Positions 1 to 64,000 of a stretch of 64,000 bases of DNA are shown here, piece after piece; position 1 is the stretch's first letter; each line of letters begins with the position of its first letter. The translations under genes were made by a program, and so were the position numbers. The notes beneath the pieces were generated by a model. It was not told where the DNA came from. It made no database searches and was given only the letters and a program-made list of their open reading frames with translations. Source of the stretch: Bernardetia sp. ABR2-2B (lineage in GTDB: Bacteria; Bacteroidota; Bacteroidia; Cytophagales; Bernardetiaceae); the NCBI RefSeq assembly GCF_037126435.1, contig NZ_CP147020.1, forward strand, positions 1,325,001 to 1,389,000. The letters run 5' to 3'.

Positions 1-1
1 T

Positions 2-136
2 TTAAGCTACTTCTGCGCCACTCATATTTGAGGCCAAAGGAGTTTGAGAGTATTTTTTGAAACGATTTCTGAACATATATTGTACACCCATACTTAATAA
101 GCCTACAACAATGATTAATATATAACCTCCATTCAT
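2..136 (-). pseudogene. Start of YugP-type neutral zinc metallopeptidase, stopped after 44 codons
   Basis: Reading the minus strand from the ATG at 136-134 gives a membrane helix (about residues 4-22), then an RFKKYSQTPL segment and an MSGAEVA segment. This is the N-terminal signature of the YugP (DUF2265) membrane zinc metallopeptidases, which normally continue as GAEVARKML and run to about 230 residues. Here a TAA codon follows GAEVA at 4-2, just inside the window edge. The HExxH catalytic part would lie outside the window. Deleting a single T would restore GCT-AAA, so a one-base frameshift, a real pseudogene or a contig-edge artefact are all possible. Family assignment rests on 44 residues only. 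Confidence 0.5.
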
Positions 137-167
137 AATGATATAAAAAACTTAGTTTAAAAAATAA

Positions 168-234
168 TGTATAACAGACACCCTGTCTGTCGAATTTGGA
201 AATAATACACACAAACTAGGAAGTCTGTGATACA
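168..234. repeat. Inverted-repeat element with CAGAC/GTCTG ends
   Basis: The arms TGTATAACAGAC (168-179) and GTCTGTGATACA (223-234) are complementary at 11 of 12 positions and enclose a smaller ACAGAC/GTCTGT hairpin. The left arm recurs exactly at 49931-49942, so this is one copy of a dispersed non-coding repeat lying between the yugP fragment and kbl. Confidence 0.6.
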
Positions 235-290
235 TACTTAAATTCAAACGAAAATAAAGAAAAGTTGTTTACTTTGACAAATCAAATCAC

Positions 291-298
291 TAAATTTG
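291..298 (+). promoter_or_regulatory. Candidate -7 promoter element of kbl
   Basis: TAAATTTG matches the Bacteroidota -7 consensus TAnnTTTG and lies 107 bases before the kbl ATG. The upstream TTG/TTTG candidates (264-267 and 273-276) are 23 and 14 bases away, rather than the usual 19-21, so only the -7 box is convincing. Transcription would begin near 305, just before the paired leader at 307-383. Confidence 0.4.
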
Positions 299-306
299 AA
301 TAAAAA

Positions 307-383
307 GTAGGCGACAGTTTCCAACTGTTGTAAATTAAAATAATTTCGAATTTTTCAAATGGCAATTAAAAACTGTCGACTAC
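307..383 (+). promoter_or_regulatory. Leader inverted repeat upstream of kbl
   Basis: The 14-base arms 307-320 (GTAGGCGACAGTTT) and 370-383 (AAACTGTCGACTAC) pair at 13 of 14 positions. The left arm can instead form a local hairpin, CAGTT-TCC-AACTG, at 315-327, so the two pairings exclude each other. It may be a regulatory leader or another palindromic repeat. Confidence 0.4.
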
Positions 384-404
384 ATATAAACCAACCAAAA
401 ACAA

Positions 405-1601
405 ATGTACGATACACTTCAACCCTTTTTAGAAAAGGAATTACAAGAAATAAAAGATGCAGGACTTTACAAAAAAGAACGCATCATCACAACGCCACAA
501 TCAGCAGCTATCAAAACGCAAAGCACAGGCGAAGTAATCAATTTTTGTGCAAATAATTATTTAGGGCTTTCCTCAAATCCTCGTGTTTTGGAAGCTGCAA
601 AAAAAGCCATCGACACACACGGTTTCGGACTTTCTTCAGTTCGTTTTATTTGTGGAACGCAAGATTTACATAAAGAATTAGAACAAAAAACATCTGAGTT
701 TTTGGGAATGGAAGACTGTATTTTGTATGCAGCAGCTTTTGATGCAAACGGTGGACTTTTCGAACCACTTTTAGGAGCAGATGATGCCATTATTTCTGAT
801 GCTTTGAATCATGCTTCTATTATTGATGGTGTTCGTTTGTGTAAGGCAAAGCGTTTTCGTTACAAACACGATGATATGGAAGATCTTGAAAAACAACTTC
901 AAGATGCTGATGCAGCAGGAGCAAAACAAAAAATGATTGTTACTGATGGTGTTTTTTCAATGGACGGAACGATTGCAAGATTGGATAAAATCTGTGAACT
1001 AGCAGAAAAATATAAAGCTCTTGTTATGGTAGATGAGTGTCATTCGTCTGGTTTTATAGGAAAGACAGGAAGGGGAACACACGAGTATAGAAATGTAATG
1101 GGCAAAATTGACATCATTACAGGAACGTATGGAAAAGCTCTTGGAGGTGCTTCAGGTGGATTTACGGCAGCAAAAAAGGAAATTGTAGATATGCTTCGTC
1201 AGCGTTCTCGTCCTTATTTGTTTTCAAATACGGTTGCGCCACCGATTGTAGGTGCTTCTATTGAGGTTTTGAATGTACTTATGGAATCTACTTCGCTTAG
1301 AGATAAGTTAGAAGAAAGCACAAAATATTTTAGAGAAAAAATGAGTGCAGCAGGTTTTGACCTTGTAAAAGGCGAACATCCGATTGTTCCTGTGATGCTT
1401 TATGATGCGCCACTTTCTCAAAAATTTGCTGACCGACTGTTAGAAGAAGGAATTTATGTAATTGGTTTCTATTATCCTGTTGTTCCAAAAGGAAAAGCTC
1501 GTATTCGTGTTCAAATTTCAGCTTTGCACGAACGTGAACATTTAGATAAAGCTATTGCAGCTTTTACAAAAGTAGGAAAAGAATTGGGAGTGATTTCTTA
1601 G
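405..1601 (+). CDS. kbl: Glycine C-acetyltransferase (2-amino-3-ketobutyrate CoA ligase)
   Basis: This PLP enzyme of the alpha-oxoamine synthase family interconverts 2-amino-3-ketobutyrate plus CoA with glycine plus acetyl-CoA, the second step of threonine degradation. The 398 residues match the family length. Visible motifs are NNYLGL near 50, [22 protein letters not shown] and [12 protein letters not shown]; the PLP lysine is K244, the same number as in E. coli Kbl. The family ends with RIRVQISA, which is also present. Threonine dehydrogenase (tdh) is not adjacent. The gene stands alone, with palindromic elements on both sides and a strong terminator after it. ATG 405 gives the standard N-terminus. 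Confidence 0.95.
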
Positions 1602-1643
1602 AAAAAATTCACGAACGATTTGTTTTTTACTCTACAAAAAAAG

Positions 1644-1810
1644 GGTTCTTTATGAATTCGGTTGCAACTTTCATTTTTGATGGGTCTGTACTGAAAGTCT
1701 GACCTATCAAAAATAAGTATTTCGAATAGCTTATTTTGTTAAAGTCAGACCGTCGGTACAGACTTGAACAAAATACAAGTTAAGGTTTGCAACTAAAATC
1801 ATATAGAACC
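1644..1810. repeat. Nested palindromic element downstream of kbl
   Basis: The outer arms 1644-1667 and 1787-1810 are complementary at about 20 of 24 positions. Inside lie a second inverted pair, 1684-1703 and 1744-1763, with GTCTGTAC/GTACAGAC ends, and a third, AAAATAAG/CTTATTTT. No ORF is present. It has the shape of a small non-autonomous mobile element or a REP-like repeat. It accounts for most of the 1602-1966 gap. Confidence 0.55.
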
Positions 1811-1853
1811 AAAAAAAGCTATTTCTATATTAATAATAGAAATAGCTTTTTTT
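1811..1853. terminator. Bidirectional terminator between kbl and slyD-like gene
   Basis: A perfect 18-bp stem (left arm 1811-1828, right arm 1836-1853) has A-runs on the left and T-runs on the right, so it can end both convergent transcripts. Confidence 0.9.
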
Positions 1854-1966
1854 ATTTATTCTCTTGAAAAAGTGATTCTTAGGAATAAGAATTAAACAAA
1901 CTACTTACTTTGAAATATTAAATCACTGATATTCAAATTATTACATTTGTAATTCGTAATTGTTCC

Positions 1967-2437
1967 TTACCAGTCAGAAAGTGTTCCACCTTCTACTTTT
2001 GATGGATTGATTCCAACAAGTTCTAAATCAAAAACTAAAGTTTTTCCAGCCATTGGATGATTAGCATCTAAAACAACGCCTTCTTCATTCGCTTCAACTA
2101 CTACAACAGGAATTTGCTCACCATTTTGTCCTTGAAGAGCAAGTTGATCACCTGCTTTTGGATTCATTTCTGGTGGTAATTTGTCTTTAGGAAAAGAAAC
2201 AATATTTTCTGGATTTGATTCTCCATACGCTTCAGCTGGTGCTAAAGTAATTGTCTTTGATTCGCTAAGTTCCATTCCTTCTACTGCAGCATCAAAACCT
2301 TTTATCATCTGTCCTGCTCCTACTTGAAATTCAATAGGCTCTTTTCTATCTCTTGAAGAATCAAAAACATTTCCGTCTTCGAATTTACCTACATAATGTA
2401 CTTGTACTAAATCGCCTTTTTTTGCGCTATTTGACAT
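1967..2437 (-). CDS. FKBP-type peptidyl-prolyl isomerase, SlyD-like
   Basis: This is a cytoplasmic prolyl cis-trans isomerase and folding helper. The FKBP core is visible at both ends: VHYVGKFEDGNVFDSS near residues 14-29 and the GAGQMIKGFDAAVEGM segment. Between them, from about 75 to 130, is the insert-in-flap chaperone domain typical of SlyD, containing PKAGDQL and VVLDANHPMAGKTL. At 156 residues it is shorter than E. coli SlyD because it lacks the metal-binding histidine- and cysteine-rich tail. It is a single gene, convergent with kbl. Confidence 0.93.
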   Translation of the reverse strand: MSNSAKKGDLVQVHYVGKFEDGNVFDSSRDRKEPIEFQVGAGQMIKGFDAAVEGMELSESKTITLAPAEAYGESNPENIVSFPKDKLPPEMNPKAGDQLALQGQNGEQIPVVVVEANEEGVVLDANHPMAGKTLVFDLELVGINPSKVEGGTLSDW

Positions 2438-2648
2438 GCTCTAAAATTAAATTGATTATAAATAAAAATAGCTTTTCCACTCTTAATGAAATAATTTTTT
2501 GATGAATTATACACTAAGAAATAAAAAAGACTGTTTTGTAATTTTATGCAAGGTACGATTTTTTAGCCTAAAAATAAATTTGTCATTCAAAAAGCCTTTA
2601 ATAATTGGGTGTTTTTATATAAATTTGTAATTACTCAAGCAAAAAACT

Positions 2649-2933
2649 ATGAAAAATTATTTTATCTATATCCTTTCTTTTTGGCTATTTCTATTCATAG
2701 GAATTGTTTTGATGACATCTTATAAGTTTGTTCAGAAGAAAGAAAGCAAAACTTATTATTCTAATCAAAGACAAATTTCGAAATCTTTTTTGCTTACTGA
2801 TTTTTGTTTTTCGACTGAGTCTAGGCACGTTCGTCATCTTTCTATGCCCGAATGGATTGCTCCTTTTCAAGATTTCCCTGCTTATCATGAGCATTTTCCA
2901 TCTTCTTCTTTTTTTCAAACCTACAACTATTAA
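2649..2933 (+). CDS. Hypothetical small membrane-anchored protein
   Basis: This 94-residue ORF has one strong hydrophobic helix at residues 4-26, then a basic stretch and a polar tail rich in His, Ser, Phe and Pro. No family is recognised. It ends 21 bases before the CsaA-like gene on the same strand, which suggests co-transcription. Overlapping ORFs on both strands in this AT-rich stretch leave some doubt; the in-frame signal-anchor and ATG start favour it being real. Confidence 0.45.
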   Translation: MKNYFIYILSFWLFLFIGIVLMTSYKFVQKKESKTYYSNQRQISKSFLLTDFCFSTESRHVRHLSMPEWIAPFQDFPAYHEHFPSSSFFQTYNY

Positions 2934-2954
2934 GTTGCTTTTAATTTCTCATAA

Positions 2955-3287
2955 ATGATTGCTTATTCAGATTTTGAAAAAATAGAAATGCGTGTCGGAA
3001 CGATTTTAGAAGCTAAAGTTTTTGAAAAAGCATACAAACCAGCTTACCAGTTGCAAATTGATTTTGGAGAATTTGGAATCAAAAAATCAAGCGCACAAAT
3101 CACAAAAAAATATCCAAACCCAGAAATTTTAGTTGGAAAACAAATTATTGCTATAACTAACTTTCCACAAAAACAAATTGCTAATTTTATGTCAGAATGT
3201 TTGGTTTTGGGAGTTGTTGGAGATGAAAACAACGTAACGCTTCTTACGACTGACAAGCCTGTTGAGAATGGACTTTTGATTAGTTGA
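2955..3287 (+). CDS. CsaA-like tRNA-binding domain protein
   Basis: The 110 residues form a complete tRNA-binding (EMAP II/OB-fold) domain like that of CsaA, a protein described as a secretion-linked chaperone that also binds tRNA. Signature stretches are the N-terminal FEKIEMRVGTI, the central KKSSAQIT, and the C-terminal NFPQKQIANFMSECLVLG. The protein length equals the usual free-standing CsaA length. It follows the small membrane ORF and precedes the glycosyltransferase by 50 bases on the same strand. Confidence 0.88.
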   Translation: MIAYSDFEKIEMRVGTILEAKVFEKAYKPAYQLQIDFGEFGIKKSSAQITKKYPNPEILVGKQIIAITNFPQKQIANFMSECLVLGVVGDENNVTLLTTDKPVENGLLIS

Positions 3288-3337
3288 AAAACATAACTTA
3301 AAGCTTGATATAATCAGAAAATATTAAAATATTTAAT

Positions 3338-4516
3338 TTGGAAAACGAAAAAGTAGCTATTCTCTCCGTCCTAAAACCTGTCGATGATATTCGTGCGTAT
3401 CAAAAAATAGCCAAGTCTATTACAAGCAATTCTAAAAACGTAACCTTGATTGGCTTTGAAGCAAGTAGCAACTCTAACAAAAAAAATAGTGATATTAATA
3501 TAAATTTTATTGAATTATTTACTTCTAAAAAAAATAAAAATCGTCTTGGACTTTGGCGTTTTTTTGCAGGATTTAAAGTTTTCGATCAGCTTTTGAGACT
3601 AAAACCCACTACGATTATTGTTTGTGCAGTCGAAATACTACCCTTTACTTTGCTTTTCAAACTTTTATTTAGTTCAAAATTAAATGCAATAAAATTAGTT
3701 TATGACGTACAAGAAAATTATGCCTTCAATATTTTGTATCAAGATAATTACCCTCCTTTTTTAAAAAAAATATTAGCTTTTTTAGTTCGTAGTTTTGAAA
3801 AACTATCTTCTTCTTTTATTGACTTATATCTTTTGGCAGAACGATTTTATTTAGAAGAAATGCCTTTTTTGGAAAAAACAAACTATGTTTTTTTAGAGAA
3901 TAAATTTTTGGTAGATGATTTAATTTATACTAATTCTACTAGTTCTGATTATTTGAAAACAAAGGAAATTAAGTTTATTATCTATGGTTCATTTTCAAAA
4001 ACCTATGGAACTTTGGAGGGGATATTATTTTTTAAACAGCTAGAAAAAGAATTAGAAAAAGAAGGATTTTCTGCTACTTTGCTTTTGGCTGGTTATTGTT
4101 TGGATAAAGAATATTCTGAAAAAATTCAAGAAGTTACAAAAGATACAAACTCTATTATTTTATTAAATCAAACGATAGACAAATCTATTGCTCATAAAAT
4201 TTTGCTACAAAAACTTCAAAAAACAGATTTTGTAATCTTACCTTATCTATTTAATAAAAGTACACAAAACTGTATTCCTACTAAATTTTATGAATGTTTG
4301 GCATATCAGAAACCGATGTTCATTTCTAAAAATTCGTTGTGGCAAAGTTTTATAAATCCCTTAAATGCTGGTCTTTTTATTGACTTTGATAGATTAGTAG
4401 TAGAGAATGAAATACAAAATAGCGTAAAAAAAATTCTTTTGCAGCCATTTTATACAAAACCTATTAATGAAGAAGTATGGAGGTTTGATAGAGAAATATT
4501 AAGAAAAGTAATTTGA
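3338..4516 (+). CDS. Glycosyltransferase family 4-like protein
   Basis: The 392-residue protein has a two-lobed GT-B layout. The N-terminal half holds ILSVLKPVDDIRAYQKIAKS and VYDVQENYA (as in GT4 enzymes that contain VYDxHE). The C-terminal half has IIYGSFSKTYGTLEGI, an AGY segment, and the donor-site-like VILPYL...IPTKFYECLAYQKP segment with the E of the EX7E motif region. The substrate cannot be read. The ORF opens with TTG at 3338; no in-frame ATG near the N-terminus fits better. It is an isolated sugar transferase, not in a visible polysaccharide cluster. Confidence 0.75.
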   Translation: MENEKVAILSVLKPVDDIRAYQKIAKSITSNSKNVTLIGFEASSNSNKKNSDININFIELFTSKKNKNRLGLWRFFAGFKVFDQLLRLKPTTIIVCAVEILPFTLLFKLLFSSKLNAIKLVYDVQENYAFNILYQDNYPPFLKKILAFLVRSFEKLSSSFIDLYLLAERFYLEEMPFLEKTNYVFLENKFLVDDLIYTNSTSSDYLKTKEIKFIIYGSFSKTYGTLEGILFFKQLEKELEKEGFSATLLLAGYCLDKEYSEKIQEVTKDTNSIILLNQTIDKSIAHKILLQKLQKTDFVILPYLFNKSTQNCIPTKFYECLAYQKPMFISKNSLWQSFINPLNAGLFIDFDRLVVENEIQNSVKKILLQPFYTKPINEEVWRFDREILRKVI

Positions 4517-4755
4517 TTTTTTGATAGTGTAATTTTACAAATGGTTTTTTATTTTTACTTCAATATTTTACTTATAACTTTATTTTTCTATAATTTTCAC
4601 TTGTTTTACGTGTCGTAAATATGGTTCAAGTAATTTATTTTGTAATAGTAGTAATGACTCTAGTAAATCTAAATGCAAGGACTATAAACTCATAGTTGTC
4701 ACTTTTCAAAACGAGTTAGTAAAGAAATAAAATAACAACAAATTTTACTTTCTTT

Positions 4756-5160
4756 TTAAGGATTTTGAATTGTGCTATTCTTGGTATAATTACTTCCAGA
4801 AATACGATTTTGTTTTTGTTTGGCAGCTTCTTTTGCTTTCTGACAAATCAGACGTTCTTCCTTAGTTATTTGAGAACAAGGTTTTTTGGACGTTGATTTC
4901 ACGACTTCAGCTTCTTCATCAAAAATTTCAGTAGCATTTTGCTGATTCAAAATTTCAGAATCGTGATGGCGTATTGTTACTACAACTTCTGAAGGCTGAA
5001 TAGACAATTTATCTTTTTCATTTTCTAAAGTATGTATATAAGCGTTTTTTTGTGATTCTGATTCCCATAAAAAATTACTTTTGGCATCTATATTGAGAAA
5101 TATAGTTTGTCCAATTGCTCCAAAAACAAGCAAGAAGAGAATAAATAGTTTGAGTTTCAT
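4756..5160 (-). CDS. Hypothetical secreted protein
   Basis: The 134 residues start with a clear signal peptide (MKLKLFILFLLVFGAIGQT, hydrophobic at 4-19). The mature part is polar, with an acidic middle and a Lys/Gln-rich segment containing CSQITKEERLICQKAKEAAKQ; the two cysteines there might form a disulfide. No family is recognised. It stands alone, with low-complexity AT-rich DNA on both sides. Confidence 0.6.
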   Translation of the reverse strand: MKLKLFILFLLVFGAIGQTIFLNIDAKSNFLWESESQKNAYIHTLENEKDKLSIQPSEVVVTIRHHDSEILNQQNATEIFDEEAEVVKSTSKKPCSQITKEERLICQKAKEAAKQKQNRISGSNYTKNSTIQNP

Positions 5161-5677
5161 GATTATAAATTTATTAAGTAAAAATCCTAATTTATAGTTT
5201 AATGCAATTTGATAGCCTTATTTTTGATAAATAGTATCTATAATAGTTTAAAAAATTAACTTTACTAAAGGCTTCTACTTATATAGACAGTATTTTTTAA
5301 CAAACGTTGCATCTTATTGAAAAAAAATTTAAGAAAATGGAAAAAATTAGAATATAGAAAAATCTATCTCCTACTTAATTTCTCAATTTTCACAAAGTTA
5401 CAAGTATTTTTTCATAAAATAAGTAGCCTTTTAGACAAAAAACTTACAAATTTTAACAAAAAATTAATTAATTTTTCTTATTCAGCCGTTTTAATTTATA
5501 AAGCGAGAAAAATAGTATTTCCCCCTATTCTACCACTAAGAAATTTATTTAGTTGTACCTACAATAATAACGAGCGATTCATAGTATATTATCTTAAAAA
5601 AGAGAAAAATGTTTAAGTTTCTGTTAAAAAAAACTTGTTTTTTTTTAGAAAACCATAAACTACGCTAAATTATTGTG
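5161..5677. other. Intergenic region, no supported gene
   Basis: This 517-base AT-rich stretch holds homopolymer runs only. A 99-codon TTG-start frame at 5317-5616 has a Lys/Phe/Leu/Asn-dominated translation of the kind expected from random AT-rich DNA. I see no hairpin terminator, RNA gene or repeat here. Confidence 0.6.
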
Positions 5678-6505
5678 TTACAAGTCTTTAAAAAAGTCGA
5701 AGATAGTGGTATTCATTGCACAAAATGGTGGATTTTCTAAGTTTTCTTTATTGTATTTCAAATCTGTATCTGTTTCTGCATTCAGAATTATTCCTCCTGC
5801 TGCTTTCAAAATTGCTTCTCCTGCTGCCGTATCCCATTCCATTGTTGTCCCATTTCTATAATATAAATCAGCTATGCCTTCAGCCACCAAACAAAATTTA
5901 ACAGAACTTCCTTTTTTACGAATTTCCTTTACATTAAATTTACTCAAATAATTATTATCTTTTGCTCCAGAATGTGAACGGCTCTTGAAAGCAATTATTC
6001 CCTCTTCATTCTTGCGCTTACTTACTTTAATGGTTATTTTTTCGGCTGTTTCTAATGTCTTTTTCTGACTTAGTTCTTGTTTGTATGCTCCTTTTTGAAG
6101 TTCTCCTACATACAAAACTCCTGAAACTGGAACATAAATAATTCCTACAATTGGAATATTATTTTCCATTAAGGCAATATTTACTGTAAAATTTCCATTT
6201 CGCTTTACAAACTCTCTTGTTCCATCAAGTGGGTCTATAAGCCAAAAATTATCCCATTTTTTGCGTTCTGAATAGGGCGTAATCTTACCTTCTTCTGACA
6301 AGATAGGCAAACCCAAAGGTTCTAAATATTTCTCAATAATCTTATTCGCTTCCTTATCAGCAAGTGTAAGAGGAGAGTTATCAGATTTATAACTTACAAT
6401 ATTATCAGCTGTATATTCTGTATCACTTTCATTATCAAATTTGTCATAAATCTCTTTGATGCGCTCACCTGCTTTTACGGCTGCTTTGATGGCAATTTCT
6501 ATCAT
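5678..6505 (-). CDS. cysQ: 3'(2'),5'-bisphosphate nucleotidase CysQ
   Basis: This inositol-monophosphatase-family enzyme removes the 3' phosphate from PAP/PAPS, by-products of sulfate activation. The 275 residues carry the metal site: D50 (SPLTLADKEAN), the SEEG pair at 70-73, D91-P-L-D94-G-T (LIDPLDGTREFV) and the C-terminal EWDTAAGEAIL with its catalytic aspartate. The REF after DGT is typical of CysQ rather than SuhB. It lies 60 bases downstream of pcm on the same strand and is probably co-transcribed with it. Confidence 0.92.
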   Translation of the reverse strand: MIEIAIKAAVKAGERIKEIYDKFDNESDTEYTADNIVSYKSDNSPLTLADKEANKIIEKYLEPLGLPILSEEGKITPYSERKKWDNFWLIDPLDGTREFVKRNGNFTVNIALMENNIPIVGIIYVPVSGVLYVGELQKGAYKQELSQKKTLETAEKITIKVSKRKNEEGIIAFKSRSHSGAKDNNYLSKFNVKEIRKKGSSVKFCLVAEGIADLYYRNGTTMEWDTAAGEAILKAAGGIILNAETDTDLKYNKENLENPPFCAMNTTIFDFFKDL

Positions 6506-6565
6506 AATTTGGTTACTTTAAAATTAAAACATTTAGAAAAATATTTGATGATATGACAAACAACA

Positions 6566-7273
6566 TTAAAATCCTTTTTCTCCCAAGAGAGGAACAAAAC
6601 GAAATCCTCCAAAGCTTTCTTGTTCAATAGTTTTTTCGTCTTTTTTGGTATAACGACACATAATTTGGATTTTTCGATTTCCCACAGGAGCAACTATTTG
6701 TCCTCCTATCTTCAATTGACTAAACCATTCTTTCAGTGCTTGGGGAGAATTTGGTGTGGCTGCCGTTACTATAATTTTATCATAAGGAGAATTTTGCAAA
6801 TATCCTTTTGAACCATCTGTACAAACTAAATCAATACTTTGGAAATCAAAATATTTTGAATATTTAATCAAATTTTTCAACGTTTGCTTTGCTTTTTGAT
6901 GAAGGTTTTCATGAAATTCTATACTTGTAATTTGAGATTTTATATTCTTACAGATTTCTGCTAGAATAGCCGTTTGATAGCCCGAACCTGTTCCTATTTC
7001 TAAAATCTTTAGTGTCTTATTTGATTCAAACTCTTGTATGTTTAGAAGTTCACTCTGATAAGCAACTGTATAGGGCTGAGAAATAGTTTGTCCTTCTCCA
7101 ATTGCAAAAGCCTTGTTTTGATAAGCGTGTTCTAAAAAAGCACTATCCATAAAAAAATGCCTAGGAATTGTCAAAATGGCGTTCAAAACCTGTTGGTCTT
7201 TTATTCCCATTTCTATAATCTCATCAACTAGCTGTCTTCTTAATCCTTGATGTTTATAAGTGTCCTTTTGCAT
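6566..7273 (-). CDS. pcm: Protein-L-isoaspartate O-methyltransferase
   Basis: This SAM-dependent enzyme methylates L-isoaspartyl residues so that age-damaged proteins can be repaired. The 235 residues contain RRQLVDEI near 13, PRHFFM, the family-specific AIGEGQTISQPYTVA segment, the SAM-binding LEIGTGSGYQTAILAEI and the LKIGGQIVAPVG loop. Length fits the family. It is 114 bases downstream of the ABC ATPase and just upstream of cysQ, all on the minus strand. Confidence 0.95.
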   Translation of the reverse strand: MQKDTYKHQGLRRQLVDEIIEMGIKDQQVLNAILTIPRHFFMDSAFLEHAYQNKAFAIGEGQTISQPYTVAYQSELLNIQEFESNKTLKILEIGTGSGYQTAILAEICKNIKSQITSIEFHENLHQKAKQTLKNLIKYSKYFDFQSIDLVCTDGSKGYLQNSPYDKIIVTAATPNSPQALKEWFSQLKIGGQIVAPVGNRKIQIMCRYTKKDEKTIEQESFGGFRFVPLLGEKGF

Positions 7274-7387
7274 TTTTTATTTTATACTACTGTTATGATA
7301 TAGGAAAAGGCAAACCTTTCCCCTACAAATACGATTTCTTACTGTTGTCGATGTCCCCCACTGACGATATACGATATAAAACAATCT

Positions 7388-8308
7388 TTATTTCTCCTCT
7401 ACCATTTTAATAAAAATATCATTGATTGAAGGTAATTTTTCTTGTATAGAAACTATTTCATACTCATTTACTAATTCCTGCAAAAGTCCGTTCCTTACTA
7501 CATCTTCGTTTATTTTTACGGACGTAAGATAAGTTTTGAAATCTGTTTCTTTGCTTTCCTTCAATATTTTGAATGATTTTCCACTTTCAGAAATAGGTTT
7601 ATCGGTCTGTACTTCAAAAACATGAGTTCGATGACTCATTTTTATATCTGCCTTTTTGCCTTCAAATAATTTATGAGATTTGTTTATTAATGCTATTGTG
7701 TCACAAAGCTCTTCGACAGATTCCATTCTATGTGTTGAAAAAATAACAGTTGTACCTTTTTGTTGAAGTTTGAGAATTTCATCTTTTAGAAGGTTTGCAT
7801 TAATTGGGTCAAAACCAGAAAAAGGTTCGTCTAAAATCAATAATTTGGGGTCGTGCAAAACTGTTGCAACAAACTGTACTTTCTGTTGCATTCCCTTCGA
7901 AAGACCTCCAACTTCTTTGTTCCACCACTCTTTCATCTGAAAAGTAGTAAGCCAATATTTTAGTTTTTTCTGAATTTCAGCTCTTGGGATTCCCTTCAAC
8001 CTACCCAAATAAATAAGCTGTTCGCCTACTTTCATTTTTGGATAAAGTCCTCTTTCTTCTGGCAAATAACCTATTTTAGCAATATGCTTTGGAGCTAATT
8101 CTTCTCCCTCAAACAAAATTTTGCCACTATCTGCACCCGTAATTTGTGTGATGATACGAATAAGAGACGTTTTTCCTGCTCCATTAGGTCCTAAAAGTCC
8201 ATAAATACTTCCTTTTGGAATAGCAAGACTAACACCTGCAAGTGCAGTATGATTATGATATTCTTTTCGAACATCTGAAATAGTAAGGATATTTTCGTTA
8301 TTATTCAA
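7388..8308 (-). CDS. ABC transporter ATP-binding protein, NatA-like with DUF4162 tail
   Basis: The 306-residue ATPase subunit has Walker A GPNGAGKT at 40-47, the Q-loop near 82, the signature LSKGMQQK, Walker B LLILDEPFSGFDP and an H-loop STHRMES. After about residue 215 comes the accessory DUF4162 region seen in Na+/drug/lipid ABC-2 exporters. In other Bacteroidota this gene is usually followed by its ABC-2 permease; here the next gene downstream is pcm, so the partner must be encoded elsewhere. The substrate is unknown. Confidence 0.88.
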   Translation of the reverse strand: MNNNENILTISDVRKEYHNHTALAGVSLAIPKGSIYGLLGPNGAGKTSLIRIITQITGADSGKILFEGEELAPKHIAKIGYLPEERGLYPKMKVGEQLIYLGRLKGIPRAEIQKKLKYWLTTFQMKEWWNKEVGGLSKGMQQKVQFVATVLHDPKLLILDEPFSGFDPINANLLKDEILKLQQKGTTVIFSTHRMESVEELCDTIALINKSHKLFEGKKADIKMSHRTHVFEVQTDKPISESGKSFKILKESKETDFKTYLTSVKINEDVVRNGLLQELVNEYEIVSIQEKLPSINDIFIKMVEEK

Positions 8309-8385
8309 AATGAAATTGGGTAAAACTAGGTTTGTGGTTTATTAGAAAACAAAAATACATAAGATAAATGAATCTTCACATATAC

Positions 8386-8418
8386 AAACCCTAAGGGTCT
8401 TGAAGACCCTTAGGGTTT
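8386..8418. repeat. Perfect 33-bp palindrome of the AAACCCTA family
   Basis: Two perfectly complementary 16-base arms (AAACCCTAAGGGTCTT and its complement) flank one central G, between the nitroreductase stop and the ABC ATPase start. There is no T-run on either side, so simple termination is not certain. Related palindromes sit at 30607-30640 and 53625-53657. Confidence 0.75.
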
Positions 8419-8426
8419 AAACAAAA

Positions 8427-9023
8427 TTACTTTATCCAAACTACTTTTTCCTCCACTGGTTTTCGTGTTGCTTCCTTTATCAAACCATCTTTTGGGACAC
8501 CTAAGTAAAGAAAACCAACTATTTTTTCGTTTTCAGACAAACCCAACTGAACATGTGTTTCCTCTGCATAAACAAGCGCACCAGTTCCCCAATAACTTGC
8601 CAAACCATAAACAGTAGCCGAAAGCTGCATATTCTGAATGCCACAAGCAACAGCTTCTATGTCTTCGATTTCTGGTATTCTTGGATTTTGATTTGTCTTT
8701 GCAACTACTACTACAATATGAGAAGACTGACTCATTCTATCACGTAATTTGATTACCTTTTTCTGATTATACTCTTCTTTTGGAGTAAGCTTTTCATATA
8801 ACTTTATCAAAAAGTTACCTAATTCTTTTCTTTTATCATCTGCAAAAACAAAAAATTGCCACGGTTCTACCTTTCCATGATTGGGAGACCAAGTGGCATT
8901 TTCTAAGAGTTGCCAAATTATTTTATCATCAATTTTTTCTCCTGTACACTCGTGGGGATAGATTGTTCTTCTGTTCTTTATGAGTTCGTTGATTTGTTGG
9001 GGAGTGATTGTGGTAGTCTTCAT
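8427..9023 (-). CDS. Nitroreductase family protein
   Basis: This 198-residue flavin (FMN) oxidoreductase of the nitroreductase fold is closest in appearance to the YdjA-type single-domain proteins. The FMN-binding RRTIYP (the family's RRSxR-type N-terminal motif) near 18, the WSPNHGKVEPWQFFVF segment, IQNMQLSATVYGL and the C-terminal FLYLGVP are all visible. The physiological substrate cannot be read. It is transcribed in the same direction as the ABC ATPase, but a palindrome separates them. Confidence 0.88.
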   Translation of the reverse strand: MKTTTITPQQINELIKNRRTIYPHECTGEKIDDKIIWQLLENATWSPNHGKVEPWQFFVFADDKRKELGNFLIKLYEKLTPKEEYNQKKVIKLRDRMSQSSHIVVVVAKTNQNPRIPEIEDIEAVACGIQNMQLSATVYGLASYWGTGALVYAEETHVQLGLSENEKIVGFLYLGVPKDGLIKEATRKPVEEKVVWIK

Positions 9024-9378
9024 GGTTTATTTATTTGTTATGTATCATAGAACTAAAAAGTCTTTTGTAAGCATTATTTGACAAAAATAATCAAAATTTT
9101 GATTCTCACTTTTAAGGTTTCTAAAGTTTTAGCCTTTTCTATTCTAAACACAAAAGCTTTTTTTTTGTTGTAATGATGGCGTTTTGCTAAAGATTCTTAC
9201 GTTTATTACCTACCTGTAACAACTGACTAAATGACAGGGGAGTTATTTTTAGATAGTAGAAAGCATTATTTTTGCACAACTCAAAGAATACAAAGACAAT
9301 TTGTTTGGGAAAGACTCAAATCATATTCATTTTTATAAAATTTTAATTCATTTTTTACTAAATAAAAGTATTTTTATT
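9024..9378. other. Divergent intergenic region before trxA
   Basis: This AT-rich spacer lies between the divergent nitroreductase and thioredoxin genes. The only readable signal is TATTTTTG at 9267-9274, a match to the -7 box TAnnTTTG, which would start trxA transcription near 9280. No good -33 box is found. Confidence 0.4.
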
Positions 9379-9696
9379 ATGGCAGCTATTGAAGCAACAC
9401 AAGCAACATTTACAGAACTTATTTCGTCTAGCCAACCTGTTTTGGTTGATTTTTGGGCAGAATGGTGTGGACCTTGTCAGATGATGACACCTATCGTTCA
9501 TGAGCTTTCTGATGAGTTTGCAGGAAAAGCAAAAATCGCAAAAGTAGATGTAGATTCAAACTCGGAACTTACTGTAAAATATGGTGTTCGTAATATCCCT
9601 ACAATTCTTATCTTCAAAGATGGCGAGATTGTAGAGAAAATTGTAGGCACAACTACTAAAAAGGAACTTCAAGACCGTATCAGCAAACTTGTATAA
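9379..9696 (+). CDS. trxA: Thioredoxin
   Basis: This is a cytoplasmic disulfide reductant of 105 residues. The active site WCGPC lies at 29-33 after VLVDFWAE, and the cis-proline loop RNIPT is about 40 residues later, followed by the FKDGE and VGTTTK strands. The frame is open back to 9301, but the ATG at 9379 gives the canonical start; the preceding 26 codons are Phe/Ile/Lys-rich and lie between the candidate -7 box (9267-9274) and the gene. Confidence 0.96.
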   Translation: MAAIEATQATFTELISSSQPVLVDFWAEWCGPCQMMTPIVHELSDEFAGKAKIAKVDVDSNSELTVKYGVRNIPTILIFKDGEIVEKIVGTTTKKELQDRISKLV

Positions 9697-9726
9697 CTTA
9701 TTAAGTTGAACTGAAACTCTTTTTTA

Positions 9727-9763
9727 AAAGCTCTATTTTCCTTTTTATTGGAAAGTAGAGTTT
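9727..9763 (+). terminator. Terminator of trxA
   Basis: A 15-bp stem with two wobble pairs, right after the trxA stop, is followed by seven or more T. Confidence 0.85.
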
Positions 9764-9774
9764 TTTTATTTTTT

Positions 9775-10020
9775 TTATTTTTTAATTACCTTCAAATACA
9801 GTTTTTCCACCTGTTCTCTTGCCCAAGGTGTTTTGCGTAGAAATGTCAAACTAGATTTTATAGAAGGGTTATTTTTAAAACAATTGATATTGACTTCTTT
9901 AGCCATTTTTTCCCACCCTTGCTTTTCGACTAAAGTATCTAAAATATCAGCTAGTTTTACTCCGTGTAGTGGATTGTTGGATTGATCGTTTGGAACTGAC
10001 TCTTTTGGTTTTTCATTCAT
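9775..10020 (-). CDS. VF530 family (DUF2132) protein
   Basis: This 81-residue DNA-binding-like protein has the highly conserved VF530 core: [12 protein letters not shown], a [13 protein letters not shown] segment, and [22 protein letters not shown]. The structure of the founding member suggests nucleic-acid binding; no cellular role is established. The N-terminal 15 residues are a polar, variable tail. It is convergent with trxA. Confidence 0.93.
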
Positions 10021-10297
10021 TTTTTTCTAGGTTATGTTTAATTACTATTGAATTTTTATTCTATTCAAATTTAGAAAAATAACTATATATTTTTTATAGA
10101 ATCTATATTTTTAACGAACCTTTTTTTTTGTAGTACGTTAGGAATTTAATTTTTATACAGAAAACAAAATCTTTTTTTGAAGGAATCTTTTTTTAAAGGA
10201 GTATTTTTTTATTAAATTGCTTTATAATTGGTTATTTCTGTTTATTCAACAAAGACAATTTTTATATTATTCATCATTTTTAATTTATATTATTTTT

Positions 10298-10615
10298 ATG
10301 GCAAATTCAGATAACGGTGGTTTAGGCGTAGTAACATTCATAGCAGGACTAGCAGTAGGCGCATTAGTAGGTGTTTTGACAGCACCAGAAGCAGGAGACA
10401 AAACTCGTGGTCGTATTGCTCGTAAATCAAATGACCTTTTGGAAGATTTAGAAGGACAAGTAGAAATCACGAAGCACAAAGTAAATCAATTTAATGAATC
10501 TATGAAAGAACGTGCAAATACTTTGGCTGCTGATGCAAAAGCAAAAGCAAATGAACTTGCAGAACAAGCTAAAAATCAGATTGATAATGCAAAAGGAGAT
10601 AGCGCAGAAGCATAA
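10298..10615 (+). CDS. YtxH domain-containing protein
   Basis: The 105-residue protein has one N-terminal Gly/Ala-rich membrane helix (GVVTFIAGLAVGALVGVLTAP, split by glycine zippers, residues 9-29), the APEAGDKTRGRI motif typical of YtxH, and then a long charged coiled-coil-like tail rich in Ala, Lys and Glu. Related genes are usually general-stress inducible. The frame extends upstream to 10217, but ATG 10298 gives the family N-terminus. Confidence 0.88.
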   Translation: MANSDNGGLGVVTFIAGLAVGALVGVLTAPEAGDKTRGRIARKSNDLLEDLEGQVEITKHKVNQFNESMKERANTLAADAKAKANELAEQAKNQIDNAKGDSAEA

Positions 10616-10641
10616 TCTTTGATTTTATTTCATCAGAAAAG

Positions 10642-10679
10642 AAAAGCCTTAATCTAATTATTTTTAGATTAAGGCTTTT
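10642..10679. terminator. Bidirectional terminator
   Basis: A perfect 16-bp stem starting AAAAGCCTTAATCTAA, with T-runs in both orientations, lies between the convergent ytxH-like and beta-barrel genes. Confidence 0.9.
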
Positions 10680-10703
10680 TTGATATTCAAAAGCTAAATG
10701 TAA

Positions 10704-11423
10704 TTATTTAATTCTGTACTGTAAGTTGAAACCTACATCTAATAAAAAACCTTTTACATTTTTATTGAAATATAAATAGGAATAATAATCTCCATCTGTT
10801 TCATAGGGAGAAACAAAGAAACCTAAAAAGGGCTGAAAATGTAGTTTGTCTTTGTACAAATTATAATTCAATCCTGTGCCTAGGTATAAATCAAAACGTT
10901 GAGGGACAAATCCTTCCGAACCTCTATAACCAGTAATTCCACTCTCATTTTTTTGATTAAATGAAACTTCATATATTCTATAATTCTTGAAGTTATATGT
11001 TATAGAAGACTTTACAAATAAATAATCTGACCTAAGTGGTTTTACTGTTTTAAAATGAATCAAATAATCAATATTAAACTGATTTTGATGCACTACTTGC
11101 CTTACTTTTCCATATTGAGGTGTAACGTTAGGTATGCCACTAGGTATTCCATATATTCTTGAGCCATAGCGAGTTATCCGATATCCTATATTTATCTGCA
11201 TATCGATTTTAGAATTAAAATCAAAAACATAACCTAAATAGCCAAAATAACTAGGCTTGATAACTTCTAAGTTTTTAAGCTGTTTTAACTCTTCTTTTGA
11301 ATAGTCTTCGTTATGGAAATCTAATAAGCGAGAAGTTGCAGCACTACCTGCTCCAAAAACAATTCTGTTTTGAGCGTAAGAACTAAGTGAAAAGAAAAGA
11401 AAGAGAAATATTATTTTTTTCAT
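10704..11423 (-). CDS. Hypothetical outer-membrane beta-barrel protein
   Basis: The 239 residues start with a signal peptide (MKKIIFLFLFFSLSSYAQ, cleavage after AQ). The remainder shows alternating aromatic and polar strands, such as FGYLGYVFDF, MQINIGYRITRYG, FDLYLGTGLNYNLY and LHFQPFLGFFVSP, ending in a strand with LQYRIK. This fits an 8-10 strand outer-membrane barrel. No specific family is recognised. The ATG at 11423 is chosen over one 15 bases upstream because it begins the signal peptide properly. Confidence 0.65.
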   Translation of the reverse strand: MKKIIFLFLFFSLSSYAQNRIVFGAGSAATSRLLDFHNEDYSKEELKQLKNLEVIKPSYFGYLGYVFDFNSKIDMQINIGYRITRYGSRIYGIPSGIPNVTPQYGKVRQVVHQNQFNIDYLIHFKTVKPLRSDYLFVKSSITYNFKNYRIYEVSFNQKNESGITGYRGSEGFVPQRFDLYLGTGLNYNLYKDKLHFQPFLGFFVSPYETDGDYYSYLYFNKNVKGFLLDVGFNLQYRIK

Positions 11424-11588
11424 AATGAAAAAATGCAAATAAAGTAGAACGAAAAGAGATATTATTATTTTAAAAAAAATATAATTTTTCGAAGTAGTAA
11501 GCGATTCACTTATCTACGTTGCAAACGTATATTTTTATTTTTTAATAAATTTTTTTTTTGCAAAAAAGCGAAATAAAACGTAAAAAAT

Positions 11589-11596
11589 TACTTTTG
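11589..11596 (+). promoter_or_regulatory. Candidate -7 promoter element
   Basis: TACTTTTG matches TAnnTTTG. It lies 147 bases before the M1 peptidase and about 40 bases before a hairpin terminator. The nearest TTTG is 28 bases upstream, which is too far for a standard -33 box. Confidence 0.35.
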
Positions 11597-11634
11597 TAAT
11601 ATGAACAGATTATAATAAGAGAAATATTTTATTT

Positions 11635-11677
11635 GAATCTTAATCTACCTTAGTATTAGATTAAGGTTCTTTTTTTT
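11635..11677 (+). terminator. Hairpin with T-run upstream of the M1 peptidase
   Basis: A 13-bp stem (11635-11647 with 11657-11669, one wobble) is followed by eight T on the plus strand. It lies between divergent genes, where no annotated transcript should end, so it may be an attenuator or end a short RNA. Confidence 0.7.
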
Positions 11678-11735
11678 GTAATTTCGTTTTTTAATCAATA
11701 AATAAGTTCTTCAACGATCTAATACAAACTATTCT

Positions 11736-13661
11736 ATGCAACATTTTTCATTACGACTACGAGCTTTATTCTCTAGTCTTGTTTTGCTTTCTCTTTTTAC
11801 AGCCTGTAACCCAGAGAAAAAAACAACAGAAACTATCGAATCTACTATCCAAACAGATACAACTACTCAAGTGGAAACCTCAATACCTACTGATATTCAT
11901 ACTTATGCCATTCCAGAAGAAGCAAAAACTACACATCTTGATTTAAAACTAAATGTAGATTTTTCAACTAAAATGCTTTCGGGTATCGCTACGTATGATA
12001 TTGAAGTTCAGAATAATATAGATAAAATCTATTTAGATACTCGCAGCCTAACCATTGAAAATGTAGAAGTAGATGGACAAAAAGCAAACTTTGAACTAGC
12101 CGTTGAAGATGAAAATTTAGGGCAAAAGCTTACTATTCCAGTTACTGACCAATCTAAAAAAGTAACTATTACTTACAAAACCTCATCAGATGCAGAGGCT
12201 CTGCAATGGCTTTCTCCTTCTCAAACAGCAGGAAAACAAAGTCCGTTTTTGTTTACTCAATCACAGGCTATTTTGGCTCGTACTTGGGTGCCGACGCAAG
12301 ATAGCCCTGGTATTCGCTTTACGTACACAGCCGAAGTAACTGTTCCTAAAGAGCTTATGGCAGTAATGAGCGCAGAAAATCCACAGCGAAAAAATGACTC
12401 TGGTATTTATTCTTTTAAAATGGAACAGCCCATTCCAGCTTATTTGTTGGCATTAGCTGTTGGCGATTTGCGTTTTCAGCCAATTGGAGAGCGTACAGGT
12501 GTGTATGCAGAGCCTTCTGTGATTAGCAAAGCAGCCTATGAGTTTGAAGAGATGGATAAGATGTTAGAAGCAGCCGAAAAGCTCTACGGAAAATATGCGT
12601 GGGGACGTTATGATTTGATTGTCTTGCCTCCTAGTTTTCCTTTTGGTGGAATGGAAAATCCTCGTCTTACCTTTGCAACGCCTACTATTTTGGCTGGTGA
12701 CCGTTCGCTTACCTCGTTGGTGGCGCATGAACTTGCTCACTCGTGGTCTGGAAACTTAGTTACGAATGCAACGTGGAATGACTTTTGGCTCAATGAAGGC
12801 TTTACTGTTTATTTTGAGAACAGAATAATGGAAGAAGTTTATGGAAAAGATTATGCTGAAATGTTAGCTCTTATTTCGTATCAAGATTTGAAAGATGAAG
12901 TAGCTGCAATGACTTCAGCAGGAAACTCAGAAGACACAAAACTAAAATTAGACCTTGAAGGACGTAACCCAGACGATGGCGTTACTTCAATCGCTTATGA
13001 TAAAGGCTTTTATCTTTTAAAGTTAATTGAAAATACGGTTGGAAGAGAAAAATTCGATGCTTTCTTGAATCAATATTTTACGGAATATGCTTTCAAAACT
13101 ACAAATACAGAAGATTTTCTGACTTACCTAGATAAAAATCTTTTATCACAGGTAGATGGTTCTATGCAAGAAATTAATCCAAAAGAATGGATTTATGAAA
13201 CAGGAATACCTTCTAATATTCCAAAAATTGAATCAGAGCGTTACGATAAAGCCATTGCAGCAGCTACTGCTTGGAAAGATGGAACACCAGCGGCACAACT
13301 GGACACAAAAGATTGGGCATATCAGCAATGGTTATTTTTCCTTCGTGCTTTGCCAAATGAACTTAGCAAACAACAAATGGATGAGTTAGACAAACAATTT
13401 AAGTTTTCTAATACTGGAAATAATGAAGTTTTGGGAGTTTGGTTGGTAAAAGTGGCTCATAACGAATACGAAAAATCATATCCACAACTTCGTAAATTTT
13501 TAGTAAATGTAGGAAGACGTAAATTTTTAAGTCCTATTTATGCAGAGCTCATCGCAAACGCAAAAACACTTCCATTAGCAAAAGATATTTTTGAGGAAGC
13601 AAAACCAAATTATCACTTTGTTTCTTCTTCTAGCATTGAGAAGATGTTGGAAGGGAAGTAA
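11736..13661 (+). CDS. M1 family metallopeptidase (leukotriene A4 hydrolase-like), lipoprotein
   Basis: This 641-residue zinc aminopeptidase removes N-terminal residues. An N-terminal lipobox (LFTAC, Cys24) predicts a lipid-anchored exported enzyme. Motifs run in the family order: GGMENP at 304-309 for the free amino terminus, HELAH at 331-335 and the third ligand in NEGF (E354). The preceding beta-sandwich domain and the C-terminal helical domain match the LTA4H-type (M1.004) layout. It is a single gene closed by a strong terminator. Confidence 0.94.
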   Translation: MQHFSLRLRALFSSLVLLSLFTACNPEKKTTETIESTIQTDTTTQVETSIPTDIHTYAIPEEAKTTHLDLKLNVDFSTKMLSGIATYDIEVQNNIDKIYLDTRSLTIENVEVDGQKANFELAVEDENLGQKLTIPVTDQSKKVTITYKTSSDAEALQWLSPSQTAGKQSPFLFTQSQAILARTWVPTQDSPGIRFTYTAEVTVPKELMAVMSAENPQRKNDSGIYSFKMEQPIPAYLLALAVGDLRFQPIGERTGVYAEPSVISKAAYEFEEMDKMLEAAEKLYGKYAWGRYDLIVLPPSFPFGGMENPRLTFATPTILAGDRSLTSLVAHELAHSWSGNLVTNATWNDFWLNEGFTVYFENRIMEEVYGKDYAEMLALISYQDLKDEVAAMTSAGNSEDTKLKLDLEGRNPDDGVTSIAYDKGFYLLKLIENTVGREKFDAFLNQYFTEYAFKTTNTEDFLTYLDKNLLSQVDGSMQEINPKEWIYETGIPSNIPKIESERYDKAIAAATAWKDGTPAAQLDTKDWAYQQWLFFLRALPNELSKQQMDELDKQFKFSNTGNNEVLGVWLVKVAHNEYEKSYPQLRKFLVNVGRRKFLSPIYAELIANAKTLPLAKDIFEEAKPNYHFVSSSSIEKMLEGK

Positions 13662-13684
13662 AATCATTTTTTTAGAGTATAATA

Positions 13685-13725
13685 AAAAAAGCTAGTTCAA
13701 ATATTACTTTTGAACTAGCTTTTTT
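13685..13725. terminator. Bidirectional terminator
   Basis: A perfect 16-bp stem (13685-13700 with 13710-13725) lies between the convergent M1 peptidase and arsR-type genes. Confidence 0.9.
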
Positions 13726-13738
13726 GTTGAAGTTTTCA

Positions 13739-14071
13739 CTAAAACATAACACACTCACAACCTTCCAAACACTTAAAAAGATTGAGGATATTTCGTTCAC
13801 GAAGCGAATAATAAACATTTTTACCTTCTCTTTTTGAAGATAGAATCCCTTTTAATTTCATATTTGAAAGATGGTGTGAGGTAAGCGATTGTTCTACTTC
13901 TAAGCCTTCACAGATTTGTTTTACTGACAAACGTTCTTTTTTTTCTAATAATTTCAAAATTCCTAAACGAACAGGATGAGCTACCGTTTTTAATATAAAA
14001 GCTGCTCGTTCTAGCGTTTCCACATCGATTTGTAATTCTTTTTTTGTGGTATCAGACTGATTAGATTCCAT
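13739..14071 (-). CDS. ArsR-family winged-helix transcriptional regulator
   Basis: The 110-residue helix-turn-helix protein contains the ArsR hallmarks AHPVRLGILKLLEKKERLS, the recognition segment EQSLTSHHLSNMKLKGILSS and the wing KREGKNVYYSL. The tail carries a CLEGCECVMF cysteine cluster that might sense metal or redox, but the classical ELCVCD site in the alpha3 helix is not present. It is divergent from the photolyase-related gene across 167 bases that contain two small dyads. Confidence 0.9.
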   Translation of the reverse strand: MESNQSDTTKKELQIDVETLERAAFILKTVAHPVRLGILKLLEKKERLSVKQICEGLEVEQSLTSHHLSNMKLKGILSSKREGKNVYYSLRERNILNLFKCLEGCECVMF

Positions 14072-14113
14072 AATGTATTTTATTAGTAATTATTTTTCTC
14101 CCTTTTATTTTAT

Positions 14114-14138
14114 ACAAACATTTGTTTATATGTTCATA
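14114..14138. promoter_or_regulatory. Operator-like dyads between arsR-type and photolyase-type genes
   Basis: Two adjacent short palindromes, ACAAA-CA-TTTGT (14114-14125) and ATATG-TT-CATAT (14127-14138), sit just upstream of the regulator start. ArsR proteins usually bind AT-rich dyads of this size and often autoregulate. Their spacing is suggestive only. Confidence 0.3.
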
Positions 14139-14238
14139 TTTGAGTTTATAAATTAGTAACGTAAAAACAAAGTCTTTAGTTATTCTGTTGCCTTCTAAAA
14201 CCTCGTTCGACGGTTAATTAAAAATAAGTAAGCCAAAT

Positions 14239-15801
14239 ATGAAATCAATCAGCCTTGTTTTTCCTCATCAACTTTTCAAAGAAAATCCTGCTTTATTTGA
14301 TAAAGAAAATAAAGTTTATCTAATAGAAGATGATTTATATTTTGGTCAGTATCCTTTTCATAAGCAAAAATTACTACTTCATCGTGCTTCTATGCACTAT
14401 TACAACGGTTTTTTAGAAAAAAAAGGCTACACAGTTTCGTATTTGCAGCATTCAGAATATGGAAAATTGGAAAGTGTTTTTGATTTAATTTCTGAAAATG
14501 AAGAAGAAATTAAAGAGATTCATTATACAGATACGACTGATTATTTACTAGAAAGAAGACTAAAGCGTTTTGCCAAAAAATTTGATATAAAGTTAATTCA
14601 ATATGAAACTCCTCTTTTTCTGACTTCAAAATCAGATTTGGATGAAATACTTCAAAAAACTAAATCGGGTAGTTATTTAATGGCAAGTTTTTACCAAAAA
14701 CAACGCAAACGCTTGGATATTTTGATGACTCCTGACGGCTCACCAAAGGGTGGAAAGTGGAGTTTTGACGAGGAAAACAGAAAACCTTTACCAAAAAATA
14801 AGTCAGAAAAAAGCAAACTCAATATTCCAAAATTTCCTGTTTTTGAAGAGAATGAATTTGTCAAAAAATATAAGCCAACAATTAAAAAAGATTTCGGAGA
14901 TAATTATGGGAGCTTAGAACACTTCAACTATCCAACAACACACAAAGAAGCCGAGCAAGTTTTAGATACTTTTTTGAAAGAACGATTTTATCTTTTTGGA
15001 GATTATGAAGATGCTATTTCAACGAAAGAACGCATTATTTTTCATTCTGTACTGACACCTGCATTAAATATTGGTTTGATTACACCTTCTCAAATTATAG
15101 AGAAAACGATGAATTTTGTTTCTCAAAATGAAGACTCAGAAAATGAAATATCTCTCAACTCTTTAGAAGGTTTTATTAGGCAGGTTGTTGGTTGGCGTGA
15201 GTTTATGCGAGGTATTTATGAAAAAGAAGGTGTTTTTGAGCGAACCAATAATTTTTTTAATTTCAAAAGACAACTTCCAAAATCATTTTATGATGGAACA
15301 ACAGGGATAATTCCGATTGATGATACCATTAAAAGAATACTCAAATATGGCTATTGTCATCATATAGAAAGGCTGATGATTTTGGGTAATTTTATGCTTT
15401 TGTGTGAGTTTGACCCAGATGCTGTTTATAAATGGTTTATGGAATTATTTATAGATTCGTATGATTGGGTAATGGTAACAAATGTCTATGGAATGACTCA
15501 ATATGCAGATGGAGGACTGATTACGACAAAGCCTTATATTTCGGGTTCGAATTATATTTTAAAGATGAGCGATTATAAAAAGGGTAATAAATCTAATGAG
15601 AAAACCAATGATTGGGCAGAGATTTGGAACGGACTTTATTGGAATTTTATTTCCAAACACAAAGAAGTCTTTGCAAATAACCATAGAATGCGAATGATGG
15701 TCAGTATGTTAGATAGAATGAAAAAAGAAACACTACAAAACCATTTAGAAAATGCAAATCGTTTCTTAGAAAAATTGGATAAAGGACTAGATAAAAACTA
15801 G
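14239..15801 (+). CDS. Cryptochrome/photolyase-related protein (PhrB-like family)
   Basis: The 520-residue protein belongs to the deoxyribodipyrimidine photolyase-related family (bacterial 6-4 photolyase/CryB type). The N-terminal Rossmann domain opens with LVFPHQLF; the FAD domain has VGWREFMRGIY near 317, YCHHIERLMILGNF near 372, DSYDWVMVTNVYGMTQYADGG near 407 and LYWNF at 466. Canonical members hold a [4Fe-4S] cluster with four cysteines; this protein has only C373 and C389, and its MSDYKKGNKSN segment at 443 replaces the usual SDYC..C. It probably repairs UV lesions or senses blue light. It is divergent from an ArsR gene. Confidence 0.9.
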   Translation: MKSISLVFPHQLFKENPALFDKENKVYLIEDDLYFGQYPFHKQKLLLHRASMHYYNGFLEKKGYTVSYLQHSEYGKLESVFDLISENEEEIKEIHYTDTTDYLLERRLKRFAKKFDIKLIQYETPLFLTSKSDLDEILQKTKSGSYLMASFYQKQRKRLDILMTPDGSPKGGKWSFDEENRKPLPKNKSEKSKLNIPKFPVFEENEFVKKYKPTIKKDFGDNYGSLEHFNYPTTHKEAEQVLDTFLKERFYLFGDYEDAISTKERIIFHSVLTPALNIGLITPSQIIEKTMNFVSQNEDSENEISLNSLEGFIRQVVGWREFMRGIYEKEGVFERTNNFFNFKRQLPKSFYDGTTGIIPIDDTIKRILKYGYCHHIERLMILGNFMLLCEFDPDAVYKWFMELFIDSYDWVMVTNVYGMTQYADGGLITTKPYISGSNYILKMSDYKKGNKSNEKTNDWAEIWNGLYWNFISKHKEVFANNHRMRMMVSMLDRMKKETLQNHLENANRFLEKLDKGLDKN

Positions 15802-15814
15802 AAAAGAGATAAAA

Positions 15815-16234
15815 TTATGAATTTAGTTGCTTCATAGCTTTCCAGTCTTTTAAAGTGATAAAAAAATAAGCTATCAAAAATAAAGGAGGAATACCCCAAA
15901 AAATGATGAAGGTTAGTTCATTTTTATTAGCAGGATATTCAAGTATGAAAGTTACTAATACGAAAATGGCTAAATAAATAATGGCACTGATAGCATGTAT
16001 TTTTCGAAAAATCTCTACTTTCGTAGAATAACTTCCTCTAAAAATATGGTAAGTCATCCCAATAGAATTATAGAGAGCGATAGGTAGTAAACTAAACAAC
16101 CCCAAAATCATAAAATAACCACTAGTAAGAGACAAAACTCCAAAAACGATAAGTAATCCAAAGAAAAAGCATTGTAAGTAAAAATCGATAGTCAAGAAGA
16201 GTGTTTTTTTTGCGTCAAGTAATGTTTCTTTCAT
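15815..16234 (-). CDS. Four-helix membrane protein, paralog of the next gene
   Basis: The 139 residues form four hydrophobic helices with a conserved layout: FDFY-type N-terminal segment (here TIDFYLQCFFFG), a second helix, the loop LYNSIGMTYHIFRGSYS, and a C-terminal helix ending ITLKDWKAMK. The family is unknown to me. It lies 16 bases downstream of a paralog and is clearly the product of tandem duplication. It is convergent with the photolyase-related gene (14 bases between stops). Confidence 0.7.
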   Translation of the reverse strand: MKETLLDAKKTLFLTIDFYLQCFFFGLLIVFGVLSLTSGYFMILGLFSLLPIALYNSIGMTYHIFRGSYSTKVEIFRKIHAISAIIYLAIFVLVTFILEYPANKNELTFIIFWGIPPLFLIAYFFITLKDWKAMKQLNS

Positions 16235-16250
16235 AATTTTAATAAGATAT

Positions 16251-16661
16251 TTAGTAGTTTTGAAGTGTTTTCATTGCCTTGTAATCCTGCCAAGTAATTA
16301 TAAAATAAGCCACTAAGAAAATAAGAGGAATAGATGAAATAACATAGAAGACAAGTCCTTCATCAATTAAGTTTCCATTCCATATATAAGCAATAATTCC
16401 TGCAACTGCTCCAAAACCTAGAATAGCATGAATAATACGAAACACAAAAACTTGCTTTGAGTAGCTTCCTTTAAAAATATGTATCAGAAGACCTATTGAA
16501 TTATAAAGTGTAACAGGAACAACGAGCCACAAACCAATCGCAGCAAAAATGCCATCAAAAATAGATAAAATAGCAAGTATAACGGCTACTCCTGAAAAAA
16601 ATGCTTGTGCATAAAAATCGAATGATAAAAACATTTTTTTATTAGGATTTTCAGAAAACAT
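16251..16661 (-). CDS. Four-helix membrane protein, paralog of the previous gene
   Basis: The 136 residues share the same architecture and signature words with the 15815-16234 protein: FDFYAQAFFSG, LYNSIGLLIHIFKGSYS, VFRIIHAI and ITWQDYKAMK. The pair is in one operon, transcribed in the order 16251 then 15815. The invariant His in the HIF-K/R-GSYS loop and in RIIHAI/RKIHAI could be functional. No named family is recognised. Confidence 0.7.
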   Translation of the reverse strand: MFSENPNKKMFLSFDFYAQAFFSGVAVILAILSIFDGIFAAIGLWLVVPVTLYNSIGLLIHIFKGSYSKQVFVFRIIHAILGFGAVAGIIAYIWNGNLIDEGLVFYVISSIPLIFLVAYFIITWQDYKAMKTLQNY

Positions 16662-16739
16662 AATAGTAATTAATTAAGATGGAAAGATGTCTTTACTTTC
16701 AGTACACACAATTTTAATTAAGAGATAAAAATCAAAGAG

Positions 16740-17009
16740 TTATTTATTTGTCTTATTCAATATTTCTAGCAAAAAATCTATTACTGTGATGGGCGAACAT
16801 TCACTTGTTATACTATTAAACTGTATTACTCCTGTCTCTAATTGAAAACAAGTTTTTCCAATTTGGCTTTGATTCTCATCATAAAAGGTAAGTTGAATAA
16901 AAGTTTTGTCCATACCATCAGTATAAATACATTGTTTTTTCCATCTCCACAGAGGTTTTTTACGAATGATAAGCTGTAATATTTCGTGTGCTGCAATTTC
17001 CTGTATCAT
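16740..17009 (-). CDS. Hypothetical cytoplasmic protein
   Basis: The 89-residue protein has no signal peptide or membrane segment. Predicted beta-rich content, e.g. WRWKKQCIYTDGMDKTFIQLTFYDENQSQIGKTCF, suggests a small beta-sheet fold. It is not recognised. It lies 78 bases upstream of the membrane-protein pair on the same strand and might share their transcript. Confidence 0.55.
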   Translation of the reverse strand: MIQEIAAHEILQLIIRKKPLWRWKKQCIYTDGMDKTFIQLTFYDENQSQIGKTCFQLETGVIQFNSITSECSPITVIDFLLEILNKTNK

Positions 17010-17093
17010 ATTTTAAAATAGTTAGAAAGTGTAATTGTGTGTTGGTATTAGTAAAATACTAATTTTTTATCAAAAAGTCTTTTTATCGAATAA

Positions 17094-17131
17094 AAAAACT
17101 CTCTAAAACCTTTTGTTTTTAGAGAGTTTTT
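17094..17131 (-). terminator. Terminator of the methyltransferase gene
   Basis: A perfect 15-bp stem (17094-17108 with 17117-17131) beginning AAAAACTCTCTAAAA follows the minus-strand gene that stops at 17153. Confidence 0.88.
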
Positions 17132-17152
17132 CTTTTTTTCAACATCAATAAT

Positions 17153-17794
17153 TTAATTCTCAAACACATAAAAAACCCTATCTAATCCTGTTTTAGATTG
17201 ATATTTAATCATTTGTAATGATTTATAATGACAGGACTCTTTGATAAGATGCATGTCTTCCTCGTAAGGCATATAAGCATCAAGCGTTCCCCAGTCCATT
17301 TCTACACGGATATAATGCTTGTTGATTTTCATTCCGACAAACTTAATTTTGTCTTGAGGAGCTTCAATAAATAATTTACCTCCTGTTTTGAGATACTTTC
17401 TAATTTTGCAAATAGAATCTCGTTGTTGTTCAAGATTTTGTTCTAGTATTCCAGACCAAAGCCACAAAACAGCATCTACTTTTTCGGGTAAGTTTAGTTC
17501 TTCTATATCTTGGTGAAGCATTGATAAATTTTCATTATCATACTCGTTTTCAATATAGTTTACAAAAGATTCTACTCTTTCGATACCATATATCTTACCC
17601 TTGTATCCACGTTTTAGAAGTTCATCTATGGCTCTTCCATATCCTACTCCTAGTTCTGCAATTGCTTTTGCATTTTCTATTTGAGGATAAATTTGGTCAA
17701 TATCAATTCCTGTATCAAAACCTGTAACTCCTGCGAGTTCTTTAAATTTTTCTATCTGAATATTTCTATAAAAATCAATGTTAGCTAAAGTCAT
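17153..17794 (-). CDS. Class I SAM-dependent methyltransferase
   Basis: The 213-residue Rossmann methyltransferase has motif I AIAELGVGYGRAIDEL, a motif II-like IYGIERVESF, motif IV AVLWLWSGI and the post-motif TGGKLFIEAP. The acceptor cannot be deduced. It opens with MTLANIDFYRNIQIEKFKEL. It is monocistronic, upstream of a terminator. Confidence 0.82.
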   Translation of the reverse strand: MTLANIDFYRNIQIEKFKELAGVTGFDTGIDIDQIYPQIENAKAIAELGVGYGRAIDELLKRGYKGKIYGIERVESFVNYIENEYDNENLSMLHQDIEELNLPEKVDAVLWLWSGILEQNLEQQRDSICKIRKYLKTGGKLFIEAPQDKIKFVGMKINKHYIRVEMDWGTLDAYMPYEEDMHLIKESCHYKSLQMIKYQSKTGLDRVFYVFEN

Positions 17795-17912
17795 AATCGC
17801 ATTATGAAGTAAAAAAATATAGGCTATCTAGTATAAAGCAGCAATAAGTTTTTATTGGCGTAAAATTTTTCATAACTATAAAAAACAAAATCTTACACTA
17901 ATAACCTACAAG

Positions 17913-19265
17913 TTACTTCGCTTTTTTGTCTTTTGCAATTTTGACATTACTTTCATCTTCTAAAGTTTTAGAAATTGCATTATAAGGAGCAACCACAACT
18001 TCTTTTCCTTCTTCTACACCACTTAATATTTCTATATTATCAAAATCACTTATTCCAGTTTTTACTTGTATCATCTTTACTTTATTATCGCCATCTCTAA
18101 CAAAGATTACTTCTTTCATCTTGTCCTCCTCTATTTTTGTATTTTGATTTGTTTCTTTTTTAGGTTTCCCTCTTGGTGATTCTTCTTCATCTTTTTTCTC
18201 CTCGTCATTGTACTTACTATTTCTTACCGTAACAGCTGCCAAAGGAACAGCCAAAGCACCATTTTTACGATTAGTAATCACTTCAACACTTGCCGTCATA
18301 CCTGGTAAAAAAGGAAATTTTCTATCTTTTAAGAGTTCTTTATACGATTCTCTACTCATTCGTATCTTTACTTCAAACTCTGTAACAGCATCAGCCGTAA
18401 CAGCCTGTAAATTATTTGCAGATTTAGCAATTGAAGTAACAATTCCAATAAATTTTTGGTCTGGATAAGCATCTACCTCAACGTAAGCTGTATCATTCAT
18501 TTCGATTCTGATAATATCATTTTCATTGACATTGACTCTAACTTCCATATTTTTAAACTCTGCAATACGTAAAAGCTCTGTTCCTGTCATTTGTACAGTT
18601 CCCACAACACGTTCGCCTTGTTCTACATTCAATGAAGAAATAATTCCACTCTGAGGAGCAAAAATAGTTGTCAAAGAAAGGTTTGCTTGTGCTTCTTCTA
18701 AGGTTGCTCTAGCACTTTGAAGAGCGTATCTAGCACTTTCTACTGTTTTTTCAGCAGCTTGTAATTCAGATTCTGCCACTTTGAAAGCAGCTTCGGCAGC
18801 TTGAAAATCTTGTAACGATATTATTTTGTCTTCGTAGAGTTTTTGTTGTCTTCCAAAATCAGCTTTTGCTCTAAAGTATTGTGCTTTAGCTTGTTGCAAC
18901 CTTGCATTTGCTTGTTCGATATTTGCACCCTGCGAACCCAAAGAGGCACGAGTTCTATCAACAGCAGTTTGATACGTATCAGGACGAATTTTTAATAATA
19001 ACTGTCCTTCTTTTACAGAATCTCCTTCTTTTACTAATAATTCTGTAATTTCTCCCGAAACATCTGGCGATAATTTAACTTCTACTTCTGGATATATTTT
19101 GCCTGATGCGCTTACTCTTTCTACAATTTGAGTGCGCTTGACAGGAGCAAACTCTACTTCAATTCCGTCTTTTGCACCAAACCAACCTAGTTTTTTTCCT
19201 GCAACACCCAAAACAACAAGTAAGACAACAGCACCAATAATTATAAAAAGTTTTTTATTAGACAT
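17913..19265 (-). CDS. Periplasmic adaptor (membrane fusion) protein of a MacA/RND-type efflux pump
   Basis: The 450-residue adaptor has one N-terminal anchor helix (residues 6-24), a barrel/lipoyl half (ASGKIYPEVEVKLSPDVSGEI), a long helical hairpin at about 100-210 rich in Ala, Gln and Glu (ANARLQQAKAQYFRAK...), the second lipoyl half (TTIFAPQSGIISSLNVEQGE) and the beta-barrel with FLPGMTASVEV. A charged Lys/Glu linker near 360-390 is an insertion. No permease or ATPase adjoins; a MacB-like permease lies at 42201. It is followed, at its 5' side, by a 620-base repeat-rich gap. Confidence 0.9.
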   Translation of the reverse strand: MSNKKLFIIIGAVVLLVVLGVAGKKLGWFGAKDGIEVEFAPVKRTQIVERVSASGKIYPEVEVKLSPDVSGEITELLVKEGDSVKEGQLLLKIRPDTYQTAVDRTRASLGSQGANIEQANARLQQAKAQYFRAKADFGRQQKLYEDKIISLQDFQAAEAAFKVAESELQAAEKTVESARYALQSARATLEEAQANLSLTTIFAPQSGIISSLNVEQGERVVGTVQMTGTELLRIAEFKNMEVRVNVNENDIIRIEMNDTAYVEVDAYPDQKFIGIVTSIAKSANNLQAVTADAVTEFEVKIRMSRESYKELLKDRKFPFLPGMTASVEVITNRKNGALAVPLAAVTVRNSKYNDEEKKDEEESPRGKPKKETNQNTKIEEDKMKEVIFVRDGDNKVKMIQVKTGISDFDNIEILSGVEEGKEVVVAPYNAISKTLEDESNVKIAKDKKAK

Positions 19266-19400
19266 AAATACAAAATTAGAAGTATGAATTTTAAATATAG
19301 GATATGAAATTAACCTTGAAACAGATTAACTGAACGATTCAGCCAGTAAGTTGTTCAAGCTAATTAAAACTTACACTAAATTTGATTTTAATTTTATCAT

Positions 19401-19573
19401 AACTAACTGATGTTACGCAACTAAAAAAACGAAACTCATAACTTTAGTTATGGAAAAGCACAACAGGCTGTTTTTTTACTATTCTGTACCTGTTTTCCCA
19501 CGATTAAAATCGTGGGTTTCATTTTATGTGAGTAATTTGTAGAAATTTTATCTCTGCGTAACATCAGTAACTA
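19401..19573. mobile_element. 163-bp MITE with 14-bp perfect terminal inverted repeats and 5-bp target duplication
   Basis: The ends ACTGATGTTACGCA (19406-19419) and TGCGTAACATCAGT (19555-19568) are exact reverse complements. Both are flanked by the same AACTA (19401-19405 and 19569-19573), a target-site duplication. Inside are two small hairpins, CATAACT-TT-AGTTATG (19438-19453) and CCCACGAT-TAAA-ATCGTGGG (19497-19516), and no ORF. This is a miniature inverted-repeat transposable element mobilised by an IS elsewhere; the IS family cannot be named from the ends alone. Confidence 0.9.
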
Positions 19574-19719
19574 AAGGTTGGTTGCATCATCAATAAAATT
19601 TATCACAGTTACTTTTGTACACCAATCTTCCAGACTGGTCTGAATACTTTTTTTAGTATAAAAAAGCTACTTTAATCTTTCTGTCAGGATAAAAGGCTCA
19701 CCTACGTGTAAATAACCAT

Positions 19720-19859
19720 GAAGCTGTTTAAGAATACTCATTTTTCCTTAGAATTGGGTTGCAAACCCAGCTCTAAGGAAAAATAACACTGCCTTTGTTG
19801 GTGTTTTAGCGAAGCGACACCAACAAACATACCTATAAAAATCATTCTTAAACAACTTC
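19720..19859. repeat. Composite inverted-repeat element next to the MITE
   Basis: The outer arms GAAGCTGTTTAAGAAT (19720-19735) and ATTCTTAAACAACTTC (19844-19859) pair at 15 of 16 positions. Inside are a stem built on TTTTTCCTTAGA/CTAAGGAAAAA with a GGGTTTGCAACCC-like core, and a 10-bp stem TTGTTGGTGT/ACACCAACAA (19795-19826). The last stem resembles repeats at 38501 and 45723. No ORF is present. Confidence 0.7.
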
Positions 19860-19887
19860 CCTAATAACGTTTAATAACTACTTCTTT

Positions 19888-20940
19888 CTAAAAGTTATTT
19901 TTTTTAAAAAAATCATCAAACAGTTCTTTTGCTTTTTTTGCTGTTTCATCTACTTTTTCAGATACATTTTGTGCTGTTTGTTTGAACTGGTCATTGAGTT
20001 CCGATGATTGCGTAGTGTTTCTTGCAGACTTTGTTGCTTCATTAAAGTCATTTGCATATCCTTCTGACGCTTCTTTTACGTCTTCCCAAACAGAGGCATT
20101 TTTCTCTGCATCGGTTCTTTTAGGATAATTTCCTTGTAGTATATCGTCATAACCTCCAGAGCGCACCCAGTTTACAATCTCTAAAGCACGAGTAGAAGCA
20201 AAGGGATGAGATTGCCCAATCATATTAAAAAACTTAAATATATTATCACTTGTGTTATCCATTTTATTGTATTCTTCAGCTTGTTCTAAGAAAGCTGCAA
20301 CATCCATATTTTCAAAATCTCCACCTGCTAATTTCATAGATACACGAAGCGAAACATCTGGATTTTGAGTGGCTAAAAGTCCTGCTCGGTCTGCACTCAA
20401 TTCGCTTTTTCTGCTCCATTCTTGCAAAGCATAATAAACACCTGAAAAAATCCAGTCAGGAATTGGAAGTTTTATAACTGACCTAGAAATTTGTTGTAGA
20501 AGCACAAAAAGAGTTCTGTAAAGCATATGTCCACTCATAATATGTCCTAGTTCGTGTCCCAAGACTTCTGTTAATTCTTCATCATCAAATCGCTCTACGA
20601 GAGCTGAGTTCAAGACAATAAAAGGACTATCCATACCAACAGCAAAAGCATTCAGAACTTCACTTTGAGAAACATATACTTCTGGTCTTTTCTCTATATC
20701 CATCGTCTTGCAAACCTCTGTAAAGAGTGAATTTACTCTTCCAAACTGTTTTTCTGAAACTCTGACAGCAGAAGCCAAATACATAAGGCGAAGCGAACGC
20801 TCAGAAGTTGCACCAAAGAGCATACTTAAAAGCTTATCTAACCCTGGTACTTTTTTGAGTGAAGCTAAGGCTGCACGGTCAGCAGGATGCTCCCAAGCAC
20901 GAGAAGAAATTTGATGTAAGACTGTTTTTTTTGTGGTCAT
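19888..20940 (-). CDS. M48 family zinc metallopeptidase (HtpX/Ste24-like)
   Basis: The 350-residue protease has the zinc-binding HELGH at 129-133 (VLGHELGHIMSGHML) and the third ligand in the SELSADRAGLL segment near 190. The ASAVRVSEKQFGRV and AFAVGMDSPFIVLNSAL segments are typical of bacterial M48B proteins. There are no strong transmembrane helices except a weakly hydrophobic stretch after the active site, so it may be peripheral. The C-terminal 70 residues are charged, helix-prone and Ala/Lys-rich. Quality control of membrane proteins is the usual role. Confidence 0.92.
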   Translation of the reverse strand: MTTKKTVLHQISSRAWEHPADRAALASLKKVPGLDKLLSMLFGATSERSLRLMYLASAVRVSEKQFGRVNSLFTEVCKTMDIEKRPEVYVSQSEVLNAFAVGMDSPFIVLNSALVERFDDEELTEVLGHELGHIMSGHMLYRTLFVLLQQISRSVIKLPIPDWIFSGVYYALQEWSRKSELSADRAGLLATQNPDVSLRVSMKLAGGDFENMDVAAFLEQAEEYNKMDNTSDNIFKFFNMIGQSHPFASTRALEIVNWVRSGGYDDILQGNYPKRTDAEKNASVWEDVKEASEGYANDFNEATKSARNTTQSSELNDQFKQTAQNVSEKVDETAKKAKELFDDFFKKNNF

Positions 20941-21036
20941 TTTTATAAAATTTTAAAAGAGTAGTGGTAAAATTAGGTAAGTCATAAAATTAATACGTTA
21001 TTTTGTATTACTTCGTTTAATTCGTAATTAATTTAT

Positions 21037-21579
21037 ATGTATAACAAAACAGATTTTGAAGGTGTTTGGGTTTTTGAGCCACGCCTTTTTGAAGACCATA
21101 GAGGTTATTTTTTTGAGAGTTTTAATCTCAATGATTTTGAAAAAAACACAGGTTTGCGACCTACTTTTGTACAAGATAATCAATCTGGCTCTACAAAAGG
21201 AGTTATGAGAGGCTTACATTTTCAAAAATCTCCATTCGGTCAATCAAAGCTCGTTCGTGTTATTGTAGGAGAGGTTCAAGATGTAATCGTTGATTTAAGA
21301 AAAGAATCAGTTACTTATGGCAAGAGTTTGAGTATAAATCTTTCAGGTACAAACAAAAAGCAGCTTTTTATCCCAAAAGGTTTTGCACACGGTTTTTTGG
21401 TGTTGAGTGATTATGCAGAGTTTTTTTATAAATGTGATGCTTTTTATGAGCCAAAAGCAGATACAGGAATGTATTTTGACGACCCAAAACTTAATATAGA
21501 GTGGCAAATGGATGTTAAAGATATTGTTCTTTCTGAAAAAGATAAAAACTTACCTTTATTTGAGAACGTTGAGTATTGA
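21037..21579 (+). CDS. rfbC: dTDP-4-dehydrorhamnose 3,5-epimerase
   Basis: This cupin-fold enzyme of dTDP-L-rhamnose synthesis has 180 residues, as expected. Catalytic His61 is in GVMRGLHFQ, the active-site tyrosine in EFFYKC near 131, and FVQDNQSGS, PKGFAHGFLVLSD and the C-terminal SEKDKNLPLF are all family features. The other rfb genes (rfbA, B, D) are not in the window, so this copy is isolated. It is convergent with a sodium/calcium exchanger, with 21 bases between stops. Confidence 0.95.
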   Translation: MYNKTDFEGVWVFEPRLFEDHRGYFFESFNLNDFEKNTGLRPTFVQDNQSGSTKGVMRGLHFQKSPFGQSKLVRVIVGEVQDVIVDLRKESVTYGKSLSINLSGTNKKQLFIPKGFAHGFLVLSDYAEFFYKCDAFYEPKADTGMYFDDPKLNIEWQMDVKDIVLSEKDKNLPLFENVEY

Positions 21580-21600
21580 GTATTATTAAATAAAAAAAAA

Positions 21601-22578
21601 TTAAGCCAAACCTGTTTGTTGAGCAATTAAATAACCAATATAGACGACATAACCAAGTGTAAGGATTGTACCTTCTCCACGAGAAATTTTGCGTCCTTCT
21701 CCCAAGAATACAAAAGCAACAACCATAAGACAGCCAAAAGCAGTAACGACCAAATCCATATTGTTTGCATTTGGGCTGAAGGGAATAGGTCTGACTGTGG
21801 CACTTATTCCCAAAACAAAGAAAACATTAAAAACATTTGAACCCACTACATTTCCAATAGCCATATCTGCACTCCCTTTTCGTGCTGCCAAAACAGAAAC
21901 AACAAGTTCTGGAAAAGAAGTTCCTGCTGCCACTACGGTAAGTCCAATTATTCCTTCACTTACTCCCCAAGACTTTGCAATTTCTATGGCAGCATCTACC
22001 ATAAACTTTCCTCCTCCAATAAGTCCTGCAAAACCTCCTAAGAGCATCAAAACAGATAATCCTAAAGGTAATTTTTGTATTTCTTCAGCTTCTTCAATAG
22101 ATAGTTTTTTGTCTTTTTGAGCAGAAAAAAACGTATAATACATAAAAATAATAAAGAAGAAAAGTAGTATAATTCCATCACTTCTTGACAAAACCGAACT
22201 GCTAGAGCCATCAATCAACATATCATTTGCCAAAACACCCAAAACAAGTGCAGCCAAAAAACCTAAAGGAATTTCTATCTGAACAGTTGCACGTTTGACA
22301 AAAACAGGCGAAATCATTGCACAAATACCCAAAATCGCTAATGTATTAAAAATATTACTCCCCAAAACATTGCCAATAGCAAGGTCAGAGCTTCCACTAC
22401 TAGAAGCAAAAAGATTTACGACCAGCTCTGGCGCAGAAGTACCAATTGAAACGACAGTCAGACCAATAATAAGGTCAGATATTTGAAAGCGTTTTGCTAT
22501 TGACGAAGCTCCGTCTGTTACCCAGTCAGCTCCCTTGACAAGAACAATTACACTAACTATAAAGATGAGATAATTCAT
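21601..22578 (-). CDS. Calcium/sodium antiporter of the CaCA family (YrbG-like)
   Basis: The 325-residue inner-membrane exchanger shows the two inverted alpha-repeats that define the family: GTSAPELVVNLFA with GNVLGSNIFN in the N-half, and GTSFPELVVSVLA with GNVVGSNVFN in the C-half. About ten transmembrane helices, with an acidic central loop (EEAEEIQKL). It exchanges Ca2+ (or another divalent cation) for Na+ or H+. Confidence 0.93.
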   Translation of the reverse strand: MNYLIFIVSVIVLVKGADWVTDGASSIAKRFQISDLIIGLTVVSIGTSAPELVVNLFASSSGSSDLAIGNVLGSNIFNTLAILGICAMISPVFVKRATVQIEIPLGFLAALVLGVLANDMLIDGSSSSVLSRSDGIILLFFFIIFMYYTFFSAQKDKKLSIEEAEEIQKLPLGLSVLMLLGGFAGLIGGGKFMVDAAIEIAKSWGVSEGIIGLTVVAAGTSFPELVVSVLAARKGSADMAIGNVVGSNVFNVFFVLGISATVRPIPFSPNANNMDLVVTAFGCLMVVAFVFLGEGRKISRGEGTILTLGYVVYIGYLIAQQTGLA

Positions 22579-22872
22579 TATGAAATGAGTATTGAATTGA
22601 AATGACCTATATTATTTTCCCTACTTGTTCAAACAAAACCATAATACATCACTTTCTATTTAAACAGTTTTTTGAATAAATAACAAACCACGAACCAAAG
22701 GACAGGTAAATACTTTGTTTTTAGACTATCGTGCCTTTTGAATAGATGAAGGTTCTTTTTTTGAAGAAAAAGCTGTATATTCAAGTTCAATTTAGAAATT
22801 TTGATTTTTGCTAAATTTGTAGTAAAATAATAGTAAATAGTCATTCAATAAATTTATATAAACATACCCTTA

Positions 22873-24252
22873 ATGAATACACACGATTTTATAGAAAAAA
22901 ATAAAGAACGCTTCTTGGAAGAACTTAAAGATTTACTTCGTATTCCTTCTGTAAGTGCAGACAAGAAGTACAAAGAAGATGTTTTTAGAGCTGGAGAGTT
23001 TATCAAAACAAAACTAGAAGAAGCAGGAGCAGATAATGTCGAACTTTGCCAAACAGCAGGTTATCCAATTGTTTATGGAGAAAAAATGATTGATTCTTCT
23101 TTACCTACTGTTTTGGTATATGGACACTATGATGTGCAGCCACCAGACCCGTTAGAGCTTTGGGAAACTCCTCCTTTTGAGCCGACTGTTAGAGATGAAA
23201 AAATTTATGCTCGTGGTGCGTGTGATGACAAAGGACAAATGTATATGCACATTAAGGCATTTGAAGCGATGATGAAAACTGATTCTTTACCTTGTAATGT
23301 CAAATTTATGATAGAAGGCGAGGAAGAAGTAGGTTCGGACAACTTAGGAATTTTTGTAGCCAATAATAAAGAAAAATTAGCTACTGATGTAATCTTGATT
23401 TCTGATACTGGAATGATTGCCAATGATATTCCTTCTGTAACGGTTGGTTTGCGTGGTCTTTCGTATGTAGAAGTAGAAGTTACAGGACCTAATCGTGATT
23501 TACACTCTGGTCTTTATGGTGGTGCTGTTCCAAATCCTATCAATGTTCTTTGTGATATGATTGCTTCTTTGAAAGATGAAGAAGGAAGAATAACCGTAGA
23601 GAATTTTTATGATGATGTAGCAGAAGTTTCGACAGAAGAACGTGCTCAAATGGCAAAAGCTCCTTTCTCTTTGGAAGAATATAAAAAATCTATCGGACTA
23701 AAAGATGTAGAAGGCGAAAAAGGATATTCTACTTTAGAACGTGCTTCTATCCGTCCGACTTTAGATGTAAACGGAATTTGGGGTGGCTATACAGGCGAAG
23801 GCGCAAAGACAGTTATCGCTTCGAAAGCGTATGCTAAAATCTCTATGCGTTTAGTTCCTAATCAAGATTCAGACACTATAACGAAGTTATTTGTAAAACA
23901 CTTTGAAAAAATCGCTCCTCCTTCGGTTAGTGTAAAGGTAAATCCTCATCACGGAGGTGAGCCAGTTGTAACGCCCACTGATTCACAGGCGTATCAAGCT
24001 GCAAGTTTTGCGTATAAGCAAACTTTTGGAAAAGACCCTATTCCAATGCGTGGTGGTGGAAGTATTCCAATCGTTGCAATGTTCAAATCTGAATTAGGAA
24101 TTGATAGTATTTTGATGGGATTCGGTTTAGATTCTGATGCAATTCACTCGCCAAACGAGCATTACGGACTTTTCAATTATTACAAAGGAATAAATACAAT
24201 TCCTCATTTCTTTTTCCAATATGCTAAAATTTATAAACCAGAATTGGTTTAG
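22873..24252 (+). CDS. M20 family dipeptidase
   Basis: The 459-residue cocatalytic zinc peptidase (ArgE/DapE/CPG2 superfamily, carnosinase-like CNDP branch) has metal ligands H85 and catalytic D87 in VYGHYDVQPP, the bridging aspartate in ARGACDDKGQ (D118), the catalytic EGEEEVGS near 149, and the dimerisation-domain histidine in GPNRDLHSGLYGG. The C-terminal GGGSIPIV and DAIHSPNEH motifs complete the site. Candidate -7 box TAAATTTG at 22812-22819. A hairpin terminator follows. Confidence 0.93.
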   Translation: MNTHDFIEKNKERFLEELKDLLRIPSVSADKKYKEDVFRAGEFIKTKLEEAGADNVELCQTAGYPIVYGEKMIDSSLPTVLVYGHYDVQPPDPLELWETPPFEPTVRDEKIYARGACDDKGQMYMHIKAFEAMMKTDSLPCNVKFMIEGEEEVGSDNLGIFVANNKEKLATDVILISDTGMIANDIPSVTVGLRGLSYVEVEVTGPNRDLHSGLYGGAVPNPINVLCDMIASLKDEEGRITVENFYDDVAEVSTEERAQMAKAPFSLEEYKKSIGLKDVEGEKGYSTLERASIRPTLDVNGIWGGYTGEGAKTVIASKAYAKISMRLVPNQDSDTITKLFVKHFEKIAPPSVSVKVNPHHGGEPVVTPTDSQAYQAASFAYKQTFGKDPIPMRGGGSIPIVAMFKSELGIDSILMGFGLDSDAIHSPNEHYGLFNYYKGINTIPHFFFQYAKIYKPELV

Positions 24253-24311
24253 AATTTAATTGTTGTTTGTGGGAGACACAAACAGTAGCAAATAGAGTTT
24301 TATACAAAGAG

Positions 24312-24345
24312 CGAACTGCAATTTATTTTGTAGTTCGTTTTTTTT
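24312..24345 (+). terminator. Terminator of the M20 dipeptidase gene
   Basis: A 10-bp stem (CGAACTGCAA with TTGTAGTTCG, one wobble) is followed by a run of T on the plus strand. Confidence 0.8.
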
Positions 24346-24460
24346 ATGAACTCTAAAATGTTAAAATTCAGTTTTTTTTAGGTTTTAGTGCAGCACTATT
24401 CATACATATAGAGTAATGATAAGAAATAAATTATACAACTTAAAATCTATTTTATTGAAT

Positions 24461-24902
24461 ATGAAAACAAAAAAAAACATTGCATTTTAAGATAAAATCA
24501 ATCTTTTATCTTTTTCTTTTTGGAATTATTTTGTCTTTTTCTACGTCCTCGTGTCAAGGAGTAGATGATATTGAACCTTTAGAAATACAAATTGAAAACA
24601 AAACAGGTTATGATTTGACAGATATTCGAATTGATAACATCAAAATTTCTTCTCTTGAAAATGAGAAAAATTCAGGTTATATTTCCACAGAGAGTTTTGG
24701 ATATATGAATATAATATATGCAAAAACCAATATAAAATTTGAACAAAGCTTATATAGTATATCTTTTGTACCCCGATGTGGAAATGATTCTTACTATGAT
24801 GAAAAGTATAAAAACCATATACTTACAGCAGGTAAACATTCATTTGTATTATCATTGTATGAAATGGATGGAAAAGAATACCTATCTTTTGATAAAAAAT
24901 AA
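24461..24902 (+). CDS. Hypothetical lipoprotein with a poly-A frameshift at its start
   Basis: The main frame (24480-24902, 140 residues from TTG) has a signal peptide and lipobox-like TSSC, then a beta-rich body starting EPLEIQIENKTGYDLTDIRIDNIKISSL. The natural ATG at 24461 is one base out of frame: it is followed by a run of nine A (24469-24477); with eight A the ATG would read through as MKTKKTLHFKIKSIF and join the signal peptide. The downstream paralog has an intact ATG at the equivalent place. Expression may depend on slippage, on phase variation, or on the TTG; a sequencing indel is also possible. Function unknown. Confidence 0.6.
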
Positions 24903-24928
24903 ACCTCTAACTCTAAAATCATTTTATT

Positions 24929-25357
24929 ATGAAAATTCAAAAAACAGCTTCATTTAATTTAAAATCAATCCTTTATCTTTTCCTTTTTGGAATTATTTTG
25001 TATTTTTCTGCTTTCTCTTGTGAAGTATATCAACCTTTAGAAATAAAGATAGAAAACCAAACAGATTATGATTTGAAAGACATCAAGATTGATGATGTAC
25101 ATATTGCTTCTCTGACAAGAGGAGAAACTTCAGCTTATATTGCTACAACAGATTTTGAACCTCTGAAAACCGTTTCTGCTACAATAAATCGTAAATTTGA
25201 AGAAGAAGTTAAAAGTTTTGGCGTAGATTCAGGTCTTTGGTGTGGAACAGGAATGGAAGACTATCCAACCAAACAATCTGGCAAACATAGTTTTGTAATT
25301 ACCTCTTATCAAAATGATTTTGATGGTAAAATACGACTTCGTTTTGAAGAAAAATAG
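24929..25357 (+). CDS. Hypothetical lipoprotein, paralog of the preceding gene
   Basis: The 142 residues share with the previous protein the LKSILYLFLFGIIL signal helix, a lipobox-type Cys (FSAFSC), and the body motif PLEIKIENQTDYDLKDIKIDDVHIASL, ending in GKHSFVITSY. The two genes are 26 bases apart in the same direction and form a tandem duplication with moderate divergence. A single small beta-sandwich domain is likely. No named family is recognised. Confidence 0.75.
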   Translation: MKIQKTASFNLKSILYLFLFGIILYFSAFSCEVYQPLEIKIENQTDYDLKDIKIDDVHIASLTRGETSAYIATTDFEPLKTVSATINRKFEEEVKSFGVDSGLWCGTGMEDYPTKQSGKHSFVITSYQNDFDGKIRLRFEEK

Positions 25358-25372
25358 TAATTGGCATTTATG

Positions 25373-25418
25373 AAAAATAGCTTGTACTCTCAACAAACAG
25401 AGAATACAAGCTATTTTT
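25373..25418 (+). terminator. Terminator after the lipoprotein pair
   Basis: A 19-bp stem with one mismatch (25373-25391 with 25400-25418), followed by ten T. Confidence 0.9.
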
Positions 25419-25628
25419 TTTTTCGCCTTTAGCAGACTAACAGCTTAAAGTATTTGCACAAACTATTGTCAGAGTTGTTTCGGATTACCTTACAACTACT
25501 GACAAAGTTTTTTCTATACCTTCTATCTTTAAGGAATAGAAATTAAATAAATTGACACTTTTAATTATATAATTAACTAGTAGTCAGAAGTTTAATTCGT
25601 AATCTTTCCTAAGCAGTATATTCAATAA

Positions 25629-28031
25629 TTACTCCTCTCCAATTTTGTCTTTGTATTTATTATACAAAAATGAAATTATCAGTAGTAAAACTCCTAGAGA
25701 AACAAAGACAATCGTCTTAGAAATAGTTGGTAAGGAAGCAATATCGTACAAGAAAAGTTTGAGAAGAGTAATTCCAAACCAAACCAGTCCACCAATACGC
25801 AAGTATTTTTTCTTCTTCCAAATCCCCAAAACAACCACAAAAAGCGAATAAGCTCCCCACAAAATACTCAAACCAAGTTTGTAAGCATCTGCATTACTTG
25901 TTAGGCTCAAAATATGAATAAGTTCGGCACTTAGTAGCCACAAAACAGAAACGTGAAGAATAAAATCAAAGAAAGGAATAAAATTGAATTTCAAAAAGTC
26001 CTGTTTTGCAAGTCTGAAAAGTGTAACCAAAAGACCAGCTACGAGTGCATAAGAAATGTATCGAATTATCAAATTAAAACTTCCTACTTCATAATAGGTA
26101 GCTAATTTTTGAGTAACATAACTTTCTCTTAGTTCACTTAGCTCATAAAGTCCTAAAGTCATGAAAATAAACAAGACAAAAGCAGAAGCCAAATAATATA
26201 AAATCACTGGCATTTGATTTTTGACTTTCTTGATGCAGTAAAGTCCCAAACCAATAAAGAATAGGAGTGTGTAATTGAACAGCCAAGCAACTTGATAGTG
26301 CCTCAAGTCATAATCATAAAATGTGTCTGAATATCCTCCTTCTGTCATTATTTCAATCCTTGAAGCCTCAAAAAGTTGATTGAAGTAAATAGAAATTTCG
26401 ACGCACAAAGGCAAATACAGAGCAAAAAGCAATGTTGCAGTAATCACAACAGTTACAAAACCTAAGAAACCACTTGCTTTTTCTTTCAGAGGAGAAATAT
26501 ATTTATCACTCTTATTTATAAAATCAATAAAGAAAAATGAAGCTGCAAAAATAATGGAAGTAAGGAAAATAACATTGAAAATAGGCAGAATCTCATTTAC
26601 AACTGTTTTATTTGTTTCATAATCATAAACTCCACTTGAAGCATCAATAGCTAAAGTCCAATCTTGAATTATACTGAAGGCAGCCAAAATCATCAGAGGA
26701 AAAGAAAGCGATTCATAGACTCCTACTTTCTTCGTTCGTCCAATCCAAAACAGAAGCGCAGCCTGTAACGACCAAATGAGTGTAACCCAGTTTCCATCTA
26801 ATTGAACAGGAACGGCAATCGTAATAAATACTAGAACCAACCCAGAAGCTAAGTAGAATAAATTTCTATCAGCCAATTTATTTTTATATAAAACTACACT
26901 TACTCCAAAATGAATAATTGCATTTCCAAGTGTAAACAGTCCTACTAAGTTTTCTGTCTGTACATTTTCTACAAGCGTTATAAAGCCAATTCCATAAAAA
27001 ATAAAAGAGTTGATGAGCATCAAAATAACGTCGCCAATATTGAAGATTTCTTTTTTTCTAATCTTATACGCCAAAAATGAAATATAAAAAATCAAGAAGA
27101 ATAACGTAGAGAAAATCAGCGTCAAACTAAAATGCTCTTCTTGACTGTACTTTGCGCCATACCAAACCAAAACAACCAGCCAAGTCAGTGAAAAAGCATT
27201 GATAAAAAGCCATTTCCAGTATTTTTTGATAGAAATAGCCAAAATTCCTAAGTTGATAATTGCCATATAAATAAACAAAATCATCACTTTTCCAGAGCCA
27301 TCACTAAGCAAAAATGGAACTGCATATGCTCCAACAAGTCCGATATGAGCAATAATTTGTCTGTCATAATTTAGGGAAGCCACCACCGTAAAGACCGTAA
27401 AAGCGACCATCAGACCAAATGCCATTTCTTTAGGGTAAAGTCCGTAAAAATCATAACCCATAAAGGTTACAAAATAGAAAATTGCCATTGCACCACTCAG
27501 CAGTCCAGCACTAAACTTCTCATATTTTGCCTTCAAACGAATAGCAAAACCTAACAAACCAGCTCCCACCAAATAACCTAAAACGATTCTTGTAAGTGGA
27601 CTAATCATATCATTATCGATGGCATATTTTACTCCAATACCAACACCCAAAACAATAATCAAGACACCAACAATATAAATTACATTCTCACCAATAAATT
27701 TTTCGATACTTGATTTTTGATGAACTTTTTTAGTTCTTGATTGTATTGGTTGCTCAAAAACAGGTGTTTTTCTTCGTATATGTTCCTTGCTTTCTTGCTG
27801 CTTTTCAGATTCAGAAGGAAAATCAGATGGAATATCTCTAAAGATTGGCTTTTGTCTTATGATTGGTTCTTCTTCTTTTGATTCTTTCGGTTTTTGTTCA
27901 AAAGAAGTTTCATCTTGCAGACCTTCAATTTCTACACGTAACTTTTTGATTTCTCTATCAAAAACGGTTTGTTTGGATTCTACGATTGATAATTTTCGTA
28001 GTAGTTCATTTATTTGTTGTTTTTTATTCAT
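25629..28031 (-). CDS. DUF2339 multi-pass membrane protein
   Basis: The 800-residue protein begins with a coiled coil (residues 1-45, IVESKQTVFDREIKKLRVEIEGL) and a charged, Pro-rich linker to about 120. A membrane domain of some 20 or more helices follows, opening with FIGENVIYIVGVLIIVLGVG and containing GAYAVPFLLSDGSG. This layout is that of DUF2339 proteins, which are widespread in Bacteroidota and of unknown function; an envelope role is often guessed. Single gene. Confidence 0.9.
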   Translation of the reverse strand: MNKKQQINELLRKLSIVESKQTVFDREIKKLRVEIEGLQDETSFEQKPKESKEEEPIIRQKPIFRDIPSDFPSESEKQQESKEHIRRKTPVFEQPIQSRTKKVHQKSSIEKFIGENVIYIVGVLIIVLGVGIGVKYAIDNDMISPLTRIVLGYLVGAGLLGFAIRLKAKYEKFSAGLLSGAMAIFYFVTFMGYDFYGLYPKEMAFGLMVAFTVFTVVASLNYDRQIIAHIGLVGAYAVPFLLSDGSGKVMILFIYMAIINLGILAISIKKYWKWLFINAFSLTWLVVLVWYGAKYSQEEHFSLTLIFSTLFFLIFYISFLAYKIRKKEIFNIGDVILMLINSFIFYGIGFITLVENVQTENLVGLFTLGNAIIHFGVSVVLYKNKLADRNLFYLASGLVLVFITIAVPVQLDGNWVTLIWSLQAALLFWIGRTKKVGVYESLSFPLMILAAFSIIQDWTLAIDASSGVYDYETNKTVVNEILPIFNVIFLTSIIFAASFFFIDFINKSDKYISPLKEKASGFLGFVTVVITATLLFALYLPLCVEISIYFNQLFEASRIEIMTEGGYSDTFYDYDLRHYQVAWLFNYTLLFFIGLGLYCIKKVKNQMPVILYYLASAFVLFIFMTLGLYELSELRESYVTQKLATYYEVGSFNLIIRYISYALVAGLLVTLFRLAKQDFLKFNFIPFFDFILHVSVLWLLSAELIHILSLTSNADAYKLGLSILWGAYSLFVVVLGIWKKKKYLRIGGLVWFGITLLKLFLYDIASLPTISKTIVFVSLGVLLLIISFLYNKYKDKIGEE

Positions 28032-28196
28032 AAGTAGTGATAGTAGTCAGTTTGGTAAATGCTTGTTTTAGAAAAATACGCATTTTTTTTGAAAAAATTA
28101 GAATTACTTCTTTATCTGATTACGAAAACTTATGATGAAGAGATTGAGAGTTTTTGATAAAAACTGACTTTTAAATATCAATCTATGGAATAAAAA

Positions 28197-28230
28197 AATA
28201 TCATCACTAAATGAAAATAGTGATGATATT
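28197..28230 (-). terminator. Terminator of fbp
   Basis: A perfect 13-bp stem AATATCATCACTA/TAGTGATGATATT follows the fbp stop on the minus strand; the next bases on that strand are a T-run. Confidence 0.88.
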
Positions 28231-28256
28231 CTAAAAAACTGACTTTTAATTTACTT

Positions 28257-29240
28257 TTACTCGTTAGTTTCAATTAATTCCAAAGCCTTATCCACCATAT
28301 TTGCAGAACCAACATAATAAGTAGTTCGTTGATGCAAAGAATCTGGTTCAATATCCATTATACGCACACGTCCGTCATACGCTTTTCCTCCTGCTTGTTC
28401 GGCAATAAAAGCTAATGGATTACATTCATACAATAATCTCAATTTTCCTTTTGGTGTTTTTTGTGTACTTGGATAGATAAAAATCCCACCTTTAAGCATA
28501 TTTCTATGAAAATCTGCCACCAAAGAACCAATATAACGAGCTTTATAATCGCCTTTACCTTTACAAAAATCAATGTATTTTTTTACGCCTTCTGTAAAAC
28601 CTACAAATCCACCTTCATTACAAGAATACGTTTTGCTATCTTTTGGAATATCTAAGTTATCATGAGTGAGCAAAAACTCGCCTCCTTTTGGGTCGTAAGT
28701 AAAGATATGAACGCCGTTTCCTGTCGTGAAAACAAGTGCCGTAGCTGTTCCGTACAAAACATATCCACCGATAAGCTGGTCAGTTCCTTTTTGCAAAACA
28801 TCTTCTACTTTTGGCTTTGTTCCTCTTGCAGTCTTTCTCTTAAAAACTGAAAAAATAGTTCCGATAGAAACATTCACATCAATATTTGAAGAACCATCTA
28901 AAGGATCCATTGCCACCACATATTCAGCATCATTATTATTTGTCAAAATAATTTCCTCCTCTTCTTCCGAACCTACCACACAAACTAAATTGCTCTCTCT
29001 AAAAGCTGTAATAAAAAGTGTATTGGCAAGAACATCCAGTTTTTGTTGTTCCTCTCCTTGCACATTACTAGAACCTGCCGTTCCATACAAATCTGTGATA
29101 GCAGCACGAGAAACGTGATTATGAACGGTGGTAGCTGTACGAGCAATAGAATGCAGCAAATGGTCTAGTTCAGAAAGAGATGCAGGAAGATTAGCTTCGT
29201 TGTCTTTTAAAAATTGGCGTAGGGTTGTCTTTTGGCTCAT
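28257..29240 (-). CDS. fbp: Class I fructose-1,6-bisphosphatase
   Basis: This is the gluconeogenic enzyme that converts fructose-1,6-bisphosphate to fructose-6-phosphate. The 327 residues include the metal-binding MDPLDGSSNID (D112 to D121), VVGSEEEEE with its catalytic glutamates near 91-96, the YIGSLVADFHRNML segment (substrate Tyr and Arg) and GKLRLLYECNPLAFIAEQAGG. Length matches class I enzymes. A good promoter lies immediately upstream. Confidence 0.97.
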   Translation of the reverse strand: MSQKTTLRQFLKDNEANLPASLSELDHLLHSIARTATTVHNHVSRAAITDLYGTAGSSNVQGEEQQKLDVLANTLFITAFRESNLVCVVGSEEEEEIILTNNNDAEYVVAMDPLDGSSNIDVNVSIGTIFSVFKRKTARGTKPKVEDVLQKGTDQLIGGYVLYGTATALVFTTGNGVHIFTYDPKGGEFLLTHDNLDIPKDSKTYSCNEGGFVGFTEGVKKYIDFCKGKGDYKARYIGSLVADFHRNMLKGGIFIYPSTQKTPKGKLRLLYECNPLAFIAEQAGGKAYDGRVRIMDIEPDSLHQRTTYYVGSANMVDKALELIETNE

Positions 29241-29273
29241 AGTAGTTTTATAAATTTTTTAGGTTTAATAAGA

Positions 29274-29303
29274 CAAAATTAGCTATTTTCAGAGGTTTTA
29301 CAA
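29274..29303 (-). promoter_or_regulatory. Promoter of fbp
   Basis: On the minus strand, a TTG -33 box (29303-29301) is separated by 19 bases from TAATTTTG (29281-29274), an exact TAnnTTTG -7 box. This fits the Bacteroidota housekeeping promoter. Start near 29267 gives a 5' leader of about 27 bases. Confidence 0.7.
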
Positions 29304-29446
29304 CCATATACTGTAAAAGTTTCAGAGATTACTTTGCAACATTTAATTTCTTAGGTATTTCTATTATTTTTGTAACAAAAGATATAGGAATCCCTTTTTG
29401 TGTTTCTACAAATACATTAAAAAATCACCCCCATTTAAAATAAACC

Positions 29447-30592
29447 ATGAAAAAAATACTTTTCATTGACCGTGACGGAACAATTATAAAAGAACCTGCA
29501 GACGAACAAATAGATTCGTTAGAAAAATTAGAGTTTCTTCCAGCCGTTTTGAGAAATTTGTACGAACTTGCAGCCAGTAAAGAATACGAATTGGTAATGG
29601 TAACCAATCAAGATGGACTAGGAACGGTAAGTTTTCCAGAAAATACCTTCCATCCTGCACATAACAAAATGCTCAACGTTTTAGAAAATGAAGGAATTGT
29701 TTTTGATGAGATTTTAATTGACAAAACATTCCCTCACGAGAAATCGCCCAACCGTAAACCTGAAATCGGATTAGTCAAACATTATCTAAACAACCCTAAC
29801 TTTGATATTCAAAACTCTTTTGTTATTGGAGACAGATTTAGTGATATACAATTAGCAAAAAATTTGGGCTGTAAAGGAATTTTGATTGCAAAAGATAATC
29901 AGAAAATAAAAACAGAAAACCCACAACTCGCCGAAATTTGTGCTTTAGTAAGTGATGATTGGACAGAAATAAAGAATTTTCTATCTGCTCCTCAAGCAAA
30001 ATTTGGCTCAAGAATAGGAAAAGTAAAACGTACTACAAAAGAAACTGATATTGATATAGAAATAGATTTGGATGGAACAGGAAAAGCAGACATCAGTACG
30101 GGACTTGCTTTTTTTGACCACATGTTAGAACAAATTGCAAAACATGGAGAGGTAAATTTAAAAATTCAGACAAAAGGCGATTTGCATATTGATGAACATC
30201 ATACCATCGAAGATACTGCTCTAGCACTTGGAGAGGCTCTTTTGAAAGCCTTTGGAAATAAGCGAGGGATTGAACGCTATGGCTTTTGTTTGCCAATGGA
30301 TGAAGTTTTGGCACAAGTGGCAATTGATTTTGGTGGACGACCTTGGCTAGTTTGGGATGCAGACTTTAAAAGGGAGAAAGTAGGAGATATGCCTACTGAA
30401 ATGTTTATGCACTTTTTCAAATCGCTTAGTGATACCTCAAAGTCAAATATAAATATCAAAGCCGAGCCAAAAGAGGGCGCAAACGAACATCATAAGATTG
30501 AAGCAATTTTTAAAGCCTTTGCAAAAGCTCTAAAGATGGCAAAAACACATACAGGTTCGTCCGAATTACCTTCTACAAAAGGAGTTTTGTAA
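29447..30592 (+). CDS. hisB: Bifunctional histidinol-phosphatase / imidazoleglycerol-phosphate dehydratase
   Basis: The 381-residue fusion performs the sixth and eighth steps of histidine synthesis. The N-terminal HAD phosphatase has DRDGT at 8-12 and the [12 protein letters not shown] motif; its loop near 98-107 (EKSPNRKP) lacks the zinc-binding cysteines of E. coli HisB-N, as in many Bacteroidota. The C-terminal IGPD domain from about 188 holds the duplicated metal motif EHHTIED (250-256) and its partner EHHKIEA. No other his gene is in the window, so hisB is detached from the pathway operon here. Confidence 0.96.
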
Positions 30593-30606
30593 AAATAATT
30601 TTTATT

Positions 30607-30640
30607 AAACCCTAGAAATATTCAGAGATTTTTAGGGTTT
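30607..30640. terminator. Hairpin between hisB and mscS, AAACCCTA family
   Basis: Arms AAACCCTA and TAGGGTTT, extended by AAAT/GATTT pairing, lie between convergent genes and overlap the end of the mscS stop region. It shares its arms with the palindromes at 8386 and 53625. Confidence 0.6.
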
Positions 30641-31592
30641 AAGAATTGACTTTTCTTCTATTATCTATTTTGTCTAATGTATCTAAAATAGCAAGTTGTT
30701 GAGTTAGTTTTTCGCCTCCTTTTATTCCAAAATCTAATGTTCTGATAGGGAAAGGAATAGTAATATCATTAGCATCAAATGCTTTTTTGATAGCAATTCC
30801 TGCCCTCGTACAAGCTCTGTGATAGGAAGGCTGATGACAGTCATCAATCCAAAAACGGACAACAAAATTAACAGAGCTATCTCCAAAACCATCAAAATCT
30901 ATACGTACATCGCTAAAATCATTTTTCGTAATATCTAAATCACGGATTGTTTCGTAAAGCAACCTTTCTACTTTTTCTATATCATCTCCATACGAAACTC
31001 CAACAGGAACACTTACCCTACGATGATTGAGACGATTATAATTCAGTAGTGGGTTTTGAAAGACTTCTTTTGAGGGAATAATTACGTATTGTCCATCAAA
31101 GTTTTCTATATCAATCGCTCTCAAACCTATTTTTTTGACATAACCCACATAATCATTCGTTTGAATAAGGTCATTTATTTGAATTGGTTTTTGTACAGCA
31201 ATAAAAATTCCTGAAATAAAATTAGTCGCCAAATCTTGAAAAGCAAAACTAAGCGCAAGACCAATCACACCAGCACCTGCGAGTAAAGAGGTAACTGTTT
31301 TGTCTAAGTTCAGAACACCTAACGCTACAAAAGTACCCACAATCATAATCACATAAAATATGACTTGAGTAGCCAAATCTAAGATATTCATATTATCCAC
31401 CCAGCGAGAAAGTGCACGACTGATTCCTAATTTTATCGCTCTTGCCAAAAAATAGAAGACAATAATCACAATTATTGCCAAGAAAAAATTAGGTAGCATT
31501 GCAACTAAAGTTTCAAACCACCCAAGTAGTTTTGAAGATAAGGCTTTGTAGCCTTTATGTAAAAGGTCAAGTTGATTATCTAATTCGTCCAT
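30639..31592 (-). CDS. Small-conductance mechanosensitive channel (MscS family)
   Basis: The 317-residue inner-membrane channel has helices at about 35-52, 73-92 and the pore helix with LLAGAGVIGLALSFAFQDLATNFISG (split Gly/Ala motif of TM3). The beta domain follows with NDLIQTNDYVGYVKKIGLRA and IIPSKEVFQNPLLNY. It opens under membrane tension to protect the cell from hypo-osmotic shock. A small lipoprotein gene lies directly upstream (22 bases), probably co-transcribed. Confidence 0.93.
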   Translation of the reverse strand: MDELDNQLDLLHKGYKALSSKLLGWFETLVAMLPNFFLAIIVIIVFYFLARAIKLGISRALSRWVDNMNILDLATQVIFYVIMIVGTFVALGVLNLDKTVTSLLAGAGVIGLALSFAFQDLATNFISGIFIAVQKPIQINDLIQTNDYVGYVKKIGLRAIDIENFDGQYVIIPSKEVFQNPLLNYNRLNHRRVSVPVGVSYGDDIEKVERLLYETIRDLDITKNDFSDVRIDFDGFGDSSVNFVVRFWIDDCHQPSYHRACTRAGIAIKKAFDANDITIPFPIRTLDFGIKGGEKLTQQLAILDTLDKIDNRRKVNS

Positions 31593-31614
31593 TAAATTAT
31601 TAGCTATTTCTTAA

Positions 31615-31884
31615 TTATTTTTTACGTTTTCTACTTGCTTTTTTTGAGCGTTTGATTTGTTGTTTGGCTTCTTTTCTCCGCTGCCTGTCTGATTTTACTT
31701 GAAGGTCTTTTTCTTGTTGCTCCATTCTTTCTTCTAGGGTCATTTCTCCAAAAATAACTTTTGGGTCAGAATCTCTATACGTAGGACAGCTAGAACGCTT
31801 TGAAGCACCACAACTTGATAAAACAAATATAGCTGCAAAGATAATAGAAAATAAATTATATCTTTTAAGTAAATTATTTTTCAT
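31615..31884 (-). CDS. Small basic lipoprotein
   Basis: The 89-residue protein has a signal peptide with a lipobox LSSCG, then a short region with CPTYRDSDPKVIFGEMTLEERM, and a very basic C-terminus (QRRKEAKQQIKRSKKASRKRKK, split by a few polar residues). Such tails could contact nucleic acid or acidic polymers. No family is recognised. It is upstream of mscS on the same strand. Confidence 0.65.
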   Translation of the reverse strand: MKNNLLKRYNLFSIIFAAIFVLSSCGASKRSSCPTYRDSDPKVIFGEMTLEERMEQQEKDLQVKSDRQRRKEAKQQIKRSKKASRKRKK

Positions 31885-31997
31885 TGTAATTGGTTGGTTT
31901 GGTTTTTAAAACAAAACTTTGACTATATAAACTATTGAAACAGAAAAATATAAGTCAAAAATTATTTGATTTAAGTTATTATAGAAAATAAGGAAAT

Positions 31998-32969
31998 TTA
32001 TTTTTTAATCAAAATTTGAAAAGACTGCATATTTAATGGAAATTCCATCAAGACATGAAGCATACTCAGAAAATAAAGTGTCAGGATTCCTGTTTTGAAA
32101 TCATAAAAATAAACTCCTAAGGCAATCAGCCACAGTAATATAGCAAAAATCAAACGCAATTTGTTTACTTTGTGCCAAGCAATAATACGTACCTTCGAAA
32201 ACCAGTTTAGATAGTGATAAGTATAAGCAAAAGCAACAAAACGCTGTATCTTGATAGAAAAAGAAGATTCAAAAATCAGCTCCTTGTTTTCTTCATTAAA
32301 AACTGTTCCATCAAAAAGGGCAATAAATACTTTGTTTAGCATATCAAAACCACTCAAAAAGTAATTAGATTTAATTTTTTCAGACAAAGTTGGTAATGAT
32401 ACAGGAATAAGCCAAAAGCTAATTGAGCAAACAATGAAGATAATAAAACACGCTTTTGCCCAAAAACTAGGGTTCTTCTTAATTCCTACAAGCATAAAAA
32501 TACCTGTAAAAACAAAAACATGAATGAGGGTAGGAAGAAGAAGACCAATAAGCAACAAGTAATAAAATTGATTGCGAAGCAGATAAACTCCAATAACAAC
32601 TATAATCAATAAAATTATTTTGTCTTTTCGTTTCTTAATAAAAATAGCTGAAAACGATAATGCAAAAGCTAGGAAAATGAAATGAGTAGAATATTGAGCA
32701 TTCCAAAAAGGCAGCACAGAACGTACATCAAAGCCCAAACGATAGCAAACATAACTTACAGAAACTATTATAGCACATATAAAAATAGTAATCAGTTCTG
32801 GTTTGGCAGAAGAAGTAAAATATTTTTTTTCGTGCAGCCAAGCAAGTTCCGTCAGATAATGTAACGAACCTAAGACAACATAACTAAATAAAAAAAGCTC
32901 AAAAGGAATCAAATATGCAGCTATGCAAGAAAGTATAATCAATAAGGCTTGAAATTGGTTAGCTTTCAA
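31998..32969 (-). CDS. Hypothetical multi-pass membrane protein with conserved-looking histidines
   Basis: The 323-residue protein has eight or nine hydrophobic helices. Histidines sit near helix ends: GSLHYLTELAWLHEKKYF near 35, LIHVFVFTGIF near 150, AYTYHYLNWFSKVRIIAWHKVNK near 250 and SMLHVLMEFPLN near 304. This pattern suggests a membrane metalloenzyme or a haem or diiron site, but I do not recognise a family. It is downstream of porP/sprF-like, across a terminator, so probably has its own promoter. Confidence 0.65.
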   Translation of the reverse strand: MKANQFQALLIILSCIAAYLIPFELFLFSYVVLGSLHYLTELAWLHEKKYFTSSAKPELITIFICAIIVSVSYVCYRLGFDVRSVLPFWNAQYSTHFIFLAFALSFSAIFIKKRKDKIILLIIVVIGVYLLRNQFYYLLLIGLLLPTLIHVFVFTGIFMLVGIKKNPSFWAKACFIIFIVCSISFWLIPVSLPTLSEKIKSNYFLSGFDMLNKVFIALFDGTVFNEENKELIFESSFSIKIQRFVAFAYTYHYLNWFSKVRIIAWHKVNKLRLIFAILLWLIALGVYFYDFKTGILTLYFLSMLHVLMEFPLNMQSFQILIKK

Positions 32970-32998
32970 ATGTGAAATATGATTGATATAAAAAAAGA

Positions 32999-33031
32999 AA
33001 AATCAGACAACTAAAAAAACTGTCTGATTTT
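32999..33031 (-). terminator. Terminator after the PorP/SprF gene
   Basis: An 11-bp perfect stem AAAATCAGACA/TGTCTGATTTT, 26 bases past the minus-strand stop. Confidence 0.75.
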
Positions 33032-33056
33032 ACTATATCCAAAAATAATATTTTTT

Positions 33057-34094
33057 CTAACGATAACGTGCGCCTCTATAACGAGGTTCAGAAAAAGGAT
33101 TCGGACAAGCTACATCATCTTTCCCTCCAAAGTTGAATACTAATGAGATTTCGTGTGAGTTAGCTCTAGCTCCTGCAACTTCTGAAATAGACCAATCATA
33201 ACTGTAAGCCAATGCCCAACCACCAAATTTAACGCCTAACATTGCCACAACAGCATCATGTTTTGGGAAATTATTAGTTGATTGTTCGATTGGAAAACCT
33301 CTATACCAAAGTCCATATAAAAGTGGTGCATATTCTCCGTGTGCGCCAAGGCTAATCTGTTGAAAAGAACCTTGTTTTTTGTACATAAAAGAAGGCGTAA
33401 TACTTTTACTACGGTCATCATAACGATTTGCAAAATCTATTTTGTAGCCACCATGTAATGAAAATTTGATAGGTAAGCGATTTTCGTCTCCAATAAAACT
33501 ATCTGGGGGACTATTAATATGATTAGCAGAAAGTCCTACCCAGAAATTTTGTCCAAAAAGAACAGCTCCTGTAGAAATATCTACATAACTAAGTTGATTA
33601 CGAGCAAAACTTTCACCTGTTGGTGTTCCCATAAAACCTCTATCACTAAATTGGTCTGGAAAAGTAAGTCCTACAAAACCTGCATTTTTTTGTACATATC
33701 CTACTTGTAAGGCAGGTTGAACGGTAAGCCTATCACTCAAAGGAATCATATAGGCATAAATAAGCGAGACATCTGTACTTTTATAAGGCGTTACACCTGT
33801 GCTTTGCTCATCTACTTTGGCTATTACGCCAATGGAAGAACGAATATTTGGAAAATAATAATCAAAACCACCTGCGTAAGTAACGTAATTAACATCTAAA
33901 CTAGGCCATTGATTGCGATAATTGAGTGTCATTCTACCTCCTTGATGCATTCCTGCAAAGGCTGGGTTGAGATAAAGAGGAGCATTATGAAACTGAGAAA
34001 ACTGTAAATCTTGTGCAGTAGTGGTATGAGAAAATCCTAGGCAAGTAAATAGGGTAACAACCCAGAGAGTCTTTTTAAGTAAATCTAAATTCAT
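33057..34094 (-). CDS. Type IX secretion system membrane protein, PorP/SprF family
   Basis: The 345-residue outer-membrane barrel has a signal peptide ending TTTAQD and the family opening DLQFSQFHNAPLYLNPAFAG, followed by MTLNYRNQWPSL and repeated Gly/aromatic strands such as YAGGFDYYFP, FWVGLSANHI and FSLHGGYKIDF. PorP/SprF proteins work with the type IX secretion machinery and gliding adhesins; several paralogs usually exist, often next to large SprB-like adhesins, which are absent here. This supports a Bacteroidota host with T9SS or gliding. Confidence 0.93.
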   Translation of the reverse strand: MNLDLLKKTLWVVTLFTCLGFSHTTTAQDLQFSQFHNAPLYLNPAFAGMHQGGRMTLNYRNQWPSLDVNYVTYAGGFDYYFPNIRSSIGVIAKVDEQSTGVTPYKSTDVSLIYAYMIPLSDRLTVQPALQVGYVQKNAGFVGLTFPDQFSDRGFMGTPTGESFARNQLSYVDISTGAVLFGQNFWVGLSANHINSPPDSFIGDENRLPIKFSLHGGYKIDFANRYDDRSKSITPSFMYKKQGSFQQISLGAHGEYAPLLYGLWYRGFPIEQSTNNFPKHDAVVAMLGVKFGGWALAYSYDWSISEVAGARANSHEISLVFNFGGKDDVACPNPFSEPRYRGARYR

Positions 34095-34597
34095 TGTCGT
34101 ATTATAAATATAATTGTAATTTTATAGCTGGTAGTCGTCTAATCAACTTTTTTATTGAGAAACCCTGTATAAGTAGTAACTAAAGATTAATCTAATTAAT
34201 TAACTAAACATAATGCAAGGTAGCATTTTTTATCTTTATTATAAAAAAATAACGTTTCTCAAAAGTTAAAATTGTGTTTTTAAATGCTTTATCATCTAAA
34301 GAAAACACTTTATACCTTAGTTTTATTTTAGATTTACAAAAATATCAGCTAGTAAAAACTGTATTTTTATCGAAATGCAGTAGTAGTAGATATGAAAACG
34401 AGGTCAATTACATCTAAATTTAGATATTGAAGCTATCAAGTCTTTTTTTCAAAACTGTGTTAAAGGAAATTATGTGTGTTCGTTTTCCCAGAAACGAACT
34501 TATAGGATTTTTTAGAAGCGAATAGTTCTTTAATAAAAATGCTTATAAAGAATCGTTTTTTATTCAATTCTGGGAAATTGAACACACAATAAAAAAT
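34095..34597. other. Intergenic region upstream of porP/sprF-like gene
   Basis: 503 AT-rich bases without a gene. The right third contains a 114-bp inverted-repeat element (34474-34587). A TACCTTGCAT string on the minus strand near 34212 also occurs upstream of the slyD-like gene (near 2550) and might be a promoter part, but spacing to a -33 box is not clear. Confidence 0.5.
34474..34587. repeat. 114-bp inverted-repeat (MITE-like) element
   Basis: The ends 34474-34493 (GTGTGTTCGTTTTCCCAGAA) and 34568-34587 are complementary at 18 of 20 positions. The left end also folds on itself: GTTCGTTT pairs with AAACGAAC. No ORF and no certain target duplication are seen. Confidence 0.65.
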
Positions 34598-34867
34598 CTA
34601 CTCAAATTTTCCTGTTTTTTCACGCCATTGCATAATAAGCTCAAATGTATTGGTGGACTTTTGGTAATCCATATAGCCATAAAAATTATCAAAACTTGCT
34701 CCTAAAACGCTATTCAAGGCTACTTTATCTTTTTCTGTGGGTTCATCTGGCAAAAAGGCTTTCAAGTCTTCTAAGTGATACATCTCTTCTACTTTTTTGA
34801 CATCTTCTATATTCCATCGCTTACAAAAAAGTGCGTAGCCGTTATTTTTGTCACTGAGGTTATTCAT
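34598..34867 (-). CDS. Hypothetical cytoplasmic protein
   Basis: The 89 residues from ATG 34867 form a soluble, charged protein (NGYALFCKRWNIEDVKKVEEM, LEDLKAFLPDEPTEKDK) ending FELIMQWREKTGKFE. The frame is open further up to 34963, but those codons encode an unlikely hydrophobic extension, so the internal ATG is preferred. Not recognised. Confidence 0.5.
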   Translation of the reverse strand: MNNLSDKNNGYALFCKRWNIEDVKKVEEMYHLEDLKAFLPDEPTEKDKVALNSVLGASFDNFYGYMDYQKSTNTFELIMQWREKTGKFE

Positions 34868-35029
34868 CTGAACTGGGAGTTTAAATGGTAAATAGGTATG
34901 TAGTAAAGTACGTATTGTTAAAAAGCAAGGTTTAGAAAAAAGTCCGTTAAATAGGTTTATCAATCTTTAAGTAAATACAAATTATCATCTTTTCTAAGTT
35001 GATTTATTAAAAATGGAATTAAAATAGAG

Positions 35030-35037
35030 TAACTTTG
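35030..35037 (+). promoter_or_regulatory. Candidate -7 promoter element of the ostA-like gene
   Basis: TAACTTTG matches TAnnTTTG, 131 bases before the chosen start codon. A -33 box at the right distance is not obvious. A transcript starting near 35044 would carry the hairpin at 35068-35140 in its leader. Confidence 0.45.
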
Positions 35038-35067
35038 TAAACTCATTAAACTTAAACAATCGCTCAT

Positions 35068-35140
35068 GAGGATACGAGCAATGGCGAAAGTTATCTATAA
35101 CTTGGTCATAAATAAAAATACTACCGTTGCTTGTATCCTC
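35068..35140 (+). promoter_or_regulatory. Long leader hairpin before the ostA-like gene
   Basis: Arms 35068-35084 and 35124-35140 form a 17-bp stem with 15 Watson-Crick pairs. The two exceptions (76/132 and 82/126) are G-U pairs when read as plus-strand RNA, but would be mismatches in minus-strand RNA, which suggests selection for an RNA fold in the transcript. The loop is 39 nt. The hairpin sits 27 bases before the start codon at 35168. Confidence 0.5.
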
Positions 35141-35167
35141 GCAAGTAAATCTTTATTCTATCAATTT

Positions 35168-37213
35168 ATGAGATTTTTATTTATTATAGTATTTATTTTT
35201 TTAGGATTTTTTTCTCAAAACTCTTTTGCCCAAAAATCAACTAATGGAGCAACTAACAAAACCATAGAAAAAAAACCTACTTTAGAAACCATTGAAGATA
35301 CAACACAAACTTTATCAAAAATAGAGCTTTTGAAAGCAGGTGTTTTGGAGGGAGATGTACTTCCAAATGGAGAAAAAATACGTATTCTGAGGAAAGACGA
35401 GCGTGGACAAGTTCAGTTTAAGCAAAGAAATACAGTTATGTATGCCGATAGTGTTTTTCAATATATTGATAGAAATCAGATTGAAGCTTTTGGAAATATT
35501 CGTTTTGTAGAGCAAGATAGTCTTACACTTGTTGGCGATACTCTTTATTATGATGGTTATACGAAATTAGCTAAAGTAAGAGGAAATGTAGTTTTACAAG
35601 ACCAAGAAAAAACAGTCCGTACACGAAAACTAAATTATAATATAAAAACAAAAACAGCTAATTATTTTGAAGGTGGAGTAGTTACAGACAAAACCTCACG
35701 ACTGACAAGTGATAGAGGATATTATAATACAAACTCTAGAATTGCTACTTTTCGTGGGAATGTACAGGCTCTTAGTCCAGACCAACAACTAATAGCCGAT
35801 TCGGTGGCTTACAATACAGTTACAAAAACTGTATTTTTTGATTCAGAAGGAAAAATCATTAATAAAGACGGAACAATCAATGCTGTAAAAGGAACTCAAA
35901 TCAATGCTCAAACAGGAATTTTGAAGACAGCAGAAGGAGCTAATGTAGCCACACGTGTAGAGAACCGAGATTATATTATTTCTGCAAACTTTATTGATTA
36001 TGATAACCTTACAGAAAAAGGTGTTTTTAAAGAAAACGTACAGCTTTATTATAAAAAAGAAAATGTTACCATTTTTGGAGATGAGGCATATTATGATGGA
36101 ATAAATAGCCGTTTGGATGCTTATGGAGATGCTCTTTTAGTAAAGCCTTTCAAAAGTGATACGCTTTATATTTCAGCCGATACGTTGATTGCAATGAACG
36201 ATAGTGTGGCAGCCCAACAGCGTTTTTATGCATATAGAAATGTCAAGATTTATAAACGAGATTTACAAGGAATTTGTGATTCTCTAAATTATGACTTAGA
36301 AGATTCGACTATCTATTTTGATTACGACCCTGTTTTATGGAATACTTCAAATCAACTTTCAGGTACAAGAATAAAAGCCAAACTAAGAGATAATACTGTT
36401 GATTCAATGACCATTACAGAAAAAGCCTTTGTTATTTCGGCTGATGTTTTTGGGCAGTTTAATCAGATAAAAGGTCGGGATTTACTCGCCGTTTTTGATA
36501 GTGGTTACATAAAACGAGTAAATGTTGATGGAAATGGTGAGAGTATTTATTTTATGGTAGAAGAAAAGAAAGACGAAGAAACTACTCTGAAAGGAATGAA
36601 CTATATAAAGTGCAGTAGTATTATTATGAAATTTATTTCAGATAACGAGCTAGAAGAAATTCTTTTTTTACAACAGCCCGAAGGAAAAGTAATTCCTCCA
36701 CAGCTTATTACAAAGAAAAATTCAGAACTTGGAAATTTTGAATGGCGCATCGAAGAAAAACCTACCTACAAAATGATTATGCAGGGAAGAAACCCAGAGG
36801 AAGCTGCCAAAAACACCTATAAAGTAAAAAATATAGATGGAAGAAGAATCATAGATAATGATTTTTTTGGTGTTTATTTAAGTGAAGATAAGACAAAATT
36901 GACATATTACAACCCAAAACTACCAGCAAAAAATCTTGAAAATGAGTTTTTCTTATATGTTTATCCTCAAAACAAAAAAGATTTACCAGAAGAATTTAGA
37001 TTGTATGGTTATGTAGTTGTTCCGTTTTATAATATGGATACAGAAATCTATAAGCCCAACCAGCCTTTTTATTATACGCAAGAATTACCCAAATTTAAGA
37101 TTAAGAAAATCACGACTGGACAAAAAATAAAAATAGAAGTAGATGAAGAAACAGGAGAAATAATATCAAACCCAAACCCTGTAAAGCCTTGGAAAGAAAT
37201 ATATGAGTTTTAG
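35168..37213 (+). CDS. OstA/LptA-like organic solvent tolerance domain protein
   Basis: From ATG 35168 the 681-residue protein has a signal peptide (MRFLFIIVFIFLGFFSQNSFAQ) and a long beta-jellyroll made of repeated strands such as YADSVFQYIDRNQIEAFGNIRF, LVGDTLYYDGYTKLAKVRGNVVL and TIFGDEAYYDGINSRLDAYGDALL. This is the OstA-type (LptA/LptD-N) fold that carries lipopolysaccharide across the periplasm; Bacteroidota commonly have this long form. The frame extends to 35066, but that part is the leader hairpin and gives no signal peptide. It precedes an SDR gene by 175 bases. Confidence 0.88.
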   Translation: MRFLFIIVFIFLGFFSQNSFAQKSTNGATNKTIEKKPTLETIEDTTQTLSKIELLKAGVLEGDVLPNGEKIRILRKDERGQVQFKQRNTVMYADSVFQYIDRNQIEAFGNIRFVEQDSLTLVGDTLYYDGYTKLAKVRGNVVLQDQEKTVRTRKLNYNIKTKTANYFEGGVVTDKTSRLTSDRGYYNTNSRIATFRGNVQALSPDQQLIADSVAYNTVTKTVFFDSEGKIINKDGTINAVKGTQINAQTGILKTAEGANVATRVENRDYIISANFIDYDNLTEKGVFKENVQLYYKKENVTIFGDEAYYDGINSRLDAYGDALLVKPFKSDTLYISADTLIAMNDSVAAQQRFYAYRNVKIYKRDLQGICDSLNYDLEDSTIYFDYDPVLWNTSNQLSGTRIKAKLRDNTVDSMTITEKAFVISADVFGQFNQIKGRDLLAVFDSGYIKRVNVDGNGESIYFMVEEKKDEETTLKGMNYIKCSSIIMKFISDNELEEILFLQQPEGKVIPPQLITKKNSELGNFEWRIEEKPTYKMIMQGRNPEEAAKNTYKVKNIDGRRIIDNDFFGVYLSEDKTKLTYYNPKLPAKNLENEFFLYVYPQNKKDLPEEFRLYGYVVVPFYNMDTEIYKPNQPFYYTQELPKFKIKKITTGQKIKIEVDEETGEIISNPNPVKPWKEIYEF

Positions 37214-37388
37214 ATTACGGAAAAATTTCGCTTTGAGTTCAATGTTTTATTTTATCGTAAAAAAATATTTTCACTCTCTGTGTTTAGAATGTATTTCGTT
37301 ATTTAACACTAAAAATTAAAACAATACCTGCGTAAAATTCTTTGGATAGAATAAATTTTAATCAACAATTAAATTATCCTCATTTTTT

Positions 37389-38093
37389 ATGAATATCAAA
37401 GACGCAAAAGTAATCTTGACAGGTGGAAGTACGGGAATTGGTTATGAAACAGCCAAACTTCTAAAAGAGCAAGGAGCAGATGTTTTTATTTGTGCCAGAA
37501 CTGAAAAAGATGTTGAGAAAACAATATCAGAATTAGGAATAAAAGGAACAACAGCAGATGTTTCGAAAGAAGAAGATGTAAAAAATCTTTTTGAAAAAGC
37601 TCTCAAAGAAATGGGTGGAGTTAATGTAGTTATAAATAATGCAGGAATTGGTAGTTTTGGAGCATTGGTAGATACTTCTGTTGAAGATTTTACAAAAACT
37701 TGGGAAGTAAATGTAAAAGGTGCGTTTATGGTAGGAAAAGAAGCTGCCAAACATTTCCAAAAAGAAAACACTGGAAATATTATAAATATTGCTTCTACGG
37801 CTTCTCAAAAAGGTTTTGCAAACGGAACAGCTTATTGTTCTAGTAAGTTTGCACTAGCTGCTATGACAGAGTGTTGGCGTGCCGAACTTCGTAAACATAA
37901 CGTTAGAGTAATGCAAATAAATCCTAGTGAGGTAGTAACACCATTTTTTGATAAAGTTGGTATGAACCAAGATAAAGAAAATGAAAGCAAACTTCACGGA
38001 ACTGAAATTGCTCATACAATTTCCTCTTTACTTTCTATGAATAATGTAGGTTTTGTTACTGATGCAACTGTTTGGGCAACAAATCCACAGTAA
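37389..38093 (+). CDS. SDR family NAD(P)-dependent oxidoreductase
   Basis: The 234-residue Rossmann enzyme has the cofactor motif TGGSTGIG at 11-18, CARTEKD for cofactor choice (Arg after Cys-Ala favours NADPH), NNAGIG and the catalytic S..Y-C-S-S-K (IASTASQKGFANGTAYCSSK). It resembles 3-oxoacyl-ACP reductase FabG-like proteins, but the true substrate cannot be read. A hairpin terminator follows. Confidence 0.9.
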   Translation: MNIKDAKVILTGGSTGIGYETAKLLKEQGADVFICARTEKDVEKTISELGIKGTTADVSKEEDVKNLFEKALKEMGGVNVVINNAGIGSFGALVDTSVEDFTKTWEVNVKGAFMVGKEAAKHFQKENTGNIINIASTASQKGFANGTAYCSSKFALAAMTECWRAELRKHNVRVMQINPSEVVTPFFDKVGMNQDKENESKLHGTEIAHTISSLLSMNNVGFVTDATVWATNPQ

Positions 38094-38125
38094 AAAAGTA
38101 AAATAAACTTCTATACAATCAAAAA

Positions 38126-38158
38126 AACACCTTCAGATTATATTAATTTGAAGGTGTT
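38126..38158 (+). terminator. Terminator of the SDR gene
   Basis: A stem AACACCTTCA/TGAAGGTGTT extended by ATTA/TAAT. The same stem sequence recurs at 39200-39238. Confidence 0.8.
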
Positions 38159-38590
38159 CTATTTGATGCGAATATAGTAACCGAAGAAAGTTATTATCAT
38201 TACAGTAGTACCAATCCATTATCGCCTTTAAAAATGAATGAGTGAAATTTTAGTATATTGAAACTTCAAATACACGGCTACAAGCCGAATACATATAACT
38301 CACTAGGCAAAGCCAAGCGAGAACCATTTTAAATCTTGCGAGGGACAGCAGAGGTTCATATAATTTCTATGAATTTGATGATATAACTACCTATCCTTTT
38401 CTGACTCATTATATGGAAGAATTTGGATAAAAATCTGTTTTTTTTTGATTTGAGTTTTTTGGTTTTGTGGGAAGTTAGTAGGTTTGTGAGGGTATGTTTG
38501 TTGTTGGTCATCGTAACGGCAAGCCGAAACTAAAGACCAACAACGGCTTTAGAGGAAAATTTAATTAATCTATATTACAAAATAGTTAAA
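38159..38590. other. Intergenic region with repeats, left part of a possible island
   Basis: No complete gene. Near 38260-38430 is a short stop-free frame on the plus strand (ending in SYNFYEFDDITTYPFLTHY before a TAA at 38428) with no start codon, possibly the remnant of a gene. A hairpin at 38501-38543 (TTGTTGGTC/GACCAACAA with an inner CGGC-AA-GCCG) belongs to a dispersed repeat family. Confidence 0.4.
38501..38546. repeat. CCAACAACGG-type palindromic repeat
   Basis: 9-bp arms and an inner 4-bp stem; the 10-mer CCAACAACGG at 38537-38546 recurs at 45761-45770 and, reversed, at 49259-49268. Confidence 0.6.
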
Positions 38591-39100
38591 ATGAGTACAT
38601 ACACTAGAGCATTGTTAATATTCTTTATATTTATGCAGTCTGCTTGTAATAGACTTACAAATAAAGAGGCTATTATTGCTGCTAAAAACCATCTTTATAT
38701 AGTGCAGCATGAGCATGAGGTTATACAACCCTTTATAAAAATAGTAAGCGATTCTAATCGTCATGTTATGATGTCTAGAACAAACCGAGGGGCACTTAGG
38801 CAACTAGGTGACTACTACATAGAAGGAGATCGCATAGGAAGACTCATTGAAAATGTACCTTCTAATGTTCAATCATCTATTCAAAATTTTGTAGATATAA
38901 TCTCTGATAATGAGTCTATCTTTTACACACCAAATAAGAAAATATACAATACTTGTGGCAGAAGGCTTAGTTACTTTTTCTATTATAAAAGTATGAACAC
39001 AAATTGTGTTCCGTGTGATTCATTACTAATGAATCAAAGTCTAGAAGACATATGTAAAGTTCATTGTTCTTTAGAAAACAATTGGGTTATAGCTTTTTAG
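38591..39100 (+). CDS. Hypothetical lipoprotein
   Basis: The 169 residues begin with a signal peptide and lipobox (FIFMQSAC at 13-20) followed by a soluble helical-looking body and a Cys-rich tail (TCGRRLSYFFYY, MNTNCVPCDSLL, EDICKVHCSLEN). Not recognised. It lies alone in a 1-kb segment bracketed by two copies of the same terminator, which suggests an inserted cassette. Confidence 0.65.
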   Translation: MSTYTRALLIFFIFMQSACNRLTNKEAIIAAKNHLYIVQHEHEVIQPFIKIVSDSNRHVMMSRTNRGALRQLGDYYIEGDRIGRLIENVPSNVQSSIQNFVDIISDNESIFYTPNKKIYNTCGRRLSYFFYYKSMNTNCVPCDSLLMNQSLEDICKVHCSLENNWVIAF

Positions 39101-39199
39101 CCCGTTAATCGTAGTGTTCCAAAGATAAAGCCCCAGTTGGGAGTAGTGTTCCAAAAGGTAGAATAAAAAAAGGTCGTTAAGCCTAAAAAATAGAGTTTC

Positions 39200-39238
39200 A
39201 AAAACACCTTCAAATTAATGCAATTTGAAGGTGTTTTT
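39200..39238. terminator. Bidirectional terminator, second copy of the stem at 38126
   Basis: A perfect 17-bp stem (39200-39216 with 39222-39238) containing AACACCTTCA/TGAAGGTGTT. It closes the lipoprotein gene and the convergent SpoIIM-family gene. Confidence 0.9.
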
Positions 39239-39263
39239 AGTTTATAAAATATTTCAAACAAAT

Positions 39264-41117
39264 TTAATTCTCCACTTCTATCGCTGCAATACGTTCTTTT
39301 AATGTTGTGTTTTCAGCACGTTCCATTATACTAAAATACTGCATTCCGATAGAATAAATAAACAAAGGAACAATCAGAAACATTCCAGTAATCAGACTAG
39401 CAAAATAAAATACTTGTACAATCTTGAGTGCAAATGTTTCACCTTCCAAAAAGTGCATTTCCAAAACAGAAATAAAGAAACCACTCAAAGGAGAATTAAT
39501 AAGAACATAATAAACAGAACCCACCATAAGAGTAATTGCCATCATCATAAAACTATCGATGGGCTGAAAGAAAAATAGTTTTAATGCTTTTCCAAAAGCT
39601 TTGAAAGGATTATTTGTGTGAGTTGTCCAAGTAAACAACCAAAAAAGAAATAGTGGTATAACTAATAAAGCTACAAAAATCATATAGGGACTAGAAAAAA
39701 TAATAACTTTTACCAAAACGACAACTAGAAGTGATTTGTAACCATTTTTAAGTAAAAAACTTCCAAAGCCATTAAGAGACCACTCTATTTTCCTAGATTC
39801 TTGAGCAACCGTTTCAGAGAAAAAATAATATGGAAAGGTAACTGCAAGTGTCCAAATCAAGGTATGTACTATCATAAAAGGAATACTTTGTATATAATTT
39901 CCTGTTACAATTAATAAATAATACTCTTCTAGTTTATATTCCAAATCACGAGGAAAATCAAAATTTGAAATATCTTTAAAGACTAAAAGATACATCCCGA
40001 TAGCTAGTGGAAAAAGCATTGCTGCACAAATATTAAAAATAGGAACAAAATGCCTTCTATGAATCATCATTGATTCTGTCAGAATATTGCCTAATGTTCG
40101 TATCTGAAAAAGCTCAAATTCACTATCTTCATTAGTTTCAGGAAGTTTTTGGACAGGTAATTTTATTTTTTTAGTCTTTACCAAAACATATGGATAAATC
40201 ACAAAATAACCTAACATAAAAGCAAAGGAAAGCAAAATAAGCGTACCACGAACTACCAAAGGCACTTCAGTATAACGAGTAAGAAAACTCTCAATAAACC
40301 CAGCCAAAATAATAACAGGAACAAGCCCTACCATTACCTTCATTCCACGCCTAGCACTAATCTGAAAAGACTCTAAACGGCTAAGTGTTTTGGGAAACAA
40401 TAATCCTTTTCCCATCGTAATTCCTGCTGCCGTAGCAACAACAATCGCCGAAATCTCAAGTGTTCCGTGTAACCAAATGGCAAACATAGAATCTATCAAA
40501 ACATCTTTTTCGTAAAAAAAATATTGAAAAGACCCAACCATTATTCCATTATAAATAGCTACAAAAATACTTCCGACACAAAAAAGCGCACCCATCACAA
40601 AGCTCATAAATGCTACTCTTAAATTATTAAAAGTAATTTGAAAAAACATAGTTATCTCATTACTTCCTTTATAAACAGCCATCGGATCACCTTTAGCAAT
40701 ATTTTCTTCTGTCATCTGTACATATCTCTCTCCCAAAATAACATTTACAAAATCTGGGTCTTGTACAGTAGAAAAAATACCAATCAGTAAAGCACCAAAG
40801 AAAATAAGAAAAGCAACCAAAAGGTCTTTTCGAATCATATACATAGTAGCTGGTAAATCAGTTGTCCAAAAATCTAAAAGTTTTTGCCATCTGACACGCT
40901 TGTTTTTATAGACATCTCTAAATATTTGTTGAGCAATTCCGTTGAGATATAAACGTACCGAACGATTTGGGTAAAACGTACGTGCATAAGAAAGGTCATC
41001 TGTAATTTCGACAAAAGATTCACTAAGTTTGTCTGGATTACGTTGTTTTTCTTTGAGTAATTGCTCAAAGTCTTGCCATTTTTCCTTATTTTGTTCTATA
41101 AAAGTATTTTCTCTCAT
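39264..41117 (-). CDS. SpoIIM-family (DUF95) membrane protein with extra C-terminal membrane domain
   Basis: The 617-residue protein has a soluble N-terminal 95 residues (SYARTFYPNRSVRLYLNGIAQ is a family hallmark), and a SpoIIM-type membrane domain at about 100-310 with NNLRVAFMSFVMGALFCVGS and FAIWLHGTLEISAIVVATAAGITMG. A further six or so helices from about 365 to 600 make a second membrane domain. In Bacteroidota such genes adjoin RDD, MoxR and DUF58 genes; here only the RDD gene is present, divergently. The role is unknown and has nothing to do with sporulation in this phylum. Confidence 0.85.
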   Translation of the reverse strand: MRENTFIEQNKEKWQDFEQLLKEKQRNPDKLSESFVEITDDLSYARTFYPNRSVRLYLNGIAQQIFRDVYKNKRVRWQKLLDFWTTDLPATMYMIRKDLLVAFLIFFGALLIGIFSTVQDPDFVNVILGERYVQMTEENIAKGDPMAVYKGSNEITMFFQITFNNLRVAFMSFVMGALFCVGSIFVAIYNGIMVGSFQYFFYEKDVLIDSMFAIWLHGTLEISAIVVATAAGITMGKGLLFPKTLSRLESFQISARRGMKVMVGLVPVIILAGFIESFLTRYTEVPLVVRGTLILLSFAFMLGYFVIYPYVLVKTKKIKLPVQKLPETNEDSEFELFQIRTLGNILTESMMIHRRHFVPIFNICAAMLFPLAIGMYLLVFKDISNFDFPRDLEYKLEEYYLLIVTGNYIQSIPFMIVHTLIWTLAVTFPYYFFSETVAQESRKIEWSLNGFGSFLLKNGYKSLLVVVLVKVIIFSSPYMIFVALLVIPLFLFWLFTWTTHTNNPFKAFGKALKLFFFQPIDSFMMMAITLMVGSVYYVLINSPLSGFFISVLEMHFLEGETFALKIVQVFYFASLITGMFLIVPLFIYSIGMQYFSIMERAENTTLKERIAAIEVEN

Positions 41118-41280
41118 TTTTTATAATTTTTATAAAATTGCGCTGCCAATTATTTTGTCATCATTTTATATATAGACTACAAAATACTAATTAATTTCTT
41201 AATTTGTAATCTAAAACCTTTCATTTGTTGCAAAAAATTAAAATATAAGGTTAGATAATCAAAAAATACTCTGTAAATAT

Positions 41281-42039
41281 ATGAAAACCATTTCTATTCG
41301 CACTTCTCAAAACGTAACCATTGAATACGAACTGCCTTCTACCGTTCAACGTATCATTGCTTGGATTATAGATTTGGCTATACTTATTCTTGTCAATATT
41401 GTTTTATATCTACTTTTCAGTTGGTTACTTTATGTAGTTGGTTGGTCAGAAGTAGCTTATGCTTTTTTTAGTTTTTTAGTGATTTTGCCTTTGTGGCTTT
41501 TTTATTCCATGTTTTGTGAAATTATTTTCAACGGACAAAGCATTGGCAAACGAGCTATGGGGATTCGTGTGGTCAAACTAAATGGAGATATTCCTTCTCT
41601 TTCAGATTATTTTATGCGTTGGTCGTTTCGTTTTGTTGATATTGTTCTCTCATCAGGAGCTTTAGCTGTTTTGTTGGTTACAGGAACTGAAAAAGGACAG
41701 CGTTTGGGAGATATTTTGGCAGGAACAACAGTCATTAAAGTAAAATCAACGCAACACGTAAATATGAAAGAACTTCTCAATATTCGCTCTTTTAGAAATT
41801 ATGAACCTACTTATGAGCGTGTTACAGTGTTTTCAGAGGATGATATGCTTGCTATCAAAACAATTCTCAATCGTGCAAGTCGTTTTCCAAAACAAAAAGA
41901 GACTTATAAATTACTTCAAAAGACAGCACTCTTAACAGCACAAAAATTAGATATTTCTCAAGAAAAATTTTCAAGTCCACAACAAACAAAGCAGTTTTTA
42001 CATACTGTATTGCAGGATTATATCGTTCTGACAAGATAA
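41281..42039 (+). CDS. RDD family membrane protein
   Basis: The 252-residue protein has the RDD domain (family name from conserved Arg-Asp-Asp) in the first 150 residues: helices near 22-48 and 58-80, NGQSIGKRAMGIRVVKLNGD, and GTEKGQRLGDILAGTTVIK. A charged cytoplasmic tail follows. It is divergent from the SpoIIM-family gene over 163 bases; the two families are regular genomic partners in Bacteroidota. Confidence 0.9.
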   Translation: MKTISIRTSQNVTIEYELPSTVQRIIAWIIDLAILILVNIVLYLLFSWLLYVVGWSEVAYAFFSFLVILPLWLFYSMFCEIIFNGQSIGKRAMGIRVVKLNGDIPSLSDYFMRWSFRFVDIVLSSGALAVLLVTGTEKGQRLGDILAGTTVIKVKSTQHVNMKELLNIRSFRNYEPTYERVTVFSEDDMLAIKTILNRASRFPKQKETYKLLQKTALLTAQKLDISQEKFSSPQQTKQFLHTVLQDYIVLTR

Positions 42040-42200
42040 TTTTTGTAGAATAGATAAGCAAGAGAAAATTTTATCTGAATATTTCCAGCACTAAAAAGCT
42101 AAAAATTACACCTTCCTGTAATAAATCAAGTTTATTCAAACTAATAGAGTAGTATCTTAGTAATAGTAATATCCACCAAAAAAATAGTTTTGAATAATTT

Positions 42201-43457
42201 ATGAATTTAGCTCAAAATACTGCCGAAGCTCTACGTGCTACTCGTGATAATTGGCTGCGCTCTCTTCTTACTATTTCGCTTATTGCTATCGGAATTACTG
42301 CTCTAGTAGGTATTCTGACAGCTATTGACGGTATCGAACAAAATATTACTTCTGGTCTTTCAGATTTGGGAGCTAACTCTTTTGATGTCAAAGATAAAGA
42401 TAATAATATGCGTTCTCGTCGTCGTGGAGTAGTAGAGAAAATAGAAAGTCCATTGAAATACAATGAAGTAATGGCATTCGAAAAACGTTTTAGTGAGAGT
42501 GTCAGTTCGGAAGATGCAGTTACTATTTATACAAGAGTGAGTTTTGGAACAGAAGTAAAATATCAATCTGAAAAAACAAACCCAAATTCTTCTGTCGTTG
42601 GTATTGATGAAAATTATAATTTAGTAAATGGCTTTGAAATTGAAGAAGGTAGAAATTTTACTTCAATAGATATTCAAAGAGGAAGTCAATTTGCTATTAT
42701 TGGAAAAGAAATAAATGAAACTCTCTTTAAAGGAAACTCGCCTATCGGAAAACGTATCTTAGTAAAAGGATATGGTTTTACGGTTATTGGTCTTTTAAAA
42801 GATGAGGGAGGCATAGGAAGTTCGTCAAGTACCAATAGAAGTGTTTTGATTCCTCTACCGATGGCAAATATTTTGGGAAATGACAGACAACTTTCTTATA
42901 CAATTACGATTGGCGTAAAAAACCCTGCCCAAACGGAAGCATTGATGGGAGAAGCAACAGGACTCATGAGAATAATTAGAGGAGACAAACTTACTCAAAA
43001 ATCATCTTTCGAAGTTTCTAGTAGCGAATCATTAGCTTCTTCTTTAGGAGAAACAACAGGAATATTACGTATAGGAGGTGCTGGAATAGGATTTCTGACA
43101 TTATTAGGAGCATCTATCGGACTAATGAATATTATGCTTGTTTCTGTTACCGAACGAACACGAGAAATAGGAATCAGAAAAGCCATTGGAGCTTCTGCCA
43201 AACAAATCAGAAGGCAATTTTTAATCGAAGCAATCGTTATTTGCTTACTGGGTGGATTATTTGGCATTTTTTTGGGTATTACATTAGGAAACGGAGTCGC
43301 CAAAATTATTGGAAGCGCAGATGCTCAATTTATTATTCCTTGGCTTTGGATGATTGGTGGCATCATAATTTGCGTTCTTGTAGGACTAGCTGCTGGTGTT
43401 TATCCTGCCTATAAAGCTTCTAAGTTAGACCCTATTGAGTCTTTACGTTATGAATAA
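42201..43457 (+). CDS. MacB-like ABC transporter permease (FtsX domain)
   Basis: The 418-residue protein has the classic MacB layout: one N-terminal helix (LLTISLIAIGITALVGILTAIDG), a periplasmic MacB_PCD domain (about 45-285) and a C-terminal FtsX domain of three helices opening GFLTLLGASIGLMNIMLVSVTER and TREIGIRKAIGA. The cognate ATPase and adaptor are not adjacent; the adaptor gene at 17913 is a possible partner. It exports peptides, lipids or siderophores in known cases; substrate unknown here. Confidence 0.92.
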   Translation: MNLAQNTAEALRATRDNWLRSLLTISLIAIGITALVGILTAIDGIEQNITSGLSDLGANSFDVKDKDNNMRSRRRGVVEKIESPLKYNEVMAFEKRFSESVSSEDAVTIYTRVSFGTEVKYQSEKTNPNSSVVGIDENYNLVNGFEIEEGRNFTSIDIQRGSQFAIIGKEINETLFKGNSPIGKRILVKGYGFTVIGLLKDEGGIGSSSSTNRSVLIPLPMANILGNDRQLSYTITIGVKNPAQTEALMGEATGLMRIIRGDKLTQKSSFEVSSSESLASSLGETTGILRIGGAGIGFLTLLGASIGLMNIMLVSVTERTREIGIRKAIGASAKQIRRQFLIEAIVICLLGGLFGIFLGITLGNGVAKIIGSADAQFIIPWLWMIGGIIICVLVGLAAGVYPAYKASKLDPIESLRYE

Positions 43458-43599
43458 TTTAACTTTTACAAGAAAATACTTTGAAGATTTAAATGCTTGA
43501 CTTTTGTTTTTTTTAACAAAAATCTACATATTACGTTCAAATATTGATTATAATAAATCTAAATTCAGATTTTAAAAAATATCCTACATAAAAACACAG

Positions 43600-43607
43600 T
43601 ATCTTTG
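43600..43607 (+). promoter_or_regulatory. Candidate -7 promoter element
   Basis: TATCTTTG, an exact TAnnTTTG match, lies 108 bases before the ATG at 43715. No convincing -33 box. Confidence 0.4.
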
Positions 43608-43714
43608 TGAGAACTATTACTTAATTTTTCTTGTTTGATAAGTTCTTCAAAAGAATGTTAAGTTATAACTCACAAATATATTAGCACACTAAATTTTACC
43701 TTTATTTTTATTAA

Positions 43715-44542
43715 ATGAAAACTACAAAATACTTATTTTTTTTATCTTTAATTGGTCTTTTATTTTTTTGTAATGGATACGTTTGGGCTACTTCGCTCAA
43801 CAACTTGAAAGGCACAAAATGGTATTTGGAACGAATGACAGAACAAGACACGAGTGTTTCTTCCAAAATTACCTCTAAATTATTCAAACAGGGCGCACAG
43901 CAAATTTCATTTGACAAAAATGGAAAATATGATGCACGGAATTTATTAGGCTTAGATAGCCTAAAAGGTTTTTTTATAGAAACAAATCATACTTTAGTTT
44001 TGAGTAATGAAGCTGGAAATGCCTATTACTGGGTTTTTGAGATTGAAAACAAAAGTTCTGATTCGCTTACAGTACAATTTGTAAATTATTCAGCAAAGTC
44101 TTCTATAATTAAGCTTACCTTCAAACCAATGACAAAACAGCTTGAAGAAATGGTATTGATGCAAAATAATCAACCCAAATATGCTGACTTTAAGGGAGAT
44201 TGGGAATGGAATTTTGACGGAAAAAAAGTTTTGATTCAACTCAATCAAGTTGGAAAAGAAGTTTTGGGAACGCATTGTTATGGCGTAGATTGTCAGTATA
44301 ATTACTCTCTTTCTGGTACGGTAGAGGCAGATACAGCTACTTTGCAAGTGAAAGACCGTAATACATTAGAAATTTTGGGGGTCGCAAAACTTATTCGTCT
44401 ATCTGACGGAACACTAAGTTGGCGATTAGACAAAAATGAAAAAGGGAAAATTGTAACCGTAGAAAAAATACAGCTCAATCAACCCAAGGCAATTATGAAT
44501 AACAAGGAAAAAGAAAAAACAGAGGGTACTAAAAAAATGTAA
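43715..44542 (+). CDS. Hypothetical exported protein
   Basis: The 275 residues begin with a signal peptide (LFFLSLIGLLFFCNGYVWA). The mature protein has two lipocalin-like halves: LKGTKWYLERM and YADFKGDWEWNFDG, with the second containing EVLGTHCYGVDCQYN. This resembles small secreted beta-barrels but no family is certain. The C-terminus is Lys/Glu-rich. Single gene. Confidence 0.65.
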   Translation: MKTTKYLFFLSLIGLLFFCNGYVWATSLNNLKGTKWYLERMTEQDTSVSSKITSKLFKQGAQQISFDKNGKYDARNLLGLDSLKGFFIETNHTLVLSNEAGNAYYWVFEIENKSSDSLTVQFVNYSAKSSIIKLTFKPMTKQLEEMVLMQNNQPKYADFKGDWEWNFDGKKVLIQLNQVGKEVLGTHCYGVDCQYNYSLSGTVEADTATLQVKDRNTLEILGVAKLIRLSDGTLSWRLDKNEKGKIVTVEKIQLNQPKAIMNNKEKEKTEGTKKM

Positions 44543-44599
44543 TTACTAAAATTATAAAATTCAAGTAGATAAATTACATCAATTTTAATGTGTTTTTAG

Positions 44600-44607
44600 T
44601 ATCTTTG
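44600..44607 (+). promoter_or_regulatory. Candidate -7 promoter element of greA
   Basis: TATCTTTG, an exact TAnnTTTG match, lies 113 bases before the greA ATG. The -33 region is AT-rich without TTTG. Confidence 0.45.
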
Positions 44608-44719
44608 TACTTATAAATTAGCAAAAAACGTACAATCATAATAGGTTCACGCCAAACTTCTCATAGATTTGGTGTGTTCTTTTTTTTGATAAAAAAATAA
44701 ATTATAAAATTTCAGAATT

Positions 44720-45196
44720 ATGGCAAACATATCATATTTTACAAAAGAAAAATACGACGAATTACAACAAGAACTTTTACACCTCAAAACAAAAGGAAGA
44801 GCAAACATTGCTGCAGAGATTTCAGAGGCAAGAGACAAAGGCGATTTGAGGGAAAATGCAGAATATGATGCAGCGAAAGATGCACAAGGAATGCTAGAAA
44901 TGAAAATATCAAAGCTAGAAACAACAATCAGTAATGCTCGTATTCTTGATGAGTCTCAAATTGATACGTCAAAAGTTTCTATTCTTTCGAAAGTAAAAAT
45001 CAGAAATTCGGCTAACAAAAAATTAGTCTTGCAATATACAATCGTTGCAGAAGAAGAATCAGATTTAAAACAAAACAAAATTTCTGTTTTATCTCCTATT
45101 GGAAAAGGTCTTTTAGGAAAAAAAGTAGGCGACACAGCAGAAATAGATGCTCCAAGAGGAAAAATGAAATTTGAAATTCTAGAAATTACTAGATAA
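44720..45196 (+). CDS. greA: Transcription elongation factor GreA
   Basis: This factor makes stalled RNA polymerase cleave backtracked RNA. The 158 residues are the usual length. The N-terminal coiled coil has the tip motif GDLRENAEYDAAKDAQG with the acidic residues that reach the polymerase active site, and the C-terminal FKBP-like domain contains SPIGKGLLGKKVGD. Confidence 0.96.
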   Translation: MANISYFTKEKYDELQQELLHLKTKGRANIAAEISEARDKGDLRENAEYDAAKDAQGMLEMKISKLETTISNARILDESQIDTSKVSILSKVKIRNSANKKLVLQYTIVAEEESDLKQNKISVLSPIGKGLLGKKVGDTAEIDAPRGKMKFEILEITR

Positions 45197-45320
45197 ATAA
45201 TGATTAATGGTAAGTGATTAATGAAATTACATACTCTCAAATAATTTACCTTGTATAATTTTTAAATCGTAATTTTTAATTGACTTCGTCGCTTTGGCAA
45301 GTCATAATTCGTAATTAACT

Positions 45321-45713
45321 ATGTCTATTTTCACAAAAATTATCAACGGAGAGATTCCTTCTTATAAAATTTTGGAAGATGAAAAACACCTCGCTTTTTT
45401 AGACGTTCGTCCATTAAAAGAAGGACATGTTTTGTGTGTTCCCAAAAAAGAAAACGATTATATTTTTGACCTTGCCGATACAGAGCTTTCTGAATTAATG
45501 CTTTTTTCTAAAAAAGTGGCTTTAGCAATGAAAAAATCTATTTCTTGTAATCGTATCGGAGTAGCTGTTGTTGGCTTAGAAGTGCCACACACACACGTTC
45601 ATTTAGTTCCAATTAATGAAATTTCGGATTTAGATTTTTCAAAAAAACGTCCAGAATTTAGTCAAGAAGAATTTCAAAATACAACAGAAAAGATTCGTCA
45701 GAATTTTGTCTAA
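45321..45713 (+). CDS. HIT family protein
   Basis: This 130-residue nucleotide hydrolase/transferase of the histidine-triad family has FTKIINGEIPSYKI at the N-terminus, HVLCVPKKE in the middle and the triad HTHVHLVP near 95. Probably acts on adenosine phosphoramidates or similar. It follows greA by 124 bases on the same strand. Confidence 0.94.
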   Translation: MSIFTKIINGEIPSYKILEDEKHLAFLDVRPLKEGHVLCVPKKENDYIFDLADTELSELMLFSKKVALAMKKSISCNRIGVAVVGLEVPHTHVHLVPINEISDLDFSKKRPEFSQEEFQNTTEKIRQNFV

Positions 45714-45722
45714 TCAAAAATG

Positions 45723-45770
45723 TGGTGTTGCTTGGCTGTTAGTTTCGCTACACTAAAACACCAACAACGG
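45723..45770. repeat. Palindromic repeat with CCAACAACGG end
   Basis: Arms TGGTGTT (45723-45729) and AACACCA (45757-45763). CTAAAACACCAACAA at 45753-45767 is the exact reverse complement of 19795-19809 in the composite repeat. Confidence 0.6.
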
Positions 45771-45815
45771 CATAAAGAATTTTATATAACTATGAAAAAT
45801 ATTAAATTTTGACGT

Positions 45816-45855
45816 AAAAATGCTCTATTTCAAATAAATGAAATAGAGCATTTTT
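45816..45855. terminator. Bidirectional terminator
   Basis: A perfect 17-bp stem (AAAAATGCTCTATTTCA with its complement) lies between the convergent HIT and NlpC/P60 genes. Confidence 0.92.
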
Positions 45856-45876
45856 TGTAATTTGACAGAATTGTTT

Positions 45877-46506
45877 TTATTTCTTTGGAGCAACTCTACG
45901 GATAGAACGAAAGCGTTTTGCATAATGTCCTTTTCCATCTTTTGAAAGCGTACTGTAAGCTACTGAATATCTTTTTCCAGAAGTAGCATGAATAAATTTA
46001 ATAGGTTCATTCTTTTTGTTTTCTACTACAATTCCGACGTGTCCAGTACGGTCAATATTTGGGTCAGTTCCTGTGAAACAGATAATATCTCCTTCTTTAG
46101 CATTTTCTAGGCTTATAGTTTTGCCTACTTTGTCATACATTCTTGAAGAAGCAGGAAGAGCAATATTATGATTTTTGAATACATAATAAACAAATCCTGA
46201 ACAGTCAAAACCTTTTGGCGATTTTCCTGCATAAACATAAGGAACGCCTTCTAAAGAAGTTGCCATTTCTAAAACAGAGTTTACAAACTCCTGTCTTTCT
46301 GAATCAATATTTTCTTTTTCTACTGTCTTATTATCTTCCGTATTTTTAATGCTTATAACTTTGTCTTCTCCAATACTAGAAGCCTCAGAAGCCGAAAAAA
46401 CTTTTGCTTCATTGTTATTTACATTCTCGTTTTGAGAAAAAGCAGCACAACCAAAAACAGAAACTAACAATACAGCTGATAAAACGTAATTGCGAATAGT
46501 AGTCAT
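45877..46506 (-). CDS. NlpC/P60 family (C40) cell-wall peptidase, lipoprotein
   Basis: The 209-residue exported endopeptidase cuts peptidoglycan cross-peptides. The signal peptide ends in a lipobox (VFGC, Cys20), and a low-complexity linker runs to about 70. The catalytic domain has PYVYAGKSPKGFDCSGF (Cys102), HVGIV (His156) and the third catalytic residue His173 in FIHATSG. Similar to Spr/YgjB-type lipoproteins. Confidence 0.92.
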   Translation of the reverse strand: MTTIRNYVLSAVLLVSVFGCAAFSQNENVNNNEAKVFSASEASSIGEDKVISIKNTEDNKTVEKENIDSERQEFVNSVLEMATSLEGVPYVYAGKSPKGFDCSGFVYYVFKNHNIALPASSRMYDKVGKTISLENAKEGDIICFTGTDPNIDRTGHVGIVVENKKNEPIKFIHATSGKRYSVAYSTLSKDGKGHYAKRFRSIRRVAPKK

Positions 46507-46695
46507 AATAATTTCTTTTTAGTGAGTGTTCAAAACAAACTTTGTTTTGTATAATTCTTACTAAGAATATTGCAAACGCCTTGCCAAAAGACCTGTTAAT
46601 TAGAATAAATCTAAATAAAATATAACTTTAGATGTTTTTTACTGTCTTTTAAAAAGAAATCTATGATTTGATTGAATATTAATAATTTTACTTTT

Positions 46696-47874
46696 CTATT
46701 TTGTAATCACACGAATACTACTCTTTACTTTATCTATTTTTTCCTTAATTGAATCTACATCATTTCCCAAAATGGTAATATGTCCCATCTTTCGTGCTGG
46801 TTTTGTTATTTTTTTTCCATAAATATGAGGATAGACATTTTCTAAGTCCAATAATTTATCTAATCCTTCATAAAATGGTTTACCTGTATGATTTTCTTCT
46901 CCTATTAAGTTCAAAATAGCTGCCGAGCTTCGAAGCGTAGTTTTTCCTAAAGGCAAGTTCAGGATAGAACGTAAATGTTGAGCATATTGAGAAGTTGTGG
47001 AGGCTTCTATGGTGTGGTGTCCACTATTATGAGGGCGTGGAGCAACTTCATTAACTAAAATATTTCCCTTCTTATCTATAAAAAGTTCAACAGCTAAAAG
47101 ACCTACCATCCCATTTATTCCTTCCTTATTTCCTAATTTTTCAATGACTTCTTTAGCTAAACGAATAGATTCTTCTTTCTGACTTTCCGTAATTTGTGCT
47201 GGTGCTAACAAATAATCAAGCAAATTATATTTTTCATTAACAACCATTTCGACAGCATCAAAAACAGCTATTTCTCCTTTTTCATTTCGTGCTACAATCA
47301 CAGAAATTTCTTTTTCAATATCTACTTTTTCTTCTAAAAGCGAGGGAGCTTCAAAACCGTTTTGCTTTGCATCTTCTACGTTTTTCAGAATCTGAACACC
47401 TTTTCCATCATAGCCATCTTTGCCTAATTTCTGAACAATCGGAAACAAATTTGAATCACTCTTAGTTTTTTCTGTCAAGTATTTTATTAATTCTTCTTTA
47501 TTATCTATCAAGACAAAATCAGAAGTTGGAATATGATTGTCTTTGTAGAATTGTTTTTGTAGTCTTTTATCTTGAATCAAACGAATGATAGCAGGTTGAG
47601 GAAATACTTTTTTACCTTCTTTTTCCAACTGTTCAAGTGCATCAGCCGAAACTTTTTCAATTTCTATAGAAATAACGTCCATCTGACGACCAAAACCTAA
47701 AACATCTTGTTCATTTGTAATATCTCCTTTGTGGAAATTCTTTGAAACGGCAGAGCAGGGCGCATCGGAATCGTTTTCTAAAAAATGTAATTCAATGTCT
47801 AAATCAATTGCTGGAGAAATCAACATTCTGCCAAGCTGTCCACCTCCTAAAATACCTACTTTTTTCTGTTCCAT
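46696..47874 (-). CDS. purK: N5-carboxyaminoimidazole ribonucleotide synthase
   Basis: This ATP-grasp enzyme carboxylates AIR during purine synthesis. The 392 residues open with the KVGILGGGQLGRML nucleotide-binding loop typical of PurK, and include QKLGKDGYDGKGV, EEKVDIEKEISVIVARN, and the catalytic end VNEVAPRPHNSGHHTIEA. PurE is not adjacent in the window. Confidence 0.96.
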   Translation of the reverse strand: MEQKKVGILGGGQLGRMLISPAIDLDIELHFLENDSDAPCSAVSKNFHKGDITNEQDVLGFGRQMDVISIEIEKVSADALEQLEKEGKKVFPQPAIIRLIQDKRLQKQFYKDNHIPTSDFVLIDNKEELIKYLTEKTKSDSNLFPIVQKLGKDGYDGKGVQILKNVEDAKQNGFEAPSLLEEKVDIEKEISVIVARNEKGEIAVFDAVEMVVNEKYNLLDYLLAPAQITESQKEESIRLAKEVIEKLGNKEGINGMVGLLAVELFIDKKGNILVNEVAPRPHNSGHHTIEASTTSQYAQHLRSILNLPLGKTTLRSSAAILNLIGEENHTGKPFYEGLDKLLDLENVYPHIYGKKITKPARKMGHITILGNDVDSIKEKIDKVKSSIRVITK

Positions 47875-48034
47875 AATTACAAATTCGTTTTAGTAATAAT
47901 TTTTTTTTCTAGCATAATTCTATTTCTTATTCTTTCAAATTGAGTAGAGTTATGTAATTTTGTAACTCAAAACTAGCAATTATATTCTAAAAAAAATAGC
48001 CATTTAAAAATAACCAACTTGAAAAAGTAGCACT

Positions 48035-48433
48035 ATGGAAAACTCAATTATTTATACAGATTCTCATGTAGAGATTCATTTTGAAGAAGAAAAAAAATAC
48101 TTACGTTGTCATTGGCGTGGAACAGTCTTGACAGAAGAAGCTTTATCTGCTTATAAAACAGGATTGAAATTTATGCGAAAAAATGATGTTTTGATGTGGA
48201 TAGATGATTTTACACAAATAAATCTTCCTCCTGAAGAAACACTGATGTATATTGAACACATGTGGTATCCTGATGCAGAAGAGTATGGACTTGAAAAACA
48301 CGCTTTTTTAGTGGAAAAAATGGGATTCGAAACAAGCGTTTTCGAAGATGCTGTTGTGATAGCAAATCGAAAAACAAAAATTAAAGTAAAATTCTTTACA
48401 GAGATGCAAGAGGTAGAGAAATGGTTAGATTAA
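48035..48433 (+). CDS. STAS/SpoIIAA-like protein
   Basis: The 132-residue soluble protein has the strand-helix order of a SpoIIAA-like STAS domain: YLRCHWRGTVLTEEAL, DVLMWIDDFTQI, and a C-terminal EMQEVEKWL helix. The protein at 60861 shares LxxxWRGxxTxEx and the following helix and strand, so the two are paralogs. Regulatory partner unknown. A -7 box candidate TAATTTTG is at 47955-47962. Confidence 0.6.
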   Translation: MENSIIYTDSHVEIHFEEEKKYLRCHWRGTVLTEEALSAYKTGLKFMRKNDVLMWIDDFTQINLPPEETLMYIEHMWYPDAEEYGLEKHAFLVEKMGFETSVFEDAVVIANRKTKIKVKFFTEMQEVEKWLD

Positions 48434-48558
48434 AATTTGTCAAACAAAAAAATGATTCAGAAAGTTAGTAAAAACAAAATCGTTTAACTTTTAAGAATAA
48501 AAAGATAAACAATAAAATTTGACTAAACTAAAATTCATTTATTTTGAATACTTTACTT

Positions 48559-49107
48559 ATGAGCGACAAAAAGGAGAACAAAAATCAAGAAAAAGAAGAA
48601 AACCAGTTTTTTGACGAAAAACAAAAGCAAAAATTCGAAAACTTTGTTAATCCAATTGATGCTGATAAAATAGCCGAAAACCCTGGGCTTTTGCCTTACG
48701 CTCATACAGTTGGAGGAGCTATTATAGTTCCGACTGAAAAAGGAATTATGAAAAGTAAGGCACTTGCTGCTATGGAACAACAAACCGAAATGCAGCTTGA
48801 CCAAATAAAAGAACAAATAAATCTATTGGCAAAACAAGCAAATGAAATTCAGTCAAGAACTCAAATTTCATTAGAAATTTATAATGCTGATATGGGTTTT
48901 GAGCCACTTGTAAATCATACCTATTTCCTTTATGAACGCCCTAAAACAGGCGAAAAAGTTCTTTCCATGATTGCACCAGACCAATGGGGAAGAAGTTCGA
49001 AACTTACTTTTATGGCAGAAGTGCTGTTGTTAGCTGATAGAACATGGAAAGTTATTAGAGATAATAAAGAAAGTGAAGAAGAGAATGAGAATAATATTGA
49101 TATTTAA
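48559..49107 (+). CDS. DUF2452 domain-containing protein
   Basis: The 182 residues have a charged Lys/Glu/Gln-rich start and the DUF2452 core FVNPIDADKIAENPGLLPYAHTVGG, IVPTEKGIMKSKALAAM, NADMGFEPLVNHTYFLYER and SMIAPDQWG. This family is widespread in Bacteroidota with unknown function; a coiled coil at about 80-110 is evident. The ATG at 48559 is preferred to the upstream TTG. Confidence 0.88.
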   Translation: MSDKKENKNQEKEENQFFDEKQKQKFENFVNPIDADKIAENPGLLPYAHTVGGAIIVPTEKGIMKSKALAAMEQQTEMQLDQIKEQINLLAKQANEIQSRTQISLEIYNADMGFEPLVNHTYFLYERPKTGEKVLSMIAPDQWGRSSKLTFMAEVLLLADRTWKVIRDNKESEEENENNIDI

Positions 49108-49171
49108 CAAGAGAATTTTTGGTTTGTGAACTCCAAAAACGGCAATTTTCTTTTGTATTTAATAACATTTT

Positions 49172-49203
49172 TTTGCAAAGACAAATAAAAAACTCTATCT
49201 TTG
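49172..49203 (+). promoter_or_regulatory. Promoter of rplS
   Basis: A TTTG -33 box (49172-49175) is followed after exactly 20 bases by TATCTTTG (49196-49203), a perfect fit to the Bacteroidota consensus. The resulting leader is about 255 bases. Confidence 0.8.
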
Positions 49204-49209
49204 TGGTTC

Positions 49210-49466
49210 GTTTTGAAGAGCACAGCCTCCAACATTTTCCCTTATCTTGTTTTTTTTGCCGTTGTTGGCATCTCCACCAATGACAATAAAACTTGCTAAT
49301 AAAATTTCGTTTTGGACTGTCTTTATTTAGAAAATTACTTTCTGATAAATGATTATGAAAATCATTCAAAGCCAAAATTATTTTTAACCCAAGCTCTTGA
49401 AATATACTTTGAGGAATTTAATTGTCTATCAAACTCTTTATTTCAAACTTATCCAATTTATTTCTA
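49210..49466 (+). promoter_or_regulatory. Long 5' leader of rplS
   Basis: The stretch from the predicted start to the L19 ATG is about 255 nt with no ORF of note. It contains CCGTTGTTGG (49259-49268), part of the dispersed CCAACAACGG repeat family. An L19 autoregulatory leader is plausible but no known leader motif is recognised. Confidence 0.4.
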
Positions 49467-49847
49467 ATGAGAAATCAATTCATTCAGATGGTCGAAGCTT
49501 CTAACGCAGAAGCTCGTAAAAAATTTCCTCAATTTCGTGCTGGTGATACAGTAAACGTAAAAGTTCGTATCAAAGAAGGCGATAAAGAGCGTATTCAGCA
49601 ATACCAAGGCGTAGTTATTCAACGCAAAAACCCTAATACAAATGGTGAAACATTTACAGTACGTAAAGTTTCTAACGGTGTTGGTGTTGAGCGTATCTTC
49701 CCACTTCTTTCTCCAAATGTAGATGGAGTTGAAATGGTTCGTCGTGGTAAAGTACGTAGAGCAAGAATTTATTACTTACGTGGTCGTATGGGTAAAGCAG
49801 CTCGTATCAAAGAGCGTCGTGGTAACTATACTGCTTCACAGGCTTAA
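49467..49847 (+). CDS. rplS: 50S ribosomal protein L19
   Basis: This 126-residue ribosomal protein sits at the 30S-50S interface. [32 protein letters not shown] and the basic [14 protein letters not shown] and [13 protein letters not shown] segments are hallmarks. The frame is open upstream to 49422, but ATG 49467 gives the usual MxNQxIxMVE N-terminus. A strong promoter lies about 265 bases upstream. Confidence 0.97.
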
Positions 49848-49930
49848 TTTACATTTTGTAAAATTAGCTTATAGAAAAATCATTTTAAGAAACCAACTCT
49901 ATCTTTTTAGTGTTGGTTTTCTTTTTTTTA

Positions 49931-49942
49931 TGTATAACAGAC
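49931..49942. repeat. Solo copy of the TGTATAACAGAC repeat arm
   Basis: An exact copy of the 12-base left arm of the element at 168-179, without the matching right arm, between rplS and lpxH. Confidence 0.5.
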
Positions 49943-49998
49943 TTCCAATTTGTTCAAAACCATATTCAGACAAGATGTCTGAACTACTTTTGTGATTT

Positions 49999-50904
49999 AT
50001 GCAAAATATAACTCTTTCTCCATCCAAAAAAATTTACATTGCTTCTGATTTTCACTTAGGATATTCGAAAGATATTGAAGGCAACGATTCTTTAGAAAGA
50101 GAAAAAAAAATACTTCGTTGGTTGGAAATGGCTCGTAAAGATGCCGAACTTATTATTTTATTGGGAGATATTTTTGATTTTTGGTACGAATATAAAAAAT
50201 CTGTTCCGAAAGGTTTTGTACGCTTACAAGGAAAGATAGCAGAAATTACGGATAGTGGAATTGATGTTGTATTTTTTACGGGCAATCACGACTTGTGGAT
50301 GTTTGGCTATTTTGAGAAAGAATTAGGAGTAAAAGTCTATCATCAACCACAATTTGTAACTTGGAATAACAAAAAGATACATTTAGGACACGGAGATGGC
50401 TTAGGAAATGGAGATTATTCATATAAGTTTATGAAAAAGGCTTTATTTAAAAATCCTTTTTGTCGTTTCTTTTTTGAATGGCTGCACCCTAATATTGGAA
50501 TCGGACTGGCTCATTTTTGGTCAGATAGTCGTAAACCATCTAAAAAACAGACTAACAAAAAGCCTAAGCAAATAGAAAAATACAATGGTAAAGAAAAAGA
50601 GTGGATTTGGGACTATTGTAATCAAATTCATCAAAAAAACCCACAAGATTATTATGTCTTTGGGCATCGTCATTTACCCCTAATGATAGAAATGAGGACA
50701 GAAAAGAGTGAAAATTTAGACAAAAAAATAATAGCCTCTATCGGAGATTCACAAACTGAACCTAGCGATAAAAGCTATTATTTTAATACAGGCGAATGGA
50801 TGAACCATTTCACCTATCTAGTTTTCGAAGTTGAAAATATCAGTCAAATTGCGACTTTTAAGCGTTGCTGCTTTGAAGCAGATACAAAATGGATAGTTGA
50901 TTAA
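49999..50904 (+). CDS. UDP-2,3-diacylglucosamine diphosphatase, LpxH-like
   Basis: The 301-residue metallophosphoesterase has the full set of calcineurin motifs: SDFHLG (D17, H19), GDIFDFW, GNHDLW, LGHGDG and GHRH. In the lipid A pathway LpxH converts UDP-2,3-diacylglucosamine to lipid X. The Bacteroidota form is longer than E. coli LpxH (240) by an internal Lys-rich loop at 175-205 (KPSKKQTNKKPKQIEK). Another substrate cannot be ruled out. Confidence 0.88.
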   Translation: MQNITLSPSKKIYIASDFHLGYSKDIEGNDSLEREKKILRWLEMARKDAELIILLGDIFDFWYEYKKSVPKGFVRLQGKIAEITDSGIDVVFFTGNHDLWMFGYFEKELGVKVYHQPQFVTWNNKKIHLGHGDGLGNGDYSYKFMKKALFKNPFCRFFFEWLHPNIGIGLAHFWSDSRKPSKKQTNKKPKQIEKYNGKEKEWIWDYCNQIHQKNPQDYYVFGHRHLPLMIEMRTEKSENLDKKIIASIGDSQTEPSDKSYYFNTGEWMNHFTYLVFEVENISQIATFKRCCFEADTKWIVD

Positions 50905-51059
50905 ATCAGCTTTCAAGTGATTTTCATCTTCGATAAAACTTAATTTATCTTTTCAATTAATGACATTTAGTAATTATGAATAGAAAATAAGTTACTAAGT
51001 AGTTAGCCGTTCAGTTATTTTTTTAACCTATCTCAAAATTACAAATCTGCATTAAGGAA

Positions 51060-51923
51060 TTATCCGTTTGTATTTTCTGTTGTTACGCTTGCCGTACTCG
51101 GTACGTTTACTGCGCTATGCTGTATATTTTCAGCAAAAAAAGTTTTTGCTCCATCGTGGTTAAGCCATTTACTTGAAGACAAATATTTTTTGTCTTTAAA
51201 ATAAATGAACAAACAAGAACCACTTTTGACATAATCTATGATTTCTTGTGCCTTGTGCATTTCTACAGCAGGACAACCAAAACTTCTTCCTAATCTACCA
51301 TTACGGTTCATAGTTCTTGGGTTTACATAGTTTGCACCATGCATAACGACAGCACGATTTCTCGCTTGGTCGTTGTAACCTTTATCCATTCCATTGATAA
51401 GCATAGAAATTCCATTTTTACCAATATAAGGAGAGTCAGTTACATAAAACCCCATACTACTTTGATTAGAATGCAGTTTATTGGAAAATGAAGTAACCAT
51501 ATCATGTCCAGAATTTTTGCCATGAGCTACTAATTCTCTACGGACTAATTTTTGATTTTTCATATCAATAATCCACATACGCTCAAAGCGAGAAGATTTT
51601 GTAAAATCTAAGATTGTCAATATTTCTTTTTTAAGTTCTCCTTTAGTTTGTAGATTCAAATAACCTACGTAAGCTGTCTTGAAAGGGGCATACTCTAATT
51701 CTGCCTTTTTCAAGTTCAACTTTTGATACATATCTTTAATATGATTTTCAAAAGCGATAGAAGTATTCTCAATAGTTTTAAGTTCTTTTGACGGAAAAGC
51801 ATCTACTTTTGATGCACTTTCTAGCATACTGTTCGTATTCGAAGCAGTAGCAAAAAATTTAGAAAAACCGAAAAAGAGAAGTACGAGTACGGCGATACTG
51901 CCGCTCAATACGATTCTTTGCAT
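51060..51923 (-). CDS. Murein L,D-transpeptidase catalytic domain protein
   Basis: The 287-residue exported enzyme (N-terminal anchor helix 8-26) has the variant YkuD domain with VAHGKNSG, the conserved NGRLGRSFGCPAV motif (catalytic Cys217) and the preceding histidine of VVMHGANYV (His195). It makes 3-3 peptidoglycan cross-links or attaches peptides. Single gene flanked by AT-rich spacers. Confidence 0.88.
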   Translation of the reverse strand: MQRIVLSGSIAVLVLLFFGFSKFFATASNTNSMLESASKVDAFPSKELKTIENTSIAFENHIKDMYQKLNLKKAELEYAPFKTAYVGYLNLQTKGELKKEILTILDFTKSSRFERMWIIDMKNQKLVRRELVAHGKNSGHDMVTSFSNKLHSNQSSMGFYVTDSPYIGKNGISMLINGMDKGYNDQARNRAVVMHGANYVNPRTMNRNGRLGRSFGCPAVEMHKAQEIIDYVKSGSCLFIYFKDKKYLSSSKWLNHDGAKTFFAENIQHSAVNVPSTASVTTENTNG

Positions 51924-52679
51924 TCAGAGTTTTTTTAAATTGTAAATGAATGATTATTTATTAGTTGTTACGTCCTTTAAATTGCTCAAAAGAGAAATTA
52001 CAAATTCAATAAAAACTAATGTTAAACATTACGTAAGGATATTTTTTCAGTTAAATATACAAATACCAAATCTTCTCAGATTTGATAAAACTAATTTGCA
52101 TATTCTAGTTTTCTCTTATTACAATCATACAAAATAGTTATCAAGCATGATTGAAACTTTATAGAAAACTGAAAGTCTTAGGTGTAAAAGCATTTGAATA
52201 GAGACTCTACTTCTTTTATCACAAATAAGTATCGAAATCTATTTCTACAATCAAGAAATTGTGCTACTAAATTTAAATTGAATTTATGATTTTATTAAAA
52301 GCTCAAACTTTAACTTAAAACTCTTAAAAATGGGCATAAAATCAGATAAAATAAAATGCAAAATAAGATTGTAAACAACCTTTACGAATTTGAAAAAATA
52401 TCAAAAAAACTGTTTCTTCCAAAACATTTCATTTTCTTAGGTTTCCCTAAAATTGAATAAACTAAAAGTATTAAACTTTATAAATCAAAATTTAAAAAAT
52501 AGAAACGGTATAAATTTTTACAAAATCTTAATAAATAAGAATACTGCAAACTTATGTTGTCTCATTACTTCAGTTTTATTGAAAATGAATTTGTAAAGTT
52601 ACTCTCTTTTGAGCGACGTTACACTTATATAACAGTATTTTACCAAGAATTGTTTGAATTAATTTAGATTTTTATCAGC
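51924..52679. other. Intergenic region, 756 bases, no gene found
   Basis: AT-rich DNA between divergently oriented and co-oriented neighbours. A 63-codon frame (51946-52137) lacks any protein-like composition. I see no long stem-loop, RNA gene signature or repeat copy. Confidence 0.6.
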
Positions 52680-53570
52680 CTATACTTGTTGAAGACTTTT
52701 AATTTCCTTCATTTCTGTTTCAAATTTTTTACTCAACTCTTTTGAAGCATTTAATAAAGGAAGCCTCACATCAGTTTTCATAACATCCATTAAAGCCAAA
52801 ATTTCTTTGATTCCCACAGGATTACTTTCTACAAACAAATGTTCAAATAATGGAAAAAGCTGGTGTAAATATTCATTAGCTGTTTTGTAATCTCCTTTCA
52901 GAGCTGCACGAGTAAGATTTCCAAACTCTTTTGGATAGGCATTTGGAATAACGCCAATTACGCCATCTGCACCCAAAGAAATGAGAGGAAGTGTGAGGGC
53001 ATCATCTCCAGAAAATACCATAAAATCTTTAGGCTTATTTCTCAAAATTTCGATGCATTGTGTAATGTCTCCAGAAGCCTCCTTTGTACCAATAATATTT
53101 GGATGTTGAGCCAGTTTTAGTGTGGTTTTAGCTTCAATATTTGATGCCGTTCTACTCGGAACATTATATAAAATAATTGGTTTCGGACTTGCATCAGCCA
53201 TTTCCATATAATGTCTATAAATTCCTTCCTGTGTTGGCTTGTTGTAAGAAGGAGAAGCCGAAAGAAGAGCCGAAACGCCTTCTAAATTAGATTTTCCAAT
53301 CAGCTCTATAAGTTGTTTTGTATCATTCCATGCTAATCCATAAACCAAAGGCAATTTTTTTGGATTATTTGCAGCAATGAAGTCAAAAATTTCTCGTTTT
53401 TCTTGGCGTGTGGTAGTAGCAGCTTCGCCAGTTGTTCCATGAACAACCCAAAACTCTACGTGGTCTTGTGTATGTACAAGTAGATTTTTGAGCGCATCAA
53501 AATCTACATTTTTATTTTCATCAAAAGGAGTAACGAGGGCAATTCCTGTTCCTCTAAATAAATTATTCAT
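52680..53570 (-). CDS. dapA: 4-hydroxy-tetrahydrodipicolinate synthase
   Basis: This aldolase condenses pyruvate with aspartate semialdehyde in lysine and diaminopimelate synthesis. The 296 residues carry the Schiff-base lysine K163 in GTKEASGD, catalytic Tyr135 in LYNVPSRT, and GTTGEA at 45-50. The typical TIM-barrel opening FRGTGIALVTPF is present. Length and residue numbers match E. coli DapA within two positions. Confidence 0.97.
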   Translation of the reverse strand: MNNLFRGTGIALVTPFDENKNVDFDALKNLLVHTQDHVEFWVVHGTTGEAATTTRQEKREIFDFIAANNPKKLPLVYGLAWNDTKQLIELIGKSNLEGVSALLSASPSYNKPTQEGIYRHYMEMADASPKPIILYNVPSRTASNIEAKTTLKLAQHPNIIGTKEASGDITQCIEILRNKPKDFMVFSGDDALTLPLISLGADGVIGVIPNAYPKEFGNLTRAALKGDYKTANEYLHQLFPLFEHLFVESNPVGIKEILALMDVMKTDVRLPLLNASKELSKKFETEMKEIKSLQQV

Positions 53571-53624
53571 AGCTATTTGTATATAAAAATTATCGATAGA
53601 TTTACCGACAACAACTTAGTTTCG

Positions 53625-53657
53625 AAACCCTAGGGGGTTTCAAAACCCTTAGGGTTT
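53625..53657. repeat. 33-bp palindrome of the AAACCCTA family
   Basis: 16-base arms pair at 14 of 16 positions around one central C. Same length, and the same AAACCCTA/TAGGGTTT ends, as the palindrome at 8386-8418. Confidence 0.7.
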
Positions 53658-53738
53658 AAAAAAATATTCACTAATGTTTACAAAGTTAAATGATAATAGT
53701 GATTTTAAAAATAGGCTTTCTCTCAAAAAACATAAAAT

Positions 53739-55148
53739 TTAATCATTCACACCTTTATTTTTATCTTCTCTTTCAATATATTCTGTTTCTGTGAGTGGTA
53801 TTACCCATTTATATAACTTCCAACTTCTCTGCTCTTTTGTCAAATCTACATTTGGATCAATGAAGGTTTGCTTTCTTCTTCCATTCAAAGACATTTCAGA
53901 TTCTACTTTTATGATTGGTTCTATATAGCCTTTTTCTTTTTTATAAATTTCTTCCAAAAAATGAGCGTATTGTAATATCATATCTGGGTCTTTTTTCATT
54001 TTGTTTGCCTGTTTGTATGACAAATACTGATTTGGATAAACCGTTTCTTGCTTATCTGATTTGGCATCACTGACTTTAAAATTTGTAATTCCTCGTTTGG
54101 TTCGTAACATCATTCTCCACGAAAAAAAATGTCCTTGTTCTGTCCAACTAGGGTCTTCTCCATACAAATATGCTCTCCAAGGAAGGAAGAATTGAATAAC
54201 AAAAAATAAAATAAAGAATGAATAAACAAACTTTTGATACGATTTTGAAGTATCAGAATACTGAAAAAAATGCGTATTTGGTTTTGGTAATTTTTTATCA
54301 AAATATTTGAAAATCCACCAATTTCTAAAAACAGAAGGAGGAAAAAATAAAGCTGTCGCAGCAATAGAAAACCAAGGAAAAGTACCGATTCCGAACGTAA
54401 TGGCATTAGTAGCGTGAAAAAAGATAGCCAAAATAAAGGTTACTTTTCTAGTTTTTTTCCAAAGCATCAGAGGAACGACAAGCAAATCAAAAGCAATTCC
54501 ACCATAAGCCACCAAAAAAGCATGATATTTATGAGCTAATAAAACCCCTAAATAGGGAATAGGGTGGTCGGCTTTATTAGCAAGCCAAATTTGCATGGGT
54601 TGAGCATGAAGCCAATCAATATTTAGTTTTGCTAATCCTGCATAAAAATAAACAATACTGAGCTGGACAACGAAACAATAAACCGTCCAAGCAGGTACTT
54701 GAGAAGATTTAAGTTGAGGATTCTGATGAGTATCTATTGAAAAAGCTCGGTTAGCAGGAAGAAAAGCAAATACCAAAAATAAGAGACAGTATAAATATAC
54801 ATGGTTGATATAGAGCGTTTTTTCCATCAAAAAAATATAAGTAGCCGAAAAAAACATGGCAATACAAGCAAATCTATACTTAAACCCAAAGACAACCATC
54901 AGTCCCAAAATAAAATTTATTCCAAAATGAAGATACACCAACATTGGCTCTGACCAAGGTTTGATAAAGGGTGCAAAGGAATATGAAAAATGATAATCTC
55001 CAGTAATGAGTGTTTTTCCGTACGGCGACAATGCACCTCCACAGAGTTCGATAGTCATTAAAAGTCCTAAAACGATTCTTGCATAAATCAAAGGTGCAAT
55101 ATCAATAGGAGCAGTTAGTTTGTCTTTTAATTCTTGATATAGTTTCAT
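53739..55148 (-). CDS. HTTM domain (gamma-carboxylase-like) membrane protein
   Basis: The 469-residue protein has about eight helices and the HTTM (vitamin K-dependent gamma-carboxylase-related) signature: RIVLGLLMTIELCG, the YFYAGLAKLNIDWLHAQPM segment with Lys174 at the position of the carboxylase active-site lysine, and FHATNAITFGIGTFPW. A soluble C-terminal region of 150 residues follows. Bacterial HTTM proteins are of unknown function; no peptide substrate gene is adjacent. Confidence 0.85.
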   Translation of the reverse strand: MKLYQELKDKLTAPIDIAPLIYARIVLGLLMTIELCGGALSPYGKTLITGDYHFSYSFAPFIKPWSEPMLVYLHFGINFILGLMVVFGFKYRFACIAMFFSATYIFLMEKTLYINHVYLYCLLFLVFAFLPANRAFSIDTHQNPQLKSSQVPAWTVYCFVVQLSIVYFYAGLAKLNIDWLHAQPMQIWLANKADHPIPYLGVLLAHKYHAFLVAYGGIAFDLLVVPLMLWKKTRKVTFILAIFFHATNAITFGIGTFPWFSIAATALFFPPSVFRNWWIFKYFDKKLPKPNTHFFQYSDTSKSYQKFVYSFFILFFVIQFFLPWRAYLYGEDPSWTEQGHFFSWRMMLRTKRGITNFKVSDAKSDKQETVYPNQYLSYKQANKMKKDPDMILQYAHFLEEIYKKEKGYIEPIIKVESEMSLNGRRKQTFIDPNVDLTKEQRSWKLYKWVIPLTETEYIEREDKNKGVND

Positions 55149-55185
55149 CTACCAAAGATACAGTAGAGTTTTTTTTAGACAAAAT

Positions 55186-55224
55186 AAAACCCTTACTATT
55201 CAAAAAATGAACGGTAAGGATTTT
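55186..55224 (-). terminator. Terminator after the tiny lmo0937-type gene
   Basis: A 16-bp stem with three mismatches (arms AAAACCCTTACTATTC and GAACGGTAAGGATTTT) follows the minus-strand stop at 55255. Confidence 0.65.
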
Positions 55225-55254
55225 GAAATTTCTTATCTGCTTTTTAAGTCATTG

Positions 55255-55413
55255 TTATATGACTTTTCCACCACGAATAACACGAAATAAAACTGCGATA
55301 ATAGCAATAACTAATAATACGTGAATGATTCCTCCTGTATAAGCACCAGTAAAGAAACTCAATGCCCAAGCAATAACAAGAACAACAGCGATGATATATA
55401 ATAAATTACCCAT
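55255..55413 (-). CDS. Lmo0937 family (DUF5670-type) small membrane protein
   Basis: This 52-residue protein is too short for most gene callers: MGNLLYIIAVVLVIAWALS, FFTGAYTGGIIHVLLVIAII and a short AVLFRVIRGGKVI end. Two helices flank a GAYTGG turn; the GNLLYIIAVVLVIAW start and the TGG-IIH loop are typical of Lmo0937-type proteins, often stress-induced. It lies in a minus-strand run with a CsbD-like and another tiny membrane gene. Confidence 0.85.
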   Translation of the reverse strand: MGNLLYIIAVVLVIAWALSFFTGAYTGGIIHVLLVIAIIAVLFRVIRGGKVI

Positions 55414-55509
55414 AATAATAAAGATTAAAAAATTGAGGTTAAAAAATGGAAGATTTGGTTGTCTTCTCTGAAAATTGAATAGTATTTTGTCTTAAATATG
55501 AAATAGCAG

Positions 55510-55695
55510 TTAGATTGATTTTATCATCTTGACTACTTCGTCTCTAGTCTTTCCTAATTTCTGTTGAATTTTGCCCAACATTTGTTCTTCTTGACCTTCT
55601 GTATAAGTCAAATCATCATCTGTAAGTGATGCATATGATTTTTTCATGCGTCCTTTTGCTTCGTTCCACGTTCCTTTGTATTCTAGCTTGTCCAT
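55510..55695 (-). CDS. CsbD family general stress protein
   Basis: The 61-residue protein has the CsbD core YKGTWNEAKGRMKKSYASLTDDDL followed by EGQEEQMLGKIQQKLGKTRDEV, matching the family (60-70 residues, hydrophilic helical). CsbD-type proteins are controlled by stress sigma factors elsewhere; function unknown. It is 96 bases upstream of the Lmo0937-type gene. Confidence 0.92.
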   Translation of the reverse strand: MDKLEYKGTWNEAKGRMKKSYASLTDDDLTYTEGQEEQMLGKIQQKLGKTRDEVVKMIKSI

Positions 55696-55803
55696 AATAA
55701 AAATTAATATTAAAAAAATGAATTATAAATTAGTTTTGAATATTTACTAATAAATAATTTTATATAGATAGTTGAGTTGTTTTTTATCGTTGTATTGTAG
55801 ATT

Positions 55804-55995
55804 TTAGCCTTCTACTTTTCCACTTGTAGTTTTGAAAAGTCCCATTCCAGATGCAAAAAATATTAGACCAAGAATAGCAAATATCCAAGGATTTTGATTA
55901 GATAGATTTTGTCCAAAAATTCCGAATACTCCTACTACTAATCCAATGATGCCCATAAGAATAAGGAAAATGCTAATTATTGCTTTGAAGTTCAT
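55804..55995 (-). CDS. Small two-helix membrane protein
   Basis: The 63-residue protein has two hydrophobic helices (IISIFLILMGIIGLVVGVFG and NPWIFAILGLIFFASGMGLF) with a short polar loop. Not recognised as a named family. It is the first of three tiny minus-strand genes (this one, CsbD-like, Lmo0937-like), a combination that looks like a stress-response set. Confidence 0.6.
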   Translation of the reverse strand: MNFKAIISIFLILMGIIGLVVGVFGIFGQNLSNQNPWIFAILGLIFFASGMGLFKTTSGKVEG

Positions 55996-56578
55996 AGTTT
56001 AAAAATTTATGAGTCTGTGAGGACTAGGTAAAAAAATGGAAATCAGCAAAATAAATTTGACTAAATTTCTTAAATATCTTAATAAATGTATTTTCTTGAT
56101 TTTGACAGAAATTCTTTATTTAGTAGAATATAGTTTGAGAAGGAAAATAAAAAAAATGATTGTTTCCTTATCAGAAAAAATGGCTTTTATTATAAAGCAA
56201 AACTATTTAAAGTGTCTGTCTGCTTATATATACTCTAATTGATGAAGAAAGGTTACACAAAATTGAAAATATTTTATATTTTTTTTCAGAATCATTAAAA
56301 AAGTATCTTTTATAAGGCATTTTGAGCATAAAAATGAGACAATAACTTTTTCGTTTCTTTCATAGAAATAGATAAATTCAAAAGCCACAGCAAGATGCCG
56401 ACTACATACTTACAAAATGTGAGAGTCATTTTGCTTCTTGCTTAGAAGTTAGGAAAGATGTAAGTGAAAACCCTTGATTTGTTATAAGATAAAACAGGTT
56501 AAAACAAAAACTATTTTTTTATTTTTTATGCAAAGAATGTTTTTTTGCATCTATAGTATTTACTCACTAATTTAAAAA
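55996..56578. other. Intergenic region, no supported gene
   Basis: 583 AT-rich bases. A 68-codon frame at 56036-56242 has a Lys/Ile/Leu/Phe-dominated translation and is unlikely to be real. The section 56370-56480 is slightly richer in G+C (for example AAAAGCCACAGCAAGATGCCG near 56380) and could hold a small RNA, but I found no convincing fold. Confidence 0.5.
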
Positions 56579-57187
56579 ATGTCTAGATTATTCTTTGTTA
56601 TTAAAGTATTCTTTGTGAGCTTATTTGCTTTTTTTATCATTAACGCAACTACATTAACATTTGAGGCTTACTTTGATGGATATAATAAAATAGGTTACCC
56701 ATTTATTTTTTATCAAAGTACTGGAGGAAAATGTTTAAATTGTGATGCTGCAAATTTCTTTAAAGTCGATTATTTAATGTTTGATTTCTCCATTACTATA
56801 ATTATTGTTTTACTTATATTTTTCTTATATGATAGAAAAAGCCTATCTCTTTTTCCCAAAAAATGTGTCCTTATAACCTTGTCATCTGTTTTATTAGCAT
56901 TATTACAGTCTTATCTATTTCATATAGGAACAAGTTGTTACGCACATGAGATTTTTTCAGTTTATTTTTTTATAGAGTTATTTATATTTTTACTTGTTAT
57001 TTTATCAGGATTTGAAAGCAAACTATCCATCCTACTTTATTTCATTGCTTTCCTCTTAGAAACCACTTATTTTTCATTGAATGACTTACTACCAATACAA
57101 CCAAACCTTATTTTGATTATTGGAATACTTAGGGTTTATATTTTTTTTATTTTATTCAAAGATATAATAAGCAAAAAAACCATATAG
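56579..57187 (+). CDS. Hypothetical membrane protein
   Basis: The 202 residues span about five or six helices with short loops. The first loop has GGKCLNCDAANFF, a CxxC that could be redox-active, and another Cys in HIGTSCYAHE. The profile (MauE/DoxX-like size) hints at a thiol-linked membrane protein, but no family is certain. Its stop codon lies inside the terminator stem that follows. Confidence 0.6.
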   Translation: MSRLFFVIKVFFVSLFAFFIINATTLTFEAYFDGYNKIGYPFIFYQSTGGKCLNCDAANFFKVDYLMFDFSITIIIVLLIFFLYDRKSLSLFPKKCVLITLSSVLLALLQSYLFHIGTSCYAHEIFSVYFFIELFIFLLVILSGFESKLSILLYFIAFLLETTYFSLNDLLPIQPNLILIIGILRVYIFFILFKDIISKKTI

Positions 57188-57206
57188 ATTTAAATAATCT
57201 ATATGG
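57180..57206 (+). terminator. Terminator overlapping the stop codon of the preceding gene
   Basis: An 11-bp stem CCATATAGATT/AATCTATATGG is followed by a short T-run. The TAG stop is part of the left arm. Confidence 0.8.
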
Positions 57207-57236
57207 CTTTTTACTTTTCATCTATTACTCATTTTA

Positions 57237-60366
<3,130 letters not shown>

Positions 60367-60594
60367 TCTACCCTAAATATCTAATCATTTTGTGTTTTAT
60401 ACAAATTACGAGCGATTAAGTACGTGAAAATCACAAAGAAAAACTAAATAGTCGCTCTAAATTAAATTTTGAGAAACATGTCTTCAAGACTTATACAAGT
60501 GATAAATACCTTGATGTTCAACTTTTTATTTGACTTGGTGGACTTAACTTTGCAGCATATAAAATAAGAAACATCTCTAATTACTTATTAAAAA

Positions 60595-60789
60595 ATGCAC
60601 ACACTTAAAATAAATCTGTTTTCTTTTTTATCTCCAACAAACTCTTCAAAAAAAGCAATTACTACAAAGAGTAGCATCAAAAATTCTTCAAAAAAAGAAA
60701 AATCAAAAAAAACATCTATAAAAAATAATTTACCTTCAAACTCAAAAGAAGATACTGCTATATACTACCTTCCAGTACACTTGATGTAA
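60595..60789 (+). CDS. Possible small Ser/Lys-rich protein
   Basis: The 64-codon frame from an ATG has a Ser- and Lys-dominated sequence without membrane segment. Composition could be random AT-rich DNA. It stands between divergent neighbours. Listed only as a weak candidate. Confidence 0.2.
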   Translation: MHTLKINLFSFLSPTNSSKKAITTKSSIKNSSKKEKSKKTSIKNNLPSNSKEDTAIYYLPVHLM

Positions 60790-60860
60790 AGAAAAAACAC
60801 GCCTACTGCATAAACTTATACAAAGACGTGTTTCAAATAATAATCTACATTCCTTGCATA

Positions 60861-61415
60861 TTATTTTCTAAAAACCCAATTGATAGCATTTTCTTTACTT
60901 ACATAAAATCTGCATTCATAAGGCATTGTTTGCTGCAGATAACTGACTACATAATCAATTCCTACTTTATGCATAGGAGCATCTGTACGTAAAATAGCTA
61001 ACTTAGCAAACTCTATTTCTTGTTTTTGCATACGAGGAATCCAGTCTAGCATAAGCCACGCACGAGCAAACATACTGACATATCCTAACTCCATAGCATC
61101 AACCAATAAATCTTTAACATCATAAAGATAGATAAACTCAAGTAGTTTATTCATTACTTCTTTATACTGCTCATCAGTTATATCTCCTCTCCATTCTAAA
61201 GCTAAAATTCCGTCTTTGATAGCTTCCTTGTTTGTTTTGTCTTTTGGAATATAACTAATTCTGGCAAAAGGAACTTCAAAAAGAACTGTATTATGAAGAG
61301 GGATTTCGATATTTTTTTTATCTAGTCTTTTTTTATAGGCACTATGAGCGTCATCAAAAATTTGCTTTTTTGAAGCATACTCTTCTTTGTGTATTGTCTT
61401 AAAAGAATGAATCAT
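60861..61415 (-). CDS. STAS/SpoIIAA-like protein
   Basis: From ATG 61415 the protein is 184 residues. It has a helical N-terminal arm to about residue 40, then a STAS-like domain: ILALEWRGDITDEQYKEVMNKL, DVKDLLVDAMELGYVS, and the C-terminal FYVSKENAINWVFRK. It shares key words with the 48035 protein. The upstream-open frame (to 61499) is a hydrophobic stretch that fits neither, so the internal ATG is chosen. Confidence 0.6.
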   Translation of the reverse strand: MIHSFKTIHKEEYASKKQIFDDAHSAYKKRLDKKNIEIPLHNTVLFEVPFARISYIPKDKTNKEAIKDGILALEWRGDITDEQYKEVMNKLLEFIYLYDVKDLLVDAMELGYVSMFARAWLMLDWIPRMQKQEIEFAKLAILRTDAPMHKVGIDYVVSYLQQTMPYECRFYVSKENAINWVFRK

Positions 61416-61733
61416 TATTATAATTATTAAGGGGGAGTTTGAAGTAATATAAAACTCAAAATTGTTCAAGGGTACAGAAATTTTACACAGAAAAGACACT
61501 GTTTTTTTAAGGGAAAACTAATATCTAAACACAGATAAAACTTACTTTTTGATTTTTAAAAAATTCTTTTGAGTTATAATTTTTACTTTTGTCAAAAATA
61601 ATACTGTAAAATTGACAAAATATTTTGATATTTGCTAAACGGTAGTACATTGTGATTACAATTTAAGAAAACTTTATCACTTTTTCATCTAATTTTTAGA
61701 TTATTTAATGATAAATTTGAATAATTTTAATTT

Positions 61734-62219
61734 AATAGGTCATCTTATCGCTTTTATATTTTTTGTTTGGTAACTTTTTTAAAGTAAAAAAATCAGAAAA
61801 TGAAAGAGGAAAGTCTGAGCAGCACAGAGCAACATGCTTCCTAACGGGAAGGCTATACCAAATCAAAACAAGTTGTAAGTATAGACGGAAAGTGTTACAG
61901 AAAATAACCACCTTTTTATTTGTTTTGAATAAAAATAAATGAAATGGAAAGGGTGAAAAGGTGTGGTAAGAGCGCACCGACAAAAAAGGCAACTTTTTTG
62001 GGCGAATAAACCCCATGTGCTGAAAGACCAAATAAGTCTGCGAATGTTTTTTATTCTCATTTATTTTGAGAAAAAACAAAAAAGTTGCTCGCTGGAGCAG
62101 ACGGGTAGGTCGTTAAAGCTGTTTTGTGAAATTCAGCGTAGATAAATGATAGGACAAGTTTATTTTTTGTTTTGAAAACGGGAAATCAAACTGGACAGGA
62201 CTCGGCTTATAGACTTATT
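61734..62219 (+). ncRNA. rnpB: RNase P RNA component (class A)
   Basis: The catalytic RNA of RNase P, which trims the 5' ends of tRNA precursors. Universal blocks appear in order: GAGGAAAGTCTGAGC near 61806, ACAGAAAATAACCACC near 61897, GGGTGAAAAGGTGTGGTAAG with GAGCGCACCG near 61950, CCAAATAAG, CGGGTAGGTCG, GTAGATAAATGATAGG and the 3' GGACAGGACTCGGCTTATAG. The 5' end AATAGGTC (61734-61741) pairs with GACTTATT (62212-62219) to form P1. At about 486 nt it is longer than E. coli RNA (377) because of AT-rich extensions in P12 and near P15. No real protein gene overlaps it. A terminator follows. Confidence 0.95.
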
Positions 62220-62233
62220 TTTACAACTTATTT

Positions 62234-62275
62234 AAAGTCAGCATTCTGAATTGAGAGATTCAAAATTCTGACTTT
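62234..62275 (+). terminator. Terminator of rnpB
   Basis: A long imperfect stem based on AAAGTCAG/CTGACTTT with inner TGAAT/ATTCA, followed by a run of T. Confidence 0.85.
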
Positions 62276-62451
62276 TTTATTTTTACTCTTTCTAATTCAG
62301 TTCTGAACTGAGAAAATTTAAGGGTTCTTACCTAACCTTTTCTGAATAAATTTCATTGTTTAATCTCTGTTCTCTTGGCATTTATATCTTTTTTATAAGG
62401 TTTTGTGTATATTTCCGTTATAAAACTATAAAATTCTGAAAATCAAATTAT

Positions 62452-64000
62452 ATGAACTATTTTTTCTATACTAAAAACTATTTTGTTAGTTCAAAACTGT
62501 TTTCTACATTGTGTTTTTTACTTTTTTATTCTCTCGTTTCACTTTCTTTTGCTCAAAAGGAAAATAATATAAGTGAGAATGAAATAAGTGTGATGGAATT
62601 CGTTTTTGAAGAACAGAAATCTCCTACACTTAAAGATGACAACTTTCCAAAAGAAGCTTTAAAAATAGTATCCAACTATGAAAAAACAACAGCTTATAAA
62701 TTAAAGTATGACGTAGAAATTGCACTAAATTCAAACAAAAAAGATAATTATACAATAACATTTGTTTCTAAAGAAGTAACTGGAGGAACATATCGTAACT
62801 TTTCGATAGCTGACTATCTACTCCCTGAGCAAATTAGTTTTGAAGTAACTTGGGGGAATAAAATTAAGAATGATAAAACAGACAATAAAACCATAAAAAA
62901 AGAATTTTCTAGAGTAGAATTTGATATTAATCATAAAGTAAGTGTTGATGTTTCTTTTCCGATGACTGAAGAGTTTAGTCCTATTTTGATAGAAGAAATA
63001 ACCTTTCATTATGGAGAATTACAGGAAAAAGGACTTCGTTCTCGCATAAAATTAATTGATGAATATTATAATGAATCGCAGAAAATAGAAGGTTTTTTGA
63101 AAGATTTGGCTGCTATTCAAAAAGAAAACAATAATGATAATAAGACTGAATTAAAAGAAAAACTAATTCCCATAGAAAATGCCATTAACAAACTAGATGC
63201 ATACGCAAGTGAACTCATTACAGATGAAGAAGACCCTGTAAAACTTCGTCAGCAACTTAGTAATCTAAAAACTTCTTACACACAAACTCGTTCAGTGCTT
63301 TTTGCTTCTACGGCTCAATCAAAAAAAGAATGTCAAGAAGAGTATCAACAAGCAAAACAATATTTGGATGATGGAAAAGCAAACTCAGCACAACTAACTT
63401 TTACGGCTGTATTAGCAAAATGCCCTACTCATATTCCATCACTTATTCGTAGAGCACAATTATTTTATCAAGAAGGAAACTTCGATAATGCTCGTCAAGA
63501 CCTTTCACATGTTCCGAAAGGCGAGGAACTAAAACCTGCTTTAGCAACCGAGAGTGATTTGCAAACAGCTATTGAAAGCGTTTATTTTGATTTATTTGCA
63601 TTTTTTATACGCAAAGGGGATTATGCTTCCAAAAACTTAGAGTTTGATGAAGCTTTTGGCTTCTTTTCTCAAGCAGAAGAAATTTGCAAACAAAACCCAT
63701 TTTTACCAAACTGTACAGACCAACTTGCACCACGCCTTGAAAATGCAAAAAAAGACCAGTTAGAATATTTAGATGCACAAATCAGAAACTCCTTATACGA
63801 AAATAATTTATCAGAAGCTGTTGGTTTTGTCATTAAGTCAAAAAATATAGTAGGAAAGCAAGAACTGAAAGGCGAACTAAAAAACCATACTGAGTTACTT
63901 ACTCAAAAATTAGAAAAACGAACAAATGATGCCATCATTATACAAAATTGGGAGGAAGCATTAGAGGCTCTTGAGCTAAATGTAGGACTCAAAACAGGTC
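62452..64000 (+). CDS. Tetratricopeptide-repeat exported protein, cut by the window end
   Basis: From ATG 62452 a 516-codon frame is open to the window edge. The N-terminus is a signal peptide (FSTLCFLLFYSLVSLSFAQ). The first 180 mature residues are a beta-rich, unrecognised domain; then Lys/Glu/Leu helices follow and, from about residue 295, TPR-like repeats (ECQEEYQQAKQYLDDGKANSA, HIPSLIRRAQLFYQEGNFDNAR, and GEELKPALATESDL). Such proteins are usually periplasmic or outer-membrane scaffolds. The C-terminus is outside the window. Confidence 0.75.
   Translation, partial: MNYFFYTKNYFVSSKLFSTLCFLLFYSLVSLSFAQKENNISENEISVMEFVFEEQKSPTLKDDNFPKEALKIVSNYEKTTAYKLKYDVEIALNSNKKDNYTITFVSKEVTGGTYRNFSIADYLLPEQISFEVTWGNKIKNDKTDNKTIKKEFSRVEFDINHKVSVDVSFPMTEEFSPILIEEITFHYGELQEKGLRSRIKLIDEYYNESQKIEGFLKDLAAIQKENNNDNKTELKEKLIPIENAINKLDAYASELITDEEDPVKLRQQLSNLKTSYTQTRSVLFASTAQSKKECQEEYQQAKQYLDDGKANSAQLTFTAVLAKCPTHIPSLIRRAQLFYQEGNFDNARQDLSHVPKGEELKPALATESDLQTAIESVYFDLFAFFIRKGDYASKNLEFDEAFGFFSQAEEICKQNPFLPNCTDQLAPRLENAKKDQLEYLDAQIRNSLYENNLSEAVGFVIKSKNIVGKQELKGELKNHTELLTQKLEKRTNDAIIIQNWEEALEALELNVGLKTG

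Follow-up and report, generated by a model that had tools for sequence, protein, structure and literature searches.

The question raised by this locus is what kind of element occupies the spacer between an RND-type periplasmic adaptor gene (17913-19265, minus strand) and an HtpX-like M48 peptidase gene (19888-20940, minus strand) in Bernardetia sp. ABR2-2B, what moved it and what it carries. The window, meaning the whole 64,000-nucleotide stretch of DNA analysed here, had been predicted to contain in this spacer a 163-bp MITE with perfect 14-bp terminal inverted repeats, AACTA on both flanks and no ORF. This description is borne out by direct reading of the bases, which places the element at 19406-19568, and the longest ORFs touching it encode 38 and 30 amino acids. 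The reading that we favour, with a probability of roughly 85%, is that the element is a MITE with IS701-type ends, moved by a helper in trans and carrying a REP-like palindrome pair as cargo.

The 173 bases at 19401-19573 consist of AACTA, a 14-bp end, 135 bp, the inverted end and AACTA. The inverted-repeat listing pairs arms at 19406-19428 and 19546-19568, 83% identical over 23 nt with the outer 14 perfect, and the end repeat occurs without mismatch at two sites in the window, both of them the ends of the element. A scan of the window for inverted repeats with exact 14-bp arms and a span of 40-400 bp found six, of which one, the present pair, is immediately flanked by a 5-bp direct repeat, whereas 40 first-order Markov surrogates produced 41 inverted repeats, none with the direct repeat. 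Judged from its sequence, the identity of the element as a MITE is firm. The original prediction had missed two internal palindromes, the left one imperfect in this copy and the right one with perfect 9-bp arms. The outer feet of the two are GAAA and TTTC, that is, they form an inverted pair.

Table 1. Features of the element at its insertion site, and loci at which the same core lies between different ends.
Feature	Position or loci	Strand	Remarks
Target duplication, left copy, AACTA	19401..19405		Sequence, aligned copies, surrogate scan
Left terminal inverted repeat ACTGATGTTACGCA	19406..19419	+	Also the ends of IS701-family elements
Left core palindrome	19435..19454		CTCATAACTTTAGTTATGGA in the window copy; many other copies read CCCATAACTTTAGTTATGGG
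Right core palindrome CCCACGATTAAAATCGTGGG, followed by TTTCATTTTA on the + strand (terminator-like)	19497..19516		Identical or near-identical palindromes adjoin Y1 genes of relatives
Right terminal inverted repeat (exact reverse complement of the left)	19555..19568	-	Inverted-repeat listing and direct reading
Target duplication, right copy, AACTA	19569..19573		Sequence, aligned copies, surrogate scan
Core with TAAGTAATTGAG ... CAATTACTTA ends	L007, L011, L013, L016, L225, L227, L235, L237		

The MITE claim was further upheld by other copies of the element, by recurring 5-bp duplications and by full-length insertion sequences (IS) with exactly these ends in other species. A search of the element's own genome (5.38 Mb in 4 contigs, 99.5% complete) returned 53 matching stretches at E<=1, of which L002, L003 and L009 are near full-length copies, 74-77% identical, while many others cover the middle only; the best-scoring other copy is 77% identical. 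At E<=0.001, matches are present in 10 of 29 genomes, the own genome included, many of them to the right palindrome alone, and the best match in any other genome has 83% identity. The element family is diverged, and the window copy has the cleanest ends among the copies read.

Alignment was tried with 14 of 25 copies displayed (43 loci), and L012, which is without a right end, was dropped. In the 13 remaining two-ended copies, the flanking 5-mers agree at all five positions in five copies, at four in five and at one or two in three (L064, L071 and L006). For control 5-mers located 5-44 bp beyond these, agreement at four or more positions is seen in 2-7% of comparisons. L004, in which the right end is recognised only with 4 mismatches and the flanking 5-mers differ, was omitted although L061 and L006, whose right ends also have 4 mismatches, were kept; with L004 included, the count of agreement at four or more positions is 10 of 14. 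The majority fraction over the 13 copies is 0.98 and 0.95 for the palindromes, 0.88 and 0.85 for the ends and 0.69 for the spacer, figures that are biased in favour of the palindromes because the copies were picked by the presence of both. Separately, core copies L019, L021 and L054 have a longer insert, acggctttagccctcagcgaagctaa, in the loop of the right palindrome, and composite copies L070 (G002:C1:3931881) and L086 (G006:C10:37016) lie ∼2.7 kb from the orthologous M48 gene, off the insertion site seen in the window.

The same ends also enclose sequences other than this core. Two additional end pairs of this kind in the own genome surround different middles and have perfect 5-bp duplications, one pair having a mismatch in one end and the other reading ACTGAAGTTACGCA; a third same-ended pair (3176074-3176289) has no duplication. 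When one mismatch is allowed, this genome has 14 sites for the end repeat and 2 for the reversed control. A looser pattern with 2 mismatches detected mostly chance sites (87+76 versus 55+48 in the reversed control) and was kept out of the counts. The exact 14-mer is present in 31 of 291 genomes of the order, its reversed control in 6. Of 20 stretches of other genomes, hand-chosen among the places with the 14-mer, 18 contain facing end pairs (up to 2 mismatches per end) around various middles, with a perfect 5-bp duplication in 8 of the 18. One exact pattern, with 120-150 bp between the ends, gave 0 matches in viral_contigs.

The clearest sign of movement in these sequences comes from a same-ended element rather than from the window copy. 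In G002, a composite copy contains in its right part a nested 73-bp element with one mismatched end, flanked on both sides by TAATA. Its counterpart in G006 is without the 73-bp insert, has a single TAATA and hence represents a related empty site; the comparison points to transposition of the same-ended element, whichever enzyme moved it. When L062 of G002 was compared with G006 for an empty site, the right flank alone aligned. On five contigs of another genome (G092: C65, C75, C77, C82 and C110), exact facing ends recur at constant spacing in elements 155 bp long, which constitute a homogeneous and probably young MITE family.

The helper type was recognised through a pair of exact facing ends in G117 that delimits 1119 bp and encloses a DDE transposase with one in-frame stop, its flanks being unmatched. 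Relatives of the 252-aa part of this transposase are found in 22 of 291 genomes, including the congeners G001 and G002. Both ends were recognised at 12 distinct transposase loci (1.1-1.2 kb), with a perfect 5-bp duplication in five (L142, L146, L147 = L172, L161 and L169); L140, L159, L141, L148, L149 and L162, for which no end pair was shown, were left out of this reading, and two IS701-like copies in G056 are without such ends. The transposases of all eight full-length relatives tested pass the cut-off of NCBIfam NF049921 (transpos_IS701_2). A wider scan returned 80 loci. Of the 70 that were examined, 58 are bounded by inverted ends of this type, for which the two ends together were allowed up to 10 mismatches to the consensus and candidate ends were ranked by consensus likeness; L308 (9 mismatches) is doubtful, and among the 12 loci that failed, several are truncated at a contig end. 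The 5-bp duplication is perfect in 22 of the 58, and 12 loci have exactly the 14-mer of the window element on both ends, 3 of these with a perfect duplication.

An end search that used no motif was applied to three annotated plasmid elements. It recovered the same ends in an IS701-family element of Polaromonas (1104 bp, duplication ATTTA) and in a cyanobacterial element annotated 'group ISAba11', which has no duplication, whereas the element annotated as ISAba11 itself (1101 bp) shares the 5-bp duplication with the MITE but ends in TAGGACTTACGCA. Proteins annotated as ISAba11 are ∼28% identical to the query. On account of the ends, the NF049921 matches, the differing ISAba11 ends and this low identity, the predicted helper type is firmly placed among IS701-family insertion sequences of ∼1.1 kb near ISAba11, as distinct from ISAba11 itself. 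The window element resembles these IS in its ends and in the 5-bp duplication and differs from them in being without any transposase. No sequence common to IS and MITE beyond the ends was seen by eye, and descent from an IS by simple internal deletion is therefore not supported.

The own genome does not appear to supply this helper. The original prediction had looked to a same-ended IS there, and no relative of the G117 transposase was detected in it at E<=1e-10; a profile search of the same genome gave matches limited to stretches of at most 78 profile positions, with E>=2.9e-6. Of the two absences that the prediction had named as counting against it, that of a full-length IS is indeed observed in this assembly, and that of further copies is not, as other copies exist. 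An IS701-type transposase is carried by 2 of 6 congeners, the other 4 giving no match. Because no such transposase was found in the own assembly while two congeners carry one, the element is probably stranded.

The insertion had also been called recent. This is loosely supported: the element is missing from the same spacer in two congeners, but the best-scoring other copy in the own genome has 77% identity. In these congeners, G002 and G006, the order of adaptor and M48 genes is kept, the M48 proteins are 88% identical and the element is absent, with the exact junction blurred. G001, G003 and G004 have other neighbours at the site, and the contig of G005 ends there. Since both G002 and G006 keep the gene order without the element, the insertion is probably younger than the split from them, unless it was lost.

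The nature of the core was approached through its palindromes. A pattern describing both palindrome types matches 34 times in the own genome, several of these in pairs, 19 times in G002 and 16 times in G009, and the reversed control gives 0 in each. In each of three congeners, G001, G002 and G005, a Y1 transposase gene is flanked on both sides by the right palindrome or a close variant of it. Among 16 Y1 loci read, two more, L195 and L205, have other palindromes on both sides, and most of the remainder have none; at L195 (G006:C48:6733), the palindrome on both sides is ACAGGGTTTTAACCCTGT. None of the loci read has the left palindrome type next to a Y1 gene, the own genome yielded no close Y1 (its best match being at E 1.1e-26), and other Y1 genes of the genus are without such palindromes.

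The association extends beyond the genus. The Y1 protein of G005 has matches in 141 of 291 genomes, and 30 returned loci were read for palindromes with arms of at least 9 and loops of 2-8, 3 being dropped at contig ends. A CCCA-type palindrome lies within 350 bp of the Y1 gene at 14 of 15 assessable loci (48-100% identity), compared with 1 of 15 at a control distance of 950-1300 bp; hairpins of any sequence stand on both sides in 10 of the same 15. At 12 remoter Y1 loci, the CCCA type is present in 1 near the gene and 1 far from it. The palindrome varies with the Y1 protein, the closest reading CCCACGATT or CCCACGAAT and others CCCACGGTT, CCCACCGAT and CCCATGGTT. The protein passes the IS200/IS605 model and reaches 37.6 bits with the REP-associated model, below its cut-off of 80, for which reason the core is called REP-like and not REP. 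Its motif, Y---Q--HH, is that of subclass 1.2 as given in the accessible part of PMC6006769, where members of this subclass are described as generally without the typical terminal IS200 structures. Since the right palindrome matches those beside the IS200-like Y1 genes of relatives, the core resembles a REP/BIME-type pair belonging to a second system, and on sequence grounds its REP-like reading is likely.

Both the own genome and congeners also contain, as read by eye, copies of the same core bounded by other ends, TAAGTAATTGAG ... CAATTACTTA (Table 1). These elements possibly represent a candidate MITE type with a TA target, and the core may either have been inserted into two kinds of MITE or have been swapped between them by recombination.

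The palindromes could instead be unrelated to Y1 and act as a two-way transcription terminator, through which an intergenic MITE would be tolerated or even be of use. In 19200-20000 a single terminator-like site is predicted (0.3 expected), namely the right palindrome and the T-rich tract that follows it, and no other part of the 13 copies is as well conserved as the palindromes. That conservation is inflated by the choice of copies, however, and the predicted terminator is on the plus strand while both neighbouring genes are on the minus strand, so that no effect on them is predicted from it. Moreover, the palindromes flanking Y1 genes in other genera are often without a T-rich tail and their association with Y1 is strong, which together leave the terminator reading unlikely.

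Far less probable are two alternatives that concern mobility itself. Movement by a transposase of another family with similar ends would accommodate the failure to detect an IS701-type transposase in the own genome, but fits poorly with the exact 14-mer on both ends of 12 IS701-family loci and with the Polaromonas element, which combines exact 14-mer ends with a 5-bp duplication; we consider it very improbable. Slightly less credit still is given to an RNA gene or structured regulatory element that is not mobile DNA. The strand does fold far better than shuffled sequences (z -5.7, DNA parameters), yet inverted ends and palindromes yield such a fold in any case, no Rfam family is matched at gathering score, no sigma-70-like promoter is detected in 19200-20000, and target duplications recur among the copies.

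The favoured reading, a MITE with IS701-type ends and a REP-like cargo, suggests the following course. By comparison, the element shares its ends and its 5-bp target duplication with the ISAba11-related IS701 group, whose members encode one DDE transposase. Such a transposase, supplied by another element, would have bound the ends, excised the element and joined it to A+T-rich target DNA cut with a 5-bp stagger. The palindrome pair of the second system would at some stage have become cargo of the MITE, the association being seen and the mechanism proposed, and the composite would then have spread as one unit by means of its IS701-type ends. The element is thus an ordinary MITE in its ends and in its likely, putative mobility, and unusual in its composite core. 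A broader proposal is that palindromes of a little-known Y1 clade have been taken up as cargo by elements with two or more unrelated kinds of ends, the IS701 type and the putatively mobile TAAGTAATTGAG type, with a DDE transposase spreading the sites of a HuH transposase and the Y1 clade having co-varying partner palindromes; we advance it tentatively, at slightly less than even odds.

Known systems share parts of this arrangement. According to the available text of PMC6382973, MITEAba12 is likewise short and gene-less with IS-like ends and a target duplication, but has a coresident IS helper and a 9-bp duplication, whereas here the duplication is 5 bp, the helper was not found and the core is composite. 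REP/BIME sequences (REPIN; PMC6006769) are likewise inverted pairs of short palindromes, and palindromes of the present kind also stand beside Y1 genes; in the window element, unlike in REP/BIME, the pair is enclosed in the ends of a DDE transposon. The foot of the core palindromes is GAAA, compared with the GTAG or CGTC tags that the title of PMC3733652 names. The interior of a Porphyromonas gingivalis MITE is also a repeat, in that case a tandem minisatellite according to the accessible part of PMC4596501, in contrast to the inverted palindromes found here. In the open-licence papers searched, which exclude most subscription titles and ISfinder, neither the end sequence ACTGATGTTACGCA, nor an IS701-linked MITE in Bacteroidetes, nor anything on transposable elements of Bernardetia was found. 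What is new here, as read from the sequence, is the enclosure of a putative REP-like core within DDE-transposon ends. An anonymous MITE family of this order is now tied to a concrete predicted helper type, which makes such ends recognisable in other genomes. From the composite core it seems that one transposition system can transport palindromes belonging to another, and candidate partner palindromes are indicated for a Y1 subclass that PMC6006769 describes as generally without typical terminal structures.

Two further repeats lie just to the right of the element. A palindromic repeat at 19738-19786 reads tttttccttaga..gggttgcaaaccc..tctaaggaaaaat and is possibly a second REP-like family, because a similar long palindrome brackets the Y1 gene of G005 at L205. 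Another dispersed repeat, containing cagtctggaagactg and taactgtgataa, adjoins the element at 19590-19645 and also adjoins the core-only copies L010 and L018.
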